DNA of 64,000 nucleotides from an uncultured Pseudomonadota bacterium (GTDB lineage Bacteria; Pseudomonadota; Gammaproteobacteria; CAJXQU01), in NCBI GenBank assembly GCA_913058255.1, contig CAJXQU010000005.1:62001-126000 (forward strand), in the 5' to 3' direction. Positions within the stretch are counted from its first letter, which is position 1; the number at the start of each line of letters is the position of its first letter. This document shows positions 1-64,000 of the stretch, piece by piece. The notes beneath the pieces were generated by a model that did no database searches, had not been told where the DNA came from, and saw nothing but the letters and a program-made list of their open reading frames with translations. The position numbers and the translations under genes were made by a program.

Positions 1-3000
1 AGAATAAACAAAATTAAGCTTGCCGGCTTTAAGTCATTTGTAGATCCCACAACCCTCAACCTACCGCATAAACGGACGGGTGTTGTCGGCCCAAATGGGT
101 GTGGTAAATCGAATGTTATCGACGCTGTACTATGGGTGTTGGGCGAAAGCTCAGCGAAGCATTTGCGTGGTGCGGCCATGTCAGATGTGATTTTTAGTGG
201 TTCCAATGCTAGAAAACCTGTAGGTCAAGCAATGGTCGAAATTATTTTTGATAATTCAGATGCAAAGATCGGTGGTGAGTATGCTAGTTATAATGAAATT
301 TCGATCAAGCGTCGGCTAGGCCGAGATGGAGTTTCAGTTTATTTTTTGAACGGTAATCGCTGTCGTCGTAAAGATATCACTAACCTTTTTCTTGGTACAG
401 GGATCGGGCCACGAAGTTATTCTGTTATCGAGCAGGGAATGATCTCTAGGGTAATTGAATCTAAGCCAGAAGAGTTACGAGTTTTTTTGGAAGAAGCGGC
501 GGGAATTTCAAAATACAAAGAGCGTCGTCGTGAGACAGAAAACCGGATTAATCATACGAAAGAAAACCTAGAGCGTTTAACCGATATTCGCGATGAACTG
601 GGTAAGCAACTGAGTCGTTTAGAGCGACAGGCGAAAGCGGCTGAGCGATATAAGGTTTTAAAAGCGGAAGAGCGGCAAACTAAAGCTGAATTGACGGCTT
701 TGTCATGGAAAGATTTCAACCAGCAGGTGGAAGGGCATACCAAGCTCATTGCTCACGGTGAAACGAATGTTGAAGCTGCGATAGCAGATGTACGTGCAGT
801 TGAGTCGAGTATTGAAAAAGAGCATCAACAACAGGTTAGTGCGAACGATCAATTTAATGAGATCCAAGGGCAGTTTTATAGTTTAGGTACGGAAATCAGT
901 GGTTTTGAGCAGGCTATACAGCATGCCAGTGAACGTAAGCAGACGATCGAACGTGATACCTCCCGTGTGAAAAGTGAACTGACAGAAGTTCAAGATCAGC
1001 AAACTAATGATCAGCAGCAACTTGAGAACACCTTAAAAGAGTTAGATGAACAGGCACCTCAACATGCTGAGTTGGTTAAAACAGAACAAGAAGCTAGTCA
1101 AAAACTAGAAGAAGCCGAACAGGCAGCGCAGGCGCGGCAGACGGAATGGGATGCTTTTCAGCAGAAAAACTCAGAACACGCTAGGCAAGAGCAAACCGAA
1201 GTCAGTAAAGTGCAGCATTTAGAGAGAACGCTGGGTAATACGGATAAGCGTATTGAGCGTTTGAATTCAGAAAAAGTTGAAATTGTTCCGGAGCAGTTGG
1301 GATTTAACCTGACCGATATGCAAACGGATCTGACCGCAGCAGACGATCTATGCGCGAAGTTAGAATACAAGCGGACAGGTTTTCAAGAACAGATTCAACT
1401 AGCTCGAGAACAGGTTCAAGCTTCATCATCTAAGTTAGATGAGCTGCGGCACGAGTCTCAAACTTTAAAAGGTCGTTTCGCCTCATTGGAGGCCTTGCAA
1501 CAATCTGCACTTGGCCAAGATCAACGCCAAGTGAATGATCTTCTGAAACAAAATGGTTTAAGCAATAGCTCCAAACTCGCACAAGAAGTCTCTGTCGAGC
1601 CGGGTTGGGAGACAGCGCTGGAAGTTGTTCTGGCTGAACATTTAGATTCACTCTGTGTTGCTGATTTAGGGCAGTTTGGCGATCAGTTAAGCGGCCTTAC
1701 AGAAGGTGCGGTTGGAGGCATTGAGAAGAAGTCTAATAACAATGCTGCGATTGTTGGAGCATCAAATGTAACGGTGCGTTTGCTGGATAAGGTCACTTCT
1801 GATCTACCGTTGTCGACATTGATGCCCGGTGTTTACGTTACAGATACTGTTGAACAGGCTTTGGAGTTTCGCTCTAAACTTGCGGCACACGAGTCGCTCG
1901 TAACTAAAAAAGGTGATCGTGTTGGTCCAGCTTGGATGCGGCTTAAGCGAGTTCAAAAAGAAGAAGCTGGTGTTATCGAACGTGAGCGTGAGATCCGTGA
2001 ATTATCCAAACGATCAACAGAACTAGAATCTGAGATTGAGGAGTTGACCTCCAGCTTAAAAGAGAACCGTGAACGTCGTGGTGGGCTGGAAAGTGAAGCT
2101 TCTGATTTGAACCGGCAGATGGATCAAGCACAACGTAATCGTGCAAAGCTAGGATCTGAACTGGCAGCAAGCCAAGCAAGGTTTGAACAGGCTCGCGCAC
2201 GTCTCTCTCATATTGAGGAAGAACTTGATGAGCTGTTGAAGACTCGAGAATCGGAAAACTCTGAACTAGAGATGACTCGCGAAAGAGTGTCAGGTTTAGG
2301 CCAAGCGACCTTGGCGCTGCAAGAGCAAAGAGAGTTACTTAGAACACAACGTGAAGAACACAACTTGAACATTATGGAGTTGCGTCAAGAATGGAGAAAA
2401 ATGCGTGATCTGACGCATGAATTGGCTTTACGTGGCGAGTCATTGCGATCAAGAAAAAATGCATTGGAGCAATCGCTGCAGCGCTATCGTATGCAACAAG
2501 ATCAATTGCAGGAGCGTATCGAAGATCTTTCGGCTGACATGGAAAAAGGTCAAGCGCCAATAGTTGAGATTCAACAGAAATTAGAAGTAGCACTGAGCCA
2601 ACGTATAACGGTTGAGACGTCGCTTAATACGGCACGGCAATTCTTGCAAGAAGTCGAGCTAAAGCTCAAAGATGGAGAACAAAAACGTCAGCAGACAGAG
2701 CAGGTTTTACAGGCTGCGCGAGAAAAGCTCGAAACGAGTCGGATGGATGCTCAAGCGGTGAGCGTTCGATTACAGGGGGTTGTTGAGCAATTGCAGGAAG
2801 CTGGCTTTGAGGCAGAAAAGCTGCTCGAAGAAATGCCGGTGGATGCATCTGAGCGTGTGTGGCAGGACAGTATTGAGACCCTCGATCGTAAAATTTCTCG
2901 TTTAGGCCCGATCAATCTAGCTGCTATTGATGAGTGCAAAGAGTTATCTGAACGCAAGGTATTTTTAGATAACCAAAATGAAGATCTTACAGAAGCATTA

Positions 3001-3519
3001 GAAACATTGGAAAGTGCGATTAGAAAGATCGATAAAGAAACTCGTGGCCGATTTAAAGATATTTATGATCAGGTTAATGCTGGATTCCAAAAAATGTTCC
3101 CACGTTTGTTTGGTGGTGGCCAAGCACACTTAGAATTAACCGGCGATGATTTATTAGAGACGGGTATTGCGGTTATCGCTCAGCCTCCAGGTAAACGTAA
3201 TAGTTCGATTCAGCTATTGTCTGGTGGTGAAAAAGCCTTGACGGCGGTATCTTTGGTTTTCTCTATATTTCAGCTCAACCCGGCTCCTTTTTGTTTGCTC
3301 GATGAGGTTGATGCGCCGCTAGATGATGCTAATGTCGTGCGGTTATGTTCTATGTTGGAAGAAATGTCGGATCAAGTGCAATTTATTTTTATTACCCACA
3401 ACAAGATTACAATGGAGATCGCACAACAACTTGTCGGTGTGACGATGCAGGAGGCTGGGGTGTCAAGGTTGGTATCAGTCGATATGGAAGAGGCTGTTGA
3501 ATTGGTGGCGACGGGATAA
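1..3519 (+). CDS. smc: Chromosome segregation protein SMC (start cut by window edge)
   Basis: SMC is the ATPase of the bacterial condensin that compacts and segregates the chromosome. The reading frame is open from base 1, and the first codons read RINKIKLAGFKSF, so only the start codon (perhaps one more residue) is missing. The Walker A motif GPNGCGKS is at about 88-111. Two long Gln/Glu/Arg-rich coiled-coil arms flank a globular hinge (about 1470-1960). The ABC signature LLSGGEKALTAV and Walker B CLLDEVDAPLDD lie near 3215-3330. The length, about 1170 residues, is normal for SMC. zipA begins 5 bases downstream, as in many gammaproteobacteria that use SMC rather than MukB. Certain family assignment. 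Confidence 0.97.
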   Translation, partial: RINKIKLAGFKSFVDPTTLNLPHKRTGVVGPNGCGKSNVIDAVLWVLGESSAKHLRGAAMSDVIFSGSNARKPVGQAMVEIIFDNSDAKIGGEYASYNEISIKRRLGRDGVSVYFLNGNRCRRKDITNLFLGTGIGPRSYSVIEQGMISRVIESKPEELRVFLEEAAGISKYKERRRETENRINHTKENLERLTDIRDELGKQLSRLERQAKAAERYKVLKAEERQTKAELTALSWKDFNQQVEGHTKLIAHGETNVEAAIADVRAVESSIEKEHQQQVSANDQFNEIQGQFYSLGTEISGFEQAIQHASERKQTIERDTSRVKSELTEVQDQQTNDQQQLENTLKELDEQAPQHAELVKTEQEASQKLEEAEQAAQARQTEWDAFQQKNSEHARQEQTEVSKVQHLERTLGNTDKRIERLNSEKVEIVPEQLGFNLTDMQTDLTAADDLCAKLEYKRTGFQEQIQLAREQVQASSSKLDELRHESQTLKGRFASLEALQQSALGQDQRQVNDLLKQNGLSNSSKLAQEVSVEPGWETALEVVLAEHLDSLCVADLGQFGDQLSGLTEGAVGGIEKKSNNNAAIVGASNVTVRLLDKVTSDLPLSTLMPGVYVTDTVEQALEFRSKLAAHESLVTKKGDRVGPAWMRLKRVQKEEAGVIEREREIRELSKRSTELESEIEELTSSLKENRERRGGLESEASDLNRQMDQAQRNRAKLGSELAASQARFEQARARLSHIEEELDELLKTRESENSELEMTRERVSGLGQATLALQEQRELLRTQREEHNLNIMELRQEWRKMRDLTHELALRGESLRSRKNALEQSLQRYRMQQDQLQERIEDLSADMEKGQAPIVEIQQKLEVALSQRITVETSLNTARQFLQEVELKLKDGEQKRQQTEQVLQAAREKLETSRMDAQAVSVRLQGVVEQLQEAGFEAEKLLEEMPVDASERVWQDSIETLDRKISRLGPINLAAIDECKELSERKVFLDNQNEDLTEALETLESAIRKIDKETRGRFKDIYDQVNAGFQKMFPRLFGGGQAHLELTGDDLLETGIAVIAQPPGKRNSSIQLLSGGEKALTAVSLVFSIFQLNPAPFCLLDEVDAPLDDANVVRLCSMLEEMSDQVQFIFITHNKITMEIAQQLVGVTMQEAGVSRLVSVDMEEAVELVATG

Positions 3520-3524
3520 CAACT

Positions 3525-6477
<2,953 letters not shown>

Positions 6478-6539
6478 CACCCATTGTTGGCGTTTGGTGA
6501 TATGCTTGGTTATGTATATAGCTAATAAACCGTTGTCTA

Positions 6540-6568
6540 TTTCAGTCTAGGGCTTAATCCGCTACAAT
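6540..6568 (+). promoter_or_regulatory. Possible weak promoter for lepA
   Basis: A TACAAT -10-like hexamer at 6563-6568 lies 17 bases after a poor -35 candidate TTTCAG (6540-6545), in the 146-base gap between ligA and lepA. The -35 match is weak and other arrangements are possible. Confidence 0.3.
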
Positions 6569-6623
6569 CCGTTGCGCGTTAACATGTCGCATACTTTATC
6601 TTTTCTAATCAAATACTTCCTCT

Positions 6624-8417
6624 ATGAAGAATATCCGTAACTTTTCTATTATTGCCCATATTGACCATGGTAAATCCACCTTGGCCGATCGTTTTATTCA
6701 AATGTGTGGGGGCTTGAGTGAACGTGAAATGGATTCGCAAGTGCTTGATTCTATGGATATCGAACGTGAACGTGGTATCACTATCAAGGCACAAAGCGTG
6801 ACTTTGAACTATAAAGCGAATGATGGAGAAACTTACGAGTTTAACTTTATCGATACGCCGGGGCACGTTGATTTCACCTATGAGGTTTCCCGCTCGCTCG
6901 CTGCATGCGAAGGTGCTTTGCTGGTTGTCGATGCGGCACAAGGAGTTGAGGCGCAGAGTGTCGCTAACTGCAATACAGCGGTTGATCAGGGTTTAGAAGT
7001 CGTGCCTGTGTTAAACAAAATTGATTTGCCAGCAGCAGAACCAGAGCGTGCAGCACAAGAAATCGAAGATGTGATTGGAATTGATGCGACAGATGCTTTA
7101 CAGGTTAGTGCAAAGTCTGGGTTGGGCGTGGATGCTCTTCTTGAGATGATCGTCGAAAAAATTCCTGCACCGAAAGGTGATCCTGATGCACCATTGAAAG
7201 CATTGATCATTGACTCATGGTTCGATAACTATTTAGGCGTAATTTCATTAGTTCGTGTTGTCGACGGTATGTTGCGTAAGAATATGAAGATCAAAATGAT
7301 GTCTACCGGACGTGATTGGGGAATTGATCGACTTGGTATTTTTACACCAAAACGAACGGATACGACGGAATTGAAAACAGGCCAAGTAGGCTGGGTCGTG
7401 GCAGGGATTAAGGAAATTGATGGTGCGCCGGTCGGTGATACGATAACTCAAACGAATAATCCAGCGACTGAAACTTTACCTGGTTTCCAAACGATGAAAC
7501 CAAACGTTTTTGCAGGACTCTATCCCATAGACTCTAGTCAGTATGAAGATTTTCGTGAAGCTTTAGCAAAATTAAGATTGAACGACGCGGCCTTGTTTTA
7601 TGAGCCAGAAGTTTCTGAAGCATTGGGGTTCGGTTTTCGTTGTGGCTTTCTTGGCATGCTACACATGGAGATTATCCAAGAAAGATTGGAACGTGAGTAC
7701 GATATGGAGCTGATCACAACGGCACCAACCGTTGTTTATCAGGTTATTAGCACGTCAGGTGAAGAGATTTTTATTGATAACCCTGCAAAACTACCCGCTG
7801 CGAACAAGATTGAAGAGATGAGAGAGCCAATGATCCAAGTGGATATTCTCGTTCCTCAGGATTATGTGGGTAATGTGATCACGCTTTGTGTCGAAAAGCG
7901 CGGAATGCAAACTAAACTTCAATATTTGGGTAATCAGGTTTCGATCGCTTATGAATTACCGATGAGTGAAATGGTATTGGATTTCTTTGATAAATTAAAA
8001 TCAGTGACGCGTGGTTATGCATCATTGGATTATCATTTTACTCGTTACAACACCGCTAAAATGGTTAAGCTTGATATTATGATCAACGGTGAGCAGGTTG
8101 ATGCATTATCTGTCATTGTACACTTGGAGAATTCACAGCGTCGAGGTAAAGAACTTGCTTCTAAAATGCGAGAAATTATCCCTAGGCAGATGTATGATGT
8201 TGCCATTCAGGCGACGATTGGTTCAAAGGTTATTGCTCGAGAAACAGTAAAAGCCATGCGTAAAAATGTGACGGCAAAATGTTACGGTGGTGATATTTCA
8301 CGTAAGCGTAAATTGTTAGAGAAACAAAAAGCAGGTAAAAAACGCATGAAACAGTTCGGATCAATTGAGATTCCACAAGAAGCTTTTATGGCTGTATTAT
8401 CGACGGGGAAATCATAA
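6624..8417 (+). CDS. lepA: Elongation factor 4 (LepA), ribosome back-translocase GTPase
   Basis: LepA is a translational GTPase that acts on stalled or mistranslocated ribosomes. The 597-residue product matches the usual length. G1 is AHIDHGKS (residues 10-17), G2 is RGITI, G3 is DTPGHVDF and G4 is NKID. The EF-G-like domains follow, with the LepA-specific C-terminal end ([17 protein letters not shown]) that binds the ribosome. lepB starts one base after the stop codon, giving the widespread lepA-lepB operon. The gene is preceded by a 146-base gap that probably holds its promoter. Assignment is certain. Confidence 0.97.
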
Positions 8418-8418
8418 A

Positions 8419-9252
8419 ATGACAATGGATTTTTCAGCATTATTAGTAGTGCTGACTTCAGTGAGTGGTGTGGTTTGGTTACTTGATCATCTTTTCTTAT
8501 TACCCAGAAGAAAAGAAATGCTGGCATCTCCGGGTTCTGATATCGATGAAGAACTGGAGGAATCGATTATTAAGCCACCTATCTTAGTTGAATACGCACG
8601 TTCATTCTTCCCTATTTTCCTAATTGTATTATTACTACGTTCATTTCTGTTCGAACCATTTCGTATACCTTCAAACTCTATGATGCCAACACTTTTAACA
8701 GGTGATTTTATTCTTGTTAATAAGTTTAATTATGGGCTTCGACTTCCGGTAATTAATAAGAAAGTAATCCCCATAGGTGAGCCTAAGCGTGGTGATGTTA
8801 TGGTGTTTAGGTATCCTGGCGATAATAAAACACCTTATATTAAACGAGTCATTGGCTTGCCAGGTGATCGTATAACGTATAAGAACAAAACCTTAGAAAT
8901 CAATGGTGAAATTATTCCAAAAGAAAAGGCTGGGATCTATCAAGGGGTAGGGTCTGGCATGGTTATGACTGGGGCCGATTACTTGACCGAGGATCTTGAT
9001 TCTGTTTCACATGAGATCTTGATTGTTCCTAACCGTCGCCCTGATTCGCGTGAAATTTATGTGGATGAGTTTGAAGTTCCTGAAGGGGAATACTTTATGA
9101 TGGGAGATAACAGGGATAACAGTATGGATAGTCGTTTTTGGAAGACAGTTCCCGATGAAAATATTATCGGTCGAGCTTTCCGAGTTTGGATGTATTGGGA
9201 TTCTAAAAGTAAAGGTATGGACTGGGGCCGAATTGGTCAAAAAATTCAATAG
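8419..9252 (+). CDS. lepB: Signal peptidase I
   Basis: LepB removes signal peptides from exported proteins on the periplasmic side of the inner membrane. I chose ATG 8419 because GGGGA lies 9 bases upstream and an earlier in-frame ATG (8365) would overlap lepA by 53 bases; the product is 277 residues. Two N-terminal membrane segments (about residues 5-27 and 55-75) are followed by the catalytic serine S87 in IPSNSMMPTL and the general-base lysine K142 in YIKRVIGLPGD. The box E motif GDNRDNSMDSR is near residue 230. It is coupled to lepA and followed by the DUF4845 gene and rnc, a common gammaproteobacterial order. Confidence 0.96.
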   Translation: MTMDFSALLVVLTSVSGVVWLLDHLFLLPRRKEMLASPGSDIDEELEESIIKPPILVEYARSFFPIFLIVLLLRSFLFEPFRIPSNSMMPTLLTGDFILVNKFNYGLRLPVINKKVIPIGEPKRGDVMVFRYPGDNKTPYIKRVIGLPGDRITYKNKTLEINGEIIPKEKAGIYQGVGSGMVMTGADYLTEDLDSVSHEILIVPNRRPDSREIYVDEFEVPEGEYFMMGDNRDNSMDSRFWKTVPDENIIGRAFRVWMYWDSKSKGMDWGRIGQKIQ

Positions 9253-9278
9253 TGATAATAATTGGGGGTTGAAGCTAA

Positions 9279-9683
9279 ATGATATATAAAAATAAACAAT
9301 CGGGTGTGACATTCTTAGGCTTTCTTATGGTTTGTGCAGTACTCATCTTTTTTGCTTTTCTTGGTATGCGTATGTGGCCACTTTATAACGAAAAGATAAA
9401 AGTTGATCAGGCATTAGAAAATATTGCTGCTAGAGATGATGTTGAGAATATAAGTAAAGGTAAAATTGTTAATTATATTCTCCGACATTTTGAGGTTGAA
9501 GATGTTGATCAGTTTGAAAGACCTCAAGATCTAAAAGATATATTTACTGTAGAAAGAATTAAGGGAAAGAAAAAACGTTTAATGCGGATGAATTATGAAA
9601 TTCGTCGTTCTATTCTTGATGGTAAGTTAGATATTGTTTATATCTACGATAAAAGTCTCGAGATCAAAGGTGTAGGCGAATAA
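9279..9683 (+). CDS. DUF4845 family membrane protein
   Basis: A 134-residue protein with an N-terminal pseudopilin-like start (QSGVTFLGFL) and one membrane segment (residues 8-30), followed by a short soluble domain rich in Lys, Asp and Glu. The family (DUF4845) is usually found between lepB and rnc in gamma- and betaproteobacteria, as here. Its function is not known. The G-V-T-F-LGFL start resembles a type IV pilin leader, but the residue after the Gly is not followed by the usual E at position 5, so processing by a prepilin peptidase cannot be claimed. GGGGGTTGAAG lies upstream of the ATG. Confidence 0.85.
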   Translation: MIYKNKQSGVTFLGFLMVCAVLIFFAFLGMRMWPLYNEKIKVDQALENIAARDDVENISKGKIVNYILRHFEVEDVDQFERPQDLKDIFTVERIKGKKKRLMRMNYEIRRSILDGKLDIVYIYDKSLEIKGVGE

Positions 9684-9685
9684 AC

Positions 9686-10363
9686 TTGCCTTTAGATAAA
9701 CTTCAATCCACTCTAAATTATCAGTTTAATGAGCGCAGTCTTTTAGAGACTGCGCTGACACATCGAAGCGCGGGTAATCCTAACAATGAGCGGTTAGAGT
9801 TCTTAGGCGACGCAATGTTGGGAGCGGTTATTGCGAATGAGCTTTTTCATCAGTTCCCCGCTGGAGATGAAGGACAGCTAACACGATTACGTTCATCCTT
9901 AGTAAAAAAAGATACTTTAGCGAGTCTTGCACGTGAACTTGATCTTGGCAGTTTTCTTAAACTCGGAGAAGGTGAATTAAAAACGGGTGGATGGCGACGC
10001 GCATCAATTTTAGAAAACACATTAGAGGCGATTATCGGGGCTGTCTATTTAGATAGTGATTATAATCAGTGTCAGGCATTTATTCAAAATACCTTTGCCG
10101 ATTTACTAGATGCTGTCTCTCTCGAAGATATTCAAAAAGATCCGAAGACACGGTTACAAGAGTTTTTACAAGCTAGGAAAAAAGCTATTCCTATCTATGA
10201 AGTTTTGTCTTCTACGGGAAAATCTCATCAAAAAATATTCACTGTTAGTTGCCGTTTTGATGATCTTCCCGCTGCCATTCAAGGTCAAGGCGCAAGCCGA
10301 CGGAAAGCTGAACAGGCTGCCGCACAGCAAGCATTTGTTCTCCTACAGAGTAAAATTAAATGA
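9686..10363 (+). CDS. rnc: Ribonuclease III
   Basis: RNase III cuts double-stranded RNA, including the 30S rRNA precursor. The frame opens with TTG at 9686, two bases after the preceding stop; no in-frame ATG lies early enough to keep the N-terminal helix, so TTG is the likely start. The signature NERLEFLGDAMLG is at residues 32-44. The second catalytic Glu/Asp pair sits in NTLEAIIGAVYLDSD (about 110-125). A double-stranded RNA-binding domain starts near residue 150 (DPKTRLQEFLQ) and ends in SRRKAEQAAAQQAF. At 225 residues it is of normal length. It overlaps era by 4 bases (ATGA), implying coupled translation. Confidence 0.96.
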   Translation: MPLDKLQSTLNYQFNERSLLETALTHRSAGNPNNERLEFLGDAMLGAVIANELFHQFPAGDEGQLTRLRSSLVKKDTLASLARELDLGSFLKLGEGELKTGGWRRASILENTLEAIIGAVYLDSDYNQCQAFIQNTFADLLDAVSLEDIQKDPKTRLQEFLQARKKAIPIYEVLSSTGKSHQKIFTVSCRFDDLPAAIQGQGASRRKAEQAAAQQAFVLLQSKIK

Positions 10364-11265
10364 GCGAAAAATTGGAAGGTTTTGTCTGCGGAGCTGTCGC
10401 AATTATTGGACGACCAAATGTCGGAAAGTCTACTTATTTAAACCATTCGATTGGTCAGAAAATCAGCATTACTTCTCGAAAACCTCAAACCACACGTCAC
10501 CAAATTTTGGGAATTAAAACATTCGAGCAATCGCAAATTGTTTATGTTGATACTCCTGGATTACAGGTGAGTCCTGATCGTGCATTGAATCGAGGGATGA
10601 ATAAAGAAGTCATTCGAGCTGTCGCAGAAGTTGATGTTGTATTGTTTGTGGTTGAAGCAGGCAAGTGGACTGAAGCTGATGAAAATGCACTAGCCTTGAT
10701 CAAACGTGCTGAAGTGAAGATTATTTTAATTATTAATAAAGTTGATAAGGTAAAGAACAAACCTGAACTGCTACCATTTATACAAAAAATCACTGAAAAG
10801 ATGAATTTTGTTGAGGTTATACCCACTACAGCGACCAAAGGCGATAATATTCCGCTCGTAGAAAATGCGATTATAAAATTATTGCCTCATTCCGAGCCTT
10901 GGTTTTCAGAAGATCAAATTACTGACCGTAGTGTACGTTTTCTGGTGGCAGAAATGATCCGCGAAAAATTAACTAGAAAATTAGGTGATGAACTTCCGTA
11001 TCGTTTGAATGTGACGATCGAGCAGTTTAAAGAAGATGAAACGCTTGTTCATATTCATGCGACGATCTGGGTTGAAAGCAGAGGGCAGAAAAAAATCGTG
11101 ATCGGAAAAGAGGGTTCAGTTTTAAAATCCATCGGTGAAGATGCACGTTACGACATGCAGAATATGTTGGAGAAAAAAGTTTTTTTAGAGACTTGGGTTA
11201 AGATCAAAGAGAAGTGGTCGGATAATGTTAATGCCTTAAATCAATTCGGGTTAAGCAGTGAGTAA
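10360..11265 (+). CDS. era: GTPase Era
   Basis: Era is a GTPase that binds the 3' end of 16S rRNA and helps 30S assembly. The 301-residue product has G1 GRPNVGKS at residues 17-24, a G2 region SRKPQTTRH, G3 DTPG, G4 NKVDK and a C-terminal KH domain with VIGKEGSVLKSIGEDAR. One small peculiarity is Tyr after GKST, where Leu is usual. It overlaps rnc at its start and is followed 5 bases later by recO, so rnc-era-recO reads as one transcript. Confidence 0.96.
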   Translation: MSEKLEGFVCGAVAIIGRPNVGKSTYLNHSIGQKISITSRKPQTTRHQILGIKTFEQSQIVYVDTPGLQVSPDRALNRGMNKEVIRAVAEVDVVLFVVEAGKWTEADENALALIKRAEVKIILIINKVDKVKNKPELLPFIQKITEKMNFVEVIPTTATKGDNIPLVENAIIKLLPHSEPWFSEDQITDRSVRFLVAEMIREKLTRKLGDELPYRLNVTIEQFKEDETLVHIHATIWVESRGQKKIVIGKEGSVLKSIGEDARYDMQNMLEKKVFLETWVKIKEKWSDNVNALNQFGLSSE

Positions 11266-11270
11266 CTAGA

Positions 11271-12035
11271 GTGCGAGTTGAGCTGCATTCCTGTTTTTTA
11301 TTACACAAAAAGGCCTATCGCGAAACAAGCATGTTACTTGAGGTTTTTTCGCAGGAATATGGGCGTATAGGTCTAGTTGCAAAAGGGGCTGTTAATAAAA
11401 AAGTCTTGAATAGAAACTTGCAAGCTTTTATCCCATTGGAAATGGCGTGGTCTGGTAAAGGAGAGTTAGGAAGTCTGAATAACGCTGAACCCGAAGGTGC
11501 TCCCATTTTATTGGTGGGGGATAGGCTATTTATTGGTTATTACATGAACGAGTTGTTGATCAGGCTATTACATCGTCATGACCCACATCCGATGTTGTTT
11601 GATTTTTACCGAGAAGCTATCGGCCAAATGCCGAAATCGAACTGTTTAGAGTCGATCCTACGCGTATTTGAAAAGAAACTACTCGAAGAGTTGGGGTATG
11701 GACTCATACTTGACCATGACGTTGATTCTGGAAAAAATGTGCAACCCGATCTAAGTTACGATTACATATCTGGAATGGGGCCTGTCTTGATCAGTTCAGA
11801 GAAAGTTAAGGTGAGCGGCGCCAAAATTAGTGGAGAAACACTTCTGTTACTCTTGTCTGATACTCCATTAGAGAAAAAAGAGAGTCGTGTTGAGGCGAAG
11901 AGGTTGATGCGTTACGCGCTAGCTCCACTATTGGGTGATAAACCACTCAAAACACGAAAAATTTTTGAAACTATGAAATTAAATGAGGTTGTACCCCATG
12001 AAAGTAATGAGATCGATGCCACCCAGAAACCTTAA
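11271..12035 (+). CDS. recO: DNA repair protein RecO
   Basis: RecO loads RecA onto SSB-coated single-stranded DNA with RecR in the RecFOR pathway. The gene opens with GTG at 11271, 5 bases after era. The N-terminal OB fold contains FLLHKKAYRETSMLLEVFSQ and GRIGLVAKGA; an all-helical C-terminal domain follows. Length (254 residues) is normal. Its last 38 bases overlap the start of the following cupredoxin lipoprotein gene. In many relatives recO is followed by pdxJ and acpS; that pair is absent here. Confidence 0.93.
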   Translation: MRVELHSCFLLHKKAYRETSMLLEVFSQEYGRIGLVAKGAVNKKVLNRNLQAFIPLEMAWSGKGELGSLNNAEPEGAPILLVGDRLFIGYYMNELLIRLLHRHDPHPMLFDFYREAIGQMPKSNCLESILRVFEKKLLEELGYGLILDHDVDSGKNVQPDLSYDYISGMGPVLISSEKVKVSGAKISGETLLLLLSDTPLEKKESRVEAKRLMRYALAPLLGDKPLKTRKIFETMKLNEVVPHESNEIDATQKP

Positions 12036-12732
12036 CATTAAGGTGAAATGTCTTATCATTATTTTAGCTGGGCTAGCGTTAACGGCATGCTCTGAAGACA
12101 AAAGTGAGCAAGCAAAACAGCTAACAGAAGACACTGCCACCCCAATGATTGAAAGCCTTGAGAAGGTAGTTGAGGAAAGAACTGAAGCAGCAGTGGCTGA
12201 GGTTAAAGAAGTGGCCACTACAAAAACTGAAAAAATGAAGGAGACTGTTGTAGAAGTTGCAGCGCCTGTTTTGGAAGAGTCAGCTCCCATAGTTGTTCTT
12301 GATGAAGCTGAACCAAAGGTTGAAGCTGTGCCAGTATCGAAATCAATAGACGCTATAGAACCAAAAACACATATTATTAAAGCAGCGGTGACTCAGTTTA
12401 AACCGCTTGTTGTGTTTGCAAACCCTGGAGATACGATTGTTTGGCAAAATATGAATGGTCACGATACAACATCAATGAACGGAATGATCCCAGAAGGTGC
12501 TGAAAAATGGCAATCTGCAATGGGTGAGCTATTCAGCTTTACTATTGAGAAAGAAGGGGCGTATCTATACAAGTGCACGCCACATGCATCTCTAGGAATG
12601 ATGGGAGCAATTGTTGTTGGTCATTCTGATAATTTAGAGACGATTAAAGCCAGTGTTGATACAAGTGGTGAAGCTAAAGGTATGGTCAGGCGCGTCATTC
12701 GAAAATTAGAAAAAGAATTAAGCGAAAAGTAA
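11998..12732 (+). CDS. Lipoprotein-anchored pseudoazurin-type cupredoxin
   Basis: A 244-residue type 1 copper protein with a lipoprotein leader. ATG 11998 is preferred over the in-frame ATG 11983 because GAGG (11985-11988) is suitably placed; other in-frame ATGs at 12007 and 12016 are possible. The leader IIILAGLALTAC ends in a lipobox with C31. Then comes a linker of about 80 residues rich in Ala, Glu, Lys and Val, and a C-terminal pseudoazurin domain. The copper ligands are all present: His in NGHDTT, Cys and His in YKCTPH, Met in LGMMGA, with pseudoazurin spacing (38, 3, 5). The domain is highly similar to the soluble protein encoded by the next gene. The likely role is electron transfer from a periplasmic dehydrogenase while tethered to a membrane; the partner is not known. 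Confidence 0.85.
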   Translation: MKVMRSMPPRNLNIKVKCLIIILAGLALTACSEDKSEQAKQLTEDTATPMIESLEKVVEERTEAAVAEVKEVATTKTEKMKETVVEVAAPVLEESAPIVVLDEAEPKVEAVPVSKSIDAIEPKTHIIKAAVTQFKPLVVFANPGDTIVWQNMNGHDTTSMNGMIPEGAEKWQSAMGELFSFTIEKEGAYLYKCTPHASLGMMGAIVVGHSDNLETIKASVDTSGEAKGMVRRVIRKLEKELSEK

Positions 12733-12908
12733 GGCTTGAGATGAGTGAGGCTGTTTATACAATTGTTCAGTCTTCATTCATAAGCACGGATTTACTCTTT
12801 AGGCAAGAATTAGGAATCTATATTACCAGCGCCGGATTCTTGACACGCGGTCACTGACAGTAGAGTATTCAGCGTCATAAAAAATTAAACTGTTACGCTT
12901 TTCACCTC

Positions 12909-12936
12909 TTGACTAACTTAATTTAGAGGATAGAAG
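12909..12936 (+). promoter_or_regulatory. Candidate sigma-70 promoter of the soluble pseudoazurin gene
   Basis: TTGACT (12909-12914) and TAGAAG (12931-12936) are separated by 16 bases, 74 bases before the start codon. A second, less convincing candidate starts with TTGACA at 12840-12845. The 277-base gap suggests that this gene has its own strong transcription unit, consistent with the terminator placed right after it. Confidence 0.4.
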
Positions 12937-13009
12937 GTAACGTAAAAAATCAATTGGAAATGCGAAACTGTAAAGCTTCGCAATAAAAATAAATAGTTAG
13001 GAGAGTCAA

Positions 13010-13441
13010 ATGAAAAATCAAACAATTATCGGTCTTGCAGCTTTAGCTGCTGCTTTTTCAACAAATGTTAATGCCGAAGAGCATATCATTAAAGCGGCAG
13101 TTACACAGTTTAGGCCTCTGGTTGTCTTTGCAAAGCCTGGCGATACTGTTGTCTGGCAAAATATGGCTGGTCATGACACAGCTTCCATGAATAGTATGAT
13201 CCCTGAAGGCGCTGAAGCTTGGCAATCTAAAATGGGAAGTGTGTTTAGTATTACCGTAGAAAAAGAAGGCGCATATCTTTATAAATGCTCTCCACATGCC
13301 ACGATGGGCATGATGGGCGCTATCATTGTCGGTAATGCTGATAACCTTGAGTCAATTAAAGAAGGTGTTGATACTAGCGGCGAACCTAAAGGAATGGTTA
13401 AACGTGTTATCCGAAAAGTTGAGAAGCAGTTGAAAGAATGA
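13010..13441 (+). CDS. Soluble periplasmic pseudoazurin
   Basis: A 143-residue blue copper protein that would carry single electrons in the periplasm. Residues 1-22 form a signal peptide ending NVNA. The cupredoxin domain has copper ligands H55 (AGHDTA), C93 and H96 (YKCSPH) and M101 (GMMGA). Their spacing, 38, 3 and 5, equals that of classical pseudoazurin (H40, C78, H81, M86). The C-terminal basic helices (GMVKRVIRKVEKQLKE) are also typical of the family. AGGAG lies 8 bases before the ATG. It appears to be a tandem duplicate of the upstream lipoprotein's domain and is followed by a strong terminator, so it is probably expressed as a monocistron. Confidence 0.92.
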   Translation: MKNQTIIGLAALAAAFSTNVNAEEHIIKAAVTQFRPLVVFAKPGDTVVWQNMAGHDTASMNSMIPEGAEAWQSKMGSVFSITVEKEGAYLYKCSPHATMGMMGAIIVGNADNLESIKEGVDTSGEPKGMVKRVIRKVEKQLKE

Positions 13442-13480
13442 TCATTAGATAAGTCACAAATATGAATGATAGTTTCTTTT

Positions 13481-13514
13481 AAAGGCAGTATTACATAGTG
13501 ATACTGCCTTTTTT
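13481..13514 (+). terminator. Rho-independent terminator after the soluble pseudoazurin gene
   Basis: A perfect 11-bp stem AAAGGCAGTAT / ATACTGCCTTT with a 9-base loop runs directly into T residues (TTTTTT). Position and shape fit an intrinsic terminator. Confidence 0.93.
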
Positions 13515-13645
13515 ATTGCCAGTTTGAAGCTAATGGAATGATCTCGAACGGATAATTTCCTGAATTTAACTGGCAGTGTTTTCCGCTGAGATCGCATGAT
13601 GTATAGTTCAGTACAATTCATTTTGAGCTATCTGGAGGTATCTTC

Positions 13646-14494
13646 ATGAAAAATTTTAAAATGGCAGCTTATCTAATTTCCTTGGTTACTTTAATGGTCC
13701 CTTTACTCAGTCATGCTGAGGATGTAGTGGATGAACATAAACCGACTCGGTTTAAAGTTTGTGCCGATCCTTTTAGTTTACCAAGCTCAAATAAAGAGCA
13801 AGCGGGCTTTGAAAATAAGATCGCTAAGTTGTTTGCCGATGATCTAGGTGTTCCATTGGAGTTTGAATGGTTTCCTCAGCGAATAGGCTTTATTCGTAAT
13901 ACTTTGAGAAATAACGATACGCCTGATGAAAGTTACAAATGTGATATCGTCATGGGAGTTGTTGAAAACTTTGAGATGGGCGCTACAACGAAACCTTATT
14001 TTCACTCCACTTGGAGCATGGTCTACATCAAGGGAAGAGGGCTCGATAGTATTCAATCTCAAGAAGATTTGATGAACGTCTCACCAGAGATTAAAGAAAA
14101 GCTAAAAATTGGGTTGTTTGATAAAAGCCCTGCTGCGAACTGGCTCTTTCAATATGATTTGATGGAAAATGCAACGCCTTATCAAATGATGGCGGGGGAT
14201 GCTCGAGCCTATCCTGGGCAAATAATCGAACAAGATCTTGTTGAAGGTAAGATTAACTTAACCTTTATCTGGGGACCTATAGCGGGTTATTTTTCAAAAA
14301 TCATAACCGATCATGAGGTTATGGTAATCCCTATGAAGTCTGAGAGTGGGATCCGCTTTAATTACAAGATCGCGATGGCCGTTCGGTTTGGGGATAAGGC
14401 TTGGAAGGAACAGATTAATCAATTAATTGATAAACACCAAGAAGAGATCGATAAGATTCTGATTGAATATGGTGTTCCTCTACTGAATTTATAA
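13646..14494 (+). CDS. MxaJ-like periplasmic substrate-binding protein
   Basis: A 282-residue exported protein with a signal peptide (cleavage near LLSHAE) and a type 2 periplasmic binding fold. The start of the mature domain, FKVCADPFSLPSSNKEQ followed by GFENKIAKLFADDLG, is typical of the family found with PQQ-linked alcohol dehydrogenases (MxaJ/XoxJ, annotated as quinoprotein dehydrogenase-associated binding proteins). No dehydrogenase subunit or ABC permease is encoded next to it in this window. Because two pseudoazurins lie just upstream, a role in a periplasmic quinoprotein system is likely by context. A GGAGG ribosome binding site precedes the ATG. Family confident; precise partner unknown. 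Confidence 0.8.
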   Translation: MKNFKMAAYLISLVTLMVPLLSHAEDVVDEHKPTRFKVCADPFSLPSSNKEQAGFENKIAKLFADDLGVPLEFEWFPQRIGFIRNTLRNNDTPDESYKCDIVMGVVENFEMGATTKPYFHSTWSMVYIKGRGLDSIQSQEDLMNVSPEIKEKLKIGLFDKSPAANWLFQYDLMENATPYQMMAGDARAYPGQIIEQDLVEGKINLTFIWGPIAGYFSKIITDHEVMVIPMKSESGIRFNYKIAMAVRFGDKAWKEQINQLIDKHQEEIDKILIEYGVPLLNL

Positions 14495-14516
14495 TAAAAC
14501 GATAGATATTAAAACT

Positions 14517-15287
14517 ATGAAAAATACACTATTAAATATATCGATCCTTGGTCTGTTATTGGTTGGATCAACTCAAGTGGCATTCTCTGAAGAGCAAGAA
14601 GAGACCGTTCTGGAAAAGCTGGAAAGACAAGGTGTTTCTATAGGAAGGCTTAGTGATGATCCTCACCAGAACCGTGAAGACATTGTTTTATCTGATGCAG
14701 AGATATTACTTTGGGAAACAGATCAACTTTCAAATATCGATAAGACGGGAACTATCCGCTACGAATTTGAACGTACGGGTTCGATGGAAGGGGGGTTCAC
14801 CGACTTTGTTGAACTGAACATTAATGAGATCAAAGAAGATGGTATGAAATCTGCCGCTGTGATTTTCTTTAGTGAGGAAAGAAACCAAGATGTTGCACCG
14901 AATGAAAATACCAATGGTAACCCCGTTCTTGGTGTGTACCTTCAAGGTGATGTCTATGAAATGAACCGTTTGACTGAAGGAAGTTGGCGCTATTTTCATA
15001 AACGCATCAAACTTGCATTAGCTGATGATGCGAAGATTGAGCCTGTTATCATAAAGATTGATGGTAAGGAGCTTAATGCAAAGAAGGTGACTATTACTCC
15101 CTATGAGAATGATCCAAAACGGAAGATATTTGAGCAATATGCCGATAAGATCTATGAAATTACGGTTTCTGAAGATATTCCTGGAATGTTGTATGAAATC
15201 CGCACAATTATTCCAGGAAGTGAAAAAGATAGTTCAGTACCGATGGTTGTAGAAACGCTAGTTTATGCTGGTATTGATTTCGAGTAA
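14517..15287 (+). CDS. Exported protein of unknown function
   Basis: A 256-residue protein with an N-terminal signal peptide (NISILGLLLVGSTQVAFSEE). I do not recognise the mature part. It contains alternating charged beta-strand-like segments (TGTIRYEFERTG, GGFTDFVELNI, KVTITPY) and ends with a stretch (YEITVSEDIPGMLYEI) reminiscent of lipocalin-like or DUF3108-type beta barrels, but no motif is decisive. It begins 22 bases after the MxaJ-like gene and ends at a strong hairpin, so the two are probably one operon, which suggests a periplasmic role in the same process. Confidence 0.7.
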   Translation: MKNTLLNISILGLLLVGSTQVAFSEEQEETVLEKLERQGVSIGRLSDDPHQNREDIVLSDAEILLWETDQLSNIDKTGTIRYEFERTGSMEGGFTDFVELNINEIKEDGMKSAAVIFFSEERNQDVAPNENTNGNPVLGVYLQGDVYEMNRLTEGSWRYFHKRIKLALADDAKIEPVIIKIDGKELNAKKVTITPYENDPKRKIFEQYADKIYEITVSEDIPGMLYEIRTIIPGSEKDSSVPMVVETLVYAGIDFE

Positions 15288-15302
15288 TGTTTCAAGATAT
15301 TT

Positions 15303-15330
15303 GAGATCTGATCGGTAACGATCAGATCTC
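15303..15330. terminator. Hairpin between convergent genes
   Basis: A perfect 12-bp stem GAGATCTGATCG / CGATCAGATCTC with a GTAA loop lies between the stop codons of two convergent genes. A T-run follows only about 20 bases later on the plus strand (inside the convergent gene), so it may act on either strand as a bidirectional terminator. Confidence 0.7.
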
Positions 15331-16212
15331 TTAAGATACTTCAGCTTTTTTTTTGATGGTCGTCATCAATCCAGAGACACAAATTAAGAAAGCACCGATT
15401 ATTGAGACTGAGTCAAAGGTTTCACTCCAGAACAACCAACCAAACGACGCCGCAAAAATTACATTCATATAGGCAAATGCTCCAATTTTAGCGGCGGGAG
15501 CTAGACGATAGGCATAGGTCATCAACAACTGAGCTTTGGTAGCAATAAAACCGGCTCCTAACATTACCCCCCAGACTTTTAGACTCGGCATTTCCCAACT
15601 CCAGATCATTGGAATTGAAGAGATGATAGTGCTTAGGAAACTGAAGTAGAAAACAATTCTGACGGTTGGCTCTGTACTGGAGAGATTACGGATACTAACC
15701 ATTGCGATAGCTACGAAGATCCCCGCCGCAATTCCAGCAAAAGATGCAACGGACAATGGTGAAATACCCGGTTTCAGGATCAATAGAACGCCTATAAAAC
15801 CAACAACGATGGCCCCAATGACGTATTTTGATGTAGGTTCGCGCAGCCAGAGCATAGCAATTACTGCGATAAATAACGGCGAACTAAAATTAAACAACAC
15901 GGCCTCGCCCAATCGTAAATGTGCGATCGCGTAGAAAAAACAATACATCGCAGTCAGACCTGTGGCTGTACGGATGAGATGCGCCCCGAAACGTTGGGTT
16001 TTTAAGGTATTGAGGCCTGCGTTGTGTAACCAAGGCAGTAAAAATAGTAGCCCGAAGGCATTGCGTAGAAATACCACTGTCTCGCTAGAAACAAACTGTG
16101 ATGAATACTTAACACCGGCTCCCATCAACGCAAATAGAAAGGCTGCTAAAATAGAACAAAGGGCACCGCGAACAATGTTAGTTTCGGTCATATGGGGTAA
16201 GAGTTTGTCCAA
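15331..16212 (-). CDS. DMT-superfamily transporter (EamA domains)
   Basis: A 293-residue inner-membrane protein with about ten hydrophobic segments arranged as two EamA repeats of five helices each. The N-terminal repeat includes LCSILAAFLFALMGAGVKY and the second ends in ASFGWLFWSETFDSVSIIGAFLI, the typical W-x-E-x3-S/G motif region. Members export metabolites such as amino acids, but the substrate cannot be read from sequence. It is a single gene, divergent from pyrG and convergent with the exported unknown. Two early Met codons (positions 1 and 8) make the exact start uncertain. Confidence 0.85.
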   Translation of the reverse strand: MDKLLPHMTETNIVRGALCSILAAFLFALMGAGVKYSSQFVSSETVVFLRNAFGLLFLLPWLHNAGLNTLKTQRFGAHLIRTATGLTAMYCFFYAIAHLRLGEAVLFNFSSPLFIAVIAMLWLREPTSKYVIGAIVVGFIGVLLILKPGISPLSVASFAGIAAGIFVAIAMVSIRNLSSTEPTVRIVFYFSFLSTIISSIPMIWSWEMPSLKVWGVMLGAGFIATKAQLLMTYAYRLAPAAKIGAFAYMNVIFAASFGWLFWSETFDSVSIIGAFLICVSGLMTTIKKKAEVS

Positions 16213-16278
16213 AAAAATGAAGCTGCAAATTCTACGCGTATTTCATAGAGAATATCAGCTTGATTTGGTAACATACTG

Positions 16279-16300
16279 AACCCATGATTTTTCTTTATGG
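16279..16300 (+). promoter_or_regulatory. Small inverted repeat upstream of pyrG
   Basis: CCCAT and ATGGG flank a 10-base AT-rich stretch about 20 bases before the pyrG start. It is short and could be fortuitous; a 5' UTR hairpin is possible. Confidence 0.2.
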
Positions 16301-16311
16301 GATTCTCCTAG

Positions 16312-18766
<2,455 letters not shown>

Positions 18767-18805
18767 CCTGGACGATGTGATTCGGTAATATTAAGAGGAA
18801 AGAAA

Positions 18806-20086
18806 ATGTCAGAAATTAAAGAAATTAAAGCCCGTGAGATTGTTGATTCACGAGGTAACCCAACGGTTCAGGTCGATGTGATCACCGCTAAAGGTGTGAT
18901 GGGTACAGCAGCTGTTCCGTCAGGAGCTTCAACGGGTGAGCGTGAAGCAATCGAATTGCGTGATGGTGATCCTAAGCGTTATTTGGGTAAAGGCGTTTTA
19001 AAAGCTGTAGAAAACGTCAACACAACTATTCTTAAAGGTCTAAAGGGCAAAGAAGTGACGGATCAAGAAGGCATTGATAACTTGATGCTAGAAATGGATG
19101 GTACTGATACCAAAGCGAACCTCGGTGCAAATGCACTACTTGGTGTGTCAATGGCTGCAGCACATGCGGCAGCTAACGAAGCTGGTATTCCATTGTTTCA
19201 ATATATCGGTGGTGAAGGCCCATTAAAAATGCCTGTACCTATGATGAACATCATTAACGGCGGTTCGCACGCGGATAACAGTGTTGATTTCCAAGAGTAT
19301 ATGATTCTACCCGTTGGTGCTCCTAGCCTGCGTGAAGCGGTACGTTATGGCGCAGAAATTTTTCATAGTCTGAAAGGTGTTTTACGTAAAAAAGGCCTGA
19401 ATACAGCGGTTGGTGATGAAGGTGGTTTTGCGCCCGATTTGCCCTCTAATGAAGCGGCTGTCGAAGTTGTGCTTGAAGCGATCGATGCTGCTGGGTTTAC
19501 TGCGGGTAAAGATATCTTGCTAGGTTTAGATGTTGCGAGTTCTGAGTTTTACGAAGATGGTTTATATAACCTCGCTTCAGAAAACCGTAAACTGACTTCG
19601 GAAGAATTTGCGGACATGTTGACTGACTGGGCAAATAAATATCCGATTATTTCTATTGAAGATGGTATGGATGAAAACGATTGGGATGGCTGGAAAATAT
19701 TGACTGACAAGATTGGTAAAAAAGTCCAATTGGTCGGTGATGATCTGTTTGTTACTAATACTAAGATCTTTAAACAGGGCATCGATAAAAACATCGCAAA
19801 CTCTATCCTGATTAAGGTTAATCAGATTGGCACATTGACTGAAACACTGGCAGCGATAGAAATGGCTAAAAAAGCTAACTACACGGCTGTTGTTTCTCAT
19901 CGTTCAGGTGAAACTGAAGATACAACGATTGCTGATCTAGCGGTTGCGACTTCATCTGGTCAGATTAAAACGGGTTCACTTTCTCGTTCCGATCGTGTGG
20001 CGAAATATAATCGTTTGATCGTGATTGAAGAAATTTTAGGCAATAAAGCATCATATCCGGGTATGGATGCGTTTTACAACCTTTAA
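18806..20086 (+). CDS. eno: Enolase
   Basis: Enolase interconverts 2-phosphoglycerate and phosphoenolpyruvate and is also a degradosome component in related bacteria. The 426-residue product has the start [18 protein letters not shown], substrate loop SGASTG, metal ligands in [10 protein letters not shown] and [11 protein letters not shown], and the signature [18 protein letters not shown] site precedes the ATG. It follows kdsA by 39 bases and is followed by a perfect terminator hairpin. Confidence 0.98.
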
Positions 20087-20100
20087 GCTATTAAATATTA

Positions 20101-20129
20101 AAAAAGGGCGAGTTTTCTCGCCCTTTTTT
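20101..20129 (+). terminator. Rho-independent terminator after eno
   Basis: Stem AAAAAGGGCGAG / CTCGCCCTTTTT (12 bp) with a TTTT loop and a T-run. It separates the pyrG-kdsA-eno transcript from ftsB, or lets part of the transcription through. Confidence 0.95.
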
Positions 20130-20167
20130 GATCGTTTAGTCTTCTTCTTAGTTCGGCAGATTCACTG

Positions 20168-20491
20168 ATGCGTTTTGTTCTAATTTTTCTCGTTGTATTG
20201 CTATTATGGCTGCAATACGAACTTTGGGTCGGCAAGGGGAGCTTGACGGAAGTGCATGATCTGACGGCTGTAATTGAAATCCAGAAAAAAGAAAATGAAC
20301 AACTAAAAGAACGTAATGAATCACTCGCCGCAGAGGTGAAAGATCTCAAGTCCGGTATGGAAGCGATCGAAGAGTTAGCCCGTAGTGAAATGGGAATGAT
20401 CAAAAAAGATGAAATATTTTATCAAATAGTGGATCCAAATAAATCCAACTCATCATTTTTTTTGAAACAAAATAAGGATAGTCAAAAGTGA
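20168..20491 (+). CDS. ftsB: Cell division protein FtsB
   Basis: FtsB forms the FtsQLB complex that activates septal peptidoglycan synthesis. The 107-residue product has an N-terminal membrane helix (FVLIFLVVLLLWLQYELWVG) followed by a leucine-zipper-type coiled coil (residues about 28-70, with KKENEQLKERNESLAAEVKDL). The motif ELARSEMGMIKKDEIFYQ is the usual FtsB end. The stop overlaps the GTG start of ispD. Gene order eno-ftsB-ispD-ispF is classical. Confidence 0.94.
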   Translation: MRFVLIFLVVLLLWLQYELWVGKGSLTEVHDLTAVIEIQKKENEQLKERNESLAAEVKDLKSGMEAIEELARSEMGMIKKDEIFYQIVDPNKSNSSFFLKQNKDSQK

Positions 20492-21183
20492 AATACTGGG
20501 CTGTCATACCCGCAGCAGGAATTGGTTCTCGTATGCAGTCGGATACTCCCAAACAATATCTGAAAATTTTTGATAAAACTATCTTAGAACATACTTTGGA
20601 TCGGTTTATTAATCATCCACAGATCACAGGTGTTGCGGTTGCTGTTTCTTCTGAAGATGAGTATTGGCAAGCGTTGGACATCAAATCAGATAAACCTATG
20701 ATTATTACTACAGGTGGCATGGAGCGTTGCCACTCGGTACTCTCTGCACTACAAAGTCTCGATGAATATGCAGAACCGCAAGATTGGGTTTTAGTGCATG
20801 ATGCCGCACGTCCATGTTTACGAAGTCTAGATATAGATAAATTGATCAATGAAGTCTCTGAGCATCCTGTTGGTGGCTTATTAGCGCTTCCAGTAAAAGA
20901 TACTATGAAACGTAGCGATGGAAATGCGATCACGGAAACGGTGGAAAGAAATAATTTATGGCATGCATTAACACCGCAAATGTTTCGTTTAACTGATCTT
21001 AGATCAGCATTAGAAAAAATATTAGAAAAGGATCTCATCGTCACTGATGAGGCACAAGCAATGGAAATGATGCAACAGATGCCTTTATTAGTTGAAGGTC
21101 ATATGGATAATATTAAAATTACACATCCACAAGATTTGGAACTAGCAACGCATTATTTGAAAGCGCAGGGGTACGTAAAGTGA
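20488..21183 (+). CDS. ispD: 2-C-methyl-D-erythritol 4-phosphate cytidylyltransferase
   Basis: IspD transfers CMP to MEP in the non-mevalonate isoprenoid pathway. The gene starts with GTG overlapping the ftsB stop. The 231-residue product begins with the nucleotide-binding motif [18 protein letters not shown] and contains the family signature [11 protein letters not shown]. The C-terminal region with [12 protein letters not shown] is also conserved. Its stop overlaps the GTG start of ispF, so the three genes are translationally coupled. Confidence 0.96.
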
Positions 21184-21653
21184 GAATTGGGCAAGGTTAC
21201 GATGTGCATAAGTTTGAGGCGGGCGATTTTGTTATGCTTGGTGGTGTCAGAATTCCTTTTAGTAAAGGCATGGCTGCCCATTCTGATGGTGATGTTTTAT
21301 TGCATGCAATCTGTGACGCGTTATTAGGCGCAGCAGCCTTAGGCGATATAGGTAAACATTTTCCAGATACAGATCCTGATTTAAAAGGTATTGATAGCCG
21401 AATTTTATTGCGTAGGGTTGCTGAGTTATTAGCTGATAATAATTATAATATAATTAATATTGATGCAACAGTTGTGGCACAGAAACCAAAAGTTCTTTCA
21501 CATATTCCCAATATGCGCGAAATAATAGCAACGGATCTAAACTTAATTATTGATGAAATCAATATTAAGGGCACTACGACTGAAGGGCTTGGTTTTGAAG
21601 GAAGAGAAGAAGGCATTGCCAGCCATGCAGTTTGCTTGATCGAAAAACTATAA
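21180..21653 (+). CDS. ispF: 2-C-methyl-D-erythritol 2,4-cyclodiphosphate synthase
   Basis: IspF forms the cyclic diphosphate intermediate of the MEP pathway. A 157-residue trimer-forming enzyme with zinc ligands in GYDVHKF and [16 protein letters not shown], followed by [11 protein letters not shown] and the C-terminal [23 protein letters not shown] start at 21180 overlaps the ispD stop. Last gene of the ftsB-ispD-ispF unit. Confidence 0.96.
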
Positions 21654-21679
21654 ATTTCCGTAGAAGTTACGAGGCTTAG

Positions 21680-21799
21680 TTTAAGGTAGATGTAGATAAC
21701 CGTCTTTATGAAACTAAAAAAGCAATAGGTCGCAATCGAGTTATTGATTACGCACATCTTATAGGCACTAGTAAAATTCTTGTCAAATTTGAAGCCTAA
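21680..21799 (+). pseudogene. Possible short gene remnant after ispF
   Basis: In the space between ispF and metH a frame without start codon is open for 39 residues and ends with TAA. It reads FKVDVDNRLYETKKAIGR and ends ...GTSKILVKFEA, which has the look of a protein C terminus. I cannot name the family and chance is not excluded. Confidence 0.25.
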
Positions 21800-21816
21800 T
21801 ATAAAAGCTTAATTAG

Positions 21817-21858
21817 AAATATGCCCCTGCTTTAGAAAAAGTTATGGGGCATATTTTT
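21817..21858. terminator. Terminator between ispF and metH
   Basis: Stem AAATATGCCCC / GGGGCATATTT (11 bp) with an 18-base loop, followed by T residues on the plus strand; the convergent metH transcript would see an A-rich strand turned into a U-run as well. It probably serves both sides. Confidence 0.75.
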
Positions 21859-21927
21859 AAACGTTAGTTGATAGCCGCGGAGTGTTATTTATAGTTAAAG
21901 AATTCACTAACATTATAAAAATGAGTG

Positions 21928-24900
21928 TTACCCATCGGCTTCATCATAACCAAGGTTGGGTGATAACCAACGTTGAACTTCATCAATACTCATACCTTTA
22001 CGTTTTGCATAATCTTGAACTTGATCACGGTTAATTTTCCCCAGTCCAAAATAACGTGAACTAGGATGTGAAAAATACCAACCACTCACTGCTGCAGTAG
22101 GATACATCGCATGACTTTCTGTTAATGTGATCCCTGTGTTTTCTTCTACGTTTAGAAGTTTCCAGAGTAATGGTTTTTCAGTGTGATCAGGACAGGCTGG
22201 GTAGCCCGGTGCTGGTCGAATGCCTTGATATTTTTCATTAATCAGAGCGTTATTATCTAAGGTTTCTTGATCGTCATATCCCCAGAATTCTTTTCTAACG
22301 CGTTGATGCATTTTTTCTGCAAATGCTTCGGCTAATCTATCGGCAAGTGCTTTCAACATGATTGCACTATAGTCATCGTGGTCATTTTCGAAATGTTCAA
22401 GTTTCTCTTCCATCCCAAAACCAGTCGCAACAGCAAAGGCTCCCATATAATCCTCAACATGCTCGTCTAGTGGGGCGATAAAATCAGCAAGGGCAAAGTT
22501 TGGCTGACCCGGTGGTTTCTGTGTTTGTTGACGAAGTGAGTGAATGACAGCCAGTTCACCTTGGCGTTCACAATCTGTAAATATCTTAATATCATCATGG
22601 CCAACAGAATTTGCTGGAAATAAACCAATCACGCCTTTTGCTGAAAACCATTTTTCACGGATGATCTGATCTAGCATCTTTTCAGCATCTTTGAATAGTT
22701 TTGTCGCTTCTTCACCGACAATTTCATCATTTAAAATGCGCGGAAACCTCCCAGCAAGTTCCCATGCGATAAAGAATGGAGTCCAATCGATAAATTCTTT
22801 CAGTTCTTCCAGTGGGTAATCTTCAAAAACTTCAATACCTAGTTTTTTAGGAACGGGAGGCGTGTAATTTTCCCAATCGATCGCTGTTCGGTTTTTACGT
22901 GCTTGATCAATTGTTAGCCATTGAGTTTTTGATTGTTTCCCTTTATGTCGTTCGCGAACAGTGTCGTACTCTTTTGTTAGTTCGGCGGTAAGAACTTTTT
23001 TCATATCGACATTAAGTAAACGTGTCGAAACTCCGACGGCGCGTGAGGCATCTTTTACGTAGACAACGGGATGATCGTAACCTAGATCTATCTTCACAGC
23101 AGTATGTGCACGTGAAGTCGTCGCACCACCGATCATGATAGGTAATGCAAAATCTTGACGCTGCATTTCCTTTGCTACATGCACCATCTCATCTAGAGAA
23201 GGTGTGATCAATCCACTGAGGCCAATAATATCTGCACCGAATTCTTTAGCCTTGTCGAGAATAGTTTGTGCTGGAACCATAACGCCGAGATCGATCACCT
23301 CGAAGTTATTACATTGCAAGACGACGCCAACAATGTTTTTACCAATATCATGGACATCACCTTTGACGGTAGCCATGATGATTTTGCCATTACTTCTGAT
23401 CTCACCATCACCTTTTTCGTCTTCAATATAAGGCAGCAAGTGAGCCACCGCTTTTTTCATTACACGGGCACTTTTTACCACTTGAGGTAGGAACATTTTG
23501 CCGGCACCAAACAGGTCTCCAACAACATTCATTCCATTCATCAATGGGCCTTCGATAACGTGTAGAGGTTTATCTGCTTCTAATCGGGCGGCCTCGGTGT
23601 CTTCAACAATAAATTCTGCAATACCTTTTACTAGGGCATGGGTGATACGATCTTGAACGGAACCATTACGCCATTCCAGATCAACTTTCTTTTCTTTTTT
23701 TGATCCAGACTTGACGGTTTCTGCGAAATCAACCATCCGATCAGTAGCATCATCACGACGATTGAGCAGCACATCTTCTACATGAAGCAATAAATCTTTT
23801 GGAATGTCGTCATAAATACCGAGCTGACCCGCATTGACAATAGACATGTCTAAGCCGGCTTGAATACCGTGATAAAGGAAGGCTGAATGCATTGCTTCAC
23901 GCACAGGATTATTACCACGAAATGAAAAAGAGACATTACTCAATCCACCGCTGACCATCGCATGGGGTAGATGTTCCTTGATCTGTCTTGTCGCCTCGAA
24001 GAAAGATACCGCGTAATTGTTGTGTTCTTCCATGCCTGTGGCGACAGTTAAGACGTTGGGATCAAAAATAATATCTTCTGGAGGAAAGCCGACCTTATCA
24101 ACGAGGATATCGTAGGAACGTTTACACAGTTCAAAGCGCCGTTCTGTCGTATCCGCTTGACCTGTTTCATCAAATGCCATTACAACGACAGCAGCACCAT
24201 AGCGCCGCACTAATTTAGCTCGCTCGATAAAGAGTTCTTCGCCTTCTTTGAGGCTGATGGAGTTAACGACACACTTGCCTTGCACACAGCGTAAGCCTGA
24301 CTCAATGACGGACCATTTTGATGAATCGATCATGATCGGTACGCGGCTGATGTCTGGTTCTGATGCGATTAAGTTCAGAAACTCGTGCATCAATTGTTCA
24401 GACTCGAGCATGCCTTCATCCATGCAGACGTCAATGATTTGAGCGCCATTCTCCACTTGTTGTCGAGCTACTTCCAGCGCAGCATCGAGATTTTCTTCTT
24501 CTTTAACGAGCCGCAAGAAAAGGGGAGAGCCGGCAACATTCGTTCGCTCACCGACGTTAACAAAGTTCACTTCAGGCGTGATGTTAAAGGGCTCTAGTCC
24601 GCTGAGTCGTTGATGAATGGCGATGTCTGGAATCGCTCGCGGTTTTACATCAGCGACAGCTTCTGCCATGGCTTTGATATGCGCTGGAGATGTTCCGCAG
24701 CAGCCACCGACGATATTGAGTAGCCCAGACTCCGCCCATTCACGGATATAGACAGCCATATTCTCGGCATCGAGATCATACTCACCAAACTCGTTGGGCA
24801 GGCCTGCATTCGGATGCGCACTGACATAAGTTTCCGACACTGTAGACAGTTCTTCAACGTATTGGCGTAAATCTTCTGGACCTAATGCGCAGTTTAAACC

Positions 24901-25647
24901 AATAGAAATGGGTTTTGCATGGCGCAGAGAATTGTAAAATGCCTCAGTGGTTTGGCCTGTTAACGTTCGGCCAGAAGCATCCGTGATCGTGCCGGATATC
25001 ATTATAGGTAAGATTATATTGTGATCTTCAAAATATTGATCGATAGCAAATAGGGCTGCTTTAGCATTCAGCGTATCGAAAATTGTTTCGACCAAAAGAA
25101 TATCAGCACCGCCATCAACCAGTCCTTCAATGGAGCGAGTATAAGCTTCCACCAACTCCATATAGCTTACATTTCGATAACCAGGATTGTTCACATCGGG
25201 TGAGATAGAACAGGTACGATTGGTTGGTCCGATAACGCCAGCAACATATCGAGGTTTTGTTGGATCTTTCGTTGTGAAACCATCTGCTACTTCACGTGCG
25301 AGTGCGGCACCAACCTTATTTAGTTCATAATCCAGTTCTTCTTGCTGATAATCCGCCATCGCAATGGACGTGCCGTTGAAGGTATTGGTCTCAACAATAT
25401 CTGCACCCGCGTCAAAGTAAGCACTGTGAATGGCTTTGATAATATCTGGTTGTGTGAGTGATAACAGATCATTATTGCCCTTTAAGTCGCAAGGGTGATC
25501 TGCAAACCGTTCGCCACGATAATCTTCTTCTTCAAGTTTATAGGACTGGATCATCGTCCCCATAGCGCCATCAAGAATGAGGATACGTTCAGTTAAGGAC
25601 TGGTTTAGTTGCTTTAGACGTTGTTCACGAGACATATTCTGTATCAC
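21928..25647 (-). CDS. metH: Cobalamin-dependent methionine synthase
   Basis: MetH methylates homocysteine using 5-methyltetrahydrofolate and bound cobalamin. At 1239 residues it is full length. Domains in order: homocysteine-binding barrel with zinc cysteines in GLNCALG and GGCCGTS (residues about 10-330), pterin-binding barrel (about 360-620, with [11 protein letters not shown]), cobalamin cap and Rossmann domain with [15 protein letters not shown] (His is the lower cobalt ligand), and the reactivation domain for S-adenosylmethionine ending with [12 protein letters not shown]. It is transcribed away from an ArsR-type regulator gene; a second Met four codons later (MSREQ) is an alternative start. 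I saw no B12 riboswitch upstream. Confidence 0.98.
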
Positions 25648-25670
25648 TATAATAGGTGTTATTTTCAGAT

Positions 25671-25691
25671 TTTGATCGATATAAGATCAAA
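25671..25691. promoter_or_regulatory. Inverted repeat upstream of metH
   Basis: TTTGATC and GATCAAA, separated by 7 bases, lie 24 bases before the metH start codon. A possible operator for the divergent ArsR-type regulator or another factor; also could be fortuitous in AT-rich DNA. Confidence 0.3.
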
Positions 25692-25777
25692 TGCAATAGC
25701 TAATTTTACCTTGATTGCTAATAGATGGCTAAACAATCGGTATATTTGTTGGGAGTAATCGACAATTGACACAGTAT

Positions 25778-25805
25778 TTGATACGAATCAGTTTTTAATG
25801 ATAAT
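25778..25805 (+). promoter_or_regulatory. Candidate promoter of the ArsR-type regulator gene
   Basis: TTGATA (25778-25783) and GATAAT (25800-25805), spacing 16 bases. A consensus-like TTGACA lies slightly upstream (25766-25771) but lacks a well-spaced -10. Confidence 0.3.
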
Positions 25806-25863
25806 TGTTGTAAAATCAGGATTGAGTATCTGTTAGGTAAAGGGAATATTAGGAATATCGAAT

Positions 25864-26160
25864 ATGAAAGTCAGTGAGATGGAAGAAAATGCACAGAAGG
25901 CCTCTACATTACTAAAGTCGCTTTCAAACCCGAAAAGGTTGATGGTCTTATGTCATTTGAGCAAAGGCGAGTGCTCAGTTGGCGAATTAGAAAAGCTTGT
26001 AGATTTGAGTCAGTCGGCATTATCGCAGCATTTGGCTAGAATGCGTGAAGAGGGGATTGTCGAGTGCAGGAGGGAAGCGCAAAGCATGTTTTATTCGATA
26101 AAGGATGAGAAAGCACAAAAGCTGTTGACCTCATTATATGAGTTGTATTGTGATGACTAG
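25864..26160 (+). CDS. ArsR/SmtB-family regulator, BigR/SqrR-like
   Basis: A 98-residue winged-helix repressor. The helix-turn-helix is at about residues 37-62 (CSVGELEKLVDLSQSALSQHLARMREEG). The N-terminal ELLKSLSNPKRLMVLCHL-type segment and the end SLYELYC resemble BigR, YgaV and SqrR, in which two cysteines sense sulfide or persulfides. Here C30 (VLCHL) and C96 (YELYC) are in the matching places; extra cysteines are C37 and another in VECRRE. No metal-binding ELCV motif of ArsR is seen. It is divergent from metH across 216 bases, so control of metH is possible. Family certain; ligand inferred. Confidence 0.85.
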   Translation: MKVSEMEENAQKASTLLKSLSNPKRLMVLCHLSKGECSVGELEKLVDLSQSALSQHLARMREEGIVECRREAQSMFYSIKDEKAQKLLTSLYELYCDD

Positions 26161-26347
26161 ATAGATAGAAGTTTTCTTCTATTTTACTATTCCTCTACAG
26201 GCATAAGCGATCTTAAGAACAGCCCGTTGAGATGATAGGCAATAGAGGTTGGTTATCTTTAAATAAAAAGACCTTGTGTTACAATGAGATACTCGTTGTT
26301 AGAGAAAGTAATACACCAGTGTTTTAGATAAGGAATGCTCTGAAAGA

Positions 26348-27484
26348 ATGTCCACATCCGTTGAAAATGCGGCTTTATTAGTTAATTTGATCGGGATTGA
26401 TCAACGTAACCGTAATGTCATTGAAATGATTTTCGATAAACAACAGACTGGTGTTTATCGTATCGTGAGCGCAGATGAATCCCATGTAACGATTGTTGAT
26501 TTGGATAAATATGGGGCCGCTGAAGAGTGGCAGGCATTGCAACAAATTCGCTCAGATCATATGGCGATCCTCCTTTCTGTAGACAATTCTAGTCAAAGTT
26601 ATTCACCACTTTTCTTAAAAAAGCCTGTTTTAATTGATAACCTTGTGGCGGCTTTAGAGCATGCGCGCATTAAGTTGGAACTTCCTACGTCTGAAGAGCA
26701 ACAAGAGTACCTTCCTTGGAGTAAATTTCTTTCTTCGCGTATTAACTACCAGCAAGAAAAAATTTCTAATATAACTGAAGATTTTGAAGCCTATGAGGCT
26801 TATGAAGATATTTGCTTTTTATCTGAAAATGGTTACCTTCTTGATGCCGTAAAACGTGCCGTTGTTCAGGCAAGTACCGATGGTTTTGGTATAAAGTTAC
26901 AGATTAAAAATAAAGGCAGTATTTTTATCGATCCGATAGAACACTGGATAAATACAGATTTATCTTTTTCTGAATTAGAAAATATTTGTCAGAATCCTTT
27001 GAGTGGAGAAGATATAAATAAGCGTGTTTTTAGTGATCGAGAATTTTCTAAATATTTAGAAGAATGGCGCGCATCAAACTTAAACCCAATTGATATCGAT
27101 ACTTTTTTATGGGATCTTGCACTTTGGACCTATAAAGGCGCTATACCTTCGAGTACTGATCTAGCAAAAAAAATTATACTAAGTTATTGGCCCGATCTCG
27201 CTCGTTTAACAGAAATTCCAAATGCAATGAGAATTGCTGCATTGTGGGTTTCATGTCCAATGACTTTAGTAGAAACTATTGATGTTTTAAATGTTCAAAA
27301 AGAAGATGTTTTTAATTTTTATACGGCAGCCTTAACAATAGGGTTAGTTCAGCAAAGTGAGACTATCGTAAAAATAATAAAAACTGAAACTAATGAAGGT
27401 CATACAATAAAATCAGATAAATCCCAACGAGATTTTTACCTTCGTATACTCAAACATTTGAAAGGTCAGAACCAGGATAGTTGA
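26348..27484 (+). CDS. Divergent receiver-like protein next to a roadblock/LC7 gene
   Basis: A 378-residue cytoplasmic protein that I recognise only in part. The first 110 residues look like a degenerate receiver fold (VTIVDLDKY, AILLSVDN, FLKKPVLIDNLVAAL, the last like the receiver K-P motif). The middle part is poorly conserved and acidic. Residues 240-335 form a helical region (YWPDLARLTEIPNAMRIAAL then VEDVFNFYTAAL-like), which may be a winged-helix-type module. Similar proteins occur beside roadblock proteins and small GTPases in other proteobacteria. The roadblock gene follows after 430 bases, but no small GTPase is present here. Function unknown. Confidence 0.65.
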   Translation: MSTSVENAALLVNLIGIDQRNRNVIEMIFDKQQTGVYRIVSADESHVTIVDLDKYGAAEEWQALQQIRSDHMAILLSVDNSSQSYSPLFLKKPVLIDNLVAALEHARIKLELPTSEEQQEYLPWSKFLSSRINYQQEKISNITEDFEAYEAYEDICFLSENGYLLDAVKRAVVQASTDGFGIKLQIKNKGSIFIDPIEHWINTDLSFSELENICQNPLSGEDINKRVFSDREFSKYLEEWRASNLNPIDIDTFLWDLALWTYKGAIPSSTDLAKKIILSYWPDLARLTEIPNAMRIAALWVSCPMTLVETIDVLNVQKEDVFNFYTAALTIGLVQQSETIVKIIKTETNEGHTIKSDKSQRDFYLRILKHLKGQNQDS

Positions 27485-27651
27485 TCTAATTAAGATACAT
27501 TATTTGCAAACAGTTGCCTGAACGTAACCAGCTCGAGATTTATAAATGTTTCTATCAAAATTAATAAGCGAATAGAGTAGAAGGAAGACTGAAAAATAGA
27601 CATAGGTTTTACGCACGTTGATGTTTCAAATTAACAAAAGAGCTTAGATCA

Positions 27652-27810
27652 TTATTCTCTTGTTAGTAGCTTTGATTTCAACCTACGAAACAACCCTCGT
27701 ATACTTTCAATCGATACTAGGAGCTTTAAGAAGTTGTCCATGCTGGTATAGGCCTTATTGTAATCACAAGAAGCTCCTTTGAAATTATCATTTTTAATGT
27801 AGAATCTAAT
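27652..27810 (-). pseudogene. Gene fragment (unrecognised) in the 27.5-27.9 kb gap
   Basis: The 432-base gap between the two signalling genes is not empty. On the minus strand a frame is open for 52 residues from just after a TAG (27811-27813) to TAA at 27652. It includes KGASCDYNKAYTSMDNFLK and ends SIRGLFRRLKSKLLTRE, a protein-like composition with no usable start codon except an internal Met. It is probably the 3' end of a decayed gene. The inverted repeat AGGAGCTT / AAGCTCCT (27719-27726, 27771-27778) lies inside it. Nothing else was recognised in the gap. Confidence 0.4.
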
Positions 27811-27916
27811 CTATAAAGTTTTACCGTGATTTTGTTGGTTATCAGTAAAACTGAAGTTTTAATCAAAATAGCCGACATAACATCCATTATAAAAAATTAT
27901 AGGAGTGATGTTTTCC

Positions 27917-28279
27917 ATGCGTGAAGACATGCTTATCTCAATATTAAATGAACTCAATGGTTTGACAGCCGATATCCAAGGCTCAGCTGTAATCTCTATT
28001 GACGGTCTAATGATAGCCAGCGCTCTTCCGAGTAGCGTTGACGAAGAAATGATCAGTGCGATGTCGGCTGCGATGTTGTTGCTAGGGGATAGAACCGCGA
28101 AAGAGTTGAAACGTGGTGAACTAGAGCAGGTTATCGTGAAAGGACGACAGGGTTTCATCATTATGGTTAACGCAGGTAAAGACTCTGTGCTTTGTGTTTT
28201 AGCGCGTGAAGATGCAAAACTTGGGCTTGTGATGCTCGATGCAACACGAGCGGCTGGTGATATTCCTAAGGTCTTGTAG
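27917..28279 (+). CDS. Roadblock/LC7 domain protein
   Basis: A 120-residue single-domain protein of the roadblock/LC7 (MglB-like) family, which usually modulates small Ras-like GTPases. AGGAG at 27901-27905 is 11 bases before ATG 27917, whereas it abuts GTG 27905 and ATG 27908, so 27917 is the likely start. The domain reads LISILNELNGLTADIQGSA, then GAVIS-type strands, then AMSAAMLLLGDRTAKEL and GFIIMVNAG. No partner GTPase gene is adjacent in this window. Flanked on both sides by gaps carrying gene debris. Confidence 0.85.
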   Translation: MREDMLISILNELNGLTADIQGSAVISIDGLMIASALPSSVDEEMISAMSAAMLLLGDRTAKELKRGELEQVIVKGRQGFIIMVNAGKDSVLCVLAREDAKLGLVMLDATRAAGDIPKVL

Positions 28280-28484
28280 TACGGATTTTTTTGTTTTTAG
28301 AACAGTCACACCTACCCAGCTTATTAATCCCTAGCATTAAAAAAATAATTGTTCAAAAGCAAGATCTGTTTTCCCTATTGTTAATCTTACGTAAAGGGCC
28401 TTTTTTAAATATTACTTTTTCAGTATGAATTTATTTATCTTGCTTTACTCAAGTGGTATTACTACAAAAATGTTTCCCGAGTAC

Positions 28485-28720
28485 CTATATTGGCAAGACA
28501 AACATACATTCCATTTTGGGGTATCGGCCGGTTCCTTTCCCAATAGTTGATTCATATTTTTCACCGTTGTACAAATCTATAGGCTTGATCATATAGCTTT
28601 TTTTAGGCTCCCCGAGAAGAACAAGAGTTACTACTAGTGGTGTCATTGCTATACAGATGCCAGCGAAAAATACTCAGCTTGAAATATACATTTTGTTGCC
28701 GACCTTCTTTATGATGATCT
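28485..28720 (-). pseudogene. Fragment of a small membrane protein with in-frame TGA
   Basis: The 558-base gap before rbgA contains a minus-strand coding-like frame. ATG at 28689-28691 has AGAAGG about 10 bases upstream and reads MYISS, then TGA, then continues in the same frame as VFFAGICIAMTPLVVTLVLL (a membrane helix), GEPKKSYMIKPIDLYNGEKY and on to TAG at 28485. The TGA is one base from TGG (Trp). I read it as a gene killed by a nonsense mutation, or as a fragment. The family is not recognised. The rest of the gap, 28280-28484, is AT-rich with nothing I can name. Confidence 0.45.
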
Positions 28721-28802
28721 AGAAACGTCTAATTTGTGTGAGGTTATTTTGTTTGATTCTTAAGCATTAATTTAAATGTCTGTCTTGCAACGTTCTTTTC
28801 AC

Positions 28803-28808
28803 TATAAT
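28803..28808 (+). promoter_or_regulatory. Consensus -10 box before rbgA
   Basis: A perfect TATAAT lies 30 bases before the ATG at 28838. No good -35 is seen at 16-18 bases; TTGCAA (28785-28790) is only 12 bases away. Confidence 0.4.
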
Positions 28809-28837
28809 GGTCTTATAAATTAACGAGAGAGTTGTAC

Positions 28838-29767
28838 ATGCAAATTCAGTGGTACCCCGGCCATATGCACAAGGCCAGAAAAGAGATCAAGCAAGCTTTA
28901 CCTAAAGTTGACGTGGTGATAGAGATCCTTGATGCTCGAATTCCTTTCAGTAGTGAAAACCCAATGATTACTGAGTTACGTGGAGATAAGCCTTGTATTA
29001 AAATTCTGAGTAAAACAGATTTAGCTGATGGCAACATCACCAAACAATGGATCGAATTTTTTGAGCAAGAAGAGGGCACAGAGGCAGCTCTGACTATCAC
29101 GACACAGAAACCTGAAACGATTTTGCAATTGCCACGTTTGATTAGAGATAAAACGTCATTTAATGATCGGCCGATTCATACCATGATTATTGGTATACCC
29201 AATGTTGGTAAGTCTACATTGATCAATCATTTAGCAGGCAGAACAATCGCAAAAACAGGTAATGAACCCGCAATCACAAAAGGGCAGCAGCGAATTAAAC
29301 TTGAGAATGGCATTATTCTTTCTGATACGCCGGGCGTGCTATGGCCGAATGTTGAGAATCGAAATAGCGGTTATCGACTTGCAGCGACAGGTGCGGTGCG
29401 TGATACGGCGATGGAATATGCCGATGTGGCTTTTTTCCTTGCAGATTATCTTATGCGTGTCTATCCCGAGCGATTAATGGAGCGTTATGAACTAAATCAT
29501 ATTCCAGATTCTGAAATAGAATTGTTAGAAATGATCGGTGAAAAAAGGGGCTGTTTACGTGCTGGTGGTCAGGTCGAACTCGATAAAGTGTCGCGAATAT
29601 TTGTTATTGAATTTAGAACGGGGGTACTTGGACAGATGAGCTTAGAAGTTCCTGACGATATGCATAAGGAACTTGCTGAACTCGAAATTATTCGCGCAAA
29701 AAAACAAGTTAAGAAAGATGCTAAAGAAGCAAAAAAACGAGGACATAAGAGAGAGCGAAAAAACTAA
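28838..29767 (+). CDS. rbgA: Ribosome biogenesis GTPase YlqF/RbgA
   Basis: A circularly permuted GTPase that acts in 50S subunit assembly. The 309-residue product starts with MQIQWYPGHMHKARKEI and has, in permuted order, G4 (KTDLAD-type, SKTDL), then G1 GIPNVGKSTLINHLAGR, G2 TKGQQ and G3 DTPGVLWP. The C-terminal helical domain ends in a very basic tail (KKQVKKDAKEAKKRGHKRERKN), plausible for rRNA contact. ATG 28838 is preferred to TTG 28832; GAGAG lies upstream. Convergent with aas. Confidence 0.93.
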   Translation: MQIQWYPGHMHKARKEIKQALPKVDVVIEILDARIPFSSENPMITELRGDKPCIKILSKTDLADGNITKQWIEFFEQEEGTEAALTITTQKPETILQLPRLIRDKTSFNDRPIHTMIIGIPNVGKSTLINHLAGRTIAKTGNEPAITKGQQRIKLENGIILSDTPGVLWPNVENRNSGYRLAATGAVRDTAMEYADVAFFLADYLMRVYPERLMERYELNHIPDSEIELLEMIGEKRGCLRAGGQVELDKVSRIFVIEFRTGVLGQMSLEVPDDMHKELAELEIIRAKKQVKKDAKEAKKRGHKRERKN

Positions 29768-29795
29768 ATATCAAGCTCACTCAATCGCTGTTTTC

Positions 29796-31955
29796 TTAGT
29801 CGGCCAAGGCCAACTTACTGATAGTATTATTGTCTATTTTTCCGGTTCCTAGAATGGGTATTTTGTCGATGATAATGATGCGTTTGGGAATGGCTAGCTC
29901 GTTTAAGCCTTCTTTTTTTGCTTGAGAAATAAGCTCTTTTCGATTTGCTTCTACTTGTTCTGTGATCAAATAGATCTGTTCACCTTTTTTCTTATCAGGA
30001 ACAACAGCTGCAGCATGAAGCTTGTCTGGCCAGGTCGCATTCGCTAGTTCTTCAACACGAGTTAAGGACACCATTTCTCCACCGATTTTAGCGAAACGTT
30101 TCGCACGGCCTTGAATGGTGATGTACTTCAATTCGTCTACCGTGACAATATCGCCAGTATCGTACCAGCCTAAACCTCGATCAGTTTGTGGCGGAACAAT
30201 GTCATCGTCACTAGCATGGAAAAGGTAACCACTCATGACGTTAGGGCCTGATACAAATAAACGGCCGCCATTATCCAGGCCTGCTACAGGTTCAAGATAG
30301 TAGTCCATTCCTGGGAGGAGTCGGCCAACGGTATTAGCTTTGTAATAATAAGGTGTATTGACAGAAACGACAGGACTCGTTTCTGTTGCGCCATAACCCT
30401 CAAGTATGCGTATACCAAACTTTTCACGCCAAATTGTACGTGTATCCTCTTGTAGTTTTTCAGCACCTGCGATGACATAACGTAAGGTATGAAAATCGGC
30501 AGGATGAGCATGTTTTGCGTAGCCGGATAGAAAAGTATTACTGCCGAATAAGACAGTTATTCCAAGCTCATAACAAAGCTCTGGGATAATTTTGTAGTGT
30601 AACGGTGTTGGGTAAAAGAAAACTTTCGTTCCATCTAATACGGGTAATATAGTGCCTGCGGTGAATCCAAATGAATGGAACATCGGTAGAAAATTCAACA
30701 TGTGATCGGTTTTATTTAGATCAATATAAGTATGGATCTGGGCATAGTTCGATAAGATATTTTTGTGTGATAAAACAACGCCTTTGGGGATGCCTTCAGA
30801 GCCTGAAGTGAATAGGATCAATGCTCGATTATCAGCATTGATTCGCTTATAACGAGGGTAGTATGCAATGCGCGGAAAGTGCGCTTTAAGCAGTCCAGTA
30901 GCCTTGTTGAAAATAGAAATTTCAGTGCTTAAGTCTTCAAGGTAAATGATCTTAACGACTTTTTCTAACGCTGCGATGGACTCTTGTAAATCACCTTTTT
31001 CGATAAATATTCTTGATGTGTAAACAACTTTAACCATGGCTGTTTCACAAGCGGTAATAAGCCCTTGAGAACCCGCAGTAAAATTGAGCATCGCTGGTAC
31101 GCGCCCATAACATTGCAAGGCCATCAGTGTAACAAGGTTGCTGACAGAATTTGGTAATAGAACTCCGACGCTCTCATCGAATATGGTTTCTTTTGAAATT
31201 TTATTACCTAGGATAAAGCTTCGTGTGATGAGTTGACGGTAGCTAATAGGCTCATATTTGATGTCATTTGCGATAACTGTGTTTGCGCCATGAACGTTCA
31301 TAGCATCGATGACCGATGTAAATAAACTACGGTTAGTATTGACGTTTTTAAATGACACATCCAACATAATATCTGTCATTTGTTGAGCTGCTTTATCTCT
31401 TTGTTCTGAACTACTTTCATCTTCAATATTGTGAATATTTACGGGAGGATGAATGATTATTTTTATGCGGGGAAACCAAGAGAGTTTTAACAAGCCTTGC
31501 ATATTAGATAGTTTTGAATACTGTCCGCCTTCAATCCCGATAGGTAAAATGGTGGCTCCAGATTTAGCGACGATCATGCCGGTTCCAGAATAAATTTTCA
31601 TCAAACTACCTGTAGTTGTGATTCGTCCTTCCGGAAAAACAACCGCTTTATGGTCTTCTTTTAATAATTTGATTAGAGATTTAAGGGAGTGAGGGTTGAG
31701 TGGATCGAGCGCGAAAAGATCGACACATTTATAAAATGGTTGTAAGTACCATTTCTTATTGATTTCGGTGTTTATTGCAAATATTGGGCAGTGGGGAAGA
31801 AAGGCGTAGAGTAAAAATGGATCAAGTAGTGAGACGTGGTTTGCGACAATTAAAACGCGGTCTCCAGCAGCATGATAATTTTCAATTCCTTCAACGTTAA
31901 CGTTAAAAAATATCTTGCATAAACATCGCAAAGTGAACTTAAACAGCTTAACCAT
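29796..31955 (-). CDS. aas: Bifunctional acyltransferase/acyl-ACP synthetase Aas
   Basis: Aas re-acylates lysophosphatidylethanolamine in the inner membrane using acyl-ACP that it makes itself. The 719-residue product has an N-terminal PlsC-type acyltransferase domain (residues 1-190) with the NHVSLLD catalytic motif and FPEGR. A C-terminal AMP-binding synthetase domain follows (about 220-715), with LFTSGSEGIPKGV, GYGATETSP and YDTGDIV. The end KIPILGTGKIDNNTI carries the adenylation lysine. The usual C-terminal MFS transporter fusion (LplT) is absent. It follows mltD by 14 bases on the same strand. Confidence 0.92.
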   Translation of the reverse strand: MVKLFKFTLRCLCKIFFNVNVEGIENYHAAGDRVLIVANHVSLLDPFLLYAFLPHCPIFAINTEINKKWYLQPFYKCVDLFALDPLNPHSLKSLIKLLKEDHKAVVFPEGRITTTGSLMKIYSGTGMIVAKSGATILPIGIEGGQYSKLSNMQGLLKLSWFPRIKIIIHPPVNIHNIEDESSSEQRDKAAQQMTDIMLDVSFKNVNTNRSLFTSVIDAMNVHGANTVIANDIKYEPISYRQLITRSFILGNKISKETIFDESVGVLLPNSVSNLVTLMALQCYGRVPAMLNFTAGSQGLITACETAMVKVVYTSRIFIEKGDLQESIAALEKVVKIIYLEDLSTEISIFNKATGLLKAHFPRIAYYPRYKRINADNRALILFTSGSEGIPKGVVLSHKNILSNYAQIHTYIDLNKTDHMLNFLPMFHSFGFTAGTILPVLDGTKVFFYPTPLHYKIIPELCYELGITVLFGSNTFLSGYAKHAHPADFHTLRYVIAGAEKLQEDTRTIWREKFGIRILEGYGATETSPVVSVNTPYYYKANTVGRLLPGMDYYLEPVAGLDNGGRLFVSGPNVMSGYLFHASDDDIVPPQTDRGLGWYDTGDIVTVDELKYITIQGRAKRFAKIGGEMVSLTRVEELANATWPDKLHAAAVVPDKKKGEQIYLITEQVEANRKELISQAKKEGLNELAIPKRIIIIDKIPILGTGKIDNNTISKLALAD

Positions 31956-31969
31956 TATTGTTGAACGTC

Positions 31970-33400
31970 CTATAAGTTTGATGCCTCCAGCGTTGGTTTT
32001 TCTAGAAGGATCTTTAATTCATCACCAGGGTTTATTGCCTGATCTTTAGGAATATTATTCCATTCCAGGATTTGTTTAACATGTATATCAAATCGTCGTG
32101 CTATTAACCATAAAGAATCACCACTTTTAATGCGATATTTATCACCTTTTAAGACAGGCATCTTGATCGCTGTAGCTGGCGCGGTAGGGACCATAGATTC
32201 ACGAAAAGAGCCGGCTGGTATCAAAAGGTTTCGACCAATACGTAACTTGCTTGACTCTAAATGATTCGTTTTCTTTAAAAGCGCAATACTTATTTCATAT
32301 TTTTTTGCGATAGTCCAGAGTGATTCTCCTGACTTAATCTCATGCTGTTGCCATGTTACACGCTCTTCTTGAGGTAAAGTACTCAATGCAAACTTAAACC
32401 GTTCTGCTGATTCGATAGGAAGTAGCAGTTTGTGCGGTCCTTCAGGATCAGTCGCCCATCGTTTAAAGCCAGAATTTAAGACAATGATTTCTTCTATGTC
32501 GACGTTGGCGAGATCCGCGGCCTTTTTTAGCTGGAGTTGGCCGTTGGTATCAACAAGAACTACTGTTGGTTGATAAAGAAGCTCTGGCAGTTCTATACCA
32601 AACTGATCTGGGCTCGTAATGACGCTGAATAGAGCAAGTAGTTTTGGAACATATGCACGTGTTTCTGGAGGTAGATCTAAAGACCAATAGTCCGTAGGGC
32701 GACCTAGTTTAATATTTTTCTTGATTGCTTTTGAGACGGTTGCGCCACCACTATTATAAGCAGCCAAGGCTAATGGCCAGTCTTCAAAACGGTCATGTAA
32801 TTGTTGCAAATAATCTAGAGCGGCAGAGGTTGATGCAATAGGATCATTGCGGCCGTCGTACCACCAGTTTTGTTTTAAACCAAGGTGTTTACCTGTTGAA
32901 GGAATTATTTGCCAAAGTCCAGCGGCTTTCCATGATGATGTTACGGTGGTTCGATAACCACTTTCGATCATAGGTAGCAGCGCAAGATAAACGGGCATAT
33001 TACGTTTTTCCAGCTCGTGGGTGATGTGGTAAAGATAAGGTTCAGCTCTGACGGACATTACATCAAAAAAACGTTGGTTGCCGATTAGCTTTTTGATCTG
33101 CTTCTGTACAGACTCATGTGATGTATCATCTAGACTTTCACTTTCTTGGATGTGCGTCCAAATGCTATCTATTTCGGATTCAATATTTTCAGGCTCAACG
33201 GATCGTGAAGGTGCTTCCTGAGTGTTGGTGACTTGCTCATGTTCGACAACTTTAAAAGAAGGAGTCTGAGCAACATATTCTGGCGGATGCTTAGTCGCTG
33301 ACTGCATACAGCCATTGAGCAGCATAGCAAGAACGAACACAATAATTGCGCTGTAAAAGGTGGTTGATTTATAGATCACAGATCCGGCTCCCCAAAACAT
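31970..33400 (-). CDS. mltD: Membrane-bound lytic murein transglycosylase D
   Basis: MltD cleaves peptidoglycan glycan strands at the outer membrane. The 476-residue product has a lipoprotein leader ending VLAMLLNGC (cysteine at residue 31), an SLT domain with catalytic Glu in LLPMIESGYRTT and GLWQIIPSTGKHLGL, and two C-terminal LysM domains (HEIKSGESLWTIAKKYEI and YRIKSGDSLWLIARRFDI). Divergent from the yafS-like methyltransferase gene, as in E. coli, except that gloB, which normally separates them, is missing. Probably co-transcribed with aas. Confidence 0.95.
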   Translation of the reverse strand: MFWGAGSVIYKSTTFYSAIIVFVLAMLLNGCMQSATKHPPEYVAQTPSFKVVEHEQVTNTQEAPSRSVEPENIESEIDSIWTHIQESESLDDTSHESVQKQIKKLIGNQRFFDVMSVRAEPYLYHITHELEKRNMPVYLALLPMIESGYRTTVTSSWKAAGLWQIIPSTGKHLGLKQNWWYDGRNDPIASTSAALDYLQQLHDRFEDWPLALAAYNSGGATVSKAIKKNIKLGRPTDYWSLDLPPETRAYVPKLLALFSVITSPDQFGIELPELLYQPTVVLVDTNGQLQLKKAADLANVDIEEIIVLNSGFKRWATDPEGPHKLLLPIESAERFKFALSTLPQEERVTWQQHEIKSGESLWTIAKKYEISIALLKKTNHLESSKLRIGRNLLIPAGSFRESMVPTAPATAIKMPVLKGDKYRIKSGDSLWLIARRFDIHVKQILEWNNIPKDQAINPGDELKILLEKPTLEASNL

Positions 33401-33530
33401 GGCGCAATCCTAAGGATAAGTGACTCATTCGTCAAGGTTTTACGTAATTTATCAATCGATATTAATCACTGTAACTTCTGGTTTTGGGGTAAAATCATTT
33501 ACTATGAACAGGAAAAGTACAGATTCAGCA

Positions 33531-34322
33531 ATGACCAGTAAAAAGCCAGTTAGGCTGCGTCTTAAAGAGTGGTTTCAAGGTTCACCTGGCCAGTCGCTTT
33601 TAGAGGCGGAAAAAAATCTTCTTGACGAAGAATTACCCGATCTGTTTGGTTACCATATTTTGCAGCTGGGCGCATTGGATGAGGGGAAGTTACTTGACTC
33701 CAGTCGAATTTCGCACAAGCTTTTATTTGATATTGTGCCTCAAGACGCGATAGCGACGGGGGACTTGGCTTGTCGATCAGCTTATTTGCCGGTTGATGCG
33801 AGCAGTGTTGATGTCGTTCTTTTACCGCATGTGTTGGAGTTTGAGGATGATCCTCATGAGATTTTGCGTGAAATTGATCGGGTTTTGATCGGTGAGGGGC
33901 ATGTTATTATCTTAGGCTTCAACCCTCTTAGTTTATGGGGGATCTGGCACATCTTGTTAGCATGGCGTGAGAATCCACCTTGGAGTGGGCATTTTTATCG
34001 AGCAGCACGAGTTAAAGATTGGTTAGGCTTGTTAGGGTTTGAAGTGGTTCAAACCAAACATTTATTTTTTCGACCTCCGACATGTTCTCGTTGGCTTATG
34101 AAACAACTAAACTTTTTAGAAAAACTTGGAAATTATGTATGGCCCTGGTTAGGAGGAAGCTATCTGATCATCGGTAAAAAGCGTTTATTACCATTAACGC
34201 CAACAAAAACAGAGTGGCGGATCAGACGTAGATTAATTGCATCTGGTGTGACCGAGCCAACGACAAGAGCGCAACAAATGCTCAATCCAAAAGACACAAT
34301 AAAAACAAAGGACAATAATTGA
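33531..34322 (+). CDS. YafS-like SAM-dependent methyltransferase
   Basis: A class I methyltransferase of about 263 residues whose substrate is unknown. The SAM site is divergent: [12 protein letters not shown], then [35 protein letters not shown] and the following strand HVIILGFNP. The order mltD, yafS, rnhA, dnaQ is the gammaproteobacterial arrangement, which supports the call. The start is uncertain: ATG 33504 and GTG/ATG further upstream (33420) are in frame, but homology begins after 33531. rnhA begins 4 bases after its stop. Confidence 0.82.
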
Positions 34323-34326
34323 TTTT

Positions 34327-34770
34327 ATGACTGAACATGTAGAAATATTTACCGATGGTGCTTGCCGTGGAAATCCTGGGCCAGGTGGTTGGGGGGTTTT
34401 AATGCGATTTGATGGTAATGAAAAACGTCTTTGTGGTGGCGAATACGATACAACCAATAATCGTATGGAAATGATGGCGGCGATTGTTGGCTTGGAAACA
34501 TTAAAAAGACAGTGCACAGTGACGCTGACTACCGATTCGGTTTATGTCAAAGATGGCATTACAAAATGGATGGACGGTTGGAAAAAACGTGGCTGGAAAA
34601 CCGCCAGTAAAAAACCAGTAAAAAACAAAGATCTCTGGGAAAGACTTGATCAGGCTGCTGCCAAGCATGAGGTCGACTGGCAGTGGGTGAAAGGTCATGC
34701 CGGTCATGAGGAGAATGAAATTGCTGACCAACTTGCTAATCAAGGCGTTGATGAATTAGAGAGCCGCTAA
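34327..34770 (+). CDS. rnhA: Ribonuclease HI
   Basis: RNase HI degrades the RNA strand of RNA-DNA hybrids. The 147-residue product has the acidic catalytic residues in [20 protein letters not shown] and [10 protein letters not shown], and the basic handle region [20 protein letters not shown]. The His of the flexible loop is in [12 protein letters not shown]. It overlaps no neighbour but sits 4 bases after the methyltransferase and 3 before dnaQ, as one operon. It is antisense-free here, unlike E. coli where rnhA and dnaQ are divergent. Confidence 0.97.
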
Positions 34771-34773
34771 CGA

Positions 34774-35517
34774 ATGAGACAAATTGTACTCGATACAGAA
34801 ACAACAGGCCTGTCCACAGCGGATGATCATCGGATCATTGAGATCGGTTGTGTGGAAATGGTTAATCGAAAGCTGACCAACAAACACTTTCATTACTATA
34901 TATGCCCTGAACGTAAGGTTGATGAAGGGGCGATGGAAGTTCACGGCATCACCGATGAATTCTTGTTGGATAAACCTAAGTTCGCTGAAGTTGCAGATGA
35001 GTTTTTAGAATTCGTAAAGGGTGCAGAGCTTGTTATTCATAATGCGCCGTTCGATATAGGCTTCCTTGATTATGAACTCAGTTTGCTCGATACGAACAAA
35101 GGCAAGGTTGTTGATAACTGTAAAATACTCGACACCTTAGTTCTTGCGCGTGAGATGCATCCTGGCCAGAAAAATAACCTTAATGCATTATGTAAACGCT
35201 ACGCTGTAAACAATTCGCAACGTGAACTGCATGGTGCGTTATTAGATGCTGAGATCCTTGCCGACGTCTATTTAATGATGACAGGTGGGCAGGCGGATTT
35301 GCTGTTTTCTAGTGAGGAAAAAGGGCCGCGGGGTGAGGTAATACCGCGCGAACAAAAAGTGCGGCCAGAGCTAAAAGTCGTCAGGCCGCATGATCATGAA
35401 TTGGTTTTGCATAAACAACAATTAGAATTGTTGGACAAGGCCTCGGGTGGCGAGTGTCTGTGGAAAAAACTTGATCAAGGAATTGTGATTGAAGGTGAGT
35501 CGGCGAATGAAACCTAA
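34774..35517 (+). CDS. dnaQ: DNA polymerase III epsilon subunit (3'-5' proofreading exonuclease)
   Basis: DnaQ proofreads replication as part of the Pol III core. The 247-residue product has Exo I VLDTETTGL, Exo II VIHNAPFDIGFLD and Exo III with HGALLDAEILADVY (DEDDh type). A C-terminal tail of about 60 residues would bind the alpha subunit. It is the last gene of yafS-rnhA-dnaQ and overlaps the convergent yffB by 4 bases. Confidence 0.96.
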   Translation: MRQIVLDTETTGLSTADDHRIIEIGCVEMVNRKLTNKHFHYYICPERKVDEGAMEVHGITDEFLLDKPKFAEVADEFLEFVKGAELVIHNAPFDIGFLDYELSLLDTNKGKVVDNCKILDTLVLAREMHPGQKNNLNALCKRYAVNNSQRELHGALLDAEILADVYLMMTGGQADLLFSSEEKGPRGEVIPREQKVRPELKVVRPHDHELVLHKQQLELLDKASGGECLWKKLDQGIVIEGESANET

Positions 35518-35861
35518 AGCTGGTCTATCAGTCGGGCATATTCTTCCGGCTTAAAACCAACAATAATCTCATCTGCCGTGACCAAAACGGGCCGCTTGAT
35601 TAATGCTGGGTGTTCCAGCATTAATCGGGTGGCTTTTTCGGTATTCAAACCAGCTTGGTCAGCTTCTGACAACTTGCGCCAAGTTGTTCCGCGTTTATTT
35701 AAAAACACTTCCCAACCGAGCGCTTCAACCCACATTTCGAGTTGCTCCACTCCCAAACCATCCTTACGAAAGTCATGAAACTGGAATGCGACCATATTAT
35801 CAGAAAGCCATTTTTTGGCCTTCTTAATGGTGTCGCAATTGCTTATGCCATACAAGATCAT
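35514..35861 (-). CDS. yffB: ArsC-family reductase-like protein YffB
   Basis: A 115-residue thioredoxin-fold protein of the ArsC/Spx superfamily (YffB). It has one N-terminal cysteine in [16 protein letters not shown] rather than a CxxC pair. The family has been proposed to be a glutathione-dependent thiol reductase, but its physiological role is not settled. It overlaps the dapD end by 4 bases and is the last gene of dapC-dapD-yffB. Confidence 0.88.
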
Positions 35862-36679
35862 ATGTCGCGTAACAACTCGTTGATGCCGACTTTTCCTAGT
35901 GTTTTCTCATCAACTTTTTTGACGATCACCGCGCAGTACAGGCTGTAGCTACCATCGCTAGAAGGTAAGTTACCTGACACAACCACAGAACCAGGTGGGA
36001 TATAGCCATATGTTACTTCGCCAGTTTCACGATCATAAATACGTGTACTTTGGCCGATATAAACACCCATAGAGATAACCGAACCACGTCCAACAACAAC
36101 GCCTTCAACAACCTCTGAGCGCGCACCGATGAAACAATTATCTTCGATGATCGTGGGGCCCGCTTGAAGTGGTTCTAAAACACCACCAATACCAACACCA
36201 CCAGAAAGATGTACGTTTTTACCTATTTGCGCGCAAGAACCTACCGTTACCCAAGTATCAACCATCGTACCGCTGTCGACATAGGCACCGATGTTGACAT
36301 AGCTCGGCATCAAAACAGTGTTTGGTGCAATGTAGCTACCGCGACGAGCCGTAGCAGCAGGTACAACGCGAATGCCACTGTCTTTGAATTCTTGCTTTGT
36401 GTAGTTCGCAAATTTAGAAGGAACCTTGTCGTAGAACTGTGTGTGTCCAGCTTGGATGACTTCATTGTCGCTGACACGGAAAGACAATAATACGGCTTTT
36501 TTCAACCATTGGTTAGTGACCCACTCATCACCTTGCTTTTCAGCAACACGGAATGTTCCTTTATCTAGACCATTGATGCATTCTTCAACCGCTTCTTTCA
36601 ACTCCTTGCTCGCTGTTGCAGGTGTAATGTCTGAAATATTTTCGAAGTTGTTTTCGATGATTTTTTCTAATTGTTCCAT
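35858..36679 (-). CDS. dapD: Tetrahydrodipicolinate N-succinyltransferase
   Basis: DapD adds succinyl from succinyl-CoA to tetrahydrodipicolinate in lysine/diaminopimelate synthesis. The 273-residue product has an N-terminal helical domain and a left-handed parallel beta-helix with hexapeptide repeats (e.g. [33 protein letters not shown]). Length is the usual one. It lies 26 bases after dapC, which encodes the next step, and overlaps yffB. Confidence 0.97.
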
Positions 36680-36705
36680 TTTTATAGTCTCTATACTTAG
36701 TAAAT

Positions 36706-37908
36706 TTAGATGAATGCTTTAATTCGGTTAGCGGCTTCTATTGTTTGTTCAAGCGATGCAACCAAAGCAATTCGTACCCGGTTTTGGCCGGGATTACTTC
36801 CCTCTGCTAGGCCGTTTTTAGCGCGTGCTAAAAAGCTGCCCGGTAATACCGTGACATTTTGCGTCTTCAACAGCCCACTTGCAAATGCTTCGTCGTCCAT
36901 TTCTAATTCTGGCCAAAGGTAGAAACTGGCTGTTGGTTTTTGAACGTTCAAAACGGGTTGAAGTATTTCGAGTACCGCATCAAATTTCTGACGATACTGA
37001 CGGCGGTTTTCTTTGACATGCGCCTCATCGCCCCACGCGACGATGCTCGCATATTGCGTAGGTAGCGGCATGGAAGAACCATGATAGGTTCGATAGAGTA
37101 GGAATTGTTTGATCAGACTTTTATCACCAGCGACAAAACCAGAACGTAGCCCTGGCACATTTGATCGTTTTGACAAACTATGAAAAACCAAACAGTTTTT
37201 AAAGTCGGTTCGACCTGATCTTGCAGCGGCTTCAAGTAAGCCGACTGGCGCTTGCTCTTCATCAAGATAGATCTCTGAATAGCACTCATCAGAGGCAATA
37301 ACGAAATTATATTGATCCGATAATGCCATCAGTTTTACGAGCTCAGTTTCTGGTAAAACAGCGCCCGTAGGGTTGCTTGGCGAGCAAAGGTAAATCAACT
37401 GACAGCGTTCCCATATATCGGCTGGGACACCATCAAAATCAGGTAAGTAGTCGGACTCTTCCGTACAATTCAAATAGTAAGGATCAGCTCCTGCAAGTAG
37501 CGCAGCGCCTTCGTAGATCTGATAAAACGGATTGGGTGACAGCACCAAAGGATTAGTTTTTGTTGAGTCGATCAAAACTTGGGCGATGGCGAACAAGGCT
37601 TCCCGTGTCCCATTAACAGGCAGCACATGCTCATCGGCTGAGACAGATCCTTGCGGCAAGCTGAAACGAGTCGTCAACCAATCACTGATCGCCGTTCGTA
37701 ATAGAGCATGCCCCTTGGTGGTTGGGTACGAGCCCACCGTATCTAAACGGTTAACCAACTCGTCTTTTATGAATTGTGGTGTTGGATGTTTTGGCTCACC
37801 AATGGAAAGATCGATGGGTGACTTTCCAGATTCCGATTGGAAGGCTTGCTTGATTTTAGCAAGTCGCTCAAAAGGGTAAGGTTGTAATAGTGAAAGTGAA
37901 GGAGTCAT
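36706..37908 (-). CDS. dapC: Succinyldiaminopimelate transaminase
   Basis: A class I PLP aminotransferase of 400 residues that makes N-succinyl-LL-diaminopimelate from the DapD product. The PLP lysine is in [17 protein letters not shown]; the substrate region [11 protein letters not shown] and the phosphate-binding loop ALFAIAQ-type segment are conserved. Co-location with dapD specifies the substrate among aminotransferases. First gene of the dapC-dapD-yffB operon. Confidence 0.93.
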
Positions 37909-38035
37909 GTCGCCAGTGGTTCTATTTATGATAAAACCACATTATAAGAGATCCATCGGTGCTGACCAACCGGCATCGAACTAAGGGCAGGTCGAGCTCT
38001 GTCTGGCAGCCTGGCAATATATAAAATTAAGACGG

Positions 38036-38134
38036 AGCTATTTTTACTAATAATGACATGTTGTGAATCGCTCGGTAATACTAAACGAGTTTTTTAGCCT
38101 TAAAACCAACTGTTTAAATAAACAAAAAGGCTAG
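38036..38134 (-). mobile_element. Remnant of a REP-associated tyrosine transposase (RAYT) start, copy A
   Basis: On the minus strand the sequence reads KTRLVLPSDSQHVIISKNS, matching the N terminus of RAYT (TnpA_REP, usual form M-A-R-x-x-R-x-V-x-P-G-x-x-x-H-V). The start codon is decayed to AAG (38099-38101). Just upstream is an inverted repeat TAGCCTT (38095-38101) / AAGGCTA (38127-38133). No downstream catalytic HUH or tyrosine region remains. It lies in the 317-base gap between dapC and the zinc-ribbon gene; the rest of the gap shows nothing I recognise apart from a possible TATAAT-like box at 38177. Confidence 0.6.
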
Positions 38135-38225
38135 CTTGCTCTTAAAGTATAGTCTTTATGAGCCGCTAGATTTGTATAATGGGAGCAAACTTAGGTTTCC
38201 TTAATTATATGACTGAGGATTCAAA

Positions 38226-38801
38226 ATGGCTTGCCCAACCTGTTCAAAAACCATTCTTTTTGGTGGCATTAAAGAAGGCGATAAAAAATATTGCAGTAAA
38301 ATTTGTCACGAAAAAGGTGAGATCACCAGAATCGCAGAAGCATTTTCAGATCAAACTGTGGAAGCTTTTTCTACGGAAATATTCAATGGTACTTGCCCTG
38401 AATGTGATAGCCCAGGCCCAATTGATGTTCATAAATCGTACTTTGTTTATTCTTTTTTGATCTCCACCAATTATCGAACAAATGAAAACGTACTTTGTAA
38501 GAAATGTGCGACGAAGAAACAATGGAGCGATTTAATTCGATCGTTCTTTTTTGGATGGTGGGGGCTTCCATTTGGTCTAATTATTACGCCGATCATGATC
38601 GTTGCAAACATTATTGCAATGTTTCAGAATCCGCATTTGAAAGGACCGACGAAGATACTGAATGCCAGATCAAGACTAATCATGGCTGCACAACAAATGG
38701 AAGGTGGTTTTCAGGAACAAGTCGATGAAGAAATGGTTCAAGCTCCGGCAAGGTCTATTCTTGAAGAGGTTCTGATTTCTGATCCTGTTGTAAAACGGTA
38801 A
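38226..38801 (+). CDS. Zinc-ribbon membrane protein of unknown function
   Basis: A 191-residue protein. Two cysteine-rich N-terminal zinc-ribbon-like units (MACPTCSKTILFGG...YCSKICHEK and TCPECDSPGPIDVH) are followed by another pair LCKKCATKKQW. One or two membrane segments follow (FFFGWWGLPFGLIITPIMIVANIIAMF, about 110-137), then a soluble tail rich in Gln and Glu. No known catalytic motif. Isolated gene in an accessory region, next to RAYT remnants. Role unknown. Confidence 0.7.
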   Translation: MACPTCSKTILFGGIKEGDKKYCSKICHEKGEITRIAEAFSDQTVEAFSTEIFNGTCPECDSPGPIDVHKSYFVYSFLISTNYRTNENVLCKKCATKKQWSDLIRSFFFGWWGLPFGLIITPIMIVANIIAMFQNPHLKGPTKILNARSRLIMAAQQMEGGFQEQVDEEMVQAPARSILEEVLISDPVVKR

Positions 38802-38945
38802 CTGCAAGCTTGTTGTTATTCACTCGTCGCGGCAAATTCTGCGATGGTTTAGAATAAAAGGGGCAACTTAGTTTCTGTAAATTTGTTGCACTTGCAATGT
38901 GAGTCTAAGCAGCCACTTTTTTTCTTTATGCGAAGTTTGGGGGAC

Positions 38946-39548
38946 TTAAGTTTGTTGTCCTACAGCGCGTGTTCGGCCGGCAGCTTTGACAGCAGCTTGC
39001 TTAATGGAACCTGCAACTTCTTCAGAAAGCTTCGCACTCTTCAAAGCACGCACAACATTGATTCCTCCAATAAGTACGCCAAGCATAGACCAGGCTCTAG
39101 CACGACGGTCTTGTTCCGAATTGCCGGCAAGACCTCTTGCTACAAGATCTACAATTATTGTCATTTTTTTTTCATATAAATTATGAATCTCAACATCTGA
39201 ACGAACGACTTCTGAGGTTAATGTTGCCATCGCACAACCACATTCGAGATCATTACGATGTGTTTTGCCTAGATAATATTCCGCAAACTCCTTAACCCAA
39301 TCAGTGCCATTTTCACTTTGCACTTTCGGCAACGTATCGATCACCTCATCAAGACCAACTTCCAGAGCAATATTAAATGCACCACCTTTCGAGCCTAGGT
39401 GAGAATAAAATGCACCCGATGTGACACCGGCAGCTTTCGCAAGTCCATCAACACCAATGCCGTCATAACCGTATTTGCGAAAACCACGACTGGTAGCCTC
39501 AACAATTTTTCGCCGAGTCTCTTCTTTTTCAACACCTTTATGTCGCAT
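38946..39548 (-). CDS. TetR-family regulator
   Basis: A 200-residue repressor with an N-terminal TetR helix-turn-helix (RRKIVEATSRGFRKYGYDGIGVDGLAKAAGVTSGAFYSHLGSKGG, residues about 11-55) and a helical ligand domain. It is divergent from the secreted barrel protein gene, across 121 bases carrying four copies of an ATAGYGATCGTT-like repeat (39565-39648). Regulation of the divergent gene and itself is thus likely. The inducer is unknown. Confidence 0.88.
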   Translation of the reverse strand: MRHKGVEKEETRRKIVEATSRGFRKYGYDGIGVDGLAKAAGVTSGAFYSHLGSKGGAFNIALEVGLDEVIDTLPKVQSENGTDWVKEFAEYYLGKTHRNDLECGCAMATLTSEVVRSDVEIHNLYEKKMTIIVDLVARGLAGNSEQDRRARAWSMLGVLIGGINVVRALKSAKLSEEVAGSIKQAAVKAAGRTRAVGQQT

Positions 39549-39564
39549 AACCTACACCTTTTTA

Positions 39565-39648
39565 ATAGTGATCGTTATTTAACTGTTGACAAATAGCGAT
39601 CGTTATTTAATTATGTATATAACGATTACTATATAGCGATCGTTCTCA
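39565..39648. promoter_or_regulatory. Four operator-like repeats between tetR gene and barrel-protein gene
   Basis: Copies: ATAGTGATCGTTATTT (39565-39580), ATAGCGATCGTTATTT (39593-39608), an inverted one ATAACGATTACTAT (39618-39631), and ATAGCGATCGTTCTCA (39633-39648). The core CGATCG is palindromic. The second copy lies between a TTGACA -35 (39586-39591) and an AT-rich -10 (about 39609-39614). Repeats of this kind are expected TetR-family operators. Not experimentally verified. Confidence 0.75.
39586..39614 (+). promoter_or_regulatory. Candidate promoter for the barrel-protein gene, overlapping operators
   Basis: TTGACA (39586-39591) and AATTAT (39609-39614) are spaced 17 bases; an operator-like repeat fills the spacer. 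Confidence 0.5.
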
Positions 39649-39669
39649 TTAATCAAAAGGAGATAATAA

Positions 39670-40467
39670 GTGAACACAACTATTAGCAAGTTGGCTACCC
39701 GGCCCAAAAAATTGAAGCTCACATTACAGCTCGTGCAAACAGTATTAATTTCTCTAGCTCTGGTGTTAGCCTTTTATACTATGAACGTAACCGCAGCAGA
39801 ATCTGCGGAGCAAAGCGCGAATGACACAAAACCAAAAGCATTTGTTTATACAGAGCTGCAAATTTCTGTCTCATCTTTCAATGATATTCCTTGGCAAAAA
39901 GTCAACGACAACATCAAACAACAACCCGGTTTTATTAACAAAACATGGTTGTACGGTGTTGGGAATCATTCAGGCGGTGGATTTTATGCCTTCGATAGCA
40001 TCGAGAACGCACAGAAGTTTGTTACTGAATATTTTCCAGAGGAAGCAAAAGGATTTGGCGTAGCGCAAACTTCCCGCATATTTGATGCCGACGTAACTGA
40101 AGAAGCCAGCCGTGACATGAGCTCTGCACATTATATTGGTAATACAGAGAGAAAGCCGGGTGCATACGTCTATACCGAAGTTCAAGTACAAGTCGTCCCA
40201 TTTAACGAAGGGCCTTGGCGTGAAATTAATCCAACTCTTAAACAACAACCTGGCCTTCTATCGAAAACCTGGTTAAGCGGATTCAACACAGGCACGCCCG
40301 GAGGATTATACGCGTTCGACACAATAGAAAATGCCCAAAAATTCGTTCTGGAATATTACCCAACAGCAGCAAAATCATTTAATGCCGCCTTTTATACTCG
40401 GGTATTCGATGCCAATGCAACTGAAGCCGCCAGCGGCGCTATGAACTCTCCGTTCTACAGCAACTGA
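39670..40467 (+). CDS. Secreted protein with two tandem YdhR/ABM-like alpha-beta barrel domains
   Basis: A 265-residue protein with a signal peptide (about residues 1-42) and two homologous domains of about 95 residues. Each has AFVYTELQISVSSFNDIPW-type and GAYVYTEVQVQVVPFNEGPW-type strands, then QQPGxxxKTWL, GGGFYAFDSIENAQKFV and GGLYAFDTIENAQKFV. The fold looks like the dimeric alpha/beta barrel of YdhR or antibiotic-biosynthesis monooxygenases; the duplication would make a pseudo-dimer in one chain. It is governed by the divergent TetR gene. Enzymatic function is not demonstrated; the start is GTG 39670 with AGGAG upstream. Confidence 0.7.
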   Translation: MNTTISKLATRPKKLKLTLQLVQTVLISLALVLAFYTMNVTAAESAEQSANDTKPKAFVYTELQISVSSFNDIPWQKVNDNIKQQPGFINKTWLYGVGNHSGGGFYAFDSIENAQKFVTEYFPEEAKGFGVAQTSRIFDADVTEEASRDMSSAHYIGNTERKPGAYVYTEVQVQVVPFNEGPWREINPTLKQQPGLLSKTWLSGFNTGTPGGLYAFDTIENAQKFVLEYYPTAAKSFNAAFYTRVFDANATEAASGAMNSPFYSN

Positions 40468-40478
40468 TCCAATCATTC

Positions 40479-40511
40479 CGTGCAAGCCTGATTATAGGTC
40501 AGGTTTGCACG
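40479..40511 (+). terminator. Strong hairpin after the barrel-protein gene
   Basis: Stem CGTGCAAGCCTGA / TCAGGTTTGCACG (13 pairs, one G-T) with a 7-base loop, just after the gene. There is no clear T-run, so it may be an RNA-stabilising or Rho-dependent end. Confidence 0.6.
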
Positions 40512-40525
40512 TATCTATCGAACGA

Positions 40526-40544
40526 ATCTTCAATAATTGAAGAT
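40526..40544. promoter_or_regulatory. Perfect palindrome downstream of the barrel-protein gene
   Basis: ATCTTCAAT and ATTGAAGAT are separated by one base. In the 336-base gap before the ankyrin gene; possibly an operator or terminator part. No function assigned. Confidence 0.35.
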
Positions 40545-40564
40545 AAGAAAGGAATAAAGTGAAC

Positions 40565-40651
40565 ATGAAACAATAAAAGGGCTACGATTGCTTAGACCGT
40601 TTTGTAACTCCTAAGAAAGCTGGACGGCCAAAGAAGGGAAATGGCGATTAA
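40565..40651 (+). pseudogene. Short broken reading frame with AT-hook-like end
   Basis: ATG 40565, preceded by AAGGAATAAAG, reads M-K-Q then TAA, and the same frame continues KGYDCLDRFVTPKKAG, then RPKKGNGD and TAA. The GRPKK-type motif resembles an AT hook. It may be a mutated tiny gene or the remains of a larger one. The remaining gap up to 40803 holds nothing else I recognise. Confidence 0.3.
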
Positions 40652-40803
40652 ACGTTACTCTAACCCCAAACAGCAGAGATCCTAAGATCAAGATAAATTT
40701 TAGTCGTTAATGAGTCAGCCGATAACCTTTAAGTCATCTAACAAACTTCAATATTTTTATAACTTTCCTATTTTTCACCCGTCAGAATCAGGCTGATAGT
40801 CAA

Positions 40804-43344
40804 ATGAAAAAAATATCCAAATACTTCATTATTATCGGTATCGCTCTATTTTTAGGGATATTCATCTACAATAAAAAACAAGTAGAGACTCTTCTGACCT
40901 CTACCGATCAGGCCTATGAGGAAATGTCTGCGGTAAACGATGCTCTGGCTATACTAGCGTCCATTAAGTACCAGATGGCAGAGTTCTATTTAGATACTGG
41001 CAAGTTCCCTGTCGACAATCTTGAACTGGGTATCGATCCACCGGATAAATTCGCGAGCAATCAAATTCAGGATCTTAAGGTTACTCAAAAGGGTGAAATA
41101 ATTGTCCACTTTAAACAGATGGTCAAACAAAAAGAAAACGTAACTCCTTCATTACGTTTCACCGCAGATAACACACTCGAAAATAGTGGGATTCTGCGCT
41201 GGAATTGTTTTGCCGAGCATATTTCGGATTCGGTTTTGAATGTACTGCCATTCTGTGGACAATATATTCCTGTTCAAAATTCTCCAGATCAAAATAATCA
41301 TTCTCAAGAACAACAGGTGGCGCAAGATCAGTCTTCTGAAGTTACCAATATCAACTCGGAGAAAATTAATAAACCAAGCCAAGGTTATCTTGCATGGGAT
41401 TTAGCCAAGCAGATTAGAAATGGTGAGGATGATTTGATCGAAAAAATGCTTGCTGATGGTGCAGATTTTAAAGGTGAGCCACTGTTTGCAGCTGTTGAGG
41501 CGAATCGTTTTGATCTCGTTCATCAATTCCTGAGCAATGGAGCTGATGCCAATAGCATTGATCACAATGGTAATTCTTTATTACAAAATGCAATTTACAA
41601 CTCAGATGCTTATCAACATGAAGATCTGGATTTTATCCGGCTATTACTAAATTCTGGTGCCAGCACAGCATACGTGTCTCCATCTAATCAAACGGCTCTA
41701 TTATCATTGCACATTCCCAGCCAACGTGAATACATCAAACCGGATGACAGCATTACCGAAGAAGAAAAGAACAAAAATAGTGTCGATCTACAACTCTCAT
41801 ATGAGATCGCAAAATTATTACTGAACCACGATGCAAAAATAACCGTTTCAAATGGCATGGGAAACTCACCACTAGCACTTGCTGTTTGGGCTGGTGCAGA
41901 CAATCATGTCAAACTATTCCTGCAACGTGGAGCAAGTGCCGATAGTTGGGATGGAAAACAAAAATATCTATTGGATATTGCTTTGAGGAAAGGCTATGCA
42001 AAAACGGCATTGCTTTTATTTAACAATGGCGCACTATTAGATCGGTCATCTAGAAAAGATAAAAAAGAGCGATTATTAATATTAGCATTACAACAAAAAG
42101 ATGAAGCCATCATCGACGAAATGATCACTGTGGGTGCGGATCCAGCAAAAAAGATCAGATTGTCAAATTTAGGTATTCTCAGCGCAATAAAAACAGCACT
42201 GATCAAACAGGATTGGAAAAATGCATTACGTTTTGTGAAGCAAGGAACGAAGTTGCCTCACCAGATCACATTAGATGATCCGAACTATGCCAAACAATGG
42301 CCTCAACATATAATAAGAAAAAACAAGATATCTCTATCAAGTATTAAATACATTCTTGAGATTGGTGGAAGTCAGCAACTACAGAAATTTATCCCACATC
42401 TTGATCAACTAAATGCATACAACATAGAAAGAGAAACCTTACTGCAATATGTCATAAATAATGAACACAAAGAACTCGTTTTACCTCTGATTAAAGCCGG
42501 AGCAAATACTGATGTAACTGATAAAGATAATCGTAGCTTACTTGAAATCAGTATTACTAATGATGATGAAGCTACCGCATTGATATTTTTAAAACATCAA
42601 ACCCTGCCCAAGAACGCTGATCACTTACGATCACTCTGGCAACTAGCATACGATCATGACATGAAGAAGATCAGTGATGAGATCGGCAAACAATTACAAA
42701 CTTATGATCCACCAGAAATTCCAAAAACAGTCGTTAAACCAGACCAGAAAAACATCACTCTTTGGCAACGATCTTGTGAGACAACTTCAGAAGGTTGGTT
42801 TGGGTTAGTCGCTGAAGGTGATCAAGAACAATTGATTGTTGGTACTCATTCGAAAACGATTCCTTACCCAGGATTCTGGAAACCTGTCGATGTTTACAAT
42901 GATATTCGCTTCAATTGGATCAACACGCATGAATTACAACTAAAGAATTTTGATAAAGATGCTGGATGGGAAGGTTTTAATACTTTCTATAATTGTGATC
43001 AAAAAGAACCCGGTATTGACCTAACTGGCAGTTGGCAAGCTTCAGATCTTAAAAAAGGAAAAACTATTATTACACTCCATCAAAATGGTCATGGACAGAT
43101 CACGACAGATGGTAAAGTTGTTGCGATATTGAATACGATAAAACCTGCATACCGTGGAGCAAAAGTAATATTTAATATGTGCGAACATGAAAGAGATATC
43201 GCTTTTTATATAAAATCAGATCAAACAACCGGCAACAGTTACCTTTATAAGGAAAAGAGAGTGCGTAAAAAGATAAAACTTCAACGGCTAGAAATTGATA
43301 ATTCCATAGCTAAAAATAGACATCAACAAATAGGCTGCCCGTAA
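40804..43344 (+). CDS. Pilin-like/ankyrin-repeat fusion protein
   Basis: An 846-residue protein. Residues 6-24 form an N-terminal membrane segment. Residues about 30-160 resemble the globular part of a type IV pilin: YLDTGKFPVDNLELGI, a WNC...LPFC cysteine pair near the end. A Gln-rich linker follows. From about residue 200 to 620 come ankyrin-type repeats (e.g. EPLFAAVEANRFDLVHQFL, NGNSLLQNAIYNS, GNSPLALAVWAG, DKDNRSLLEISI). The last 200 residues form a beta-rich domain with cysteines (WQRSCETTSEGW, FYNCDQ, FNMCEHERD). No prepilin cleavage motif is present, so it is likely a membrane-anchored periplasmic protein and not a true pilin. Function unknown; single gene in an accessory region. Confidence 0.7.
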   Translation: MKKISKYFIIIGIALFLGIFIYNKKQVETLLTSTDQAYEEMSAVNDALAILASIKYQMAEFYLDTGKFPVDNLELGIDPPDKFASNQIQDLKVTQKGEIIVHFKQMVKQKENVTPSLRFTADNTLENSGILRWNCFAEHISDSVLNVLPFCGQYIPVQNSPDQNNHSQEQQVAQDQSSEVTNINSEKINKPSQGYLAWDLAKQIRNGEDDLIEKMLADGADFKGEPLFAAVEANRFDLVHQFLSNGADANSIDHNGNSLLQNAIYNSDAYQHEDLDFIRLLLNSGASTAYVSPSNQTALLSLHIPSQREYIKPDDSITEEEKNKNSVDLQLSYEIAKLLLNHDAKITVSNGMGNSPLALAVWAGADNHVKLFLQRGASADSWDGKQKYLLDIALRKGYAKTALLLFNNGALLDRSSRKDKKERLLILALQQKDEAIIDEMITVGADPAKKIRLSNLGILSAIKTALIKQDWKNALRFVKQGTKLPHQITLDDPNYAKQWPQHIIRKNKISLSSIKYILEIGGSQQLQKFIPHLDQLNAYNIERETLLQYVINNEHKELVLPLIKAGANTDVTDKDNRSLLEISITNDDEATALIFLKHQTLPKNADHLRSLWQLAYDHDMKKISDEIGKQLQTYDPPEIPKTVVKPDQKNITLWQRSCETTSEGWFGLVAEGDQEQLIVGTHSKTIPYPGFWKPVDVYNDIRFNWINTHELQLKNFDKDAGWEGFNTFYNCDQKEPGIDLTGSWQASDLKKGKTIITLHQNGHGQITTDGKVVAILNTIKPAYRGAKVIFNMCEHERDIAFYIKSDQTTGNSYLYKEKRVRKKIKLQRLEIDNSIAKNRHQQIGCP

Positions 43345-43577
43345 GAATTCTTCCACAGAGCATCATTCCTGTACGTCTTTAACAGGCAGTCATATATTCA
43401 TAAAAAGATACATGAGTGCATGAGGTTTTTTTGCATTAAAATGTAGGTAAGGCATGATTTGTTCTCTCCTGAGTAAAATAAGATGTTAGAAACCTAATTT
43501 TATCAGTTGCTCAAGTTATGTTTTTTTTAAGTGGTGCTCTTTCAACTTGAATTCACTCGTTAAATTATGGCAACTTC

Positions 43578-43596
43578 AGTCTGATCTCATTGATTT
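43578..43596. repeat. REP-like motif, copy 1
   Basis: AGTCTGATCTCATTGATTT, matching 18 of 19 bases of the motif at 44806-44824. Located just downstream of the minus-strand gene ending at 43613. Together with 43994-44016 and 44796-44824 it forms a family associated with RAYT remnants. The rest of the gap 43345-43612 is AT-rich with no recognised gene. Confidence 0.6.
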
Positions 43597-43612
43597 GTTA
43601 TGTGAACTGCGC

Positions 43613-43951
43613 CTATCGGTTATCCAACTTGGCTAGTTTTCGAATATTAAATTTCAAAGTCAACACAGCCGTTAAAGGGATTATGAATAATTGAAGAAAC
43701 GAAGAAAAAAATAATGCCCAAGAAAATTGATATGGGAATTTAATTTCCTCTATGATTCCGTTGTCATACCAGTATGGGTCGAGGTATACCCATGTGATAC
43801 TTATTAAGTAAGTTGTTATATAGCCAAAAAGTAACATACCCCAAAAAATTTTTCGACTACCTGATTCTTCACTAGGCCTAAAATTAAAATAGATGAATGC
43901 AAATAGGGAAAAAATAAATCCAATTAGATATATTGAAATAATAAATTTCAT
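43613..43951 (-). CDS. Small membrane protein of unknown function
   Basis: A 112-residue protein with three hydrophobic segments (FIISIYLIGFIFSLFAFIYF, IFWGMLLFGYITTYLISITW and FSWALFFSSFLQLFIIPL). GAGGG precedes the ATG by 5 bases. No enzyme motif. Very AT-rich, like the neighbouring small genes, and lying among REP-like repeats; may be acquired DNA. Confidence 0.65.
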   Translation of the reverse strand: MKFIISIYLIGFIFSLFAFIYFNFRPSEESGSRKIFWGMLLFGYITTYLISITWVYLDPYWYDNGIIEEIKFPYQFSWALFFSSFLQLFIIPLTAVLTLKFNIRKLAKLDNR

Positions 43952-43993
43952 TTCGCCCTCAGAATTGTGATTTAACTATTAAATAATACACTC

Positions 43994-44016
43994 AGATCAG
44001 TCAGGCTCGATTGATT
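43994..44016. repeat. REP-like motif, copy 2 (inverted relative to copy 3)
   Basis: AGATCAG, then GCTCGATTGATT, with the minus strand reading AATCAATCGAGCCTGA, sharing AATCAATCGAG.CTGA with the copy at 44796-44824. It lies at the 3' side of RAYT remnant B. Confidence 0.5.
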
Positions 44017-44037
44017 CCAGTCGCACTGCCAACACAA

Positions 44038-44134
44038 AATATTCCTACGAATAATAACATGTTGTCGATGAACCAGTAATACGAAACGAGCTTGTCTAGC
44101 CATGGAAACACCTCATTAATAACTAAATGGCTAG
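44038..44134 (-). mobile_element. Remnant of a RAYT transposase start, copy B
   Basis: The minus strand reads MARQARFVLLVHRQHVIIRR from ATG at 44101-44103, the standard RAYT N terminus (MARxxRxVxPGxxxHVIxRG) with decay at the proline-glycine turn. A ribosome-binding GAGGTG precedes it. An inverted repeat CTAGCCAT (44096-44103) / ATGGCTAG (44127-44134) overlaps the start, at the same spacing as in copy A. The rest of the transposase is gone. Downstream 44135-44324 shows another stem CTTACAT/ATGTAAG near 44140-44180 and no gene. Confidence 0.65.
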
Positions 44135-44324
44135 CTTACTCTACCTTACATTTTTTATGTATCTTCTTATAGGATGTAAGAAGTAGTCTTAGATACTTTG
44201 AAAAGCTTCTTGAGTATAATAAACGAAGAAGAGGGAAGTTTTGATCGGATTCCACATCAAAGTTCACCTTCTTCAAAAATTCCATGGATCATGAAAAGGC
44301 ATTTATTCTTATCAAAAACAAACT

Positions 44325-44549
44325 CTAATTGTTCGGATTTTTATTATTGTTCTTTGAAACGATCAGAAAAACCAATTTAACGAATAAAAATAACCCCGTA
44401 ATAAAAGCAGTAATAAAACAAATTATGAACATGATCGCTTCAACACTTCCACCATTCGTATGCACTTCTCCGCTTACGATCATAGTTACAGAAAGTATAA
44501 ATAAAAACAGCGTAACTATAAAGCCAAAAAACTTAAAAAAAATCTTCAT
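44325..44549 (-). CDS. Small two-helix membrane protein
   Basis: A 74-residue protein with two hydrophobic helices (FFGFIVTLFLFILSVTMIVSG and FIICFITAFITGLFLFVKLVF). AAGGAATTAGC precedes the ATG at a suitable distance. It has an Asn/Lys-rich tail. Not recognised. Very AT-rich. Confidence 0.5.
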   Translation of the reverse strand: MKIFFKFFGFIVTLFLFILSVTMIVSGEVHTNGGSVEAIMFIICFITAFITGLFLFVKLVFLIVSKNNNKNPNN

Positions 44550-44795
44550 GCTAATTCCTTACTTATTTTAGATACGAAATAGGTATGAACTAAATCCTAA
44601 CCAGTTGATTTTTTTAATGATTTTATGTCAGCGAGATCTCAGCTGAAGGTTTCGAGTAATAAGTGGAGTTCACTTTTAGATTTTTAATGAATACCTCCCC
44701 CTTTACGGATGAGCCCCTCGTAGTAATCTCGCTTTATAACTACATTAATGTAAGCAAAGTAGGCTCAGGTCTTTGGTTCATGACTGGCGAACCTT

Positions 44796-44824
44796 AAATC
44801 AATCGAGTCTGATCTTATTGATTT
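44796..44824. repeat. REP-like motif, copy 3, with 8-bp inverted arms
   Basis: Arms AAATCAAT and ATTGATTT enclose a 13-base loop containing CGAGTCTGATCTT. This resembles the common RAYT-linked motif AATCAATCGAGTCTGACCCC known from other gammaproteobacteria (recalled, not checked). It overlaps the end of the broken gene and supplies its C-terminal codons. Confidence 0.65.
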
Positions 44825-45437
44825 CCTGCACTGAAAATCCATTCAGGAAGTTTTCAATCTCTGAATTGGCACTTACTGACTAAGTTTGCTCCTGTATATA
44901 CTATATACTGAGTTGAGCCAGATTTATCTGAGTAATAATACCCAAGATACTTAAAATGGATTCCTTGAATAGTACCTTCTAATTCTTGATAAATAACTTT
45001 ATTACCATTTACTATTCTATATTCTTGTTGTGTTATTTTTGCATCTGAATCAGATTTTTTTGCATTTTGAAGAGCTACTCTGGAAAGGTTTAACAAATCA
45101 GCTTCTATACCTTCAGTAACTGCTATTCCATATAGATCTCCTCCACTCTTTAATTGAAAGTCATAATCATCTTTTTTAAATGACCACTTCTTAGGATCAA
45201 TAAAGAATTTGGAGTTATTTAATTTACTTTATAAGAGAAAAAGTCGATAGCTTTCCTTTTGAAAAAAAAGTTCTTGTTTAGAGGGATTCCAGTGTTTTTA
45301 GTTATTGCTTTATTTTCATATTCCCAAGCTCCATTGGGTTTTAAAATAACGGTTTCACCTTCATCAGTTATGGCTTTTTGATTAGCGCTTACTGTAAAAG
45401 ATAAAATACAAATAAATAAAGAAAAATATTTAATCAT
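44799..45437 (-). pseudogene. Secreted protein gene broken by two frameshifts
   Basis: Three minus-strand segments make one gene. Segment 1 (45437-45219) encodes a signal peptide and ITDEGETVILKPNGAWEYEN, a repeat-type motif of many small exported proteins, ending FFSYKVN. Near 45220 the frame shifts by one base and continues NSKFFIDPKKWSFKKDDY through to SKCQF (segment 2, to 44854). A second shift at about 44857 restores EIENFLNGFSVQEI and ends NKIRLD. The joined protein is coherent, so this is a pseudogene, or two sequencing errors. The last residues come from a REP-like motif. Family not firmly named. Confidence 0.65.
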
Positions 45438-45860
45438 AAAAATTTTCCTATGGTGGTGTTGTTATACAAAATCTACTTTTTATCCTGCTATATTTCGTAT
45501 AGTAAGGTAAAAAGCAGAACGAATTAAATTAATGATTAGCATGATCAAGAGTGAACGATGTGGTTTCATATCGTGAAAATGCATGTTTATGAAACCGATC
45601 CCTTCTAATCAGTAACCCAAATCTTACGTGTCAGATAGACAAGAAGCAAGTTCACCATTGTCAGTTATCTTACTTAAGCATTTGAACTATTATGAAGGTG
45701 ATTATATGGAGCGAAACATTGCAGTGAGGCTTAGGTTTAAACTATTATTTTTATAGAGTTAAAGGGAAGGCGACTCTTGTTGTGTAATGTCAGAGGGGAA
45801 AAAATCTACTTGGACAGGGATAATTAAAAAAAATGATTTTCCCTGCTCAAAGTGAATGTT
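45438..45860. other. Gap with no recognised gene
   Basis: 423 AT-rich bases between the broken gene and the next minus-strand gene. A weak inverted repeat CAGGGA (45815-45820) / TCCCTG (45840-45845) lies downstream of the 45861-46325 gene and might end its transcript. A 16-codon frame at 45706 (MERNIAVRLR...) has a possible ribosome site but no further support. Confidence 0.4.
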
Positions 45861-46325
45861 TTAAGCTCTCCACTTTATTGCTTCTATAGCATCTAAAATG
45901 TCGTCACTGCTCGAAATATCTTTTAAGTCACCATCTATACTGATCATAACAACAGTTTTTTTGCCAATCGTTGCATATTGATCAAAAAACTGTAAACCAT
46001 CGGTATCTTCTGTCTTAATGCTCCAAACAGGATGCCCTTTCGTTGTCTTTTGTCGTTTTAATTGAGAAGTGATTTTAAGATCTGGCTGATCGGCCGTCTC
46101 TTTTAAACTTCTAACAATATCTTCTTCGAATTCATCTTTGATGGATTTAGAATCAGTTTCTTTCGCATCGGAAGAAATATCGTAAGAAGAGACGACGAGG
46201 AACTCATCATTCGGACCATTGAGCGTCGCTTGGTCTTCTAATTCTGTAATTTCCCAACCTTCAGGTAGTTCAAGTAAGAATGTCTCTGTTTCTATTCGTA
46301 CGGGTTCATTGGTTTCTGTTGTCAA
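45861..46325 (-). CDS. Cytoplasmic protein of unknown function, PsbP/DcrB-like fold suggested
   Basis: A 154-residue acidic protein without signal peptide. The start VRIETETFLLELPEGWEITE, with LELPEGWE, resembles the small DUF1795/DcrB/PsbP-like fold. The middle has VVSSYDISSDAKETD and the end is ILDAIEAIKWRA. Similar proteins accompany various secretion loci, but there is no such locus here. The function remains unknown. Confidence 0.6.
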   Translation of the reverse strand: MTTETNEPVRIETETFLLELPEGWEITELEDQATLNGPNDEFLVVSSYDISSDAKETDSKSIKDEFEEDIVRSLKETADQPDLKITSQLKRQKTTKGHPVWSIKTEDTDGLQFFDQYATIGKKTVVMISIDGDLKDISSSDDILDAIEAIKWRA

Positions 46326-46378
46326 AATAATTCTCTGTTATATTAAAACCTAAGTGTGATGACGGTGTTTGCACAAGA

Positions 46379-46400
46379 TTAGTGCTTCGCGCACTGTAAC
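46379..46400. other. Short hairpin in the 46326-46558 gap
   Basis: AGTGC / GCACT flanks TTCGC near 46381-46395. The same gap also has a 17-base near-repeat (GGTTTCGGGTAATAAGT, 46512-46528) also found at 44648-44664. No gene is assigned in this gap. Confidence 0.3.
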
Positions 46401-46558
46401 ATTGCACCATTACTTTACTATCATACCAATTGGTGGATGCCACATCAAAGCGTACCACTGCCGTTGGTATATTCAATCAATGAGGCTAGGCTGTTTATCT
46501 GTTGTTGGGGCGGTTTCGGGTAATAAGTCTGACAGCTTAGAGGAAGGTGGGAAAATAT

Positions 46559-47692
46559 ATGAATATGAAAGATATTGGTTTTTTATTTAAGATGGCGATG
46601 GCCATGATCTTGGGTATCGCTTCATTTACCGCTTATGCCGATGCCGAGACGGTTAAGGCCAACTTGAGCCGGTTGAATGTTCCTGCTGGTTTTACTGTCG
46701 ATGTTTATGCTGAAGTTCCGGCTGCTCGACAGATGACTTTGGGAACCACGGGTACGGTTTTTGTAGGCACACGTGGTAAGCATGTTTATGCGGTGGTTGA
46801 TAAAAATAAAGATTATGTCGTGGATAAGATTATTTCGTTGATGGCTGATCTAAATGGTGGTAACGGCGTTGCGATGCATGAAGGTTTTTTATACGTGGCA
46901 GAGCAAAATCGTATCGCACGTTATGCTGTGCCTGATTTTGATTTAAACCCGTCGTTTAAAATGGTGCGCGAAGTGGTTTACGACAAATTGCCAAACAAGC
47001 GCCATCATGGCTGGCGATATATTATTTTTGGATTAGACAATAAACTTTATTCAACCATTGGTGCACCCTGTAATATCTGTGCACCTAAAGGCTTAGAAGC
47101 CTCGATTATTCGAATGGAGCCGGATGGATCGCAAGCAGAAATTTACGCTTCGGGCATTCGTAATTCTGTCGGCATGGATTTTTATCCAGACACGAACACA
47201 CTTTATTTTACCGATAATGGCGTGGATATGATGGGCAATGATATACCTCCTGGAGAGCTTAATGCAGCACCTGAAAAAGGTATGCATTTTGGTTTCCCAT
47301 TTTATGCTGGAGGCAAAGCACGTCAACAAAAGTGGAAGGATAAAAAACCTCCTCAGGAAGTGACTTTTCCCATCGTTGAGTTTCAGGCACACAGTGCAAA
47401 TTTAGGTTTTAAGTTTTATACGGGCAAACAATTTCCGGTCGAATTTAAGGGGAATGCGATCATTGCTCAACACGGTTCATGGAACAGAAGTGAACGGGTT
47501 GGCTATCAATTGCAGCGAGTTGTTTTTGATGAAAACCATCAAGTTAAAAGTAATGAGGTTTTCATTGATGGTTGGTTAGATAACGATGAGGTTTGGGGAC
47601 GTCCTACGGATGTCTTACAAATGCCTGACGGGTCACTGTTAGTTTCGGATGACTACAATGGAGTGATTTACCGGATCAGTTATGATAAATAA
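46559..47692 (+). CDS. PQQ-type glucose/sorbosone dehydrogenase family protein (periplasmic)
   Basis: A beta-propeller protein of about 377 residues with a signal peptide (IASFTAYADAE), so it is exported. The motifs match the GSDH/sorbosone dehydrogenase family: NVPAGFTVDVYAEVPAARQM, HHGWRYIIFG, SGIRNSVGMDFYP, GMHFGFPFYAGG and HGSWNRS. Substrate is not predictable; soluble members use PQQ. GTG 46547 and ATG 46565 are alternative starts; a GGAAGGTGGG site precedes 46559. A PQQ enzyme would fit with the pseudoazurins and MxaJ-like protein, but no linkage is shown. Confidence 0.85.
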   Translation: MNMKDIGFLFKMAMAMILGIASFTAYADAETVKANLSRLNVPAGFTVDVYAEVPAARQMTLGTTGTVFVGTRGKHVYAVVDKNKDYVVDKIISLMADLNGGNGVAMHEGFLYVAEQNRIARYAVPDFDLNPSFKMVREVVYDKLPNKRHHGWRYIIFGLDNKLYSTIGAPCNICAPKGLEASIIRMEPDGSQAEIYASGIRNSVGMDFYPDTNTLYFTDNGVDMMGNDIPPGELNAAPEKGMHFGFPFYAGGKARQQKWKDKKPPQEVTFPIVEFQAHSANLGFKFYTGKQFPVEFKGNAIIAQHGSWNRSERVGYQLQRVVFDENHQVKSNEVFIDGWLDNDEVWGRPTDVLQMPDGSLLVSDDYNGVIYRISYDK

Positions 47693-47963
47693 AAAATAAA
47701 ATTGAAAGTAACGAAATTATCAGAATCAGAGTCTGTGGACTCGCATTCTAATGGTTTGATATTGATCAGTAAGTTTTGGGAATAGCGATGGTAATGTTGT
47801 GGTAGTTAAGCTTGGCCTAGGAATTATAATCTTTATACTTACGGTAGAGAGTATAAAAAGTAACGGCTATAGGCTGTTTATTAAAACTTTAGAGCTAGAA
47901 AAGTGATTTATCTTTTATATTTAAGAATGATTACTTAGATGAGTTCAATCTAGAAGGAAAATA

Positions 47964-48767
47964 ATGGAAATACTGATCTTATTACTGATAATCACGATTG
48001 CTGTGGTTAGTTTTTTATATCCTCGTTGGCGTGATCAAAGAATAATAAAGACACCTTTTCCATCAGAATGGGAAGAAATTGTTACTCGGCGATTGCCTTT
48101 CATTTCTAAACTAGAAGGGGGTTTGCAAACTCAGCTACAGAATAAAATCAAATTATTTATCGCTAAAAAAAGTTTTTATGGTTGTGATGGTTTAGAGCTT
48201 AGTGATGAAATTCGGGTAACGATAGCAGCCGAGGCATGCTTGTTGTTGTTAAACCGTCCTATCGAGGTTTATCCCAAGTTACGATATATTTTAGTCTATC
48301 CTGCCGCATTCAAAAAAAGCACAGAACAGCATAATAACGATGGAACCGTTAATGAGGTGCAGAGTGGTTTGCTTGGTGAATCATGGAGTAATGGCAAGGT
48401 CATTTTGTCTTGGAGTGACGTAGAGTCTGGTGTCGAAAATTTTGATGATGGTCAAAATGTAGTTCTACATGAGTTTGCTCATCAATTGGACAGTCACTCT
48501 GGTGCTACAAATGGTGCTCCAAGGTTGCGGAAAAACAGTTATTCGGTTTGGGCTGAGGTTTTTTCAAACGAGTTTGAGGTTTTGACTAAGGCGCGTGATA
48601 AAAATTACAAAAACACTATGGACTATTATGGAGCCACTAATCCGGCTGAATTTTTTGCTGTTGCGACAGAAACATTTTTTGAAAAACCAGAGCAAATGAA
48701 TAAAAAGCATCCTGAACTCTTTGAGCTACTTAAAATATATTATTCAGTTGATCCAAGTGATTGGTAA
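47964..48767 (+). CDS. mtfA: MtfA-like zinc peptidase
   Basis: A 267-residue protein with an N-terminal hydrophobic segment (ILILLLIITIAVVSFLYPRW) and the zinc motif HEFAH in VVLHEFAHQLDSHSG, the third ligand Glu probably in NPAEFFAVATETFFE. E. coli MtfA (YeeI) is a soluble peptidase that interacts with the glucose repressor Mlc; here the protein begins with a membrane helix, as in many other bacteria. The target is unknown in this organism. Preceded by an AAGGAAAATA site. Confidence 0.88.
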   Translation: MEILILLLIITIAVVSFLYPRWRDQRIIKTPFPSEWEEIVTRRLPFISKLEGGLQTQLQNKIKLFIAKKSFYGCDGLELSDEIRVTIAAEACLLLLNRPIEVYPKLRYILVYPAAFKKSTEQHNNDGTVNEVQSGLLGESWSNGKVILSWSDVESGVENFDDGQNVVLHEFAHQLDSHSGATNGAPRLRKNSYSVWAEVFSNEFEVLTKARDKNYKNTMDYYGATNPAEFFAVATETFFEKPEQMNKKHPELFELLKIYYSVDPSDW

Positions 48768-49143
48768 AACTACGCGCTAAGCGAAGGTAATGCGGCTCAA
48801 CTACTCCTTGAGATAATGATCATTACAAACGTCTGAGCTTGGGTATCAATGCGTTTCATCTTCTTCACTCAGGACAACGGATCAGCTAACTGAATAACTA
48901 TAAATACGGTGTGACATAGCTGTTACGACTAGCCTTATGGTGACAGTGTATTTTGATCAGCCATCGACGATGGGACATTATCTGATGACTTCCTGGCTTC
49001 ATTCTCCCGCTATAACGTCACATTCTTTCCCTCGATTTATGTTAGAAAATGATAATCAAGCGGGCACGTATATCTCATTAACCGCTGACATGCTAAAATT
49101 GCTGCCAATACATAACACATTGAAAAACTCAGGGAATACCTAA
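48768..49143 (+). promoter_or_regulatory. Gap before ffh with an extended -10 promoter
   Basis: 376 bases without a convincing gene. TGCTAAAAT at 49091-49099 forms an extended -10 box (TGn plus TAAAAT) 45 bases before the ffh start; the -35 region is poor, as is usual for extended -10 promoters. A 68-codon frame at 48937-49143 has no support. Confidence 0.45.
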
Positions 49144-50520
49144 ATGTTCGATAATCTTTCAGGTCGATTTAGTAAAGTTGTTAAAAACCTTCGTGGCCAA
49201 GGCCGTCTGACCGAAGCCAATATTGATGAAGCGCTGCGTGAAGTACGTTTGGCGCTTTTAGAAGCGGATGTCGCTTTGCCTGTTGTGAAAGAGTTTGTTG
49301 AACATATCAAATCACGCGCGGTTGGTGAGGAAGTTGTCGGTTCATTGACACCGGGTCAAGCCTTGATCAAGGTAGTTAATGACGAATTAACCACCTTGAT
49401 GGGTGATGTTAATGAGAGTTTGAATCTCAACACTGAACCACCGGCCGTTATCCTAATGGCAGGTTTGCAGGGTTCTGGTAAGACCACCAGTGTTGGTAAG
49501 CTCGCTAAGCGTTTAAAGGAAATAGAGAACAAAAAAGTGTCTGTTGTGAGTTGTGACGTTTATCGTCCTGCGGCGATCGAGCAGTTAGAAATTCTCGCCA
49601 AAGAAGTTGATGTCAACTTTATTCCGAGTCATGCCGAATCAAATCCAATAGATATAGCAAAATCAGCGATTGCTGAAGCACGTAAACAATTCAGCGATGT
49701 TTTAATCGTCGATACTGCAGGTCGTTTACACATAGACGACGAAATGATGGATGAGATTAAGCAGTTACATAAGGCTTTGAATCCGATCGAGACACTGTTT
49801 GTTATCGATAGCATGACGGGCCAAGATGCTGTTAATACTGCTAAAGCATTTGATGAAGCGCTGGCTTTGACTGGTGTGATCTTAACCAAAACCGATGGTG
49901 ATTCACGCGGTGGTGCGGCCTTATCTGTTCGACAAGTGACGGGTAAACCGATCAAGTTTATGGGGGTTGGCGAGAAAATTTCAGAGCTAGAACCATTTTA
50001 TCCTGATCGAATTGCATCACGTATCCTTGGTATGGGTGACGTACTTAGCCTTATCGAAGAAGTCGAACAAAAAGTCGATAAAGACAAGGCTGCTCAACTT
50101 GCGACAAAACTGAAAAAAGGTAAGGGTTTTGATCTCACTGATTTCAAAGAACAGTTATTGCAAATGCAAAATATGGGAGGCATTTCCGGCTTAATGGCTA
50201 AGATGCCAGGTGTTGCTGATCTACCGCAAAAGGCGAAAGATCAGGTTAACGATAAGGAAATGAATAAGACGGTTGCGATCATTAATTCGATGACACTAAA
50301 CGAGCGCCAGTTCCCAGCATTGATCAAAGCCTCACGTAAGAAACGTATTGCGGCAGGATCAGGCACACAAGTGCAAGATGTTAATAAACTATTGAAACAA
50401 TTTATGCAGATGCAAAAAATGATGAAACGTATGTCGAAGAAGGGTGGGATCGCCAACATGATGCGCGGCTTACCTGGCGGCGGCGGAAAGGGCGGCATGC
50501 CACCAGGTATGCCTTTCTAA
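49144..50520 (+). CDS. ffh: Signal recognition particle protein Ffh
   Basis: Ffh binds signal sequences and 4.5S RNA and targets nascent membrane proteins to FtsY. The 458-residue product has an N-terminal helical bundle, GTPase motifs GLQGSGKTTSVGKLA, DTAGRLHID and TKTDGDSRGG, and a Met-rich M domain (GISGLMAKMPG..., QFMQMQKMMKRMSKKGG) ending in a Gly-rich tail. Length and order are normal. Convergent with the DUF3581 gene. Confidence 0.98.
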   Translation: MFDNLSGRFSKVVKNLRGQGRLTEANIDEALREVRLALLEADVALPVVKEFVEHIKSRAVGEEVVGSLTPGQALIKVVNDELTTLMGDVNESLNLNTEPPAVILMAGLQGSGKTTSVGKLAKRLKEIENKKVSVVSCDVYRPAAIEQLEILAKEVDVNFIPSHAESNPIDIAKSAIAEARKQFSDVLIVDTAGRLHIDDEMMDEIKQLHKALNPIETLFVIDSMTGQDAVNTAKAFDEALALTGVILTKTDGDSRGGAALSVRQVTGKPIKFMGVGEKISELEPFYPDRIASRILGMGDVLSLIEEVEQKVDKDKAAQLATKLKKGKGFDLTDFKEQLLQMQNMGGISGLMAKMPGVADLPQKAKDQVNDKEMNKTVAIINSMTLNERQFPALIKASRKKRIAAGSGTQVQDVNKLLKQFMQMQKMMKRMSKKGGIANMMRGLPGGGGKGGMPPGMPF

Positions 50521-50530
50521 AAGATGCTAG

Positions 50531-51235
50531 TTAAGGAGCAAGAGTCGCCTTTCGCTCCTTATAAAGTTTAACCATGCCATCAACACTTTCTTGATCAAAT
50601 TCCTGCAAGCCTCTCAGAGCTAGTCTCTTCAAACCTCGACCAACAACTTTTCCTTCTGAAGCGACACAAAACTCTAAAAGTGCCATACCTTTTTTACCTT
50701 GTACCGTCAGGCTTGTGTTCGTTAATTCCAGAGTAGCTTGCTGGAAATCTAAAGTTTCCAGATCAATCGACATGCTTTCGTAAATGACTAAAGGTCGAGC
50801 TGGATTGATCATGACATTGTGTTTTTCCATCAAGGGAACGATTAAATCAGGAAAATTTTTACCCGAAAAAGCAACATAATTTTTGGAAAACGTTTCAATC
50901 AAATTCTTATCAGTAGAAACAGCACCTTGATGTTCGACATTGAGATACTGTTTTTCATTATCGTCGGTGATTGCGAACTGAGCTGCTGCTGTGGGGAAAT
51001 GTAATGGTACGCTATCACCAACCATGCCTGAGAAAGTAAATGTCATCCGTTGACTAAGCCCGTACCTTTTCAAGATTAAAGAAAATAATAAATCGCCAGG
51101 GACGCAGAAATTTTTACTATCAGGATCATGAATGGGATTAAAATCATCAGCGATGGTTTTTGCAAAGTTACTCGCTTGTTGTTTTGATATTAAGATCCTA
51201 GAATTTTTTTCAGAATAGTAGTTATCTATAAACAT
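50531..51235 (-). CDS. DUF3581 family protein
   Basis: A 234-residue protein of a gammaproteobacterial family of unknown role (DUF3581). It has a hotdog-fold-like start, ISKQQASNFAKTIADDFNPIHD, then FCVPGDLLFSLILKRYGL. It starts with ATG inside the last codons of the upstream minus-strand gene, with a 10-base overlap, so the two are coupled. No catalytic residues are evident. Confidence 0.82.
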   Translation of the reverse strand: MFIDNYYSEKNSRILISKQQASNFAKTIADDFNPIHDPDSKNFCVPGDLLFSLILKRYGLSQRMTFTFSGMVGDSVPLHFPTAAAQFAITDDNEKQYLNVEHQGAVSTDKNLIETFSKNYVAFSGKNFPDLIVPLMEKHNVMINPARPLVIYESMSIDLETLDFQQATLELTNTSLTVQGKKGMALLEFCVASEGKVVGRGLKRLALRGLQEFDQESVDGMVKLYKERKATLAP

Positions 51236-51540
51236 AATTTTTTTATCTTATTTTTTGAGAAGACCTGCTTAAAACCGAAGTAGGCGACTGAGTCTTTCAT
51301 ATTAGAAATAAAACGACCAAAGCCGCTGATTTTTTGTAACTTAATATTTTTATATTTTAGTGAAACAATGATAGCACCAATAAACATTCCGATAGTTGCA
51401 GCGATCAAAATATTTAATAGACCGAAACTATTTTTCAAACCAATACTGGCAAGTAGTAGAATCATCATTCTGACTTCAGAAGAAAAACCGTGAAAATATC
51501 CAAAGCGAGAAGTTCTCCCGGTGGTTTGCGGGCTCACCAT
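51226..51540 (-). CDS. Small membrane protein of unknown function
   Basis: A 104-residue protein with two hydrophobic segments (MMILLLASIGL and LLNILIAATIGMFIGAIIVSL) and a basic C terminus. The 51540 start has no clear ribosome site; an in-frame Met at residue 25 is an alternative. Translationally coupled to the DUF3581 gene by a 10-base overlap. Not recognised. Confidence 0.55.
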   Translation of the reverse strand: MVSPQTTGRTSRFGYFHGFSSEVRMMILLLASIGLKNSFGLLNILIAATIGMFIGAIIVSLKYKNIKLQKISGFGRFISNMKDSVAYFGFKQVFSKNKIKKLCL

Positions 51541-51679
51541 CGGTATGAACGAGTAGGTGAGGCTGGCATGTTTGCAAACGGCCTGATTGGCGAGAACGCG
51601 AGTTTAGCATCCCAAGGTTTCTGAACCATGACTATTGTTTCGAGTTAAATTATTGATGAATGTAAAAGTGTGCGAATTA

Positions 51680-51708
51680 TACCACCGCATTGCTTTATAA
51701 TGGTGGTA
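51680..51708 (+). promoter_or_regulatory. Inverted repeat around the -10 of rlmB
   Basis: TACCACC (51680-51686) and GGTGGTA (51702-51708) form 7-bp arms around GCATTGCTTTATAAT; the TATAAT at 51696-51701 is a consensus -10. It could be an operator or a leader hairpin. The -35 region is weak. Confidence 0.4.
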
Positions 51709-51736
51709 GTAATTAATTAAGTGAGATAATTGAGCA

Positions 51737-52492
51737 ATGGCAGATTCTGATCTGATTTACGGTATACACGCAGTACAACATGCTTTGCGTAACTTCCCTG
51801 AGCGAGTATTGGAGGTATGGTTGCATATCGATAACAAGGGGCACAAAGGGGGTGGTGGCAAGCTTATTGAAATTCAAACATTAGCTGAATCATTGGGTAT
51901 TTCATATCAGTTGGTTCCGCGTAAGTCATTGGATAAGATGAGTAATGATGAGCGTCATCAAGGTGTGGTGTTACGCCAGCGCCAAGCTAAACCTAAAGAT
52001 GAATCTGATCTGCTCGATATCGTTAAAAACTCAAATGGTGTTTTATTATTGATTTTGGATGGTGTACAAGATCCCCATAATTTGGGGGCTTGTTTGCGTA
52101 CAGCCGATGCAGCGGGTGCTGATGCTGTTGTCATTCCTGCTAGTCGTGGCGTTAGTATGACGCCAACCGTTCGCAAGGTTGCTAGTGGCGCAGCCGATTC
52201 GGTTCCGCTTATTGAAGTACGAAATCTCGCGCGGACATTAAAAGAAATTCAAGATGAAGGTGTTTGGTTGATCGGCACCAGTGATCAAGCAACGCAAACG
52301 ATTTATGATCAAGATCTAAAAGGTTCGATAGGTTTGGTGATGGGATCAGAAGACAAAGGTATTCGTCGACTGACAACAGAATATTGTGATCACCTAGTAC
52401 AAATTCCTATGGCTGGTGTCGTTGAGAGTTTGAATGTCTCGGTGGCCTCTGGCGTGTGTTTATATGAAGCTGTGCGTCAACGTCTAAAATGA
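51737..52492 (+). CDS. rlmB: 23S rRNA (guanosine(2251)-2'-O)-methyltransferase
   Basis: RlmB methylates G2251 of 23S rRNA. The 251-residue product has an N-terminal RNA-binding domain (DLIYGIHAVQHALRNFPERV) and a SPOUT knot domain with LDGVQDPHNLGACLRTADAAGAD, GSEDKGIRRL and IPMAGVVESLNVSVASGV. Followed with a 4-base overlap by the gamma-glutamylcyclotransferase-like gene. Confidence 0.96.
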   Translation: MADSDLIYGIHAVQHALRNFPERVLEVWLHIDNKGHKGGGGKLIEIQTLAESLGISYQLVPRKSLDKMSNDERHQGVVLRQRQAKPKDESDLLDIVKNSNGVLLLILDGVQDPHNLGACLRTADAAGADAVVIPASRGVSMTPTVRKVASGAADSVPLIEVRNLARTLKEIQDEGVWLIGTSDQATQTIYDQDLKGSIGLVMGSEDKGIRRLTTEYCDHLVQIPMAGVVESLNVSVASGVCLYEAVRQRLK

Positions 52493-52998
52493 CATTAAAA
52501 TATTTTGCCTATGGATCGAATATGCTGCATTACCGCCTTTGGCAGCGGGTTCCATCTTGTCGTGTTTTAGATTGCGTTTCTGTTCGAGGTTATTCACTTA
52601 ATTATTTTATTCGTGGCATCGATAATTCGGGCAAGTGTAATATTATTGAAACAGGTCAAGATATCGATTGTGTGCATGGCGTAGTGTTTGAGATGGCCAA
52701 GTCAGATCTCCATCGACTGGATGCTGCAGAAGGCGAAAGTTATGAAAAATCCGAGATCGTATTGCAGGGTGAAGTCGAACAACATCGAGCATTTGTTTAT
52801 ATCGGTAGAGAAGCTTATATAGACACAGATTTAAAACCGTTTGATTGGTATAAAGCTATTGTGGTTGAAGGGGCACGATCACATAATTTACCCGATGAAT
52901 ATATACTCAATTTGAACGCTGTCGTTGCAAAGAAAGATAGTGATCAAGAGCGGTCTAAAAATAATTTTAAAATCATAGAATCAATCGTGCCTGAGTAA
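52489..52998 (+). CDS. Gamma-glutamylcyclotransferase-like protein (AIG2/BtrG fold)
   Basis: A 169-residue protein of the gamma-glutamylcyclotransferase family with the substrate loop FAYGSNML (residues 5-12) and the probable catalytic Glu in LDAAEG. Members act on gamma-glutamyl amines or amino acids. The substrate cannot be specified. It overlaps rlmB by 4 bases and is followed by a gap that holds only a terminator. Confidence 0.82.
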   Translation: MTLKYFAYGSNMLHYRLWQRVPSCRVLDCVSVRGYSLNYFIRGIDNSGKCNIIETGQDIDCVHGVVFEMAKSDLHRLDAAEGESYEKSEIVLQGEVEQHRAFVYIGREAYIDTDLKPFDWYKAIVVEGARSHNLPDEYILNLNAVVAKKDSDQERSKNNFKIIESIVPE

Positions 52999-53227
52999 AT
53001 TTCTTGTGTTGAATAGAGTTACTTTGAAACTATTTTTCTTCATTTTAATAAGATTATTTTCTTTTAATAAATACTGCTATTGAAACTTAGTTATATAAGT
53101 AAACATTATTTGAAAAATTCAAACAACAAATTTTCTTAATATAAAGAGGCTGAGTTTCGATATTATTTAACTCACATCGGCATAAGTGCTGGCGGAGGTC
53201 TAAATTTTTTTTGACTTTTCTCAAAAC

Positions 53228-53256
53228 AAATAACGCCCTATAAAGGACGTTATTTT
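53228..53256. terminator. Terminator downstream of fdhA
   Basis: Arms AAATAACG and CGTTATTT plus an inner CC/GG, enclosing TATAAA with one mismatch pair. Read on the minus strand it follows the fdhA stop by about 30 bases. The 285-base gap before it is AT-rich with nothing else recognised. Confidence 0.65.
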
Positions 53257-53283
53257 AGGTCATTGTTAACTTAACGAGCCTGC

Positions 53284-56061
53284 TTAACTAACACGTTTAG
53301 CCAGCTTTCCACCTGATGAAACTCGGACGGCACAGAATTTGAATTCTGGTATTTTGCCGAATGGGTCGAGTGCGTCGGTGGTGAGTAAGTTTGCACTGGC
53401 TTCGTTGTAACAGAAAGCCATGAACACAGTACCCTTTTGGATACCTATGTCTGATCGTGCAAATGCCGTGATCTTGCCGCGACGAGACTCGATCGTCACT
53501 AACTCACCCGCGATACAGCCCATGGTTTCAAGATCTTCGGGGTGAATTGAAATGATCGGATCAGGTTCGATAGCATCGAGTATGCTGGCGTGTCTGGTCA
53601 TACTTCCTGTATGCCAATGTTCAAGCTGTCGACCGGTGATAAAGATGATAGGGAAATCTTTATCAGGCAGCTCATCTGCTTGTGTGTATGTGGCTGGAAC
53701 GAATAAACCTTTACCTGACTTCGTTGGGAACCCATCGGTAAAAATAATAGGTGTACCTGGATCACCTTCGTGTTCAAGAGGGTATGTCAGTGAGTCAACT
53801 TCATCCAAGCGTTCGTATGTCATACCGGCGATGCTATCCATGCAAAGACGCATTTCATTGAAGACATCCTTAGGTCCAGTGTATTGCCAGTCCAAGCCCA
53901 TGCGGTTTGCGATTTCTTGGATTAGCTCAAGATCTTGTCTTGCTTCCCCGGGTGGATTAATGACTTGTCGCCCCATTTGCACGCGACGATCAGTGTTTGA
54001 GAAGGTGCCGTCTTTTTCATAGAAAGCAGAGGCTGGCAGAATAACATCAGCGAAACCGGCTGTTTCTGTGAGGAATATATCTTGAACAACCATATGATCA
54101 AGCTTAGTAAATGCTGCTCGTGCATGGTTTTGATTCGGATCAGACATGGCAGGGTTTTCACCTTCAATGTACATACCTTTCACCCTGCCATCATAAGCGG
54201 CATGAACCATCTCTACTGTTGTCAGGCCGTTCTCATGATCTAACGTTGTATTCCAGAGTCTTTCAAACTTAGCTCTGATGACGGGATTAGACACGGGCTG
54301 ATAATCAGGATATAGCATTGGAATCAAGCCGACATCAGATGCACCTTGAACGTTATTCTGACCACGTAGAGGATGTAAGCCAGAGCCAGGACGACCGATT
54401 TGACCAGTCATCAATGCTAATGAGATCAGACAGCGGGAGTTATCCGTGCCGTGAATATGTTGAGAAATTCCCATGCCCCAAAGGATCATCGAACCTTTAG
54501 ACGTTGCGTAAAGACGAGCGACCACTTTCAGCTCTTCTGCATCAATGCCACAAATCGGCGCGACTTTCTCTGGTGAGTAGTCTTCAAGATGTGCCTTCAT
54601 CTTCCCGTAACCTTCAGTGTATTTTCCGATGTATTCATCGTTCTGAAGATCTTCAGCAATAATGGTATGCATGATGCTGTTCAGCATAGCAACGTCTGTA
54701 TCAGGGCGGAATTGCAGGTAATGGCTGGCGTAAGGCGCCATCGCATTTCTTCTCGGGTCCATCACGATCAACTTAGTGCCGTTTCTCGCTGCATTCTTAA
54801 TGAAAGAAGCACCGACTGGATGGTTAATAGCGGGGTTTGCTCCGATGACAATAACGACTTCGGCTAGTGCTACATCTTCAACAGGATTTGATACCGCACC
54901 AGAACCTAAACATTCTAAGAGTGCTGCGACTGATGATGCGTGGCAAAGACGTGTACAGTGATCAACATTATTGCTACGGAAACCGGTACGAACCAATTTT
55001 TGGAAGAGATAAGCCTCTTCATTACTACCTTTTGCAGAGCCTAAACCAGCAAGGGCTTTAGGACCGACTTCATCGCGGATCTTAACTAACCCAGCGGCGG
55101 CAAAGTCCAGAGCTTCTTCCCAAGTTGCTTCACGGAAAACCTTATCCAGATCAGCCGGATCAAGCAACTCAGTGGTTTTCTGAACACCTTCGCGGCGGAT
55201 CAATGGTTTCGTTAAACGAAGTGGGTTATGGATGTAGTCGAAGCCATAACGACCTTTCACACAGAGCCGACCTTTATTTGCGGGGCCTTCTTTGCGTCCT
55301 TCGGTATAAAGGATCTCGTTGTCTTTTACATGATATTTGATCAAGCAACCAACACCACAATAAGGGCAGGTTGAATCAACGGTTTTCTCAGTTTCAATCA
55401 GGCCAACGTCATTGGCTGGCATCAAAGCTCCTGTTGGGCATGCCTGAACACACTCACCGCAAGCTACGCAGCTACTTTCTGCCATAGGGTCATCAAGATC
55501 AAAGACAATCTTCGAGTGTGAGCCACGATTGGCATAACCGATAACATCATTACCTTGTTCTTCACGGCAAGCACGTACACAACGATTACATTGGATACAG
55601 GCATCAAGGTTAACAGCAATGGCTGGGTGTGAAATGTCGCAGGCAGGTTGGTGGCGTTGATCAAAACGAGGTTGGCTAACGTCTAATTTCTCAGCCCATT
55701 TATCCAGTTCAGATTGTTGAGTATAAGGCGACTTTTGTTGATCGGGCATGTCCGAGAGTAATAACTCCACGACCATTTTTTGTGATTTTAAAGCTCGCTC
55801 GCTTTCAGTGTTGATCTTCATACCTTCTGAGGGATAGCGACAGCAAGATGGGGCTAAAACACGTTCACCATCCACTTCAACAACACAGGCGCGACAATTA
55901 CCATCGGCACGCATACCTTCGGTATAACAAAGGTGAGGAATTTCTATGCCTTCACGTTTAGCGGCTTGAAAAATGGTTTCATCTTCATAAGCCTCGACAC
56001 TTTTTCCATTCAGGTCAAAAGCAATTTTTTTGATATTTAAATCGTCAGGATTAGCGGCCAT
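53284..56061 (-). CDS. fdhA: NAD-linked formate dehydrogenase, large (Mo/W) subunit
   Basis: FdhA oxidises formate to CO2 at a bis-pterin molybdenum or tungsten site. The 925-residue product has an N-terminal plant-ferredoxin-like 2Fe-2S domain (CYTEGMRADGNCRAC), then 4Fe-4S cysteines (CIQCNRCVRAC, CVACGECVQACPTG and CPYCGVGC). The catalytic domain has RLCHASSVAAL, with Cys, not selenocysteine, as metal ligand. The end of the protein carries the pterin-binding domain. It begins 4 bases after fdhB. The two-subunit organisation resembles formate dehydrogenase FDH1 of Methylobacterium. In a methylotroph it would be the last step of C1 oxidation. FdhD/FdhC helpers are not in the window. Confidence 0.94.
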   Translation of the reverse strand: MAANPDDLNIKKIAFDLNGKSVEAYEDETIFQAAKREGIEIPHLCYTEGMRADGNCRACVVEVDGERVLAPSCCRYPSEGMKINTESERALKSQKMVVELLLSDMPDQQKSPYTQQSELDKWAEKLDVSQPRFDQRHQPACDISHPAIAVNLDACIQCNRCVRACREEQGNDVIGYANRGSHSKIVFDLDDPMAESSCVACGECVQACPTGALMPANDVGLIETEKTVDSTCPYCGVGCLIKYHVKDNEILYTEGRKEGPANKGRLCVKGRYGFDYIHNPLRLTKPLIRREGVQKTTELLDPADLDKVFREATWEEALDFAAAGLVKIRDEVGPKALAGLGSAKGSNEEAYLFQKLVRTGFRSNNVDHCTRLCHASSVAALLECLGSGAVSNPVEDVALAEVVIVIGANPAINHPVGASFIKNAARNGTKLIVMDPRRNAMAPYASHYLQFRPDTDVAMLNSIMHTIIAEDLQNDEYIGKYTEGYGKMKAHLEDYSPEKVAPICGIDAEELKVVARLYATSKGSMILWGMGISQHIHGTDNSRCLISLALMTGQIGRPGSGLHPLRGQNNVQGASDVGLIPMLYPDYQPVSNPVIRAKFERLWNTTLDHENGLTTVEMVHAAYDGRVKGMYIEGENPAMSDPNQNHARAAFTKLDHMVVQDIFLTETAGFADVILPASAFYEKDGTFSNTDRRVQMGRQVINPPGEARQDLELIQEIANRMGLDWQYTGPKDVFNEMRLCMDSIAGMTYERLDEVDSLTYPLEHEGDPGTPIIFTDGFPTKSGKGLFVPATYTQADELPDKDFPIIFITGRQLEHWHTGSMTRHASILDAIEPDPIISIHPEDLETMGCIAGELVTIESRRGKITAFARSDIGIQKGTVFMAFCYNEASANLLTTDALDPFGKIPEFKFCAVRVSSGGKLAKRVS

Positions 56062-56065
56062 TTGA

Positions 56066-57766
56066 TTATCCTCGCTTGAATTCTTCAGGGAAGTATTTCA
56101 CTGCACAACGGAGTGGGTTAGGCGCTGCCTGTCCCAAACCACAAATGGAAGCATCGACCATAACGCTAGCCAGCTCCTCGAGCAGATCAGTGTCCCAATC
56201 ATCTTCTTTCATCATCTCGGCAGCTTTTACTGTGCCGACTCGACAAGGAGTGCATTGGCCACAAGATTCTTCTTCAAAGAATTGCATGGCATTTAAGGCG
56301 AGATGTTTTGCGCTGTCTTGATCAGAAAAGATCATGACTGCAGCAGAACCGATAAAGCAGCCATACTCATTCAGGGTATCAAAATCTAAGGGGATATCTC
56401 CCATGCTTGCAGGTAGTATTCCGCCAGATGCACCACCCGGAAAATATCCGTAGAATTCATGTCCATCGATCATGCCTTCGCAGTATTCTTCGATCAGCTC
56501 AGTGATCGTGATCCCCGCGGGAGCAAGATGAACGCCCGGTTTGTTGACGCGACCACTGACTGAAAATGAACGTAAGCCTTTCCGACCATTGCGGCCATGT
56601 GAGGTAAACCAGTCAGGGCCTTTTTCGATGATCTCCCGCACCCAAAATAGGGTTTCCATATTGTGTTCAAGCGTCGGGCGACCGAACAAACCAACTTCTG
56701 CGACAAAAGGAGGACGCAGACGCGGCATGCCTCGTTTGCCTTCAATGGACTCGATCATCGCAGATTCTTCTCCACAAATATAAGCACCAGCACCACGTCG
56801 TAAATGCAGTGTTGGTAGTGGATGATCAAACGGGGGGGTAGATTGTAGGTGTTGTAATTCTTGGGTCAGAATTTTGCGCACACCGGCATATTCATCACGA
56901 AGGTAAATATAAATATCCTCAATGCCGACAGCCCATGCGGCTATCAACATACCTTCTAGAAAACGATGTGGGTCTTGTTCTAAATAGTGACGATCTTTAA
57001 ATGTGCCAGGCTCGCCTTCATCGATATTGACGGCCATTAAACGTGGGCCTTCAAAGCCACTCACAATTTTCCATTTTAGACCTGCGGGAAAACCTGCGCC
57101 GCCCAAGCCACGTAAACCTGAGTCTTCCATGGTCTTTTTGATATCATCTACTTTTCGCGTAGCGTTGTAACATTCTTCCAGCAATTTATAGCCGCCTTGA
57201 TTGCAATAGTCACCATAAGCTAAATAGTTAGTGACAGTAGGTTCGATTGCATTCTTACTAATCGCTTCAGTGATAAGCTCAGTGCTGGCGTGATCAATCG
57301 CATTTTGCCCAACTACAGCAACAGGAGCGCGATCACAACGGCCCACACAAGACACCGGTTGGATCCGAACTGAGTCGTCCATCCCCGACTTTAAAGCGTT
57401 GATAATTTCACCGGAGCCGGCTAAATAACACGACACTGATTCACAGACACGGACCGTTAGTGGAGGCGGGGGAACTTCATTCTCTTTGATCACATCGAAG
57501 TGGTGATAAAAAGTGGCCACCTCGTAAACTTCTGCGGTGGAGATATTCATTTCATGCGCTAGTGCAACAAGGTGCTTAGCAGAAATAAAATGGTATTCGT
57601 CTTGAATCTTATGTAGGTGCTCAATCAACAGATCTTTTTGTCGAGGCTGGTCAGCTAATAACTGACGAACGTCTTCCAGAGCAACAAGGTCTACAACTCG
57701 CCCCTTACCACCTTGACGTTTTTTCTTGATCCGGCTTATATTAACGGTAGCTTCATTTGCAACCAC
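56066..57766 (-). CDS. fdhB: NAD-linked formate dehydrogenase, FdhB (fused NuoE-NuoF-like) subunit
   Basis: A 566-residue fusion: residues about 15-190 are NuoE-like with 2Fe-2S ligands CESVSCYL...C and CVGRC; residues about 200-560 are NuoF-like with FMN/NAD motifs (GLRGLGGAGFPAGLKW, GAGAYICGEESAMIES) and a 4Fe-4S motif SCGQCTPCRVG. It passes electrons from FdhA to NAD+. The product starts with MVANEATVNIS. First gene of fdhB-fdhA, divergent from the LysR regulator, with a perfect palindrome between them. Confidence 0.94.
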   Translation of the reverse strand: MVANEATVNISRIKKKRQGGKGRVVDLVALEDVRQLLADQPRQKDLLIEHLHKIQDEYHFISAKHLVALAHEMNISTAEVYEVATFYHHFDVIKENEVPPPPLTVRVCESVSCYLAGSGEIINALKSGMDDSVRIQPVSCVGRCDRAPVAVVGQNAIDHASTELITEAISKNAIEPTVTNYLAYGDYCNQGGYKLLEECYNATRKVDDIKKTMEDSGLRGLGGAGFPAGLKWKIVSGFEGPRLMAVNIDEGEPGTFKDRHYLEQDPHRFLEGMLIAAWAVGIEDIYIYLRDEYAGVRKILTQELQHLQSTPPFDHPLPTLHLRRGAGAYICGEESAMIESIEGKRGMPRLRPPFVAEVGLFGRPTLEHNMETLFWVREIIEKGPDWFTSHGRNGRKGLRSFSVSGRVNKPGVHLAPAGITITELIEEYCEGMIDGHEFYGYFPGGASGGILPASMGDIPLDFDTLNEYGCFIGSAAVMIFSDQDSAKHLALNAMQFFEEESCGQCTPCRVGTVKAAEMMKEDDWDTDLLEELASVMVDASICGLGQAAPNPLRCAVKYFPEEFKRG

Positions 57767-58185
57767 GAGAACTCTCCTCTAATTGTTATTGTTTCTAGCT
57801 AAGATCTGAAGGTAGAAGCCATGCGCAAAAAGAAAGCGTATAAATACCACCACAATTACTGATGAATATTACTTAGCACTGTTATACTATTCCAATCACT
57901 ATTTTCAACAGTTCCATCATAAAAAATGATAGAAGAACCTTGATCTGTTTCTTCGAGTTGATTGCGGGATAAAAACTGTATGAACTAAGTTTAGTTCATG
58001 TGATTTAGATGGTTAGGAGATCTTTGTTGAAAGTTTAATGGTCTTTCTAATATTTATTAATGTCATTTCTTAAGCAAGACTGATTGGTTTGGGACAGTCT
58101 TCAATACAATGTTGTGCTTATCGAAATTGGTCCCATTCTAAAGAAACAAACGGATGAGTTGTTAGTCTAAAACCATGGGTGAATT
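57767..58185. other. Regulatory gap between fdhB and the LysR gene
   Basis: 419 AT-rich bases without a gene. It holds the palindrome at 57980-57999 and a small ATCAT/ATGAT hairpin near 57915. I see no clear sigma-70 promoter; both divergent promoters must lie here. Confidence 0.6.
57980..57999. promoter_or_regulatory. Perfect palindrome between fdhB and the LysR gene
   Basis: ATGAACTAA and TTAGTTCAT, 9-bp arms with a 2-base spacer, in the divergent promoter region 213 bases upstream of fdhB and 187 before the regulator gene. It is a good candidate operator. Confidence 0.55.
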
Positions 58186-59097
58186 GTGAAGAATATCAAT
58201 CCAAATCAATTGCTTACATTTGCTGTTGTGGCACGAATGAAAAGTGTTACGAGGGCGGCTGAATTCCTGCATTTAGGTCAACCTGCTGTTTCCGGCCAGT
58301 TAAAGCTACTACAAGAGTGTGTTGGTGAGCCACTCTATCACCGCAAAGGTCATCAAATAGAGCTAACGGCAGTCGGCAAAGCTTTATTTGAGTATGCGGA
58401 AAAACTCGAACATGCTTTGCACTTATCAGATGAATATATTCGGCGCTTGCAGGCGCTAGATACCGGTGAACTTCGGATCGGCAGCACAACAACGATCGCT
58501 AGCTATTATCTTCCCAAATATCTTGTTTTATCACAAACTAACTATCCGGGTGTTCAGGTTTCGATGAATACTGGGAGTACGGTAGAAATTATTGATCGGC
58601 TCAGTGATCTTGATCTGGGCTTTATAGAAGGACCAATAGATGGAGAAAGTCTACCGATTGATTTTGATCTAATACCGTGGCGAGAAGACGAAATTGTACT
58701 TGTCGTGCGAGAAGATCATGAGTTGGTTAGCAAATTCCCGTATGGCGTACCATTGAGTGTTTTCAATGATTATCAGGTTATTTGGCGTGAACCTGATTCT
58801 GGAGCAAGACAATTAGTCGAACATGCACTGGCTGAAGCTGGAATAGAGACCTCAATTAAGATCGAAGTTATGGGGGTTGCCGGTGTCATGGGTTCTGTGC
58901 GAGCGGGCTTAGGTATTAGCTTTGCTTCACTACAAGCGCTCAAACATGCCAGCGCAGATCTCGTACCATTAAGGATAAAGCCTCGAGAAGGGTTGAAATG
59001 GTATTTGAACCTTATAGCACCGAAAAAAGGCTTGCGTTCAAGGGCGGTCGATGCTTTTTTAGAGCTATGTATGGAAGAAGGAAAAAATAACCATTAA
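58186..59097 (+). CDS. LysR-family regulator divergent from fdhBA
   Basis: A 303-residue LysR-type regulator with an N-terminal winged helix (LTFAVVARMKSVTRAAEFLHLGQPAVSGQLKLLQ) and a periplasmic-binding-like effector domain. It starts with GTG at 58186 (an ATG alternative is not near). Its divergence from the formate dehydrogenase genes and the palindrome between them suggest that it controls fdhBA, as LysR proteins often regulate a divergent operon. The effector is unknown; a C1 compound is conjecture. Confidence 0.87.
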   Translation: MKNINPNQLLTFAVVARMKSVTRAAEFLHLGQPAVSGQLKLLQECVGEPLYHRKGHQIELTAVGKALFEYAEKLEHALHLSDEYIRRLQALDTGELRIGSTTTIASYYLPKYLVLSQTNYPGVQVSMNTGSTVEIIDRLSDLDLGFIEGPIDGESLPIDFDLIPWREDEIVLVVREDHELVSKFPYGVPLSVFNDYQVIWREPDSGARQLVEHALAEAGIETSIKIEVMGVAGVMGSVRAGLGISFASLQALKHASADLVPLRIKPREGLKWYLNLIAPKKGLRSRAVDAFLELCMEEGKNNH

Positions 59098-59235
59098 CAT
59101 TTATTTTATGGTGAAATTCACGTGAATAGCATAAATATAATTAATAACTATTGTAAAACAGTAGATTATAGAGTTATTATGATAAATAACACGAAGGATT
59201 GGTTTTGAATACAGAAGGAATGTTACTTATAAAAA

Positions 59236-60378
59236 ATGCTAGCCGTGAAGCAAAATAATGACCAAAATGCTGAAGTAGCTGTAAATCAGTTACAGATCGA
59301 GGCAGGACATTTCGATCAGCTCGTCAAACAATATCCTGTATACAAGCGTTCGCTAAGTAAACATGCGATAGATTGTCGTCAAATCGCTGCAAATATTCAG
59401 AAAAAAATCAACAAACAAACACCTGAAATGTTTTCGACGTCTGTAAGGACAGCGAATGTTTTTCTTGCCGAAGGTAGACGATTACGACTAAAACTCAGAA
59501 TGAGTTTATTGCAACAGGAAGCTACCGGATTAGAGTTAGAAGCGAGTCGATGGCCAACGTTAGAAAGCGGTTTTAAATCGTTAGCGGAAGAATGTCGTCA
59601 ACTGATTAGCACCTGTAAAGACAGTATTTCTAGCGGATCATCCTCAGCGATTGAAGAATCTTTAATCAAGGCAACTGCACTCAATGAAAAGAGCATAAGT
59701 TTACGTCGGCAACAGCAGTTTGAGCGACGGCAAGATGTGACGGCAAGACTGGCAGAAAAAATCGAACAACTGAAAGAACAAGCAGAGCAGTTACAGCAAA
59801 AGGTTCAAGCCGACCCAGAACTCAAAAACAAATACACCGATCTTTCTCAGCATTGTCTTGAGGCTGCGAAACAACTTCAGCAGAAAGCAGAGCAAGCTTC
59901 AATCAACCAGATCGAAAAAGCCATTGCAGCGACAGCACATTTTCTTGCAAGGTTAGAAATTAGTCAGGTTAAAGCAGAACTTTCTGAGCAACCTTTTGAT
60001 CAGGAAGCGACGCTAGATCAAGAAGAAAATAAAGTTACTTCTATCAGAGAGTTTACGGCCTCAGAAATAGAGGGCGTTGAAGATGAAGATTTTCAAGAAG
60101 AAGAGTTTTATGCTAATTCGGCCTCAGCAGCGATCCCAGGTTTACAAGAAAAGTACGAACACCAGCAAGAAAGAGAAACGAATGTAAAACGCCGAGCTGG
60201 TTTTTTTAAATCCATCACTATTGGTTTTATTGCTCTAATGAGCGGTGTTTTGCATAAGATGCTTAAATTAATGGAACGAGTATTTATGTTGGTAGTCGTT
60301 GCACTTGTGATTGTTGTATTTGTCTTTGTTTTGACTTATCTATCTGGTTCTGGTTTTAGTAGTATTGGCTTGTTGTAA
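59236..60378 (+). CDS. Coiled-coil protein with C-terminal membrane anchor
   Basis: A 380-residue protein, not recognised. It has no signal peptide. Residues about 15-230 are predicted as long amphipathic helices rich in Gln, Glu, Lys and Leu (LAEKIEQLKEQAEQLQQKVQ, AAKQLQQKAEQASI), followed by an acidic stretch (IEGVEDEDFQEEEF). The C terminus has two hydrophobic segments (FFKSITIGFIALMSGVLH and VFMLVVVALVIVVFVFVLTYL), so most of the protein faces the cytoplasm. The site before ATG is poor. Its position next to Sel1 and kinase genes suggests a shared role. Confidence 0.6.
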   Translation: MLAVKQNNDQNAEVAVNQLQIEAGHFDQLVKQYPVYKRSLSKHAIDCRQIAANIQKKINKQTPEMFSTSVRTANVFLAEGRRLRLKLRMSLLQQEATGLELEASRWPTLESGFKSLAEECRQLISTCKDSISSGSSSAIEESLIKATALNEKSISLRRQQQFERRQDVTARLAEKIEQLKEQAEQLQQKVQADPELKNKYTDLSQHCLEAAKQLQQKAEQASINQIEKAIAATAHFLARLEISQVKAELSEQPFDQEATLDQEENKVTSIREFTASEIEGVEDEDFQEEEFYANSASAAIPGLQEKYEHQQERETNVKRRAGFFKSITIGFIALMSGVLHKMLKLMERVFMLVVVALVIVVFVFVLTYLSGSGFSSIGLL

Positions 60379-60490
60379 ACGCAGCAAGCCTTTAGCAGAA
60401 CCATTGTCTTTGGTTTTAAAGTATTAATATTAGATTTAACTTGAACCTAAATATTGCTTATCGTATCAGTGATCAAGTCGTTATAAGGTT

Positions 60491-61204
60491 TTAGTGTGTT
60501 GAACTCGTCATTCGGCTATAAATTTTCTTCGCTAGGGCTTCACCTTCTTTGACTTCTTCTGGTGTCATTTTTGTAACTAATACTTGTTGGCTTTGTTCAG
60601 CTTGTTCATTTCCAGAAAGTGCTGCTATCGAGTACCAAGCAAAAGCTAATTCATTATCTTGTCTGACGCCTATGCCTTCGTTATAAAAATTACCGAGGTT
60701 GGTTTGTGCTTCTGAGATGCCGTGTTTGGCAGCTTGTTTCATCCATTTAACGGCTTTGAGCATATCTTTTTTAACATACTCACCTTGCTGGTAGGCAACA
60801 GCTAGATAAAATTGTGCACCTGCGATACCTTGATCAGCAGCTTTGATAAACCAATTTATCGCAGCGGCGGGATCTTTTTTTGTACCGAATCCCTCGTTGA
60901 AGGCTAAGCCTGTTTTAAACTGAGCTTTGGCGTGGCCTTGCTCGGCGCTGGCTATAAACCATTTGAGAGCTTTCTCTGTATCTGGCTCGGCGCCTTGGCC
61001 GCCAGCATACATATTCGCTAAGTAATATTGTGCGATAGGGTCATCGTCTGATAATGCACTAAAGGCGTCAAACGCTGCTCGATAATCCTGGCTTTTGTAG
61101 AGTTCTATAGCGGCAGTTGTAGCATCGCTAGGTTCTTCAGCGACGGCGAGTAAGGTTGGCTGACCTATGAACAATAATAGAGCGATAAGAAATTTTGCAG
61201 GCAT
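60491..61204 (-). CDS. Sel1-repeat protein, exported
   Basis: A 237-residue protein with a signal peptide (FLIALLLFIGQPTLLAVAEE) and about five Sel1-type repeats (AQYYLANMYAGGQG, AQFKTGLAFNEGFG, AQFYLAVAYQQGEY, AQTNLGNFYNEGIG). Such proteins are usually adaptor scaffolds in the periplasm. Followed 87 bases upstream, on the same strand, by a second Sel1 gene. Convergent with the coiled-coil gene. Confidence 0.85.
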   Translation of the reverse strand: MPAKFLIALLLFIGQPTLLAVAEEPSDATTAAIELYKSQDYRAAFDAFSALSDDDPIAQYYLANMYAGGQGAEPDTEKALKWFIASAEQGHAKAQFKTGLAFNEGFGTKKDPAAAINWFIKAADQGIAGAQFYLAVAYQQGEYVKKDMLKAVKWMKQAAKHGISEAQTNLGNFYNEGIGVRQDNELAFAWYSIAALSGNEQAEQSQQVLVTKMTPEEVKEGEALAKKIYSRMTSSTH

Positions 61205-61291
61205 TTTAATTATTTAACCTTCTGATAAATTATAATCGTTATACCTTATCAGATCTTTGATTAATGATTCATTAATTGGACTGTAGATGGC

Positions 61292-62293
61292 TTATTGGCT
61301 ATTAAAAGTGGCTAAGAGTTTCTTGTTGCCTTCAGCTTCTACGGAACCTTGTTCAGCCGCCTTGCTAAACCAGGTTAAGGCTTTCTCTTCATTCTTATCG
61401 GTGCCGATTCCTTCTGAATATAAATAGCCAACATAGTTTTGGGCTTCACGATCACCCGATTCTGCAGCACGCAGATACCATTTGAGGGCACTGGTTAGAT
61501 TTTGAGGAATTATATCGCCTTCCTCATTGAGCTGAGCGAGTGAAATTTGTGCTTTTAGATTATTCTGTTCGGCAGCTTTTTGCATCCAGCTATGGGCCGA
61601 ATCAATCGAGCTTGATGTATTTTTTTCTAACAACATACGAGCTAAATTATATTGAGCCTTAGCATTACCTGCTCGGGCAGCTTTTTCATACCAATCTTGT
61701 GCAAAGCCGAGGTTTTTAGCCACGCCTTGTCCTGTTGCGTAGGAAATGCCTAAATTATACTGAGCACGAACGAATTTTGAACGAGCAGCTTTTTCATACC
61801 AATTAAATGCATGTTTGGCATTTTTAGGTAGACCTTTTCCCATTCTGTATAAGTTGCCGACATGAAATTGCGCCGCAGGAATATTCTCTTCTGCCATGGT
61901 GTGCAATCGATTGACAGCATCCTTGTTACCACCAAAGGCCGCTTTACTATACCATTGAGCAGCTTTCGACTCGTCGACATCTGTACCTTCACCATTCTGA
62001 TAAAGTACAGCAAGGTTATATTGAGATTTTTTATTGCCGCTTTCTGCACCGGCTAGATACCAACGCAGAGCTTTTTGTTTATCTGCGACCACACCGTTGC
62101 CATTATCGTACATGAGTCCCAAGGCAAATTGTGCTCGAGCATCATCTTGATTGGCTAAATCCTCAAAGATGCCAATGGCTTTTTCAAAATCATTATTTTT
62201 GTAAGCAGCAACACCGTCAGTAAAGTCGGCCTTAGCAATGAGCGGCAAGCATAGAAATAGCGTAGCAAAAAAAATTTTCAGGTTTAATTTCAT
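61292..62293 (-). CDS. Sel1-repeat protein, exported
   Basis: A 333-residue protein with a signal peptide (IFFATLFLCLPLIAKAD) and about seven Sel1-type repeats (AQFALGLMYDNGNG, SQYNLAVLYQNGEG, AQFHVGNLYRMGKG, AQYNLGISYATGQG, AQNYVGYLYSEGIG). It is divergent from the kinase gene, with 116 bases between the starts. Together with the other Sel1 gene it probably forms one transcription unit. Function not known. Confidence 0.87.
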   Translation of the reverse strand: MKLNLKIFFATLFLCLPLIAKADFTDGVAAYKNNDFEKAIGIFEDLANQDDARAQFALGLMYDNGNGVVADKQKALRWYLAGAESGNKKSQYNLAVLYQNGEGTDVDESKAAQWYSKAAFGGNKDAVNRLHTMAEENIPAAQFHVGNLYRMGKGLPKNAKHAFNWYEKAARSKFVRAQYNLGISYATGQGVAKNLGFAQDWYEKAARAGNAKAQYNLARMLLEKNTSSSIDSAHSWMQKAAEQNNLKAQISLAQLNEEGDIIPQNLTSALKWYLRAAESGDREAQNYVGYLYSEGIGTDKNEEKALTWFSKAAEQGSVEAEGNKKLLATFNSQ

Positions 62294-62409
62294 TAAATTA
62301 TCGCGAGTATGTTATAAAATACTTTTCTTGATGGTTTATTCTTAAGGCTATCGGCAATTCATTAAATAATTATAGATTTAGTAACATTTAGATAAATTAC
62401 TGCCCACTT

Positions 62410-63465
62410 ATGGATAAAACAGACTTAAGTTATTGTGATGCACCAACCGTGCCGGAATTGCAGCAGACGCAACCCGAGTATCAAGCTGCTAGCTGTCTTC
62501 CTGAAAACTTCATTTTGAAAGGTTATAAAATTCAAAAAGTGATAGCAAAGAGCCATGGCAGCATTAGCTATATGGCGCTTGATCTTTCTAGAGGCGAACG
62601 TGCTCAAGATCAAGTTGTTATCAAAGAATATTATCCACACACCTTGACGGAGAGAAAGTTGACCGGTGAGGTTGTGGCAGTGAAGTCAAGCCAACGCTTG
62701 AAATTTGAAAAAGGTAAGCACTCTTTCTTAAAAGAAGCCTATATCCTCATGAGAGTAGATTATGCGGGCATCGTTCAAGTCGAGTCGGTATTTGCAACTA
62801 ACGGTACTGTTTATATGGCGATGCCATATCATGAAGGAGAAACACTTTTTGCTAAGTTCGGTCGAGAAGGCGCAATAAATCAACAAGGTTTGCTTGATAT
62901 TTTTTTTTCACTCACAGAGTCTCTGAGCTTTATCCATGATCGTGGATACTTACATAGGGATCTAAAACCGTCTAATATTTTCATTCAAAATTCAGGACAA
63001 CTAATCATCTTGGATTTCGGTGGGGTGATATTAAAGAGTCGTAATAAACGTAGTTGCACACCCGTTATCTCTCAAGGCTATACGCCAATCGAGCAGTATT
63101 CTACAAATACGGTAGAGCAGGGCGTTTGGACAGATATATATGCCTTAGCTGCCGTACTCTATAAAGGCATAACAGGCCTACCGCCCGTGGATGCGGTAAC
63201 TCGAGGACAAAAAATCATCAAAGAACTAGACGATCCCTATAAGCCTCTAGTTTCAATCGCAAGCAGCCAATACTCGCTTCGATTCTTAAGTGCGGTTGAT
63301 CATGCTCTTTGTTTTAGAGCAGAAGACCGTCCCCAGAGTATCGCAGACTGGCGTGCAGAATTTGAAGGAAGTGCTCCCGTTTGGCTTGCTGCAGAAAGTG
63401 TTCGGCAAGACCTTTTGCATCAGGCTGCTAAAAGATTAATTGATTTTGATCTAAACCCTAGCTAA
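62410..63465 (+). CDS. Serine/threonine protein kinase
   Basis: A 351-residue kinase without signal peptide or obvious membrane segment. The glycine-rich loop is degenerate (VIAKSHGSISYMA). The ATP-site Lys is in VIKEYYPH; the catalytic loop is HRDLKPSNIF (RD type) and the metal motif is LDFGG; the activation segment is SQGYTPIEQYS, typical of bacterial kinases near secretion or signalling loci. A short C-terminal tail follows. ATG 62410 has no obvious Shine-Dalgarno. It is divergent from two Sel1 genes. Confidence 0.9.
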   Translation: MDKTDLSYCDAPTVPELQQTQPEYQAASCLPENFILKGYKIQKVIAKSHGSISYMALDLSRGERAQDQVVIKEYYPHTLTERKLTGEVVAVKSSQRLKFEKGKHSFLKEAYILMRVDYAGIVQVESVFATNGTVYMAMPYHEGETLFAKFGREGAINQQGLLDIFFSLTESLSFIHDRGYLHRDLKPSNIFIQNSGQLIILDFGGVILKSRNKRSCTPVISQGYTPIEQYSTNTVEQGVWTDIYALAAVLYKGITGLPPVDAVTRGQKIIKELDDPYKPLVSIASSQYSLRFLSAVDHALCFRAEDRPQSIADWRAEFEGSAPVWLAAESVRQDLLHQAAKRLIDFDLNPS

Positions 63466-63477
63466 TACAAGCTAGGG
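63456..63477. terminator. Hairpin at the end of the kinase gene
   Basis: Arms CCCTAGC / GCTAGGG with an 8-base loop overlap the stop codon of the kinase gene. No T-run follows, so its role as a terminator is uncertain. Confidence 0.35.
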
Positions 63478-63673
63478 GTGAATAGTCGTTTCAGACATGA
63501 TAGATCTTGGACGACATTGGTGAGAACTCACGACTAAAGTCATTATTGCCTTTAGGGGGCTATATTCGTTGACTATTTCCCCTTTGATTTAATACAAAAG
63601 ATCAACTCCTGCTTATAAATACTTTTAAGAAGTGCTTATCAGTAGAAGGTGACTTTAGAAAAAACGGTTTGCG

Positions 63674-64000
63674 CTATAAAACATTCTTTAATGCATCATT
63701 AAGACTTGCTACGGTGCGCTCTACATTTTGCAGCTTATCCAAACCAAATAGACCTAATCGAAATGTTTGGTAATCTTCACGCTCATCACACTTTAACGGT
63801 ACGCCTGCGGCAGTCTGGATGCCTGCGGCACCAAATTTTTTACCAGTTTGGATATCAATATCTTGAGTGTAACCAACGACCACTCCAGGAGCTTCAAAGC
63901 CTTCAGCAGCAACACTCTTAATACCTTTAGAGGCGAGTAGTTCTCTGATTTTTTGGCCAAGCTCGTATTGGTTTTGTTTGGCTTTTTCGAAGCCGTACTC
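63674..64000 (-). CDS. Class V aminotransferase, C-terminal part (window edge)
   Basis: The minus-strand frame is open to the window edge; 108 C-terminal residues are visible. It reads EYGFEKAKQNQYELGQKI, then SVAAEGFEAPGVVVGYTQD, and ends FRLGLFGLDKLQNVERTV. This matches the small domain of class V PLP aminotransferases of the serine- or alanine-glyoxylate type. The lysine domain lies beyond the window. In a methylotroph it could serve glycine/serine metabolism, but the substrate cannot be decided. The gap 63466-63673 holds no gene. Confidence 0.75.
   Translation of the reverse strand, partial: EYGFEKAKQNQYELGQKIRELLASKGIKSVAAEGFEAPGVVVGYTQDIDIQTGKKFGAAGIQTAAGVPLKCDEREDYQTFRLGLFGLDKLQNVERTVASLNDALKNVL

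Follow-up and report, generated by a model that had tools for sequence, protein, structure and literature searches.

A leaderless type IV pilin domain fused to an ankyrin array, conserved in Granulosicoccaceae and sporadic elsewhere

Introduction

Type IV pilins are known as the subunits of filaments, and modular pilins as subunits that bear extra domains. Modular pilins, among them PilB and PilC of Streptococcus sanguinis, are presented in a study of PilB (PMC8179133) as proteins in which an N-terminal IPR012902 pilin bears grafted modules, amounting to more than 1,200 proteins in 264 architectures; ankyrin is not mentioned in the main text of that paper. Ankyrin-repeat proteins have been described in the periplasm: AnkB of Pseudomonas aeruginosa promotes the activity of the catalase KatB (work cited in PMC10294975), and in Bdellovibrio two DD-endopeptidases are inhibited by Bd3460 (PMC4686830). 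Periplasmic ankyrins are therefore less unusual than was assumed when the gene described here was first annotated from its DNA (the original prediction). That annotation also knew of no family with a pilin domain followed by ankyrins, which holds for the open-access literature that was searched, although the order itself is not confined to the genome in which it was noticed.

The gene lies in a 64,000-nucleotide stretch of DNA from an uncultured Pseudomonadota bacterium, referred to as the window. It represents a real and so far undescribed kind of pilin-derived anchor protein, since the same arrangement is kept across a whole bacterial genus. With the type IVa major pilins (PilE/PilA, PF00114) the fusion shares the alpha1-C helix, the sheet, a W-x-C motif and a C-terminal cysteine pair, but it lacks the prepilin leader, Glu5 and the Pro22 motif, and its ankyrins make it three to six times longer. 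Like the modular pilins, as PMC8179133 portrays them, it has a functional module grafted behind an N-terminal pilin module; those proteins are filament subunits that retain a class III signal peptide, whereas in the fusion family the extra domain is present and, as read from the sequence, the IPR012902 motif (the class III signal peptide) is lacking. Because this defining peptide is missing, the family was not filed with the modular pilins. An ankyrin array is what the fusion has in common with the periplasmic ankyrin proteins. AnkB acts on one client, KatB, is encoded with katB and has no pilin domain reported in the citing source, whereas the window gene has no adjoining partner gene; Bd3460 is exported to the periplasm, but it is small (23 kDa), carries a signal peptide, acts as an endopeptidase inhibitor and has no pilin part. 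Other pilin fusions of the same class (a 730-aa lipoprotein-pilin, an M48 peptidase-pilin and a zinc-ribbon-pilin) also lack an N-terminal prepilin leader, but they carry the pilin at the C-terminus and have no ankyrins.

Results

The protein is encoded by a single unbroken reading frame, from the ATG at 40804 to the stop codon ending at 43344 (846 aa), in which both PF00114 and ankyrin models were matched, bearing out the predicted pilin-ankyrin fusion. Its features, all on the plus strand, are as follows.

40804..43344, plus strand: entire gene, 846 aa, with transmembrane helix, leaderless pilin, ankyrin array and orphan C-terminal domain (ORF listing, Pfam, no in-frame upstream start)
40822..40869, plus strand: lone hydrophobic membrane helix, residues ~7-22 (sequence, alignment with 12 family members)
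40870..40908, plus strand: juxtamembrane extension, residues ~23-35 (alignment A4)
40909..41256, plus strand: pilin domain with alpha1-C, sheet and C-terminal disulfide region, residues ~36-151 (PF00114, PilE profile match)
41206..41208, plus strand: Cys135, first of the pilin pair, in the W-x-C motif (25/25 members)
41254..41256, plus strand: Cys151, second of the pilin pair (24/25 members, full alignment)
41257..41391, plus strand: polar linker rich in Gln/Ser/Asn, residues ~152-196 (sequence, very low pLDDT)
41392..42705, plus strand: ankyrin array of ~12-13 helix pairs, residues 197-634, free of cysteine (Ank families, model, Cys count)
42721..43341, plus strand: orphan C-terminal domain, residues ~640-846, with Cys 658, 731, 793 and 845 (no database match; Cys positions)

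The membrane helix occupies the place of the pilin alpha1-N, without a Gly-1 cleavage site and without Glu5, and the juxtamembrane extension is longer in the window protein than in the other members of alignment A4. Pfam assigned residues 42-138 to PF00114 (Pilin) with 31.3 bits against a cut-off of 22 (E 4e-7) when the whole protein was searched, and the N-terminal piece alone also scored over the curated cut-off (E 6.5e-8). A 13-row profile of the N-terminal region matched Neisseria PilE in the PDB in register, with profile position 6 on chain residue 6 (E 2.4e-14). The AlphaFold model of residues 1-161 was weak (pLDDT 54); in a PDB shape search with this model the single match at E < 0.001 was a Neisseria pilin (probability 1.00), and seven matches reached probability >=0.89, every one of them a Neisseria type IV pilin. 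In the full-length model, which is poor (pLDDT 47), a helix over residues 2-65 is followed by a small sheet and then by the ankyrin helix pairs. These models support the domain assignments without proving them alone. Family, profile and fold searches agree that the N-terminal third is a pilin globular domain with its cysteine pair (C135/C151), as had been proposed, and none of the three placed the first 160 residues in a non-pilin family.

A globular pilin domain (PF00114) and a C-terminal cysteine pair are two marks of a filament subunit that the protein retains; two others expected of a functional subunit, a class III signal peptide with a Gly-1 cleavage site and Glu at mature position 5, are absent. 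The N-terminus of the window protein (MKKISKYFIIIGIALFLGIFIYNKKQVETLL) contains neither the Gly-1 motif nor Glu5, and none of 13 aligned members has an acidic residue in the hydrophobic segment. The ORF listing gives the first start after a stop codon, so the ATG at 40804 is the most upstream possible start in its frame and a longer, leader-bearing product of the window gene cannot exist. The same genome encodes a leader-bearing PilA of the ordinary kind (MKKVQQGFTLIELM...), adjoining a sensor kinase and a response regulator, which places the contrast between leader-bearing and leaderless pilins within one organism.

The position at which a leader would end could be read from the Granulosicoccaceae members, whose proteins begin VKLLIIVLAM...GLYVKAALLSEA. 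Taking as reference the mature PilA from the genome that contains the window (F1 T2 L3 I4 E5...) and counting the Granulosicoccaceae protein from its own start, Gly14, Tyr27, Lys29, Ala31 and Glu35 match position for position without gaps; the start codon therefore coincides with mature residue 1, the site where PilD would cut a prepilin. At least seven members (L114, L115, L116, L117, L122, L124 and L131) have no in-frame ATG, GTG or TTG upstream, and their start is thus forced, provided that only those codons are used. Relative to Granulosicoccaceae, the window protein has 11 and the protein of G016, from another gammaproteobacterial family, 4 additional residues ahead of the corresponding tyrosine, as counted visually in the alignment. 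The in-register PilE match given above agrees independently with this placement of the start. On the simplest reading of these sequences, exactly the leader was lost from a pilin gene; Glu5 has disappeared as well. The prepilin leader had rightly been called absent, and in two other lineages the homologues start before the pilin part, not after it. A mis-called start or a chance fusion was ruled out by the forced starts, the ORF boundaries and the selection data given below.

Since leader and Glu5 are both absent, a normal filament subunit is unlikely, and the window protein probably does not assemble into pili. A genuine modular minor pilin, assembled unprocessed and displaying its ankyrins on the filament, would fit the wide occurrence of modular pilins with grafted domains recorded in PMC8179133. 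We regard this as very improbable, given that the class III signal peptide that defines pilins and Glu5 are lacking in the window protein and the checked homologues and that the Granulosicoccaceae start codon falls on mature residue 1.

The ankyrin region was recognized from about residue 205 by Ank_2 (E 2.3e-18) and four further Pfam ankyrin models, and the full-length AlphaFold model has 12-13 helix pairs across residues 197-634; ankyrin-type repeats had been predicted correctly, and the count of about ten was slightly low. We also considered a secreted effector-type ankyrin protein, for which there is a generic ankyrin similarity to Dot/Icm effector models. These matches cover the ankyrin repeats only and lie far below the curated cut-offs (52 bits against a cut-off of 600), a transmembrane anchor with a pilin head is unsuited to such a role, and the gene is conserved in 22 of the 27 genomes of one genus, which makes an effector exceedingly improbable. 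Kinship with Dot/Icm or anti-phage models was rejected as generic ankyrin similarity.

Cysteine positions were used as a guide to the compartment. The window protein has six cysteines, two in the pilin pair and four in the C-terminal domain, and its 506-residue linker and ankyrin region has none, against 5.8 expected from the cysteine frequency in the window's own cytoplasmic proteins (P about 0.003). Across the 25 members of the full alignment, whose Granulosicoccaceae sequences are not independent of one another, the first pilin cysteine is kept in all and the second in all but one (its column is invariant in the 13-row alignment), and four extra cysteines in the middle ankyrin region occur all together in 21 members and are jointly missing in the rest. 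This pattern fits an oxidizing compartment. Because the pilin cysteine pairs are kept and the ankyrin part of the window protein is cysteine-free, the ankyrins most likely face the periplasm; an uncleaved N-terminal anchor, followed by a disulfide-bearing pilin head and then by the ankyrins, likewise argues for an inner-membrane protein with periplasmic ankyrins. The positive-inside bias at the N-terminus is weak, which counts against this anchored, periplasmic orientation. Elsewhere in the window's genus, G001 encodes a pilin-free protein of 687 aa (L003:1375-3438) that combines Sel1-like repeats and numerous ankyrin repeats with what looks like a signal sequence, probably a second periplasmic ankyrin protein of the genus.

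The order of transmembrane helix, leaderless pilin and ankyrins recurs in G016, where a search of relative genomes placed a pilin-like stretch in a 581-aa frame; the protein itself (578 aa; Pilin E 4.6e-11, Ank_2 E 3e-61) can be aligned to the window protein over both parts. A two-row profile run against 369 genomes of the class recovered G353 and G258, both encoding the transmembrane helix, pilin and ankyrins. A scan of a contig collection with the single protein yielded no relative, and a scan of the same collection with the four-row profile A2 yielded four Granulosicoccus loci. In the family of G353, Granulosicoccaceae, the long protein was present in 23 of 48 genomes (22 in genus g216, which has 27, and one in g275). 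No added ankyrin fusion was recognized in a phylum-wide sample of 399 genomes, for which the cut-off was stricter and the candidates per genome were limited. Of the three members in the window's genus, two (G001 and G002) yielded no fusion when searched: the sole pilin-family match of G001 is an ordinary-sized pilin, and G002 has no pilin-family match. The fusion would therefore be dispensable in these two, although the neighbor gene used as a synteny marker matched only copies of 38% identity. Uniqueness to one genome was rejected, as the same order occurs in two other lineages; the family is conserved in Granulosicoccaceae and sporadic elsewhere.

Purifying selection was evident over the whole protein in the close pairs measured. 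Among the close pairs of L115, L116 and L117, dN was 0.04-0.05 and dS about 0.9-1.0 (dN/dS about 0.04-0.05), and dN/dS was about 0.06 for L122 and L125. The transmembrane helix, pilin and both ankyrin blocks are conserved to a roughly equal degree: mean pairwise identity is 0.61 in the pilin head and 0.59-0.61 in the two ankyrin blocks, as against 0.36 in the middle region. These values bear on the possibility that the pilin part is a mere membrane anchor and spacer and that the ankyrins (in the window protein together with the C-terminal domain) do all the work. Related pilin domains have been reused in unrelated fusions of the class (lipoproteins, M48-like peptidases and zinc-ribbon proteins), as would be expected of a generic module, but a head as conserved as the ankyrins and far more so than the middle region leaves this explanation rather doubtful. 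In a tree of 105 pilin domains the three fusion lineages came out close together, with weak support; the best tree holding them together exceeded the free quick tree by 15 log units and was not rejected (AU p 0.755). One origin of the fusion is compatible with these sequences rather than proven by them, since the tree was built from 132 columns with long branches.

Several further pilin fusions were met during these searches. Proteins of ~700-750 aa with a leaderless C-terminal pilin domain, several of them with a lipoprotein-like N-terminus, are encoded at L057:2760-4997 (in the window's own genome, G000, contig C2) and at L058-L062, at least six copies across different families of the class; their large N-terminal part had no Pfam match where scanned, and they look like an undescribed, widespread pilin fusion. 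The proteins at L098:3590-4870 and L168:697-2004 are M48-type-peptidase-like by reading and end in a membrane helix and a pilin domain. Those at L103:1855-2787 and L104:1534-2457 (~310 aa) have a zinc-ribbon-like stretch, a transmembrane helix and a C-terminal pilin domain, with a purD-like gene (by reading) adjoining L104. The 964-aa protein at L165:198-3092 (G611) combines a transmembrane segment around residue 100 with a long stretch of low complexity and a C-terminus that is pilin-like and leaderless.

The C-terminal domain of the window protein (~640-846) had no match in Pfam, NCBIfam, the PDB or the sequence search of the 369 genomes of the class, and is an extra feature of this member, found nowhere else. 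Its description as beta-rich was not confirmed, as there is no family, PDB or class-wide match and no confident model, and with four cysteines in 208 aa it is not really cysteine-rich. Its DLTGSW...GHGQI stretch is reminiscent of lipocalin-like domains.

The window, G016 and Granulosicoccaceae loci have no neighbor gene or operon in common, and no client gene lies next door of the kind seen with AnkB; the neighbors differ between lineages. The Granulosicoccaceae gene adjoins an insulinase-like M16 peptidase and a carbohydrate-binding-looking gene (read from sequence), both missing at the window and G016 loci. Upstream of the window gene, 39670-40467 encodes a secreted-looking protein with two ydhR-like domains (PF08803), and the ~2.5 kb on its 3' side (43345-45860) hold small ORFs only, one of them for a 112-aa membrane protein (43613-43951, minus strand).

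A link to pili was weighed through the secretin PilQ. Each of the 46 genomes tested, whether or not it carries the fusion, gave a PilQ-family match, which in 43 exceeded the curated cut-off; among the carriers, all but one, an incomplete genome, were above it. As PilQ is also present in non-carriers, its co-occurrence cannot tie the fusion protein to pili, and it was set aside as functional evidence. The protein could nonetheless regulate type IV pili or act as a decoy for them: at the inner membrane its pilin head would touch pilins, minor pilins or the alignment complex, while its ankyrins would link to a periplasmic partner. The pilin head, including its cysteine pair and W-x-C motif, is as strongly constrained as the ankyrins, every carrier tested has a PilQ-family secretin match, and in the window's genome the ordinary PilA stands beside a sensor-kinase/response-regulator pair. 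Against this, PilQ in non-carriers of the same families makes that match uninformative, the gene does not lie near pilus genes, and the PilA packing features Glu5 and Pro22 are lost, so that we judge a pilus regulator or decoy unlikely, though not negligible. A related and doubtful suggestion is that the leaderless pilin has become an inner-membrane receptor, whose head would monitor or restrain the type IV pilus apparatus and whose ankyrins would signal to a periplasmic enzyme.

Discussion

On balance, and with modest confidence, we favor a periplasmic ankyrin scaffold that is tethered to the inner membrane, derives from a retired type IV pilin and is predicted to bind a client. The N-terminal helix would serve as an uncleaved signal anchor (N-in, C-out, a topology we infer); with no prepilin leader PilD would make no cut, with no Glu5 the usual docking into a growing filament would fail, and the protein, uncut and undocked, would stay in the inner membrane. 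The pilin alpha1-C helix and disulfide-bonded head may serve as a rigid stalk and perhaps also provide a docking surface, from which the ankyrin array would reach into the periplasm, bind a protein client and hold or inhibit it near the membrane. A membrane-tethered scaffold is also favored because periplasmic ankyrins with one or few clients are known.

The fusion family would accordingly offer membrane-anchored periplasmic ankyrins in which client binding can be tested. If the receptor suggestion were true, it would define a new class of pilus-linked periplasmic regulators. A pilin fold under strong selection after its assembly signals have gone provides a clean natural experiment on the pilin head outside the filament.
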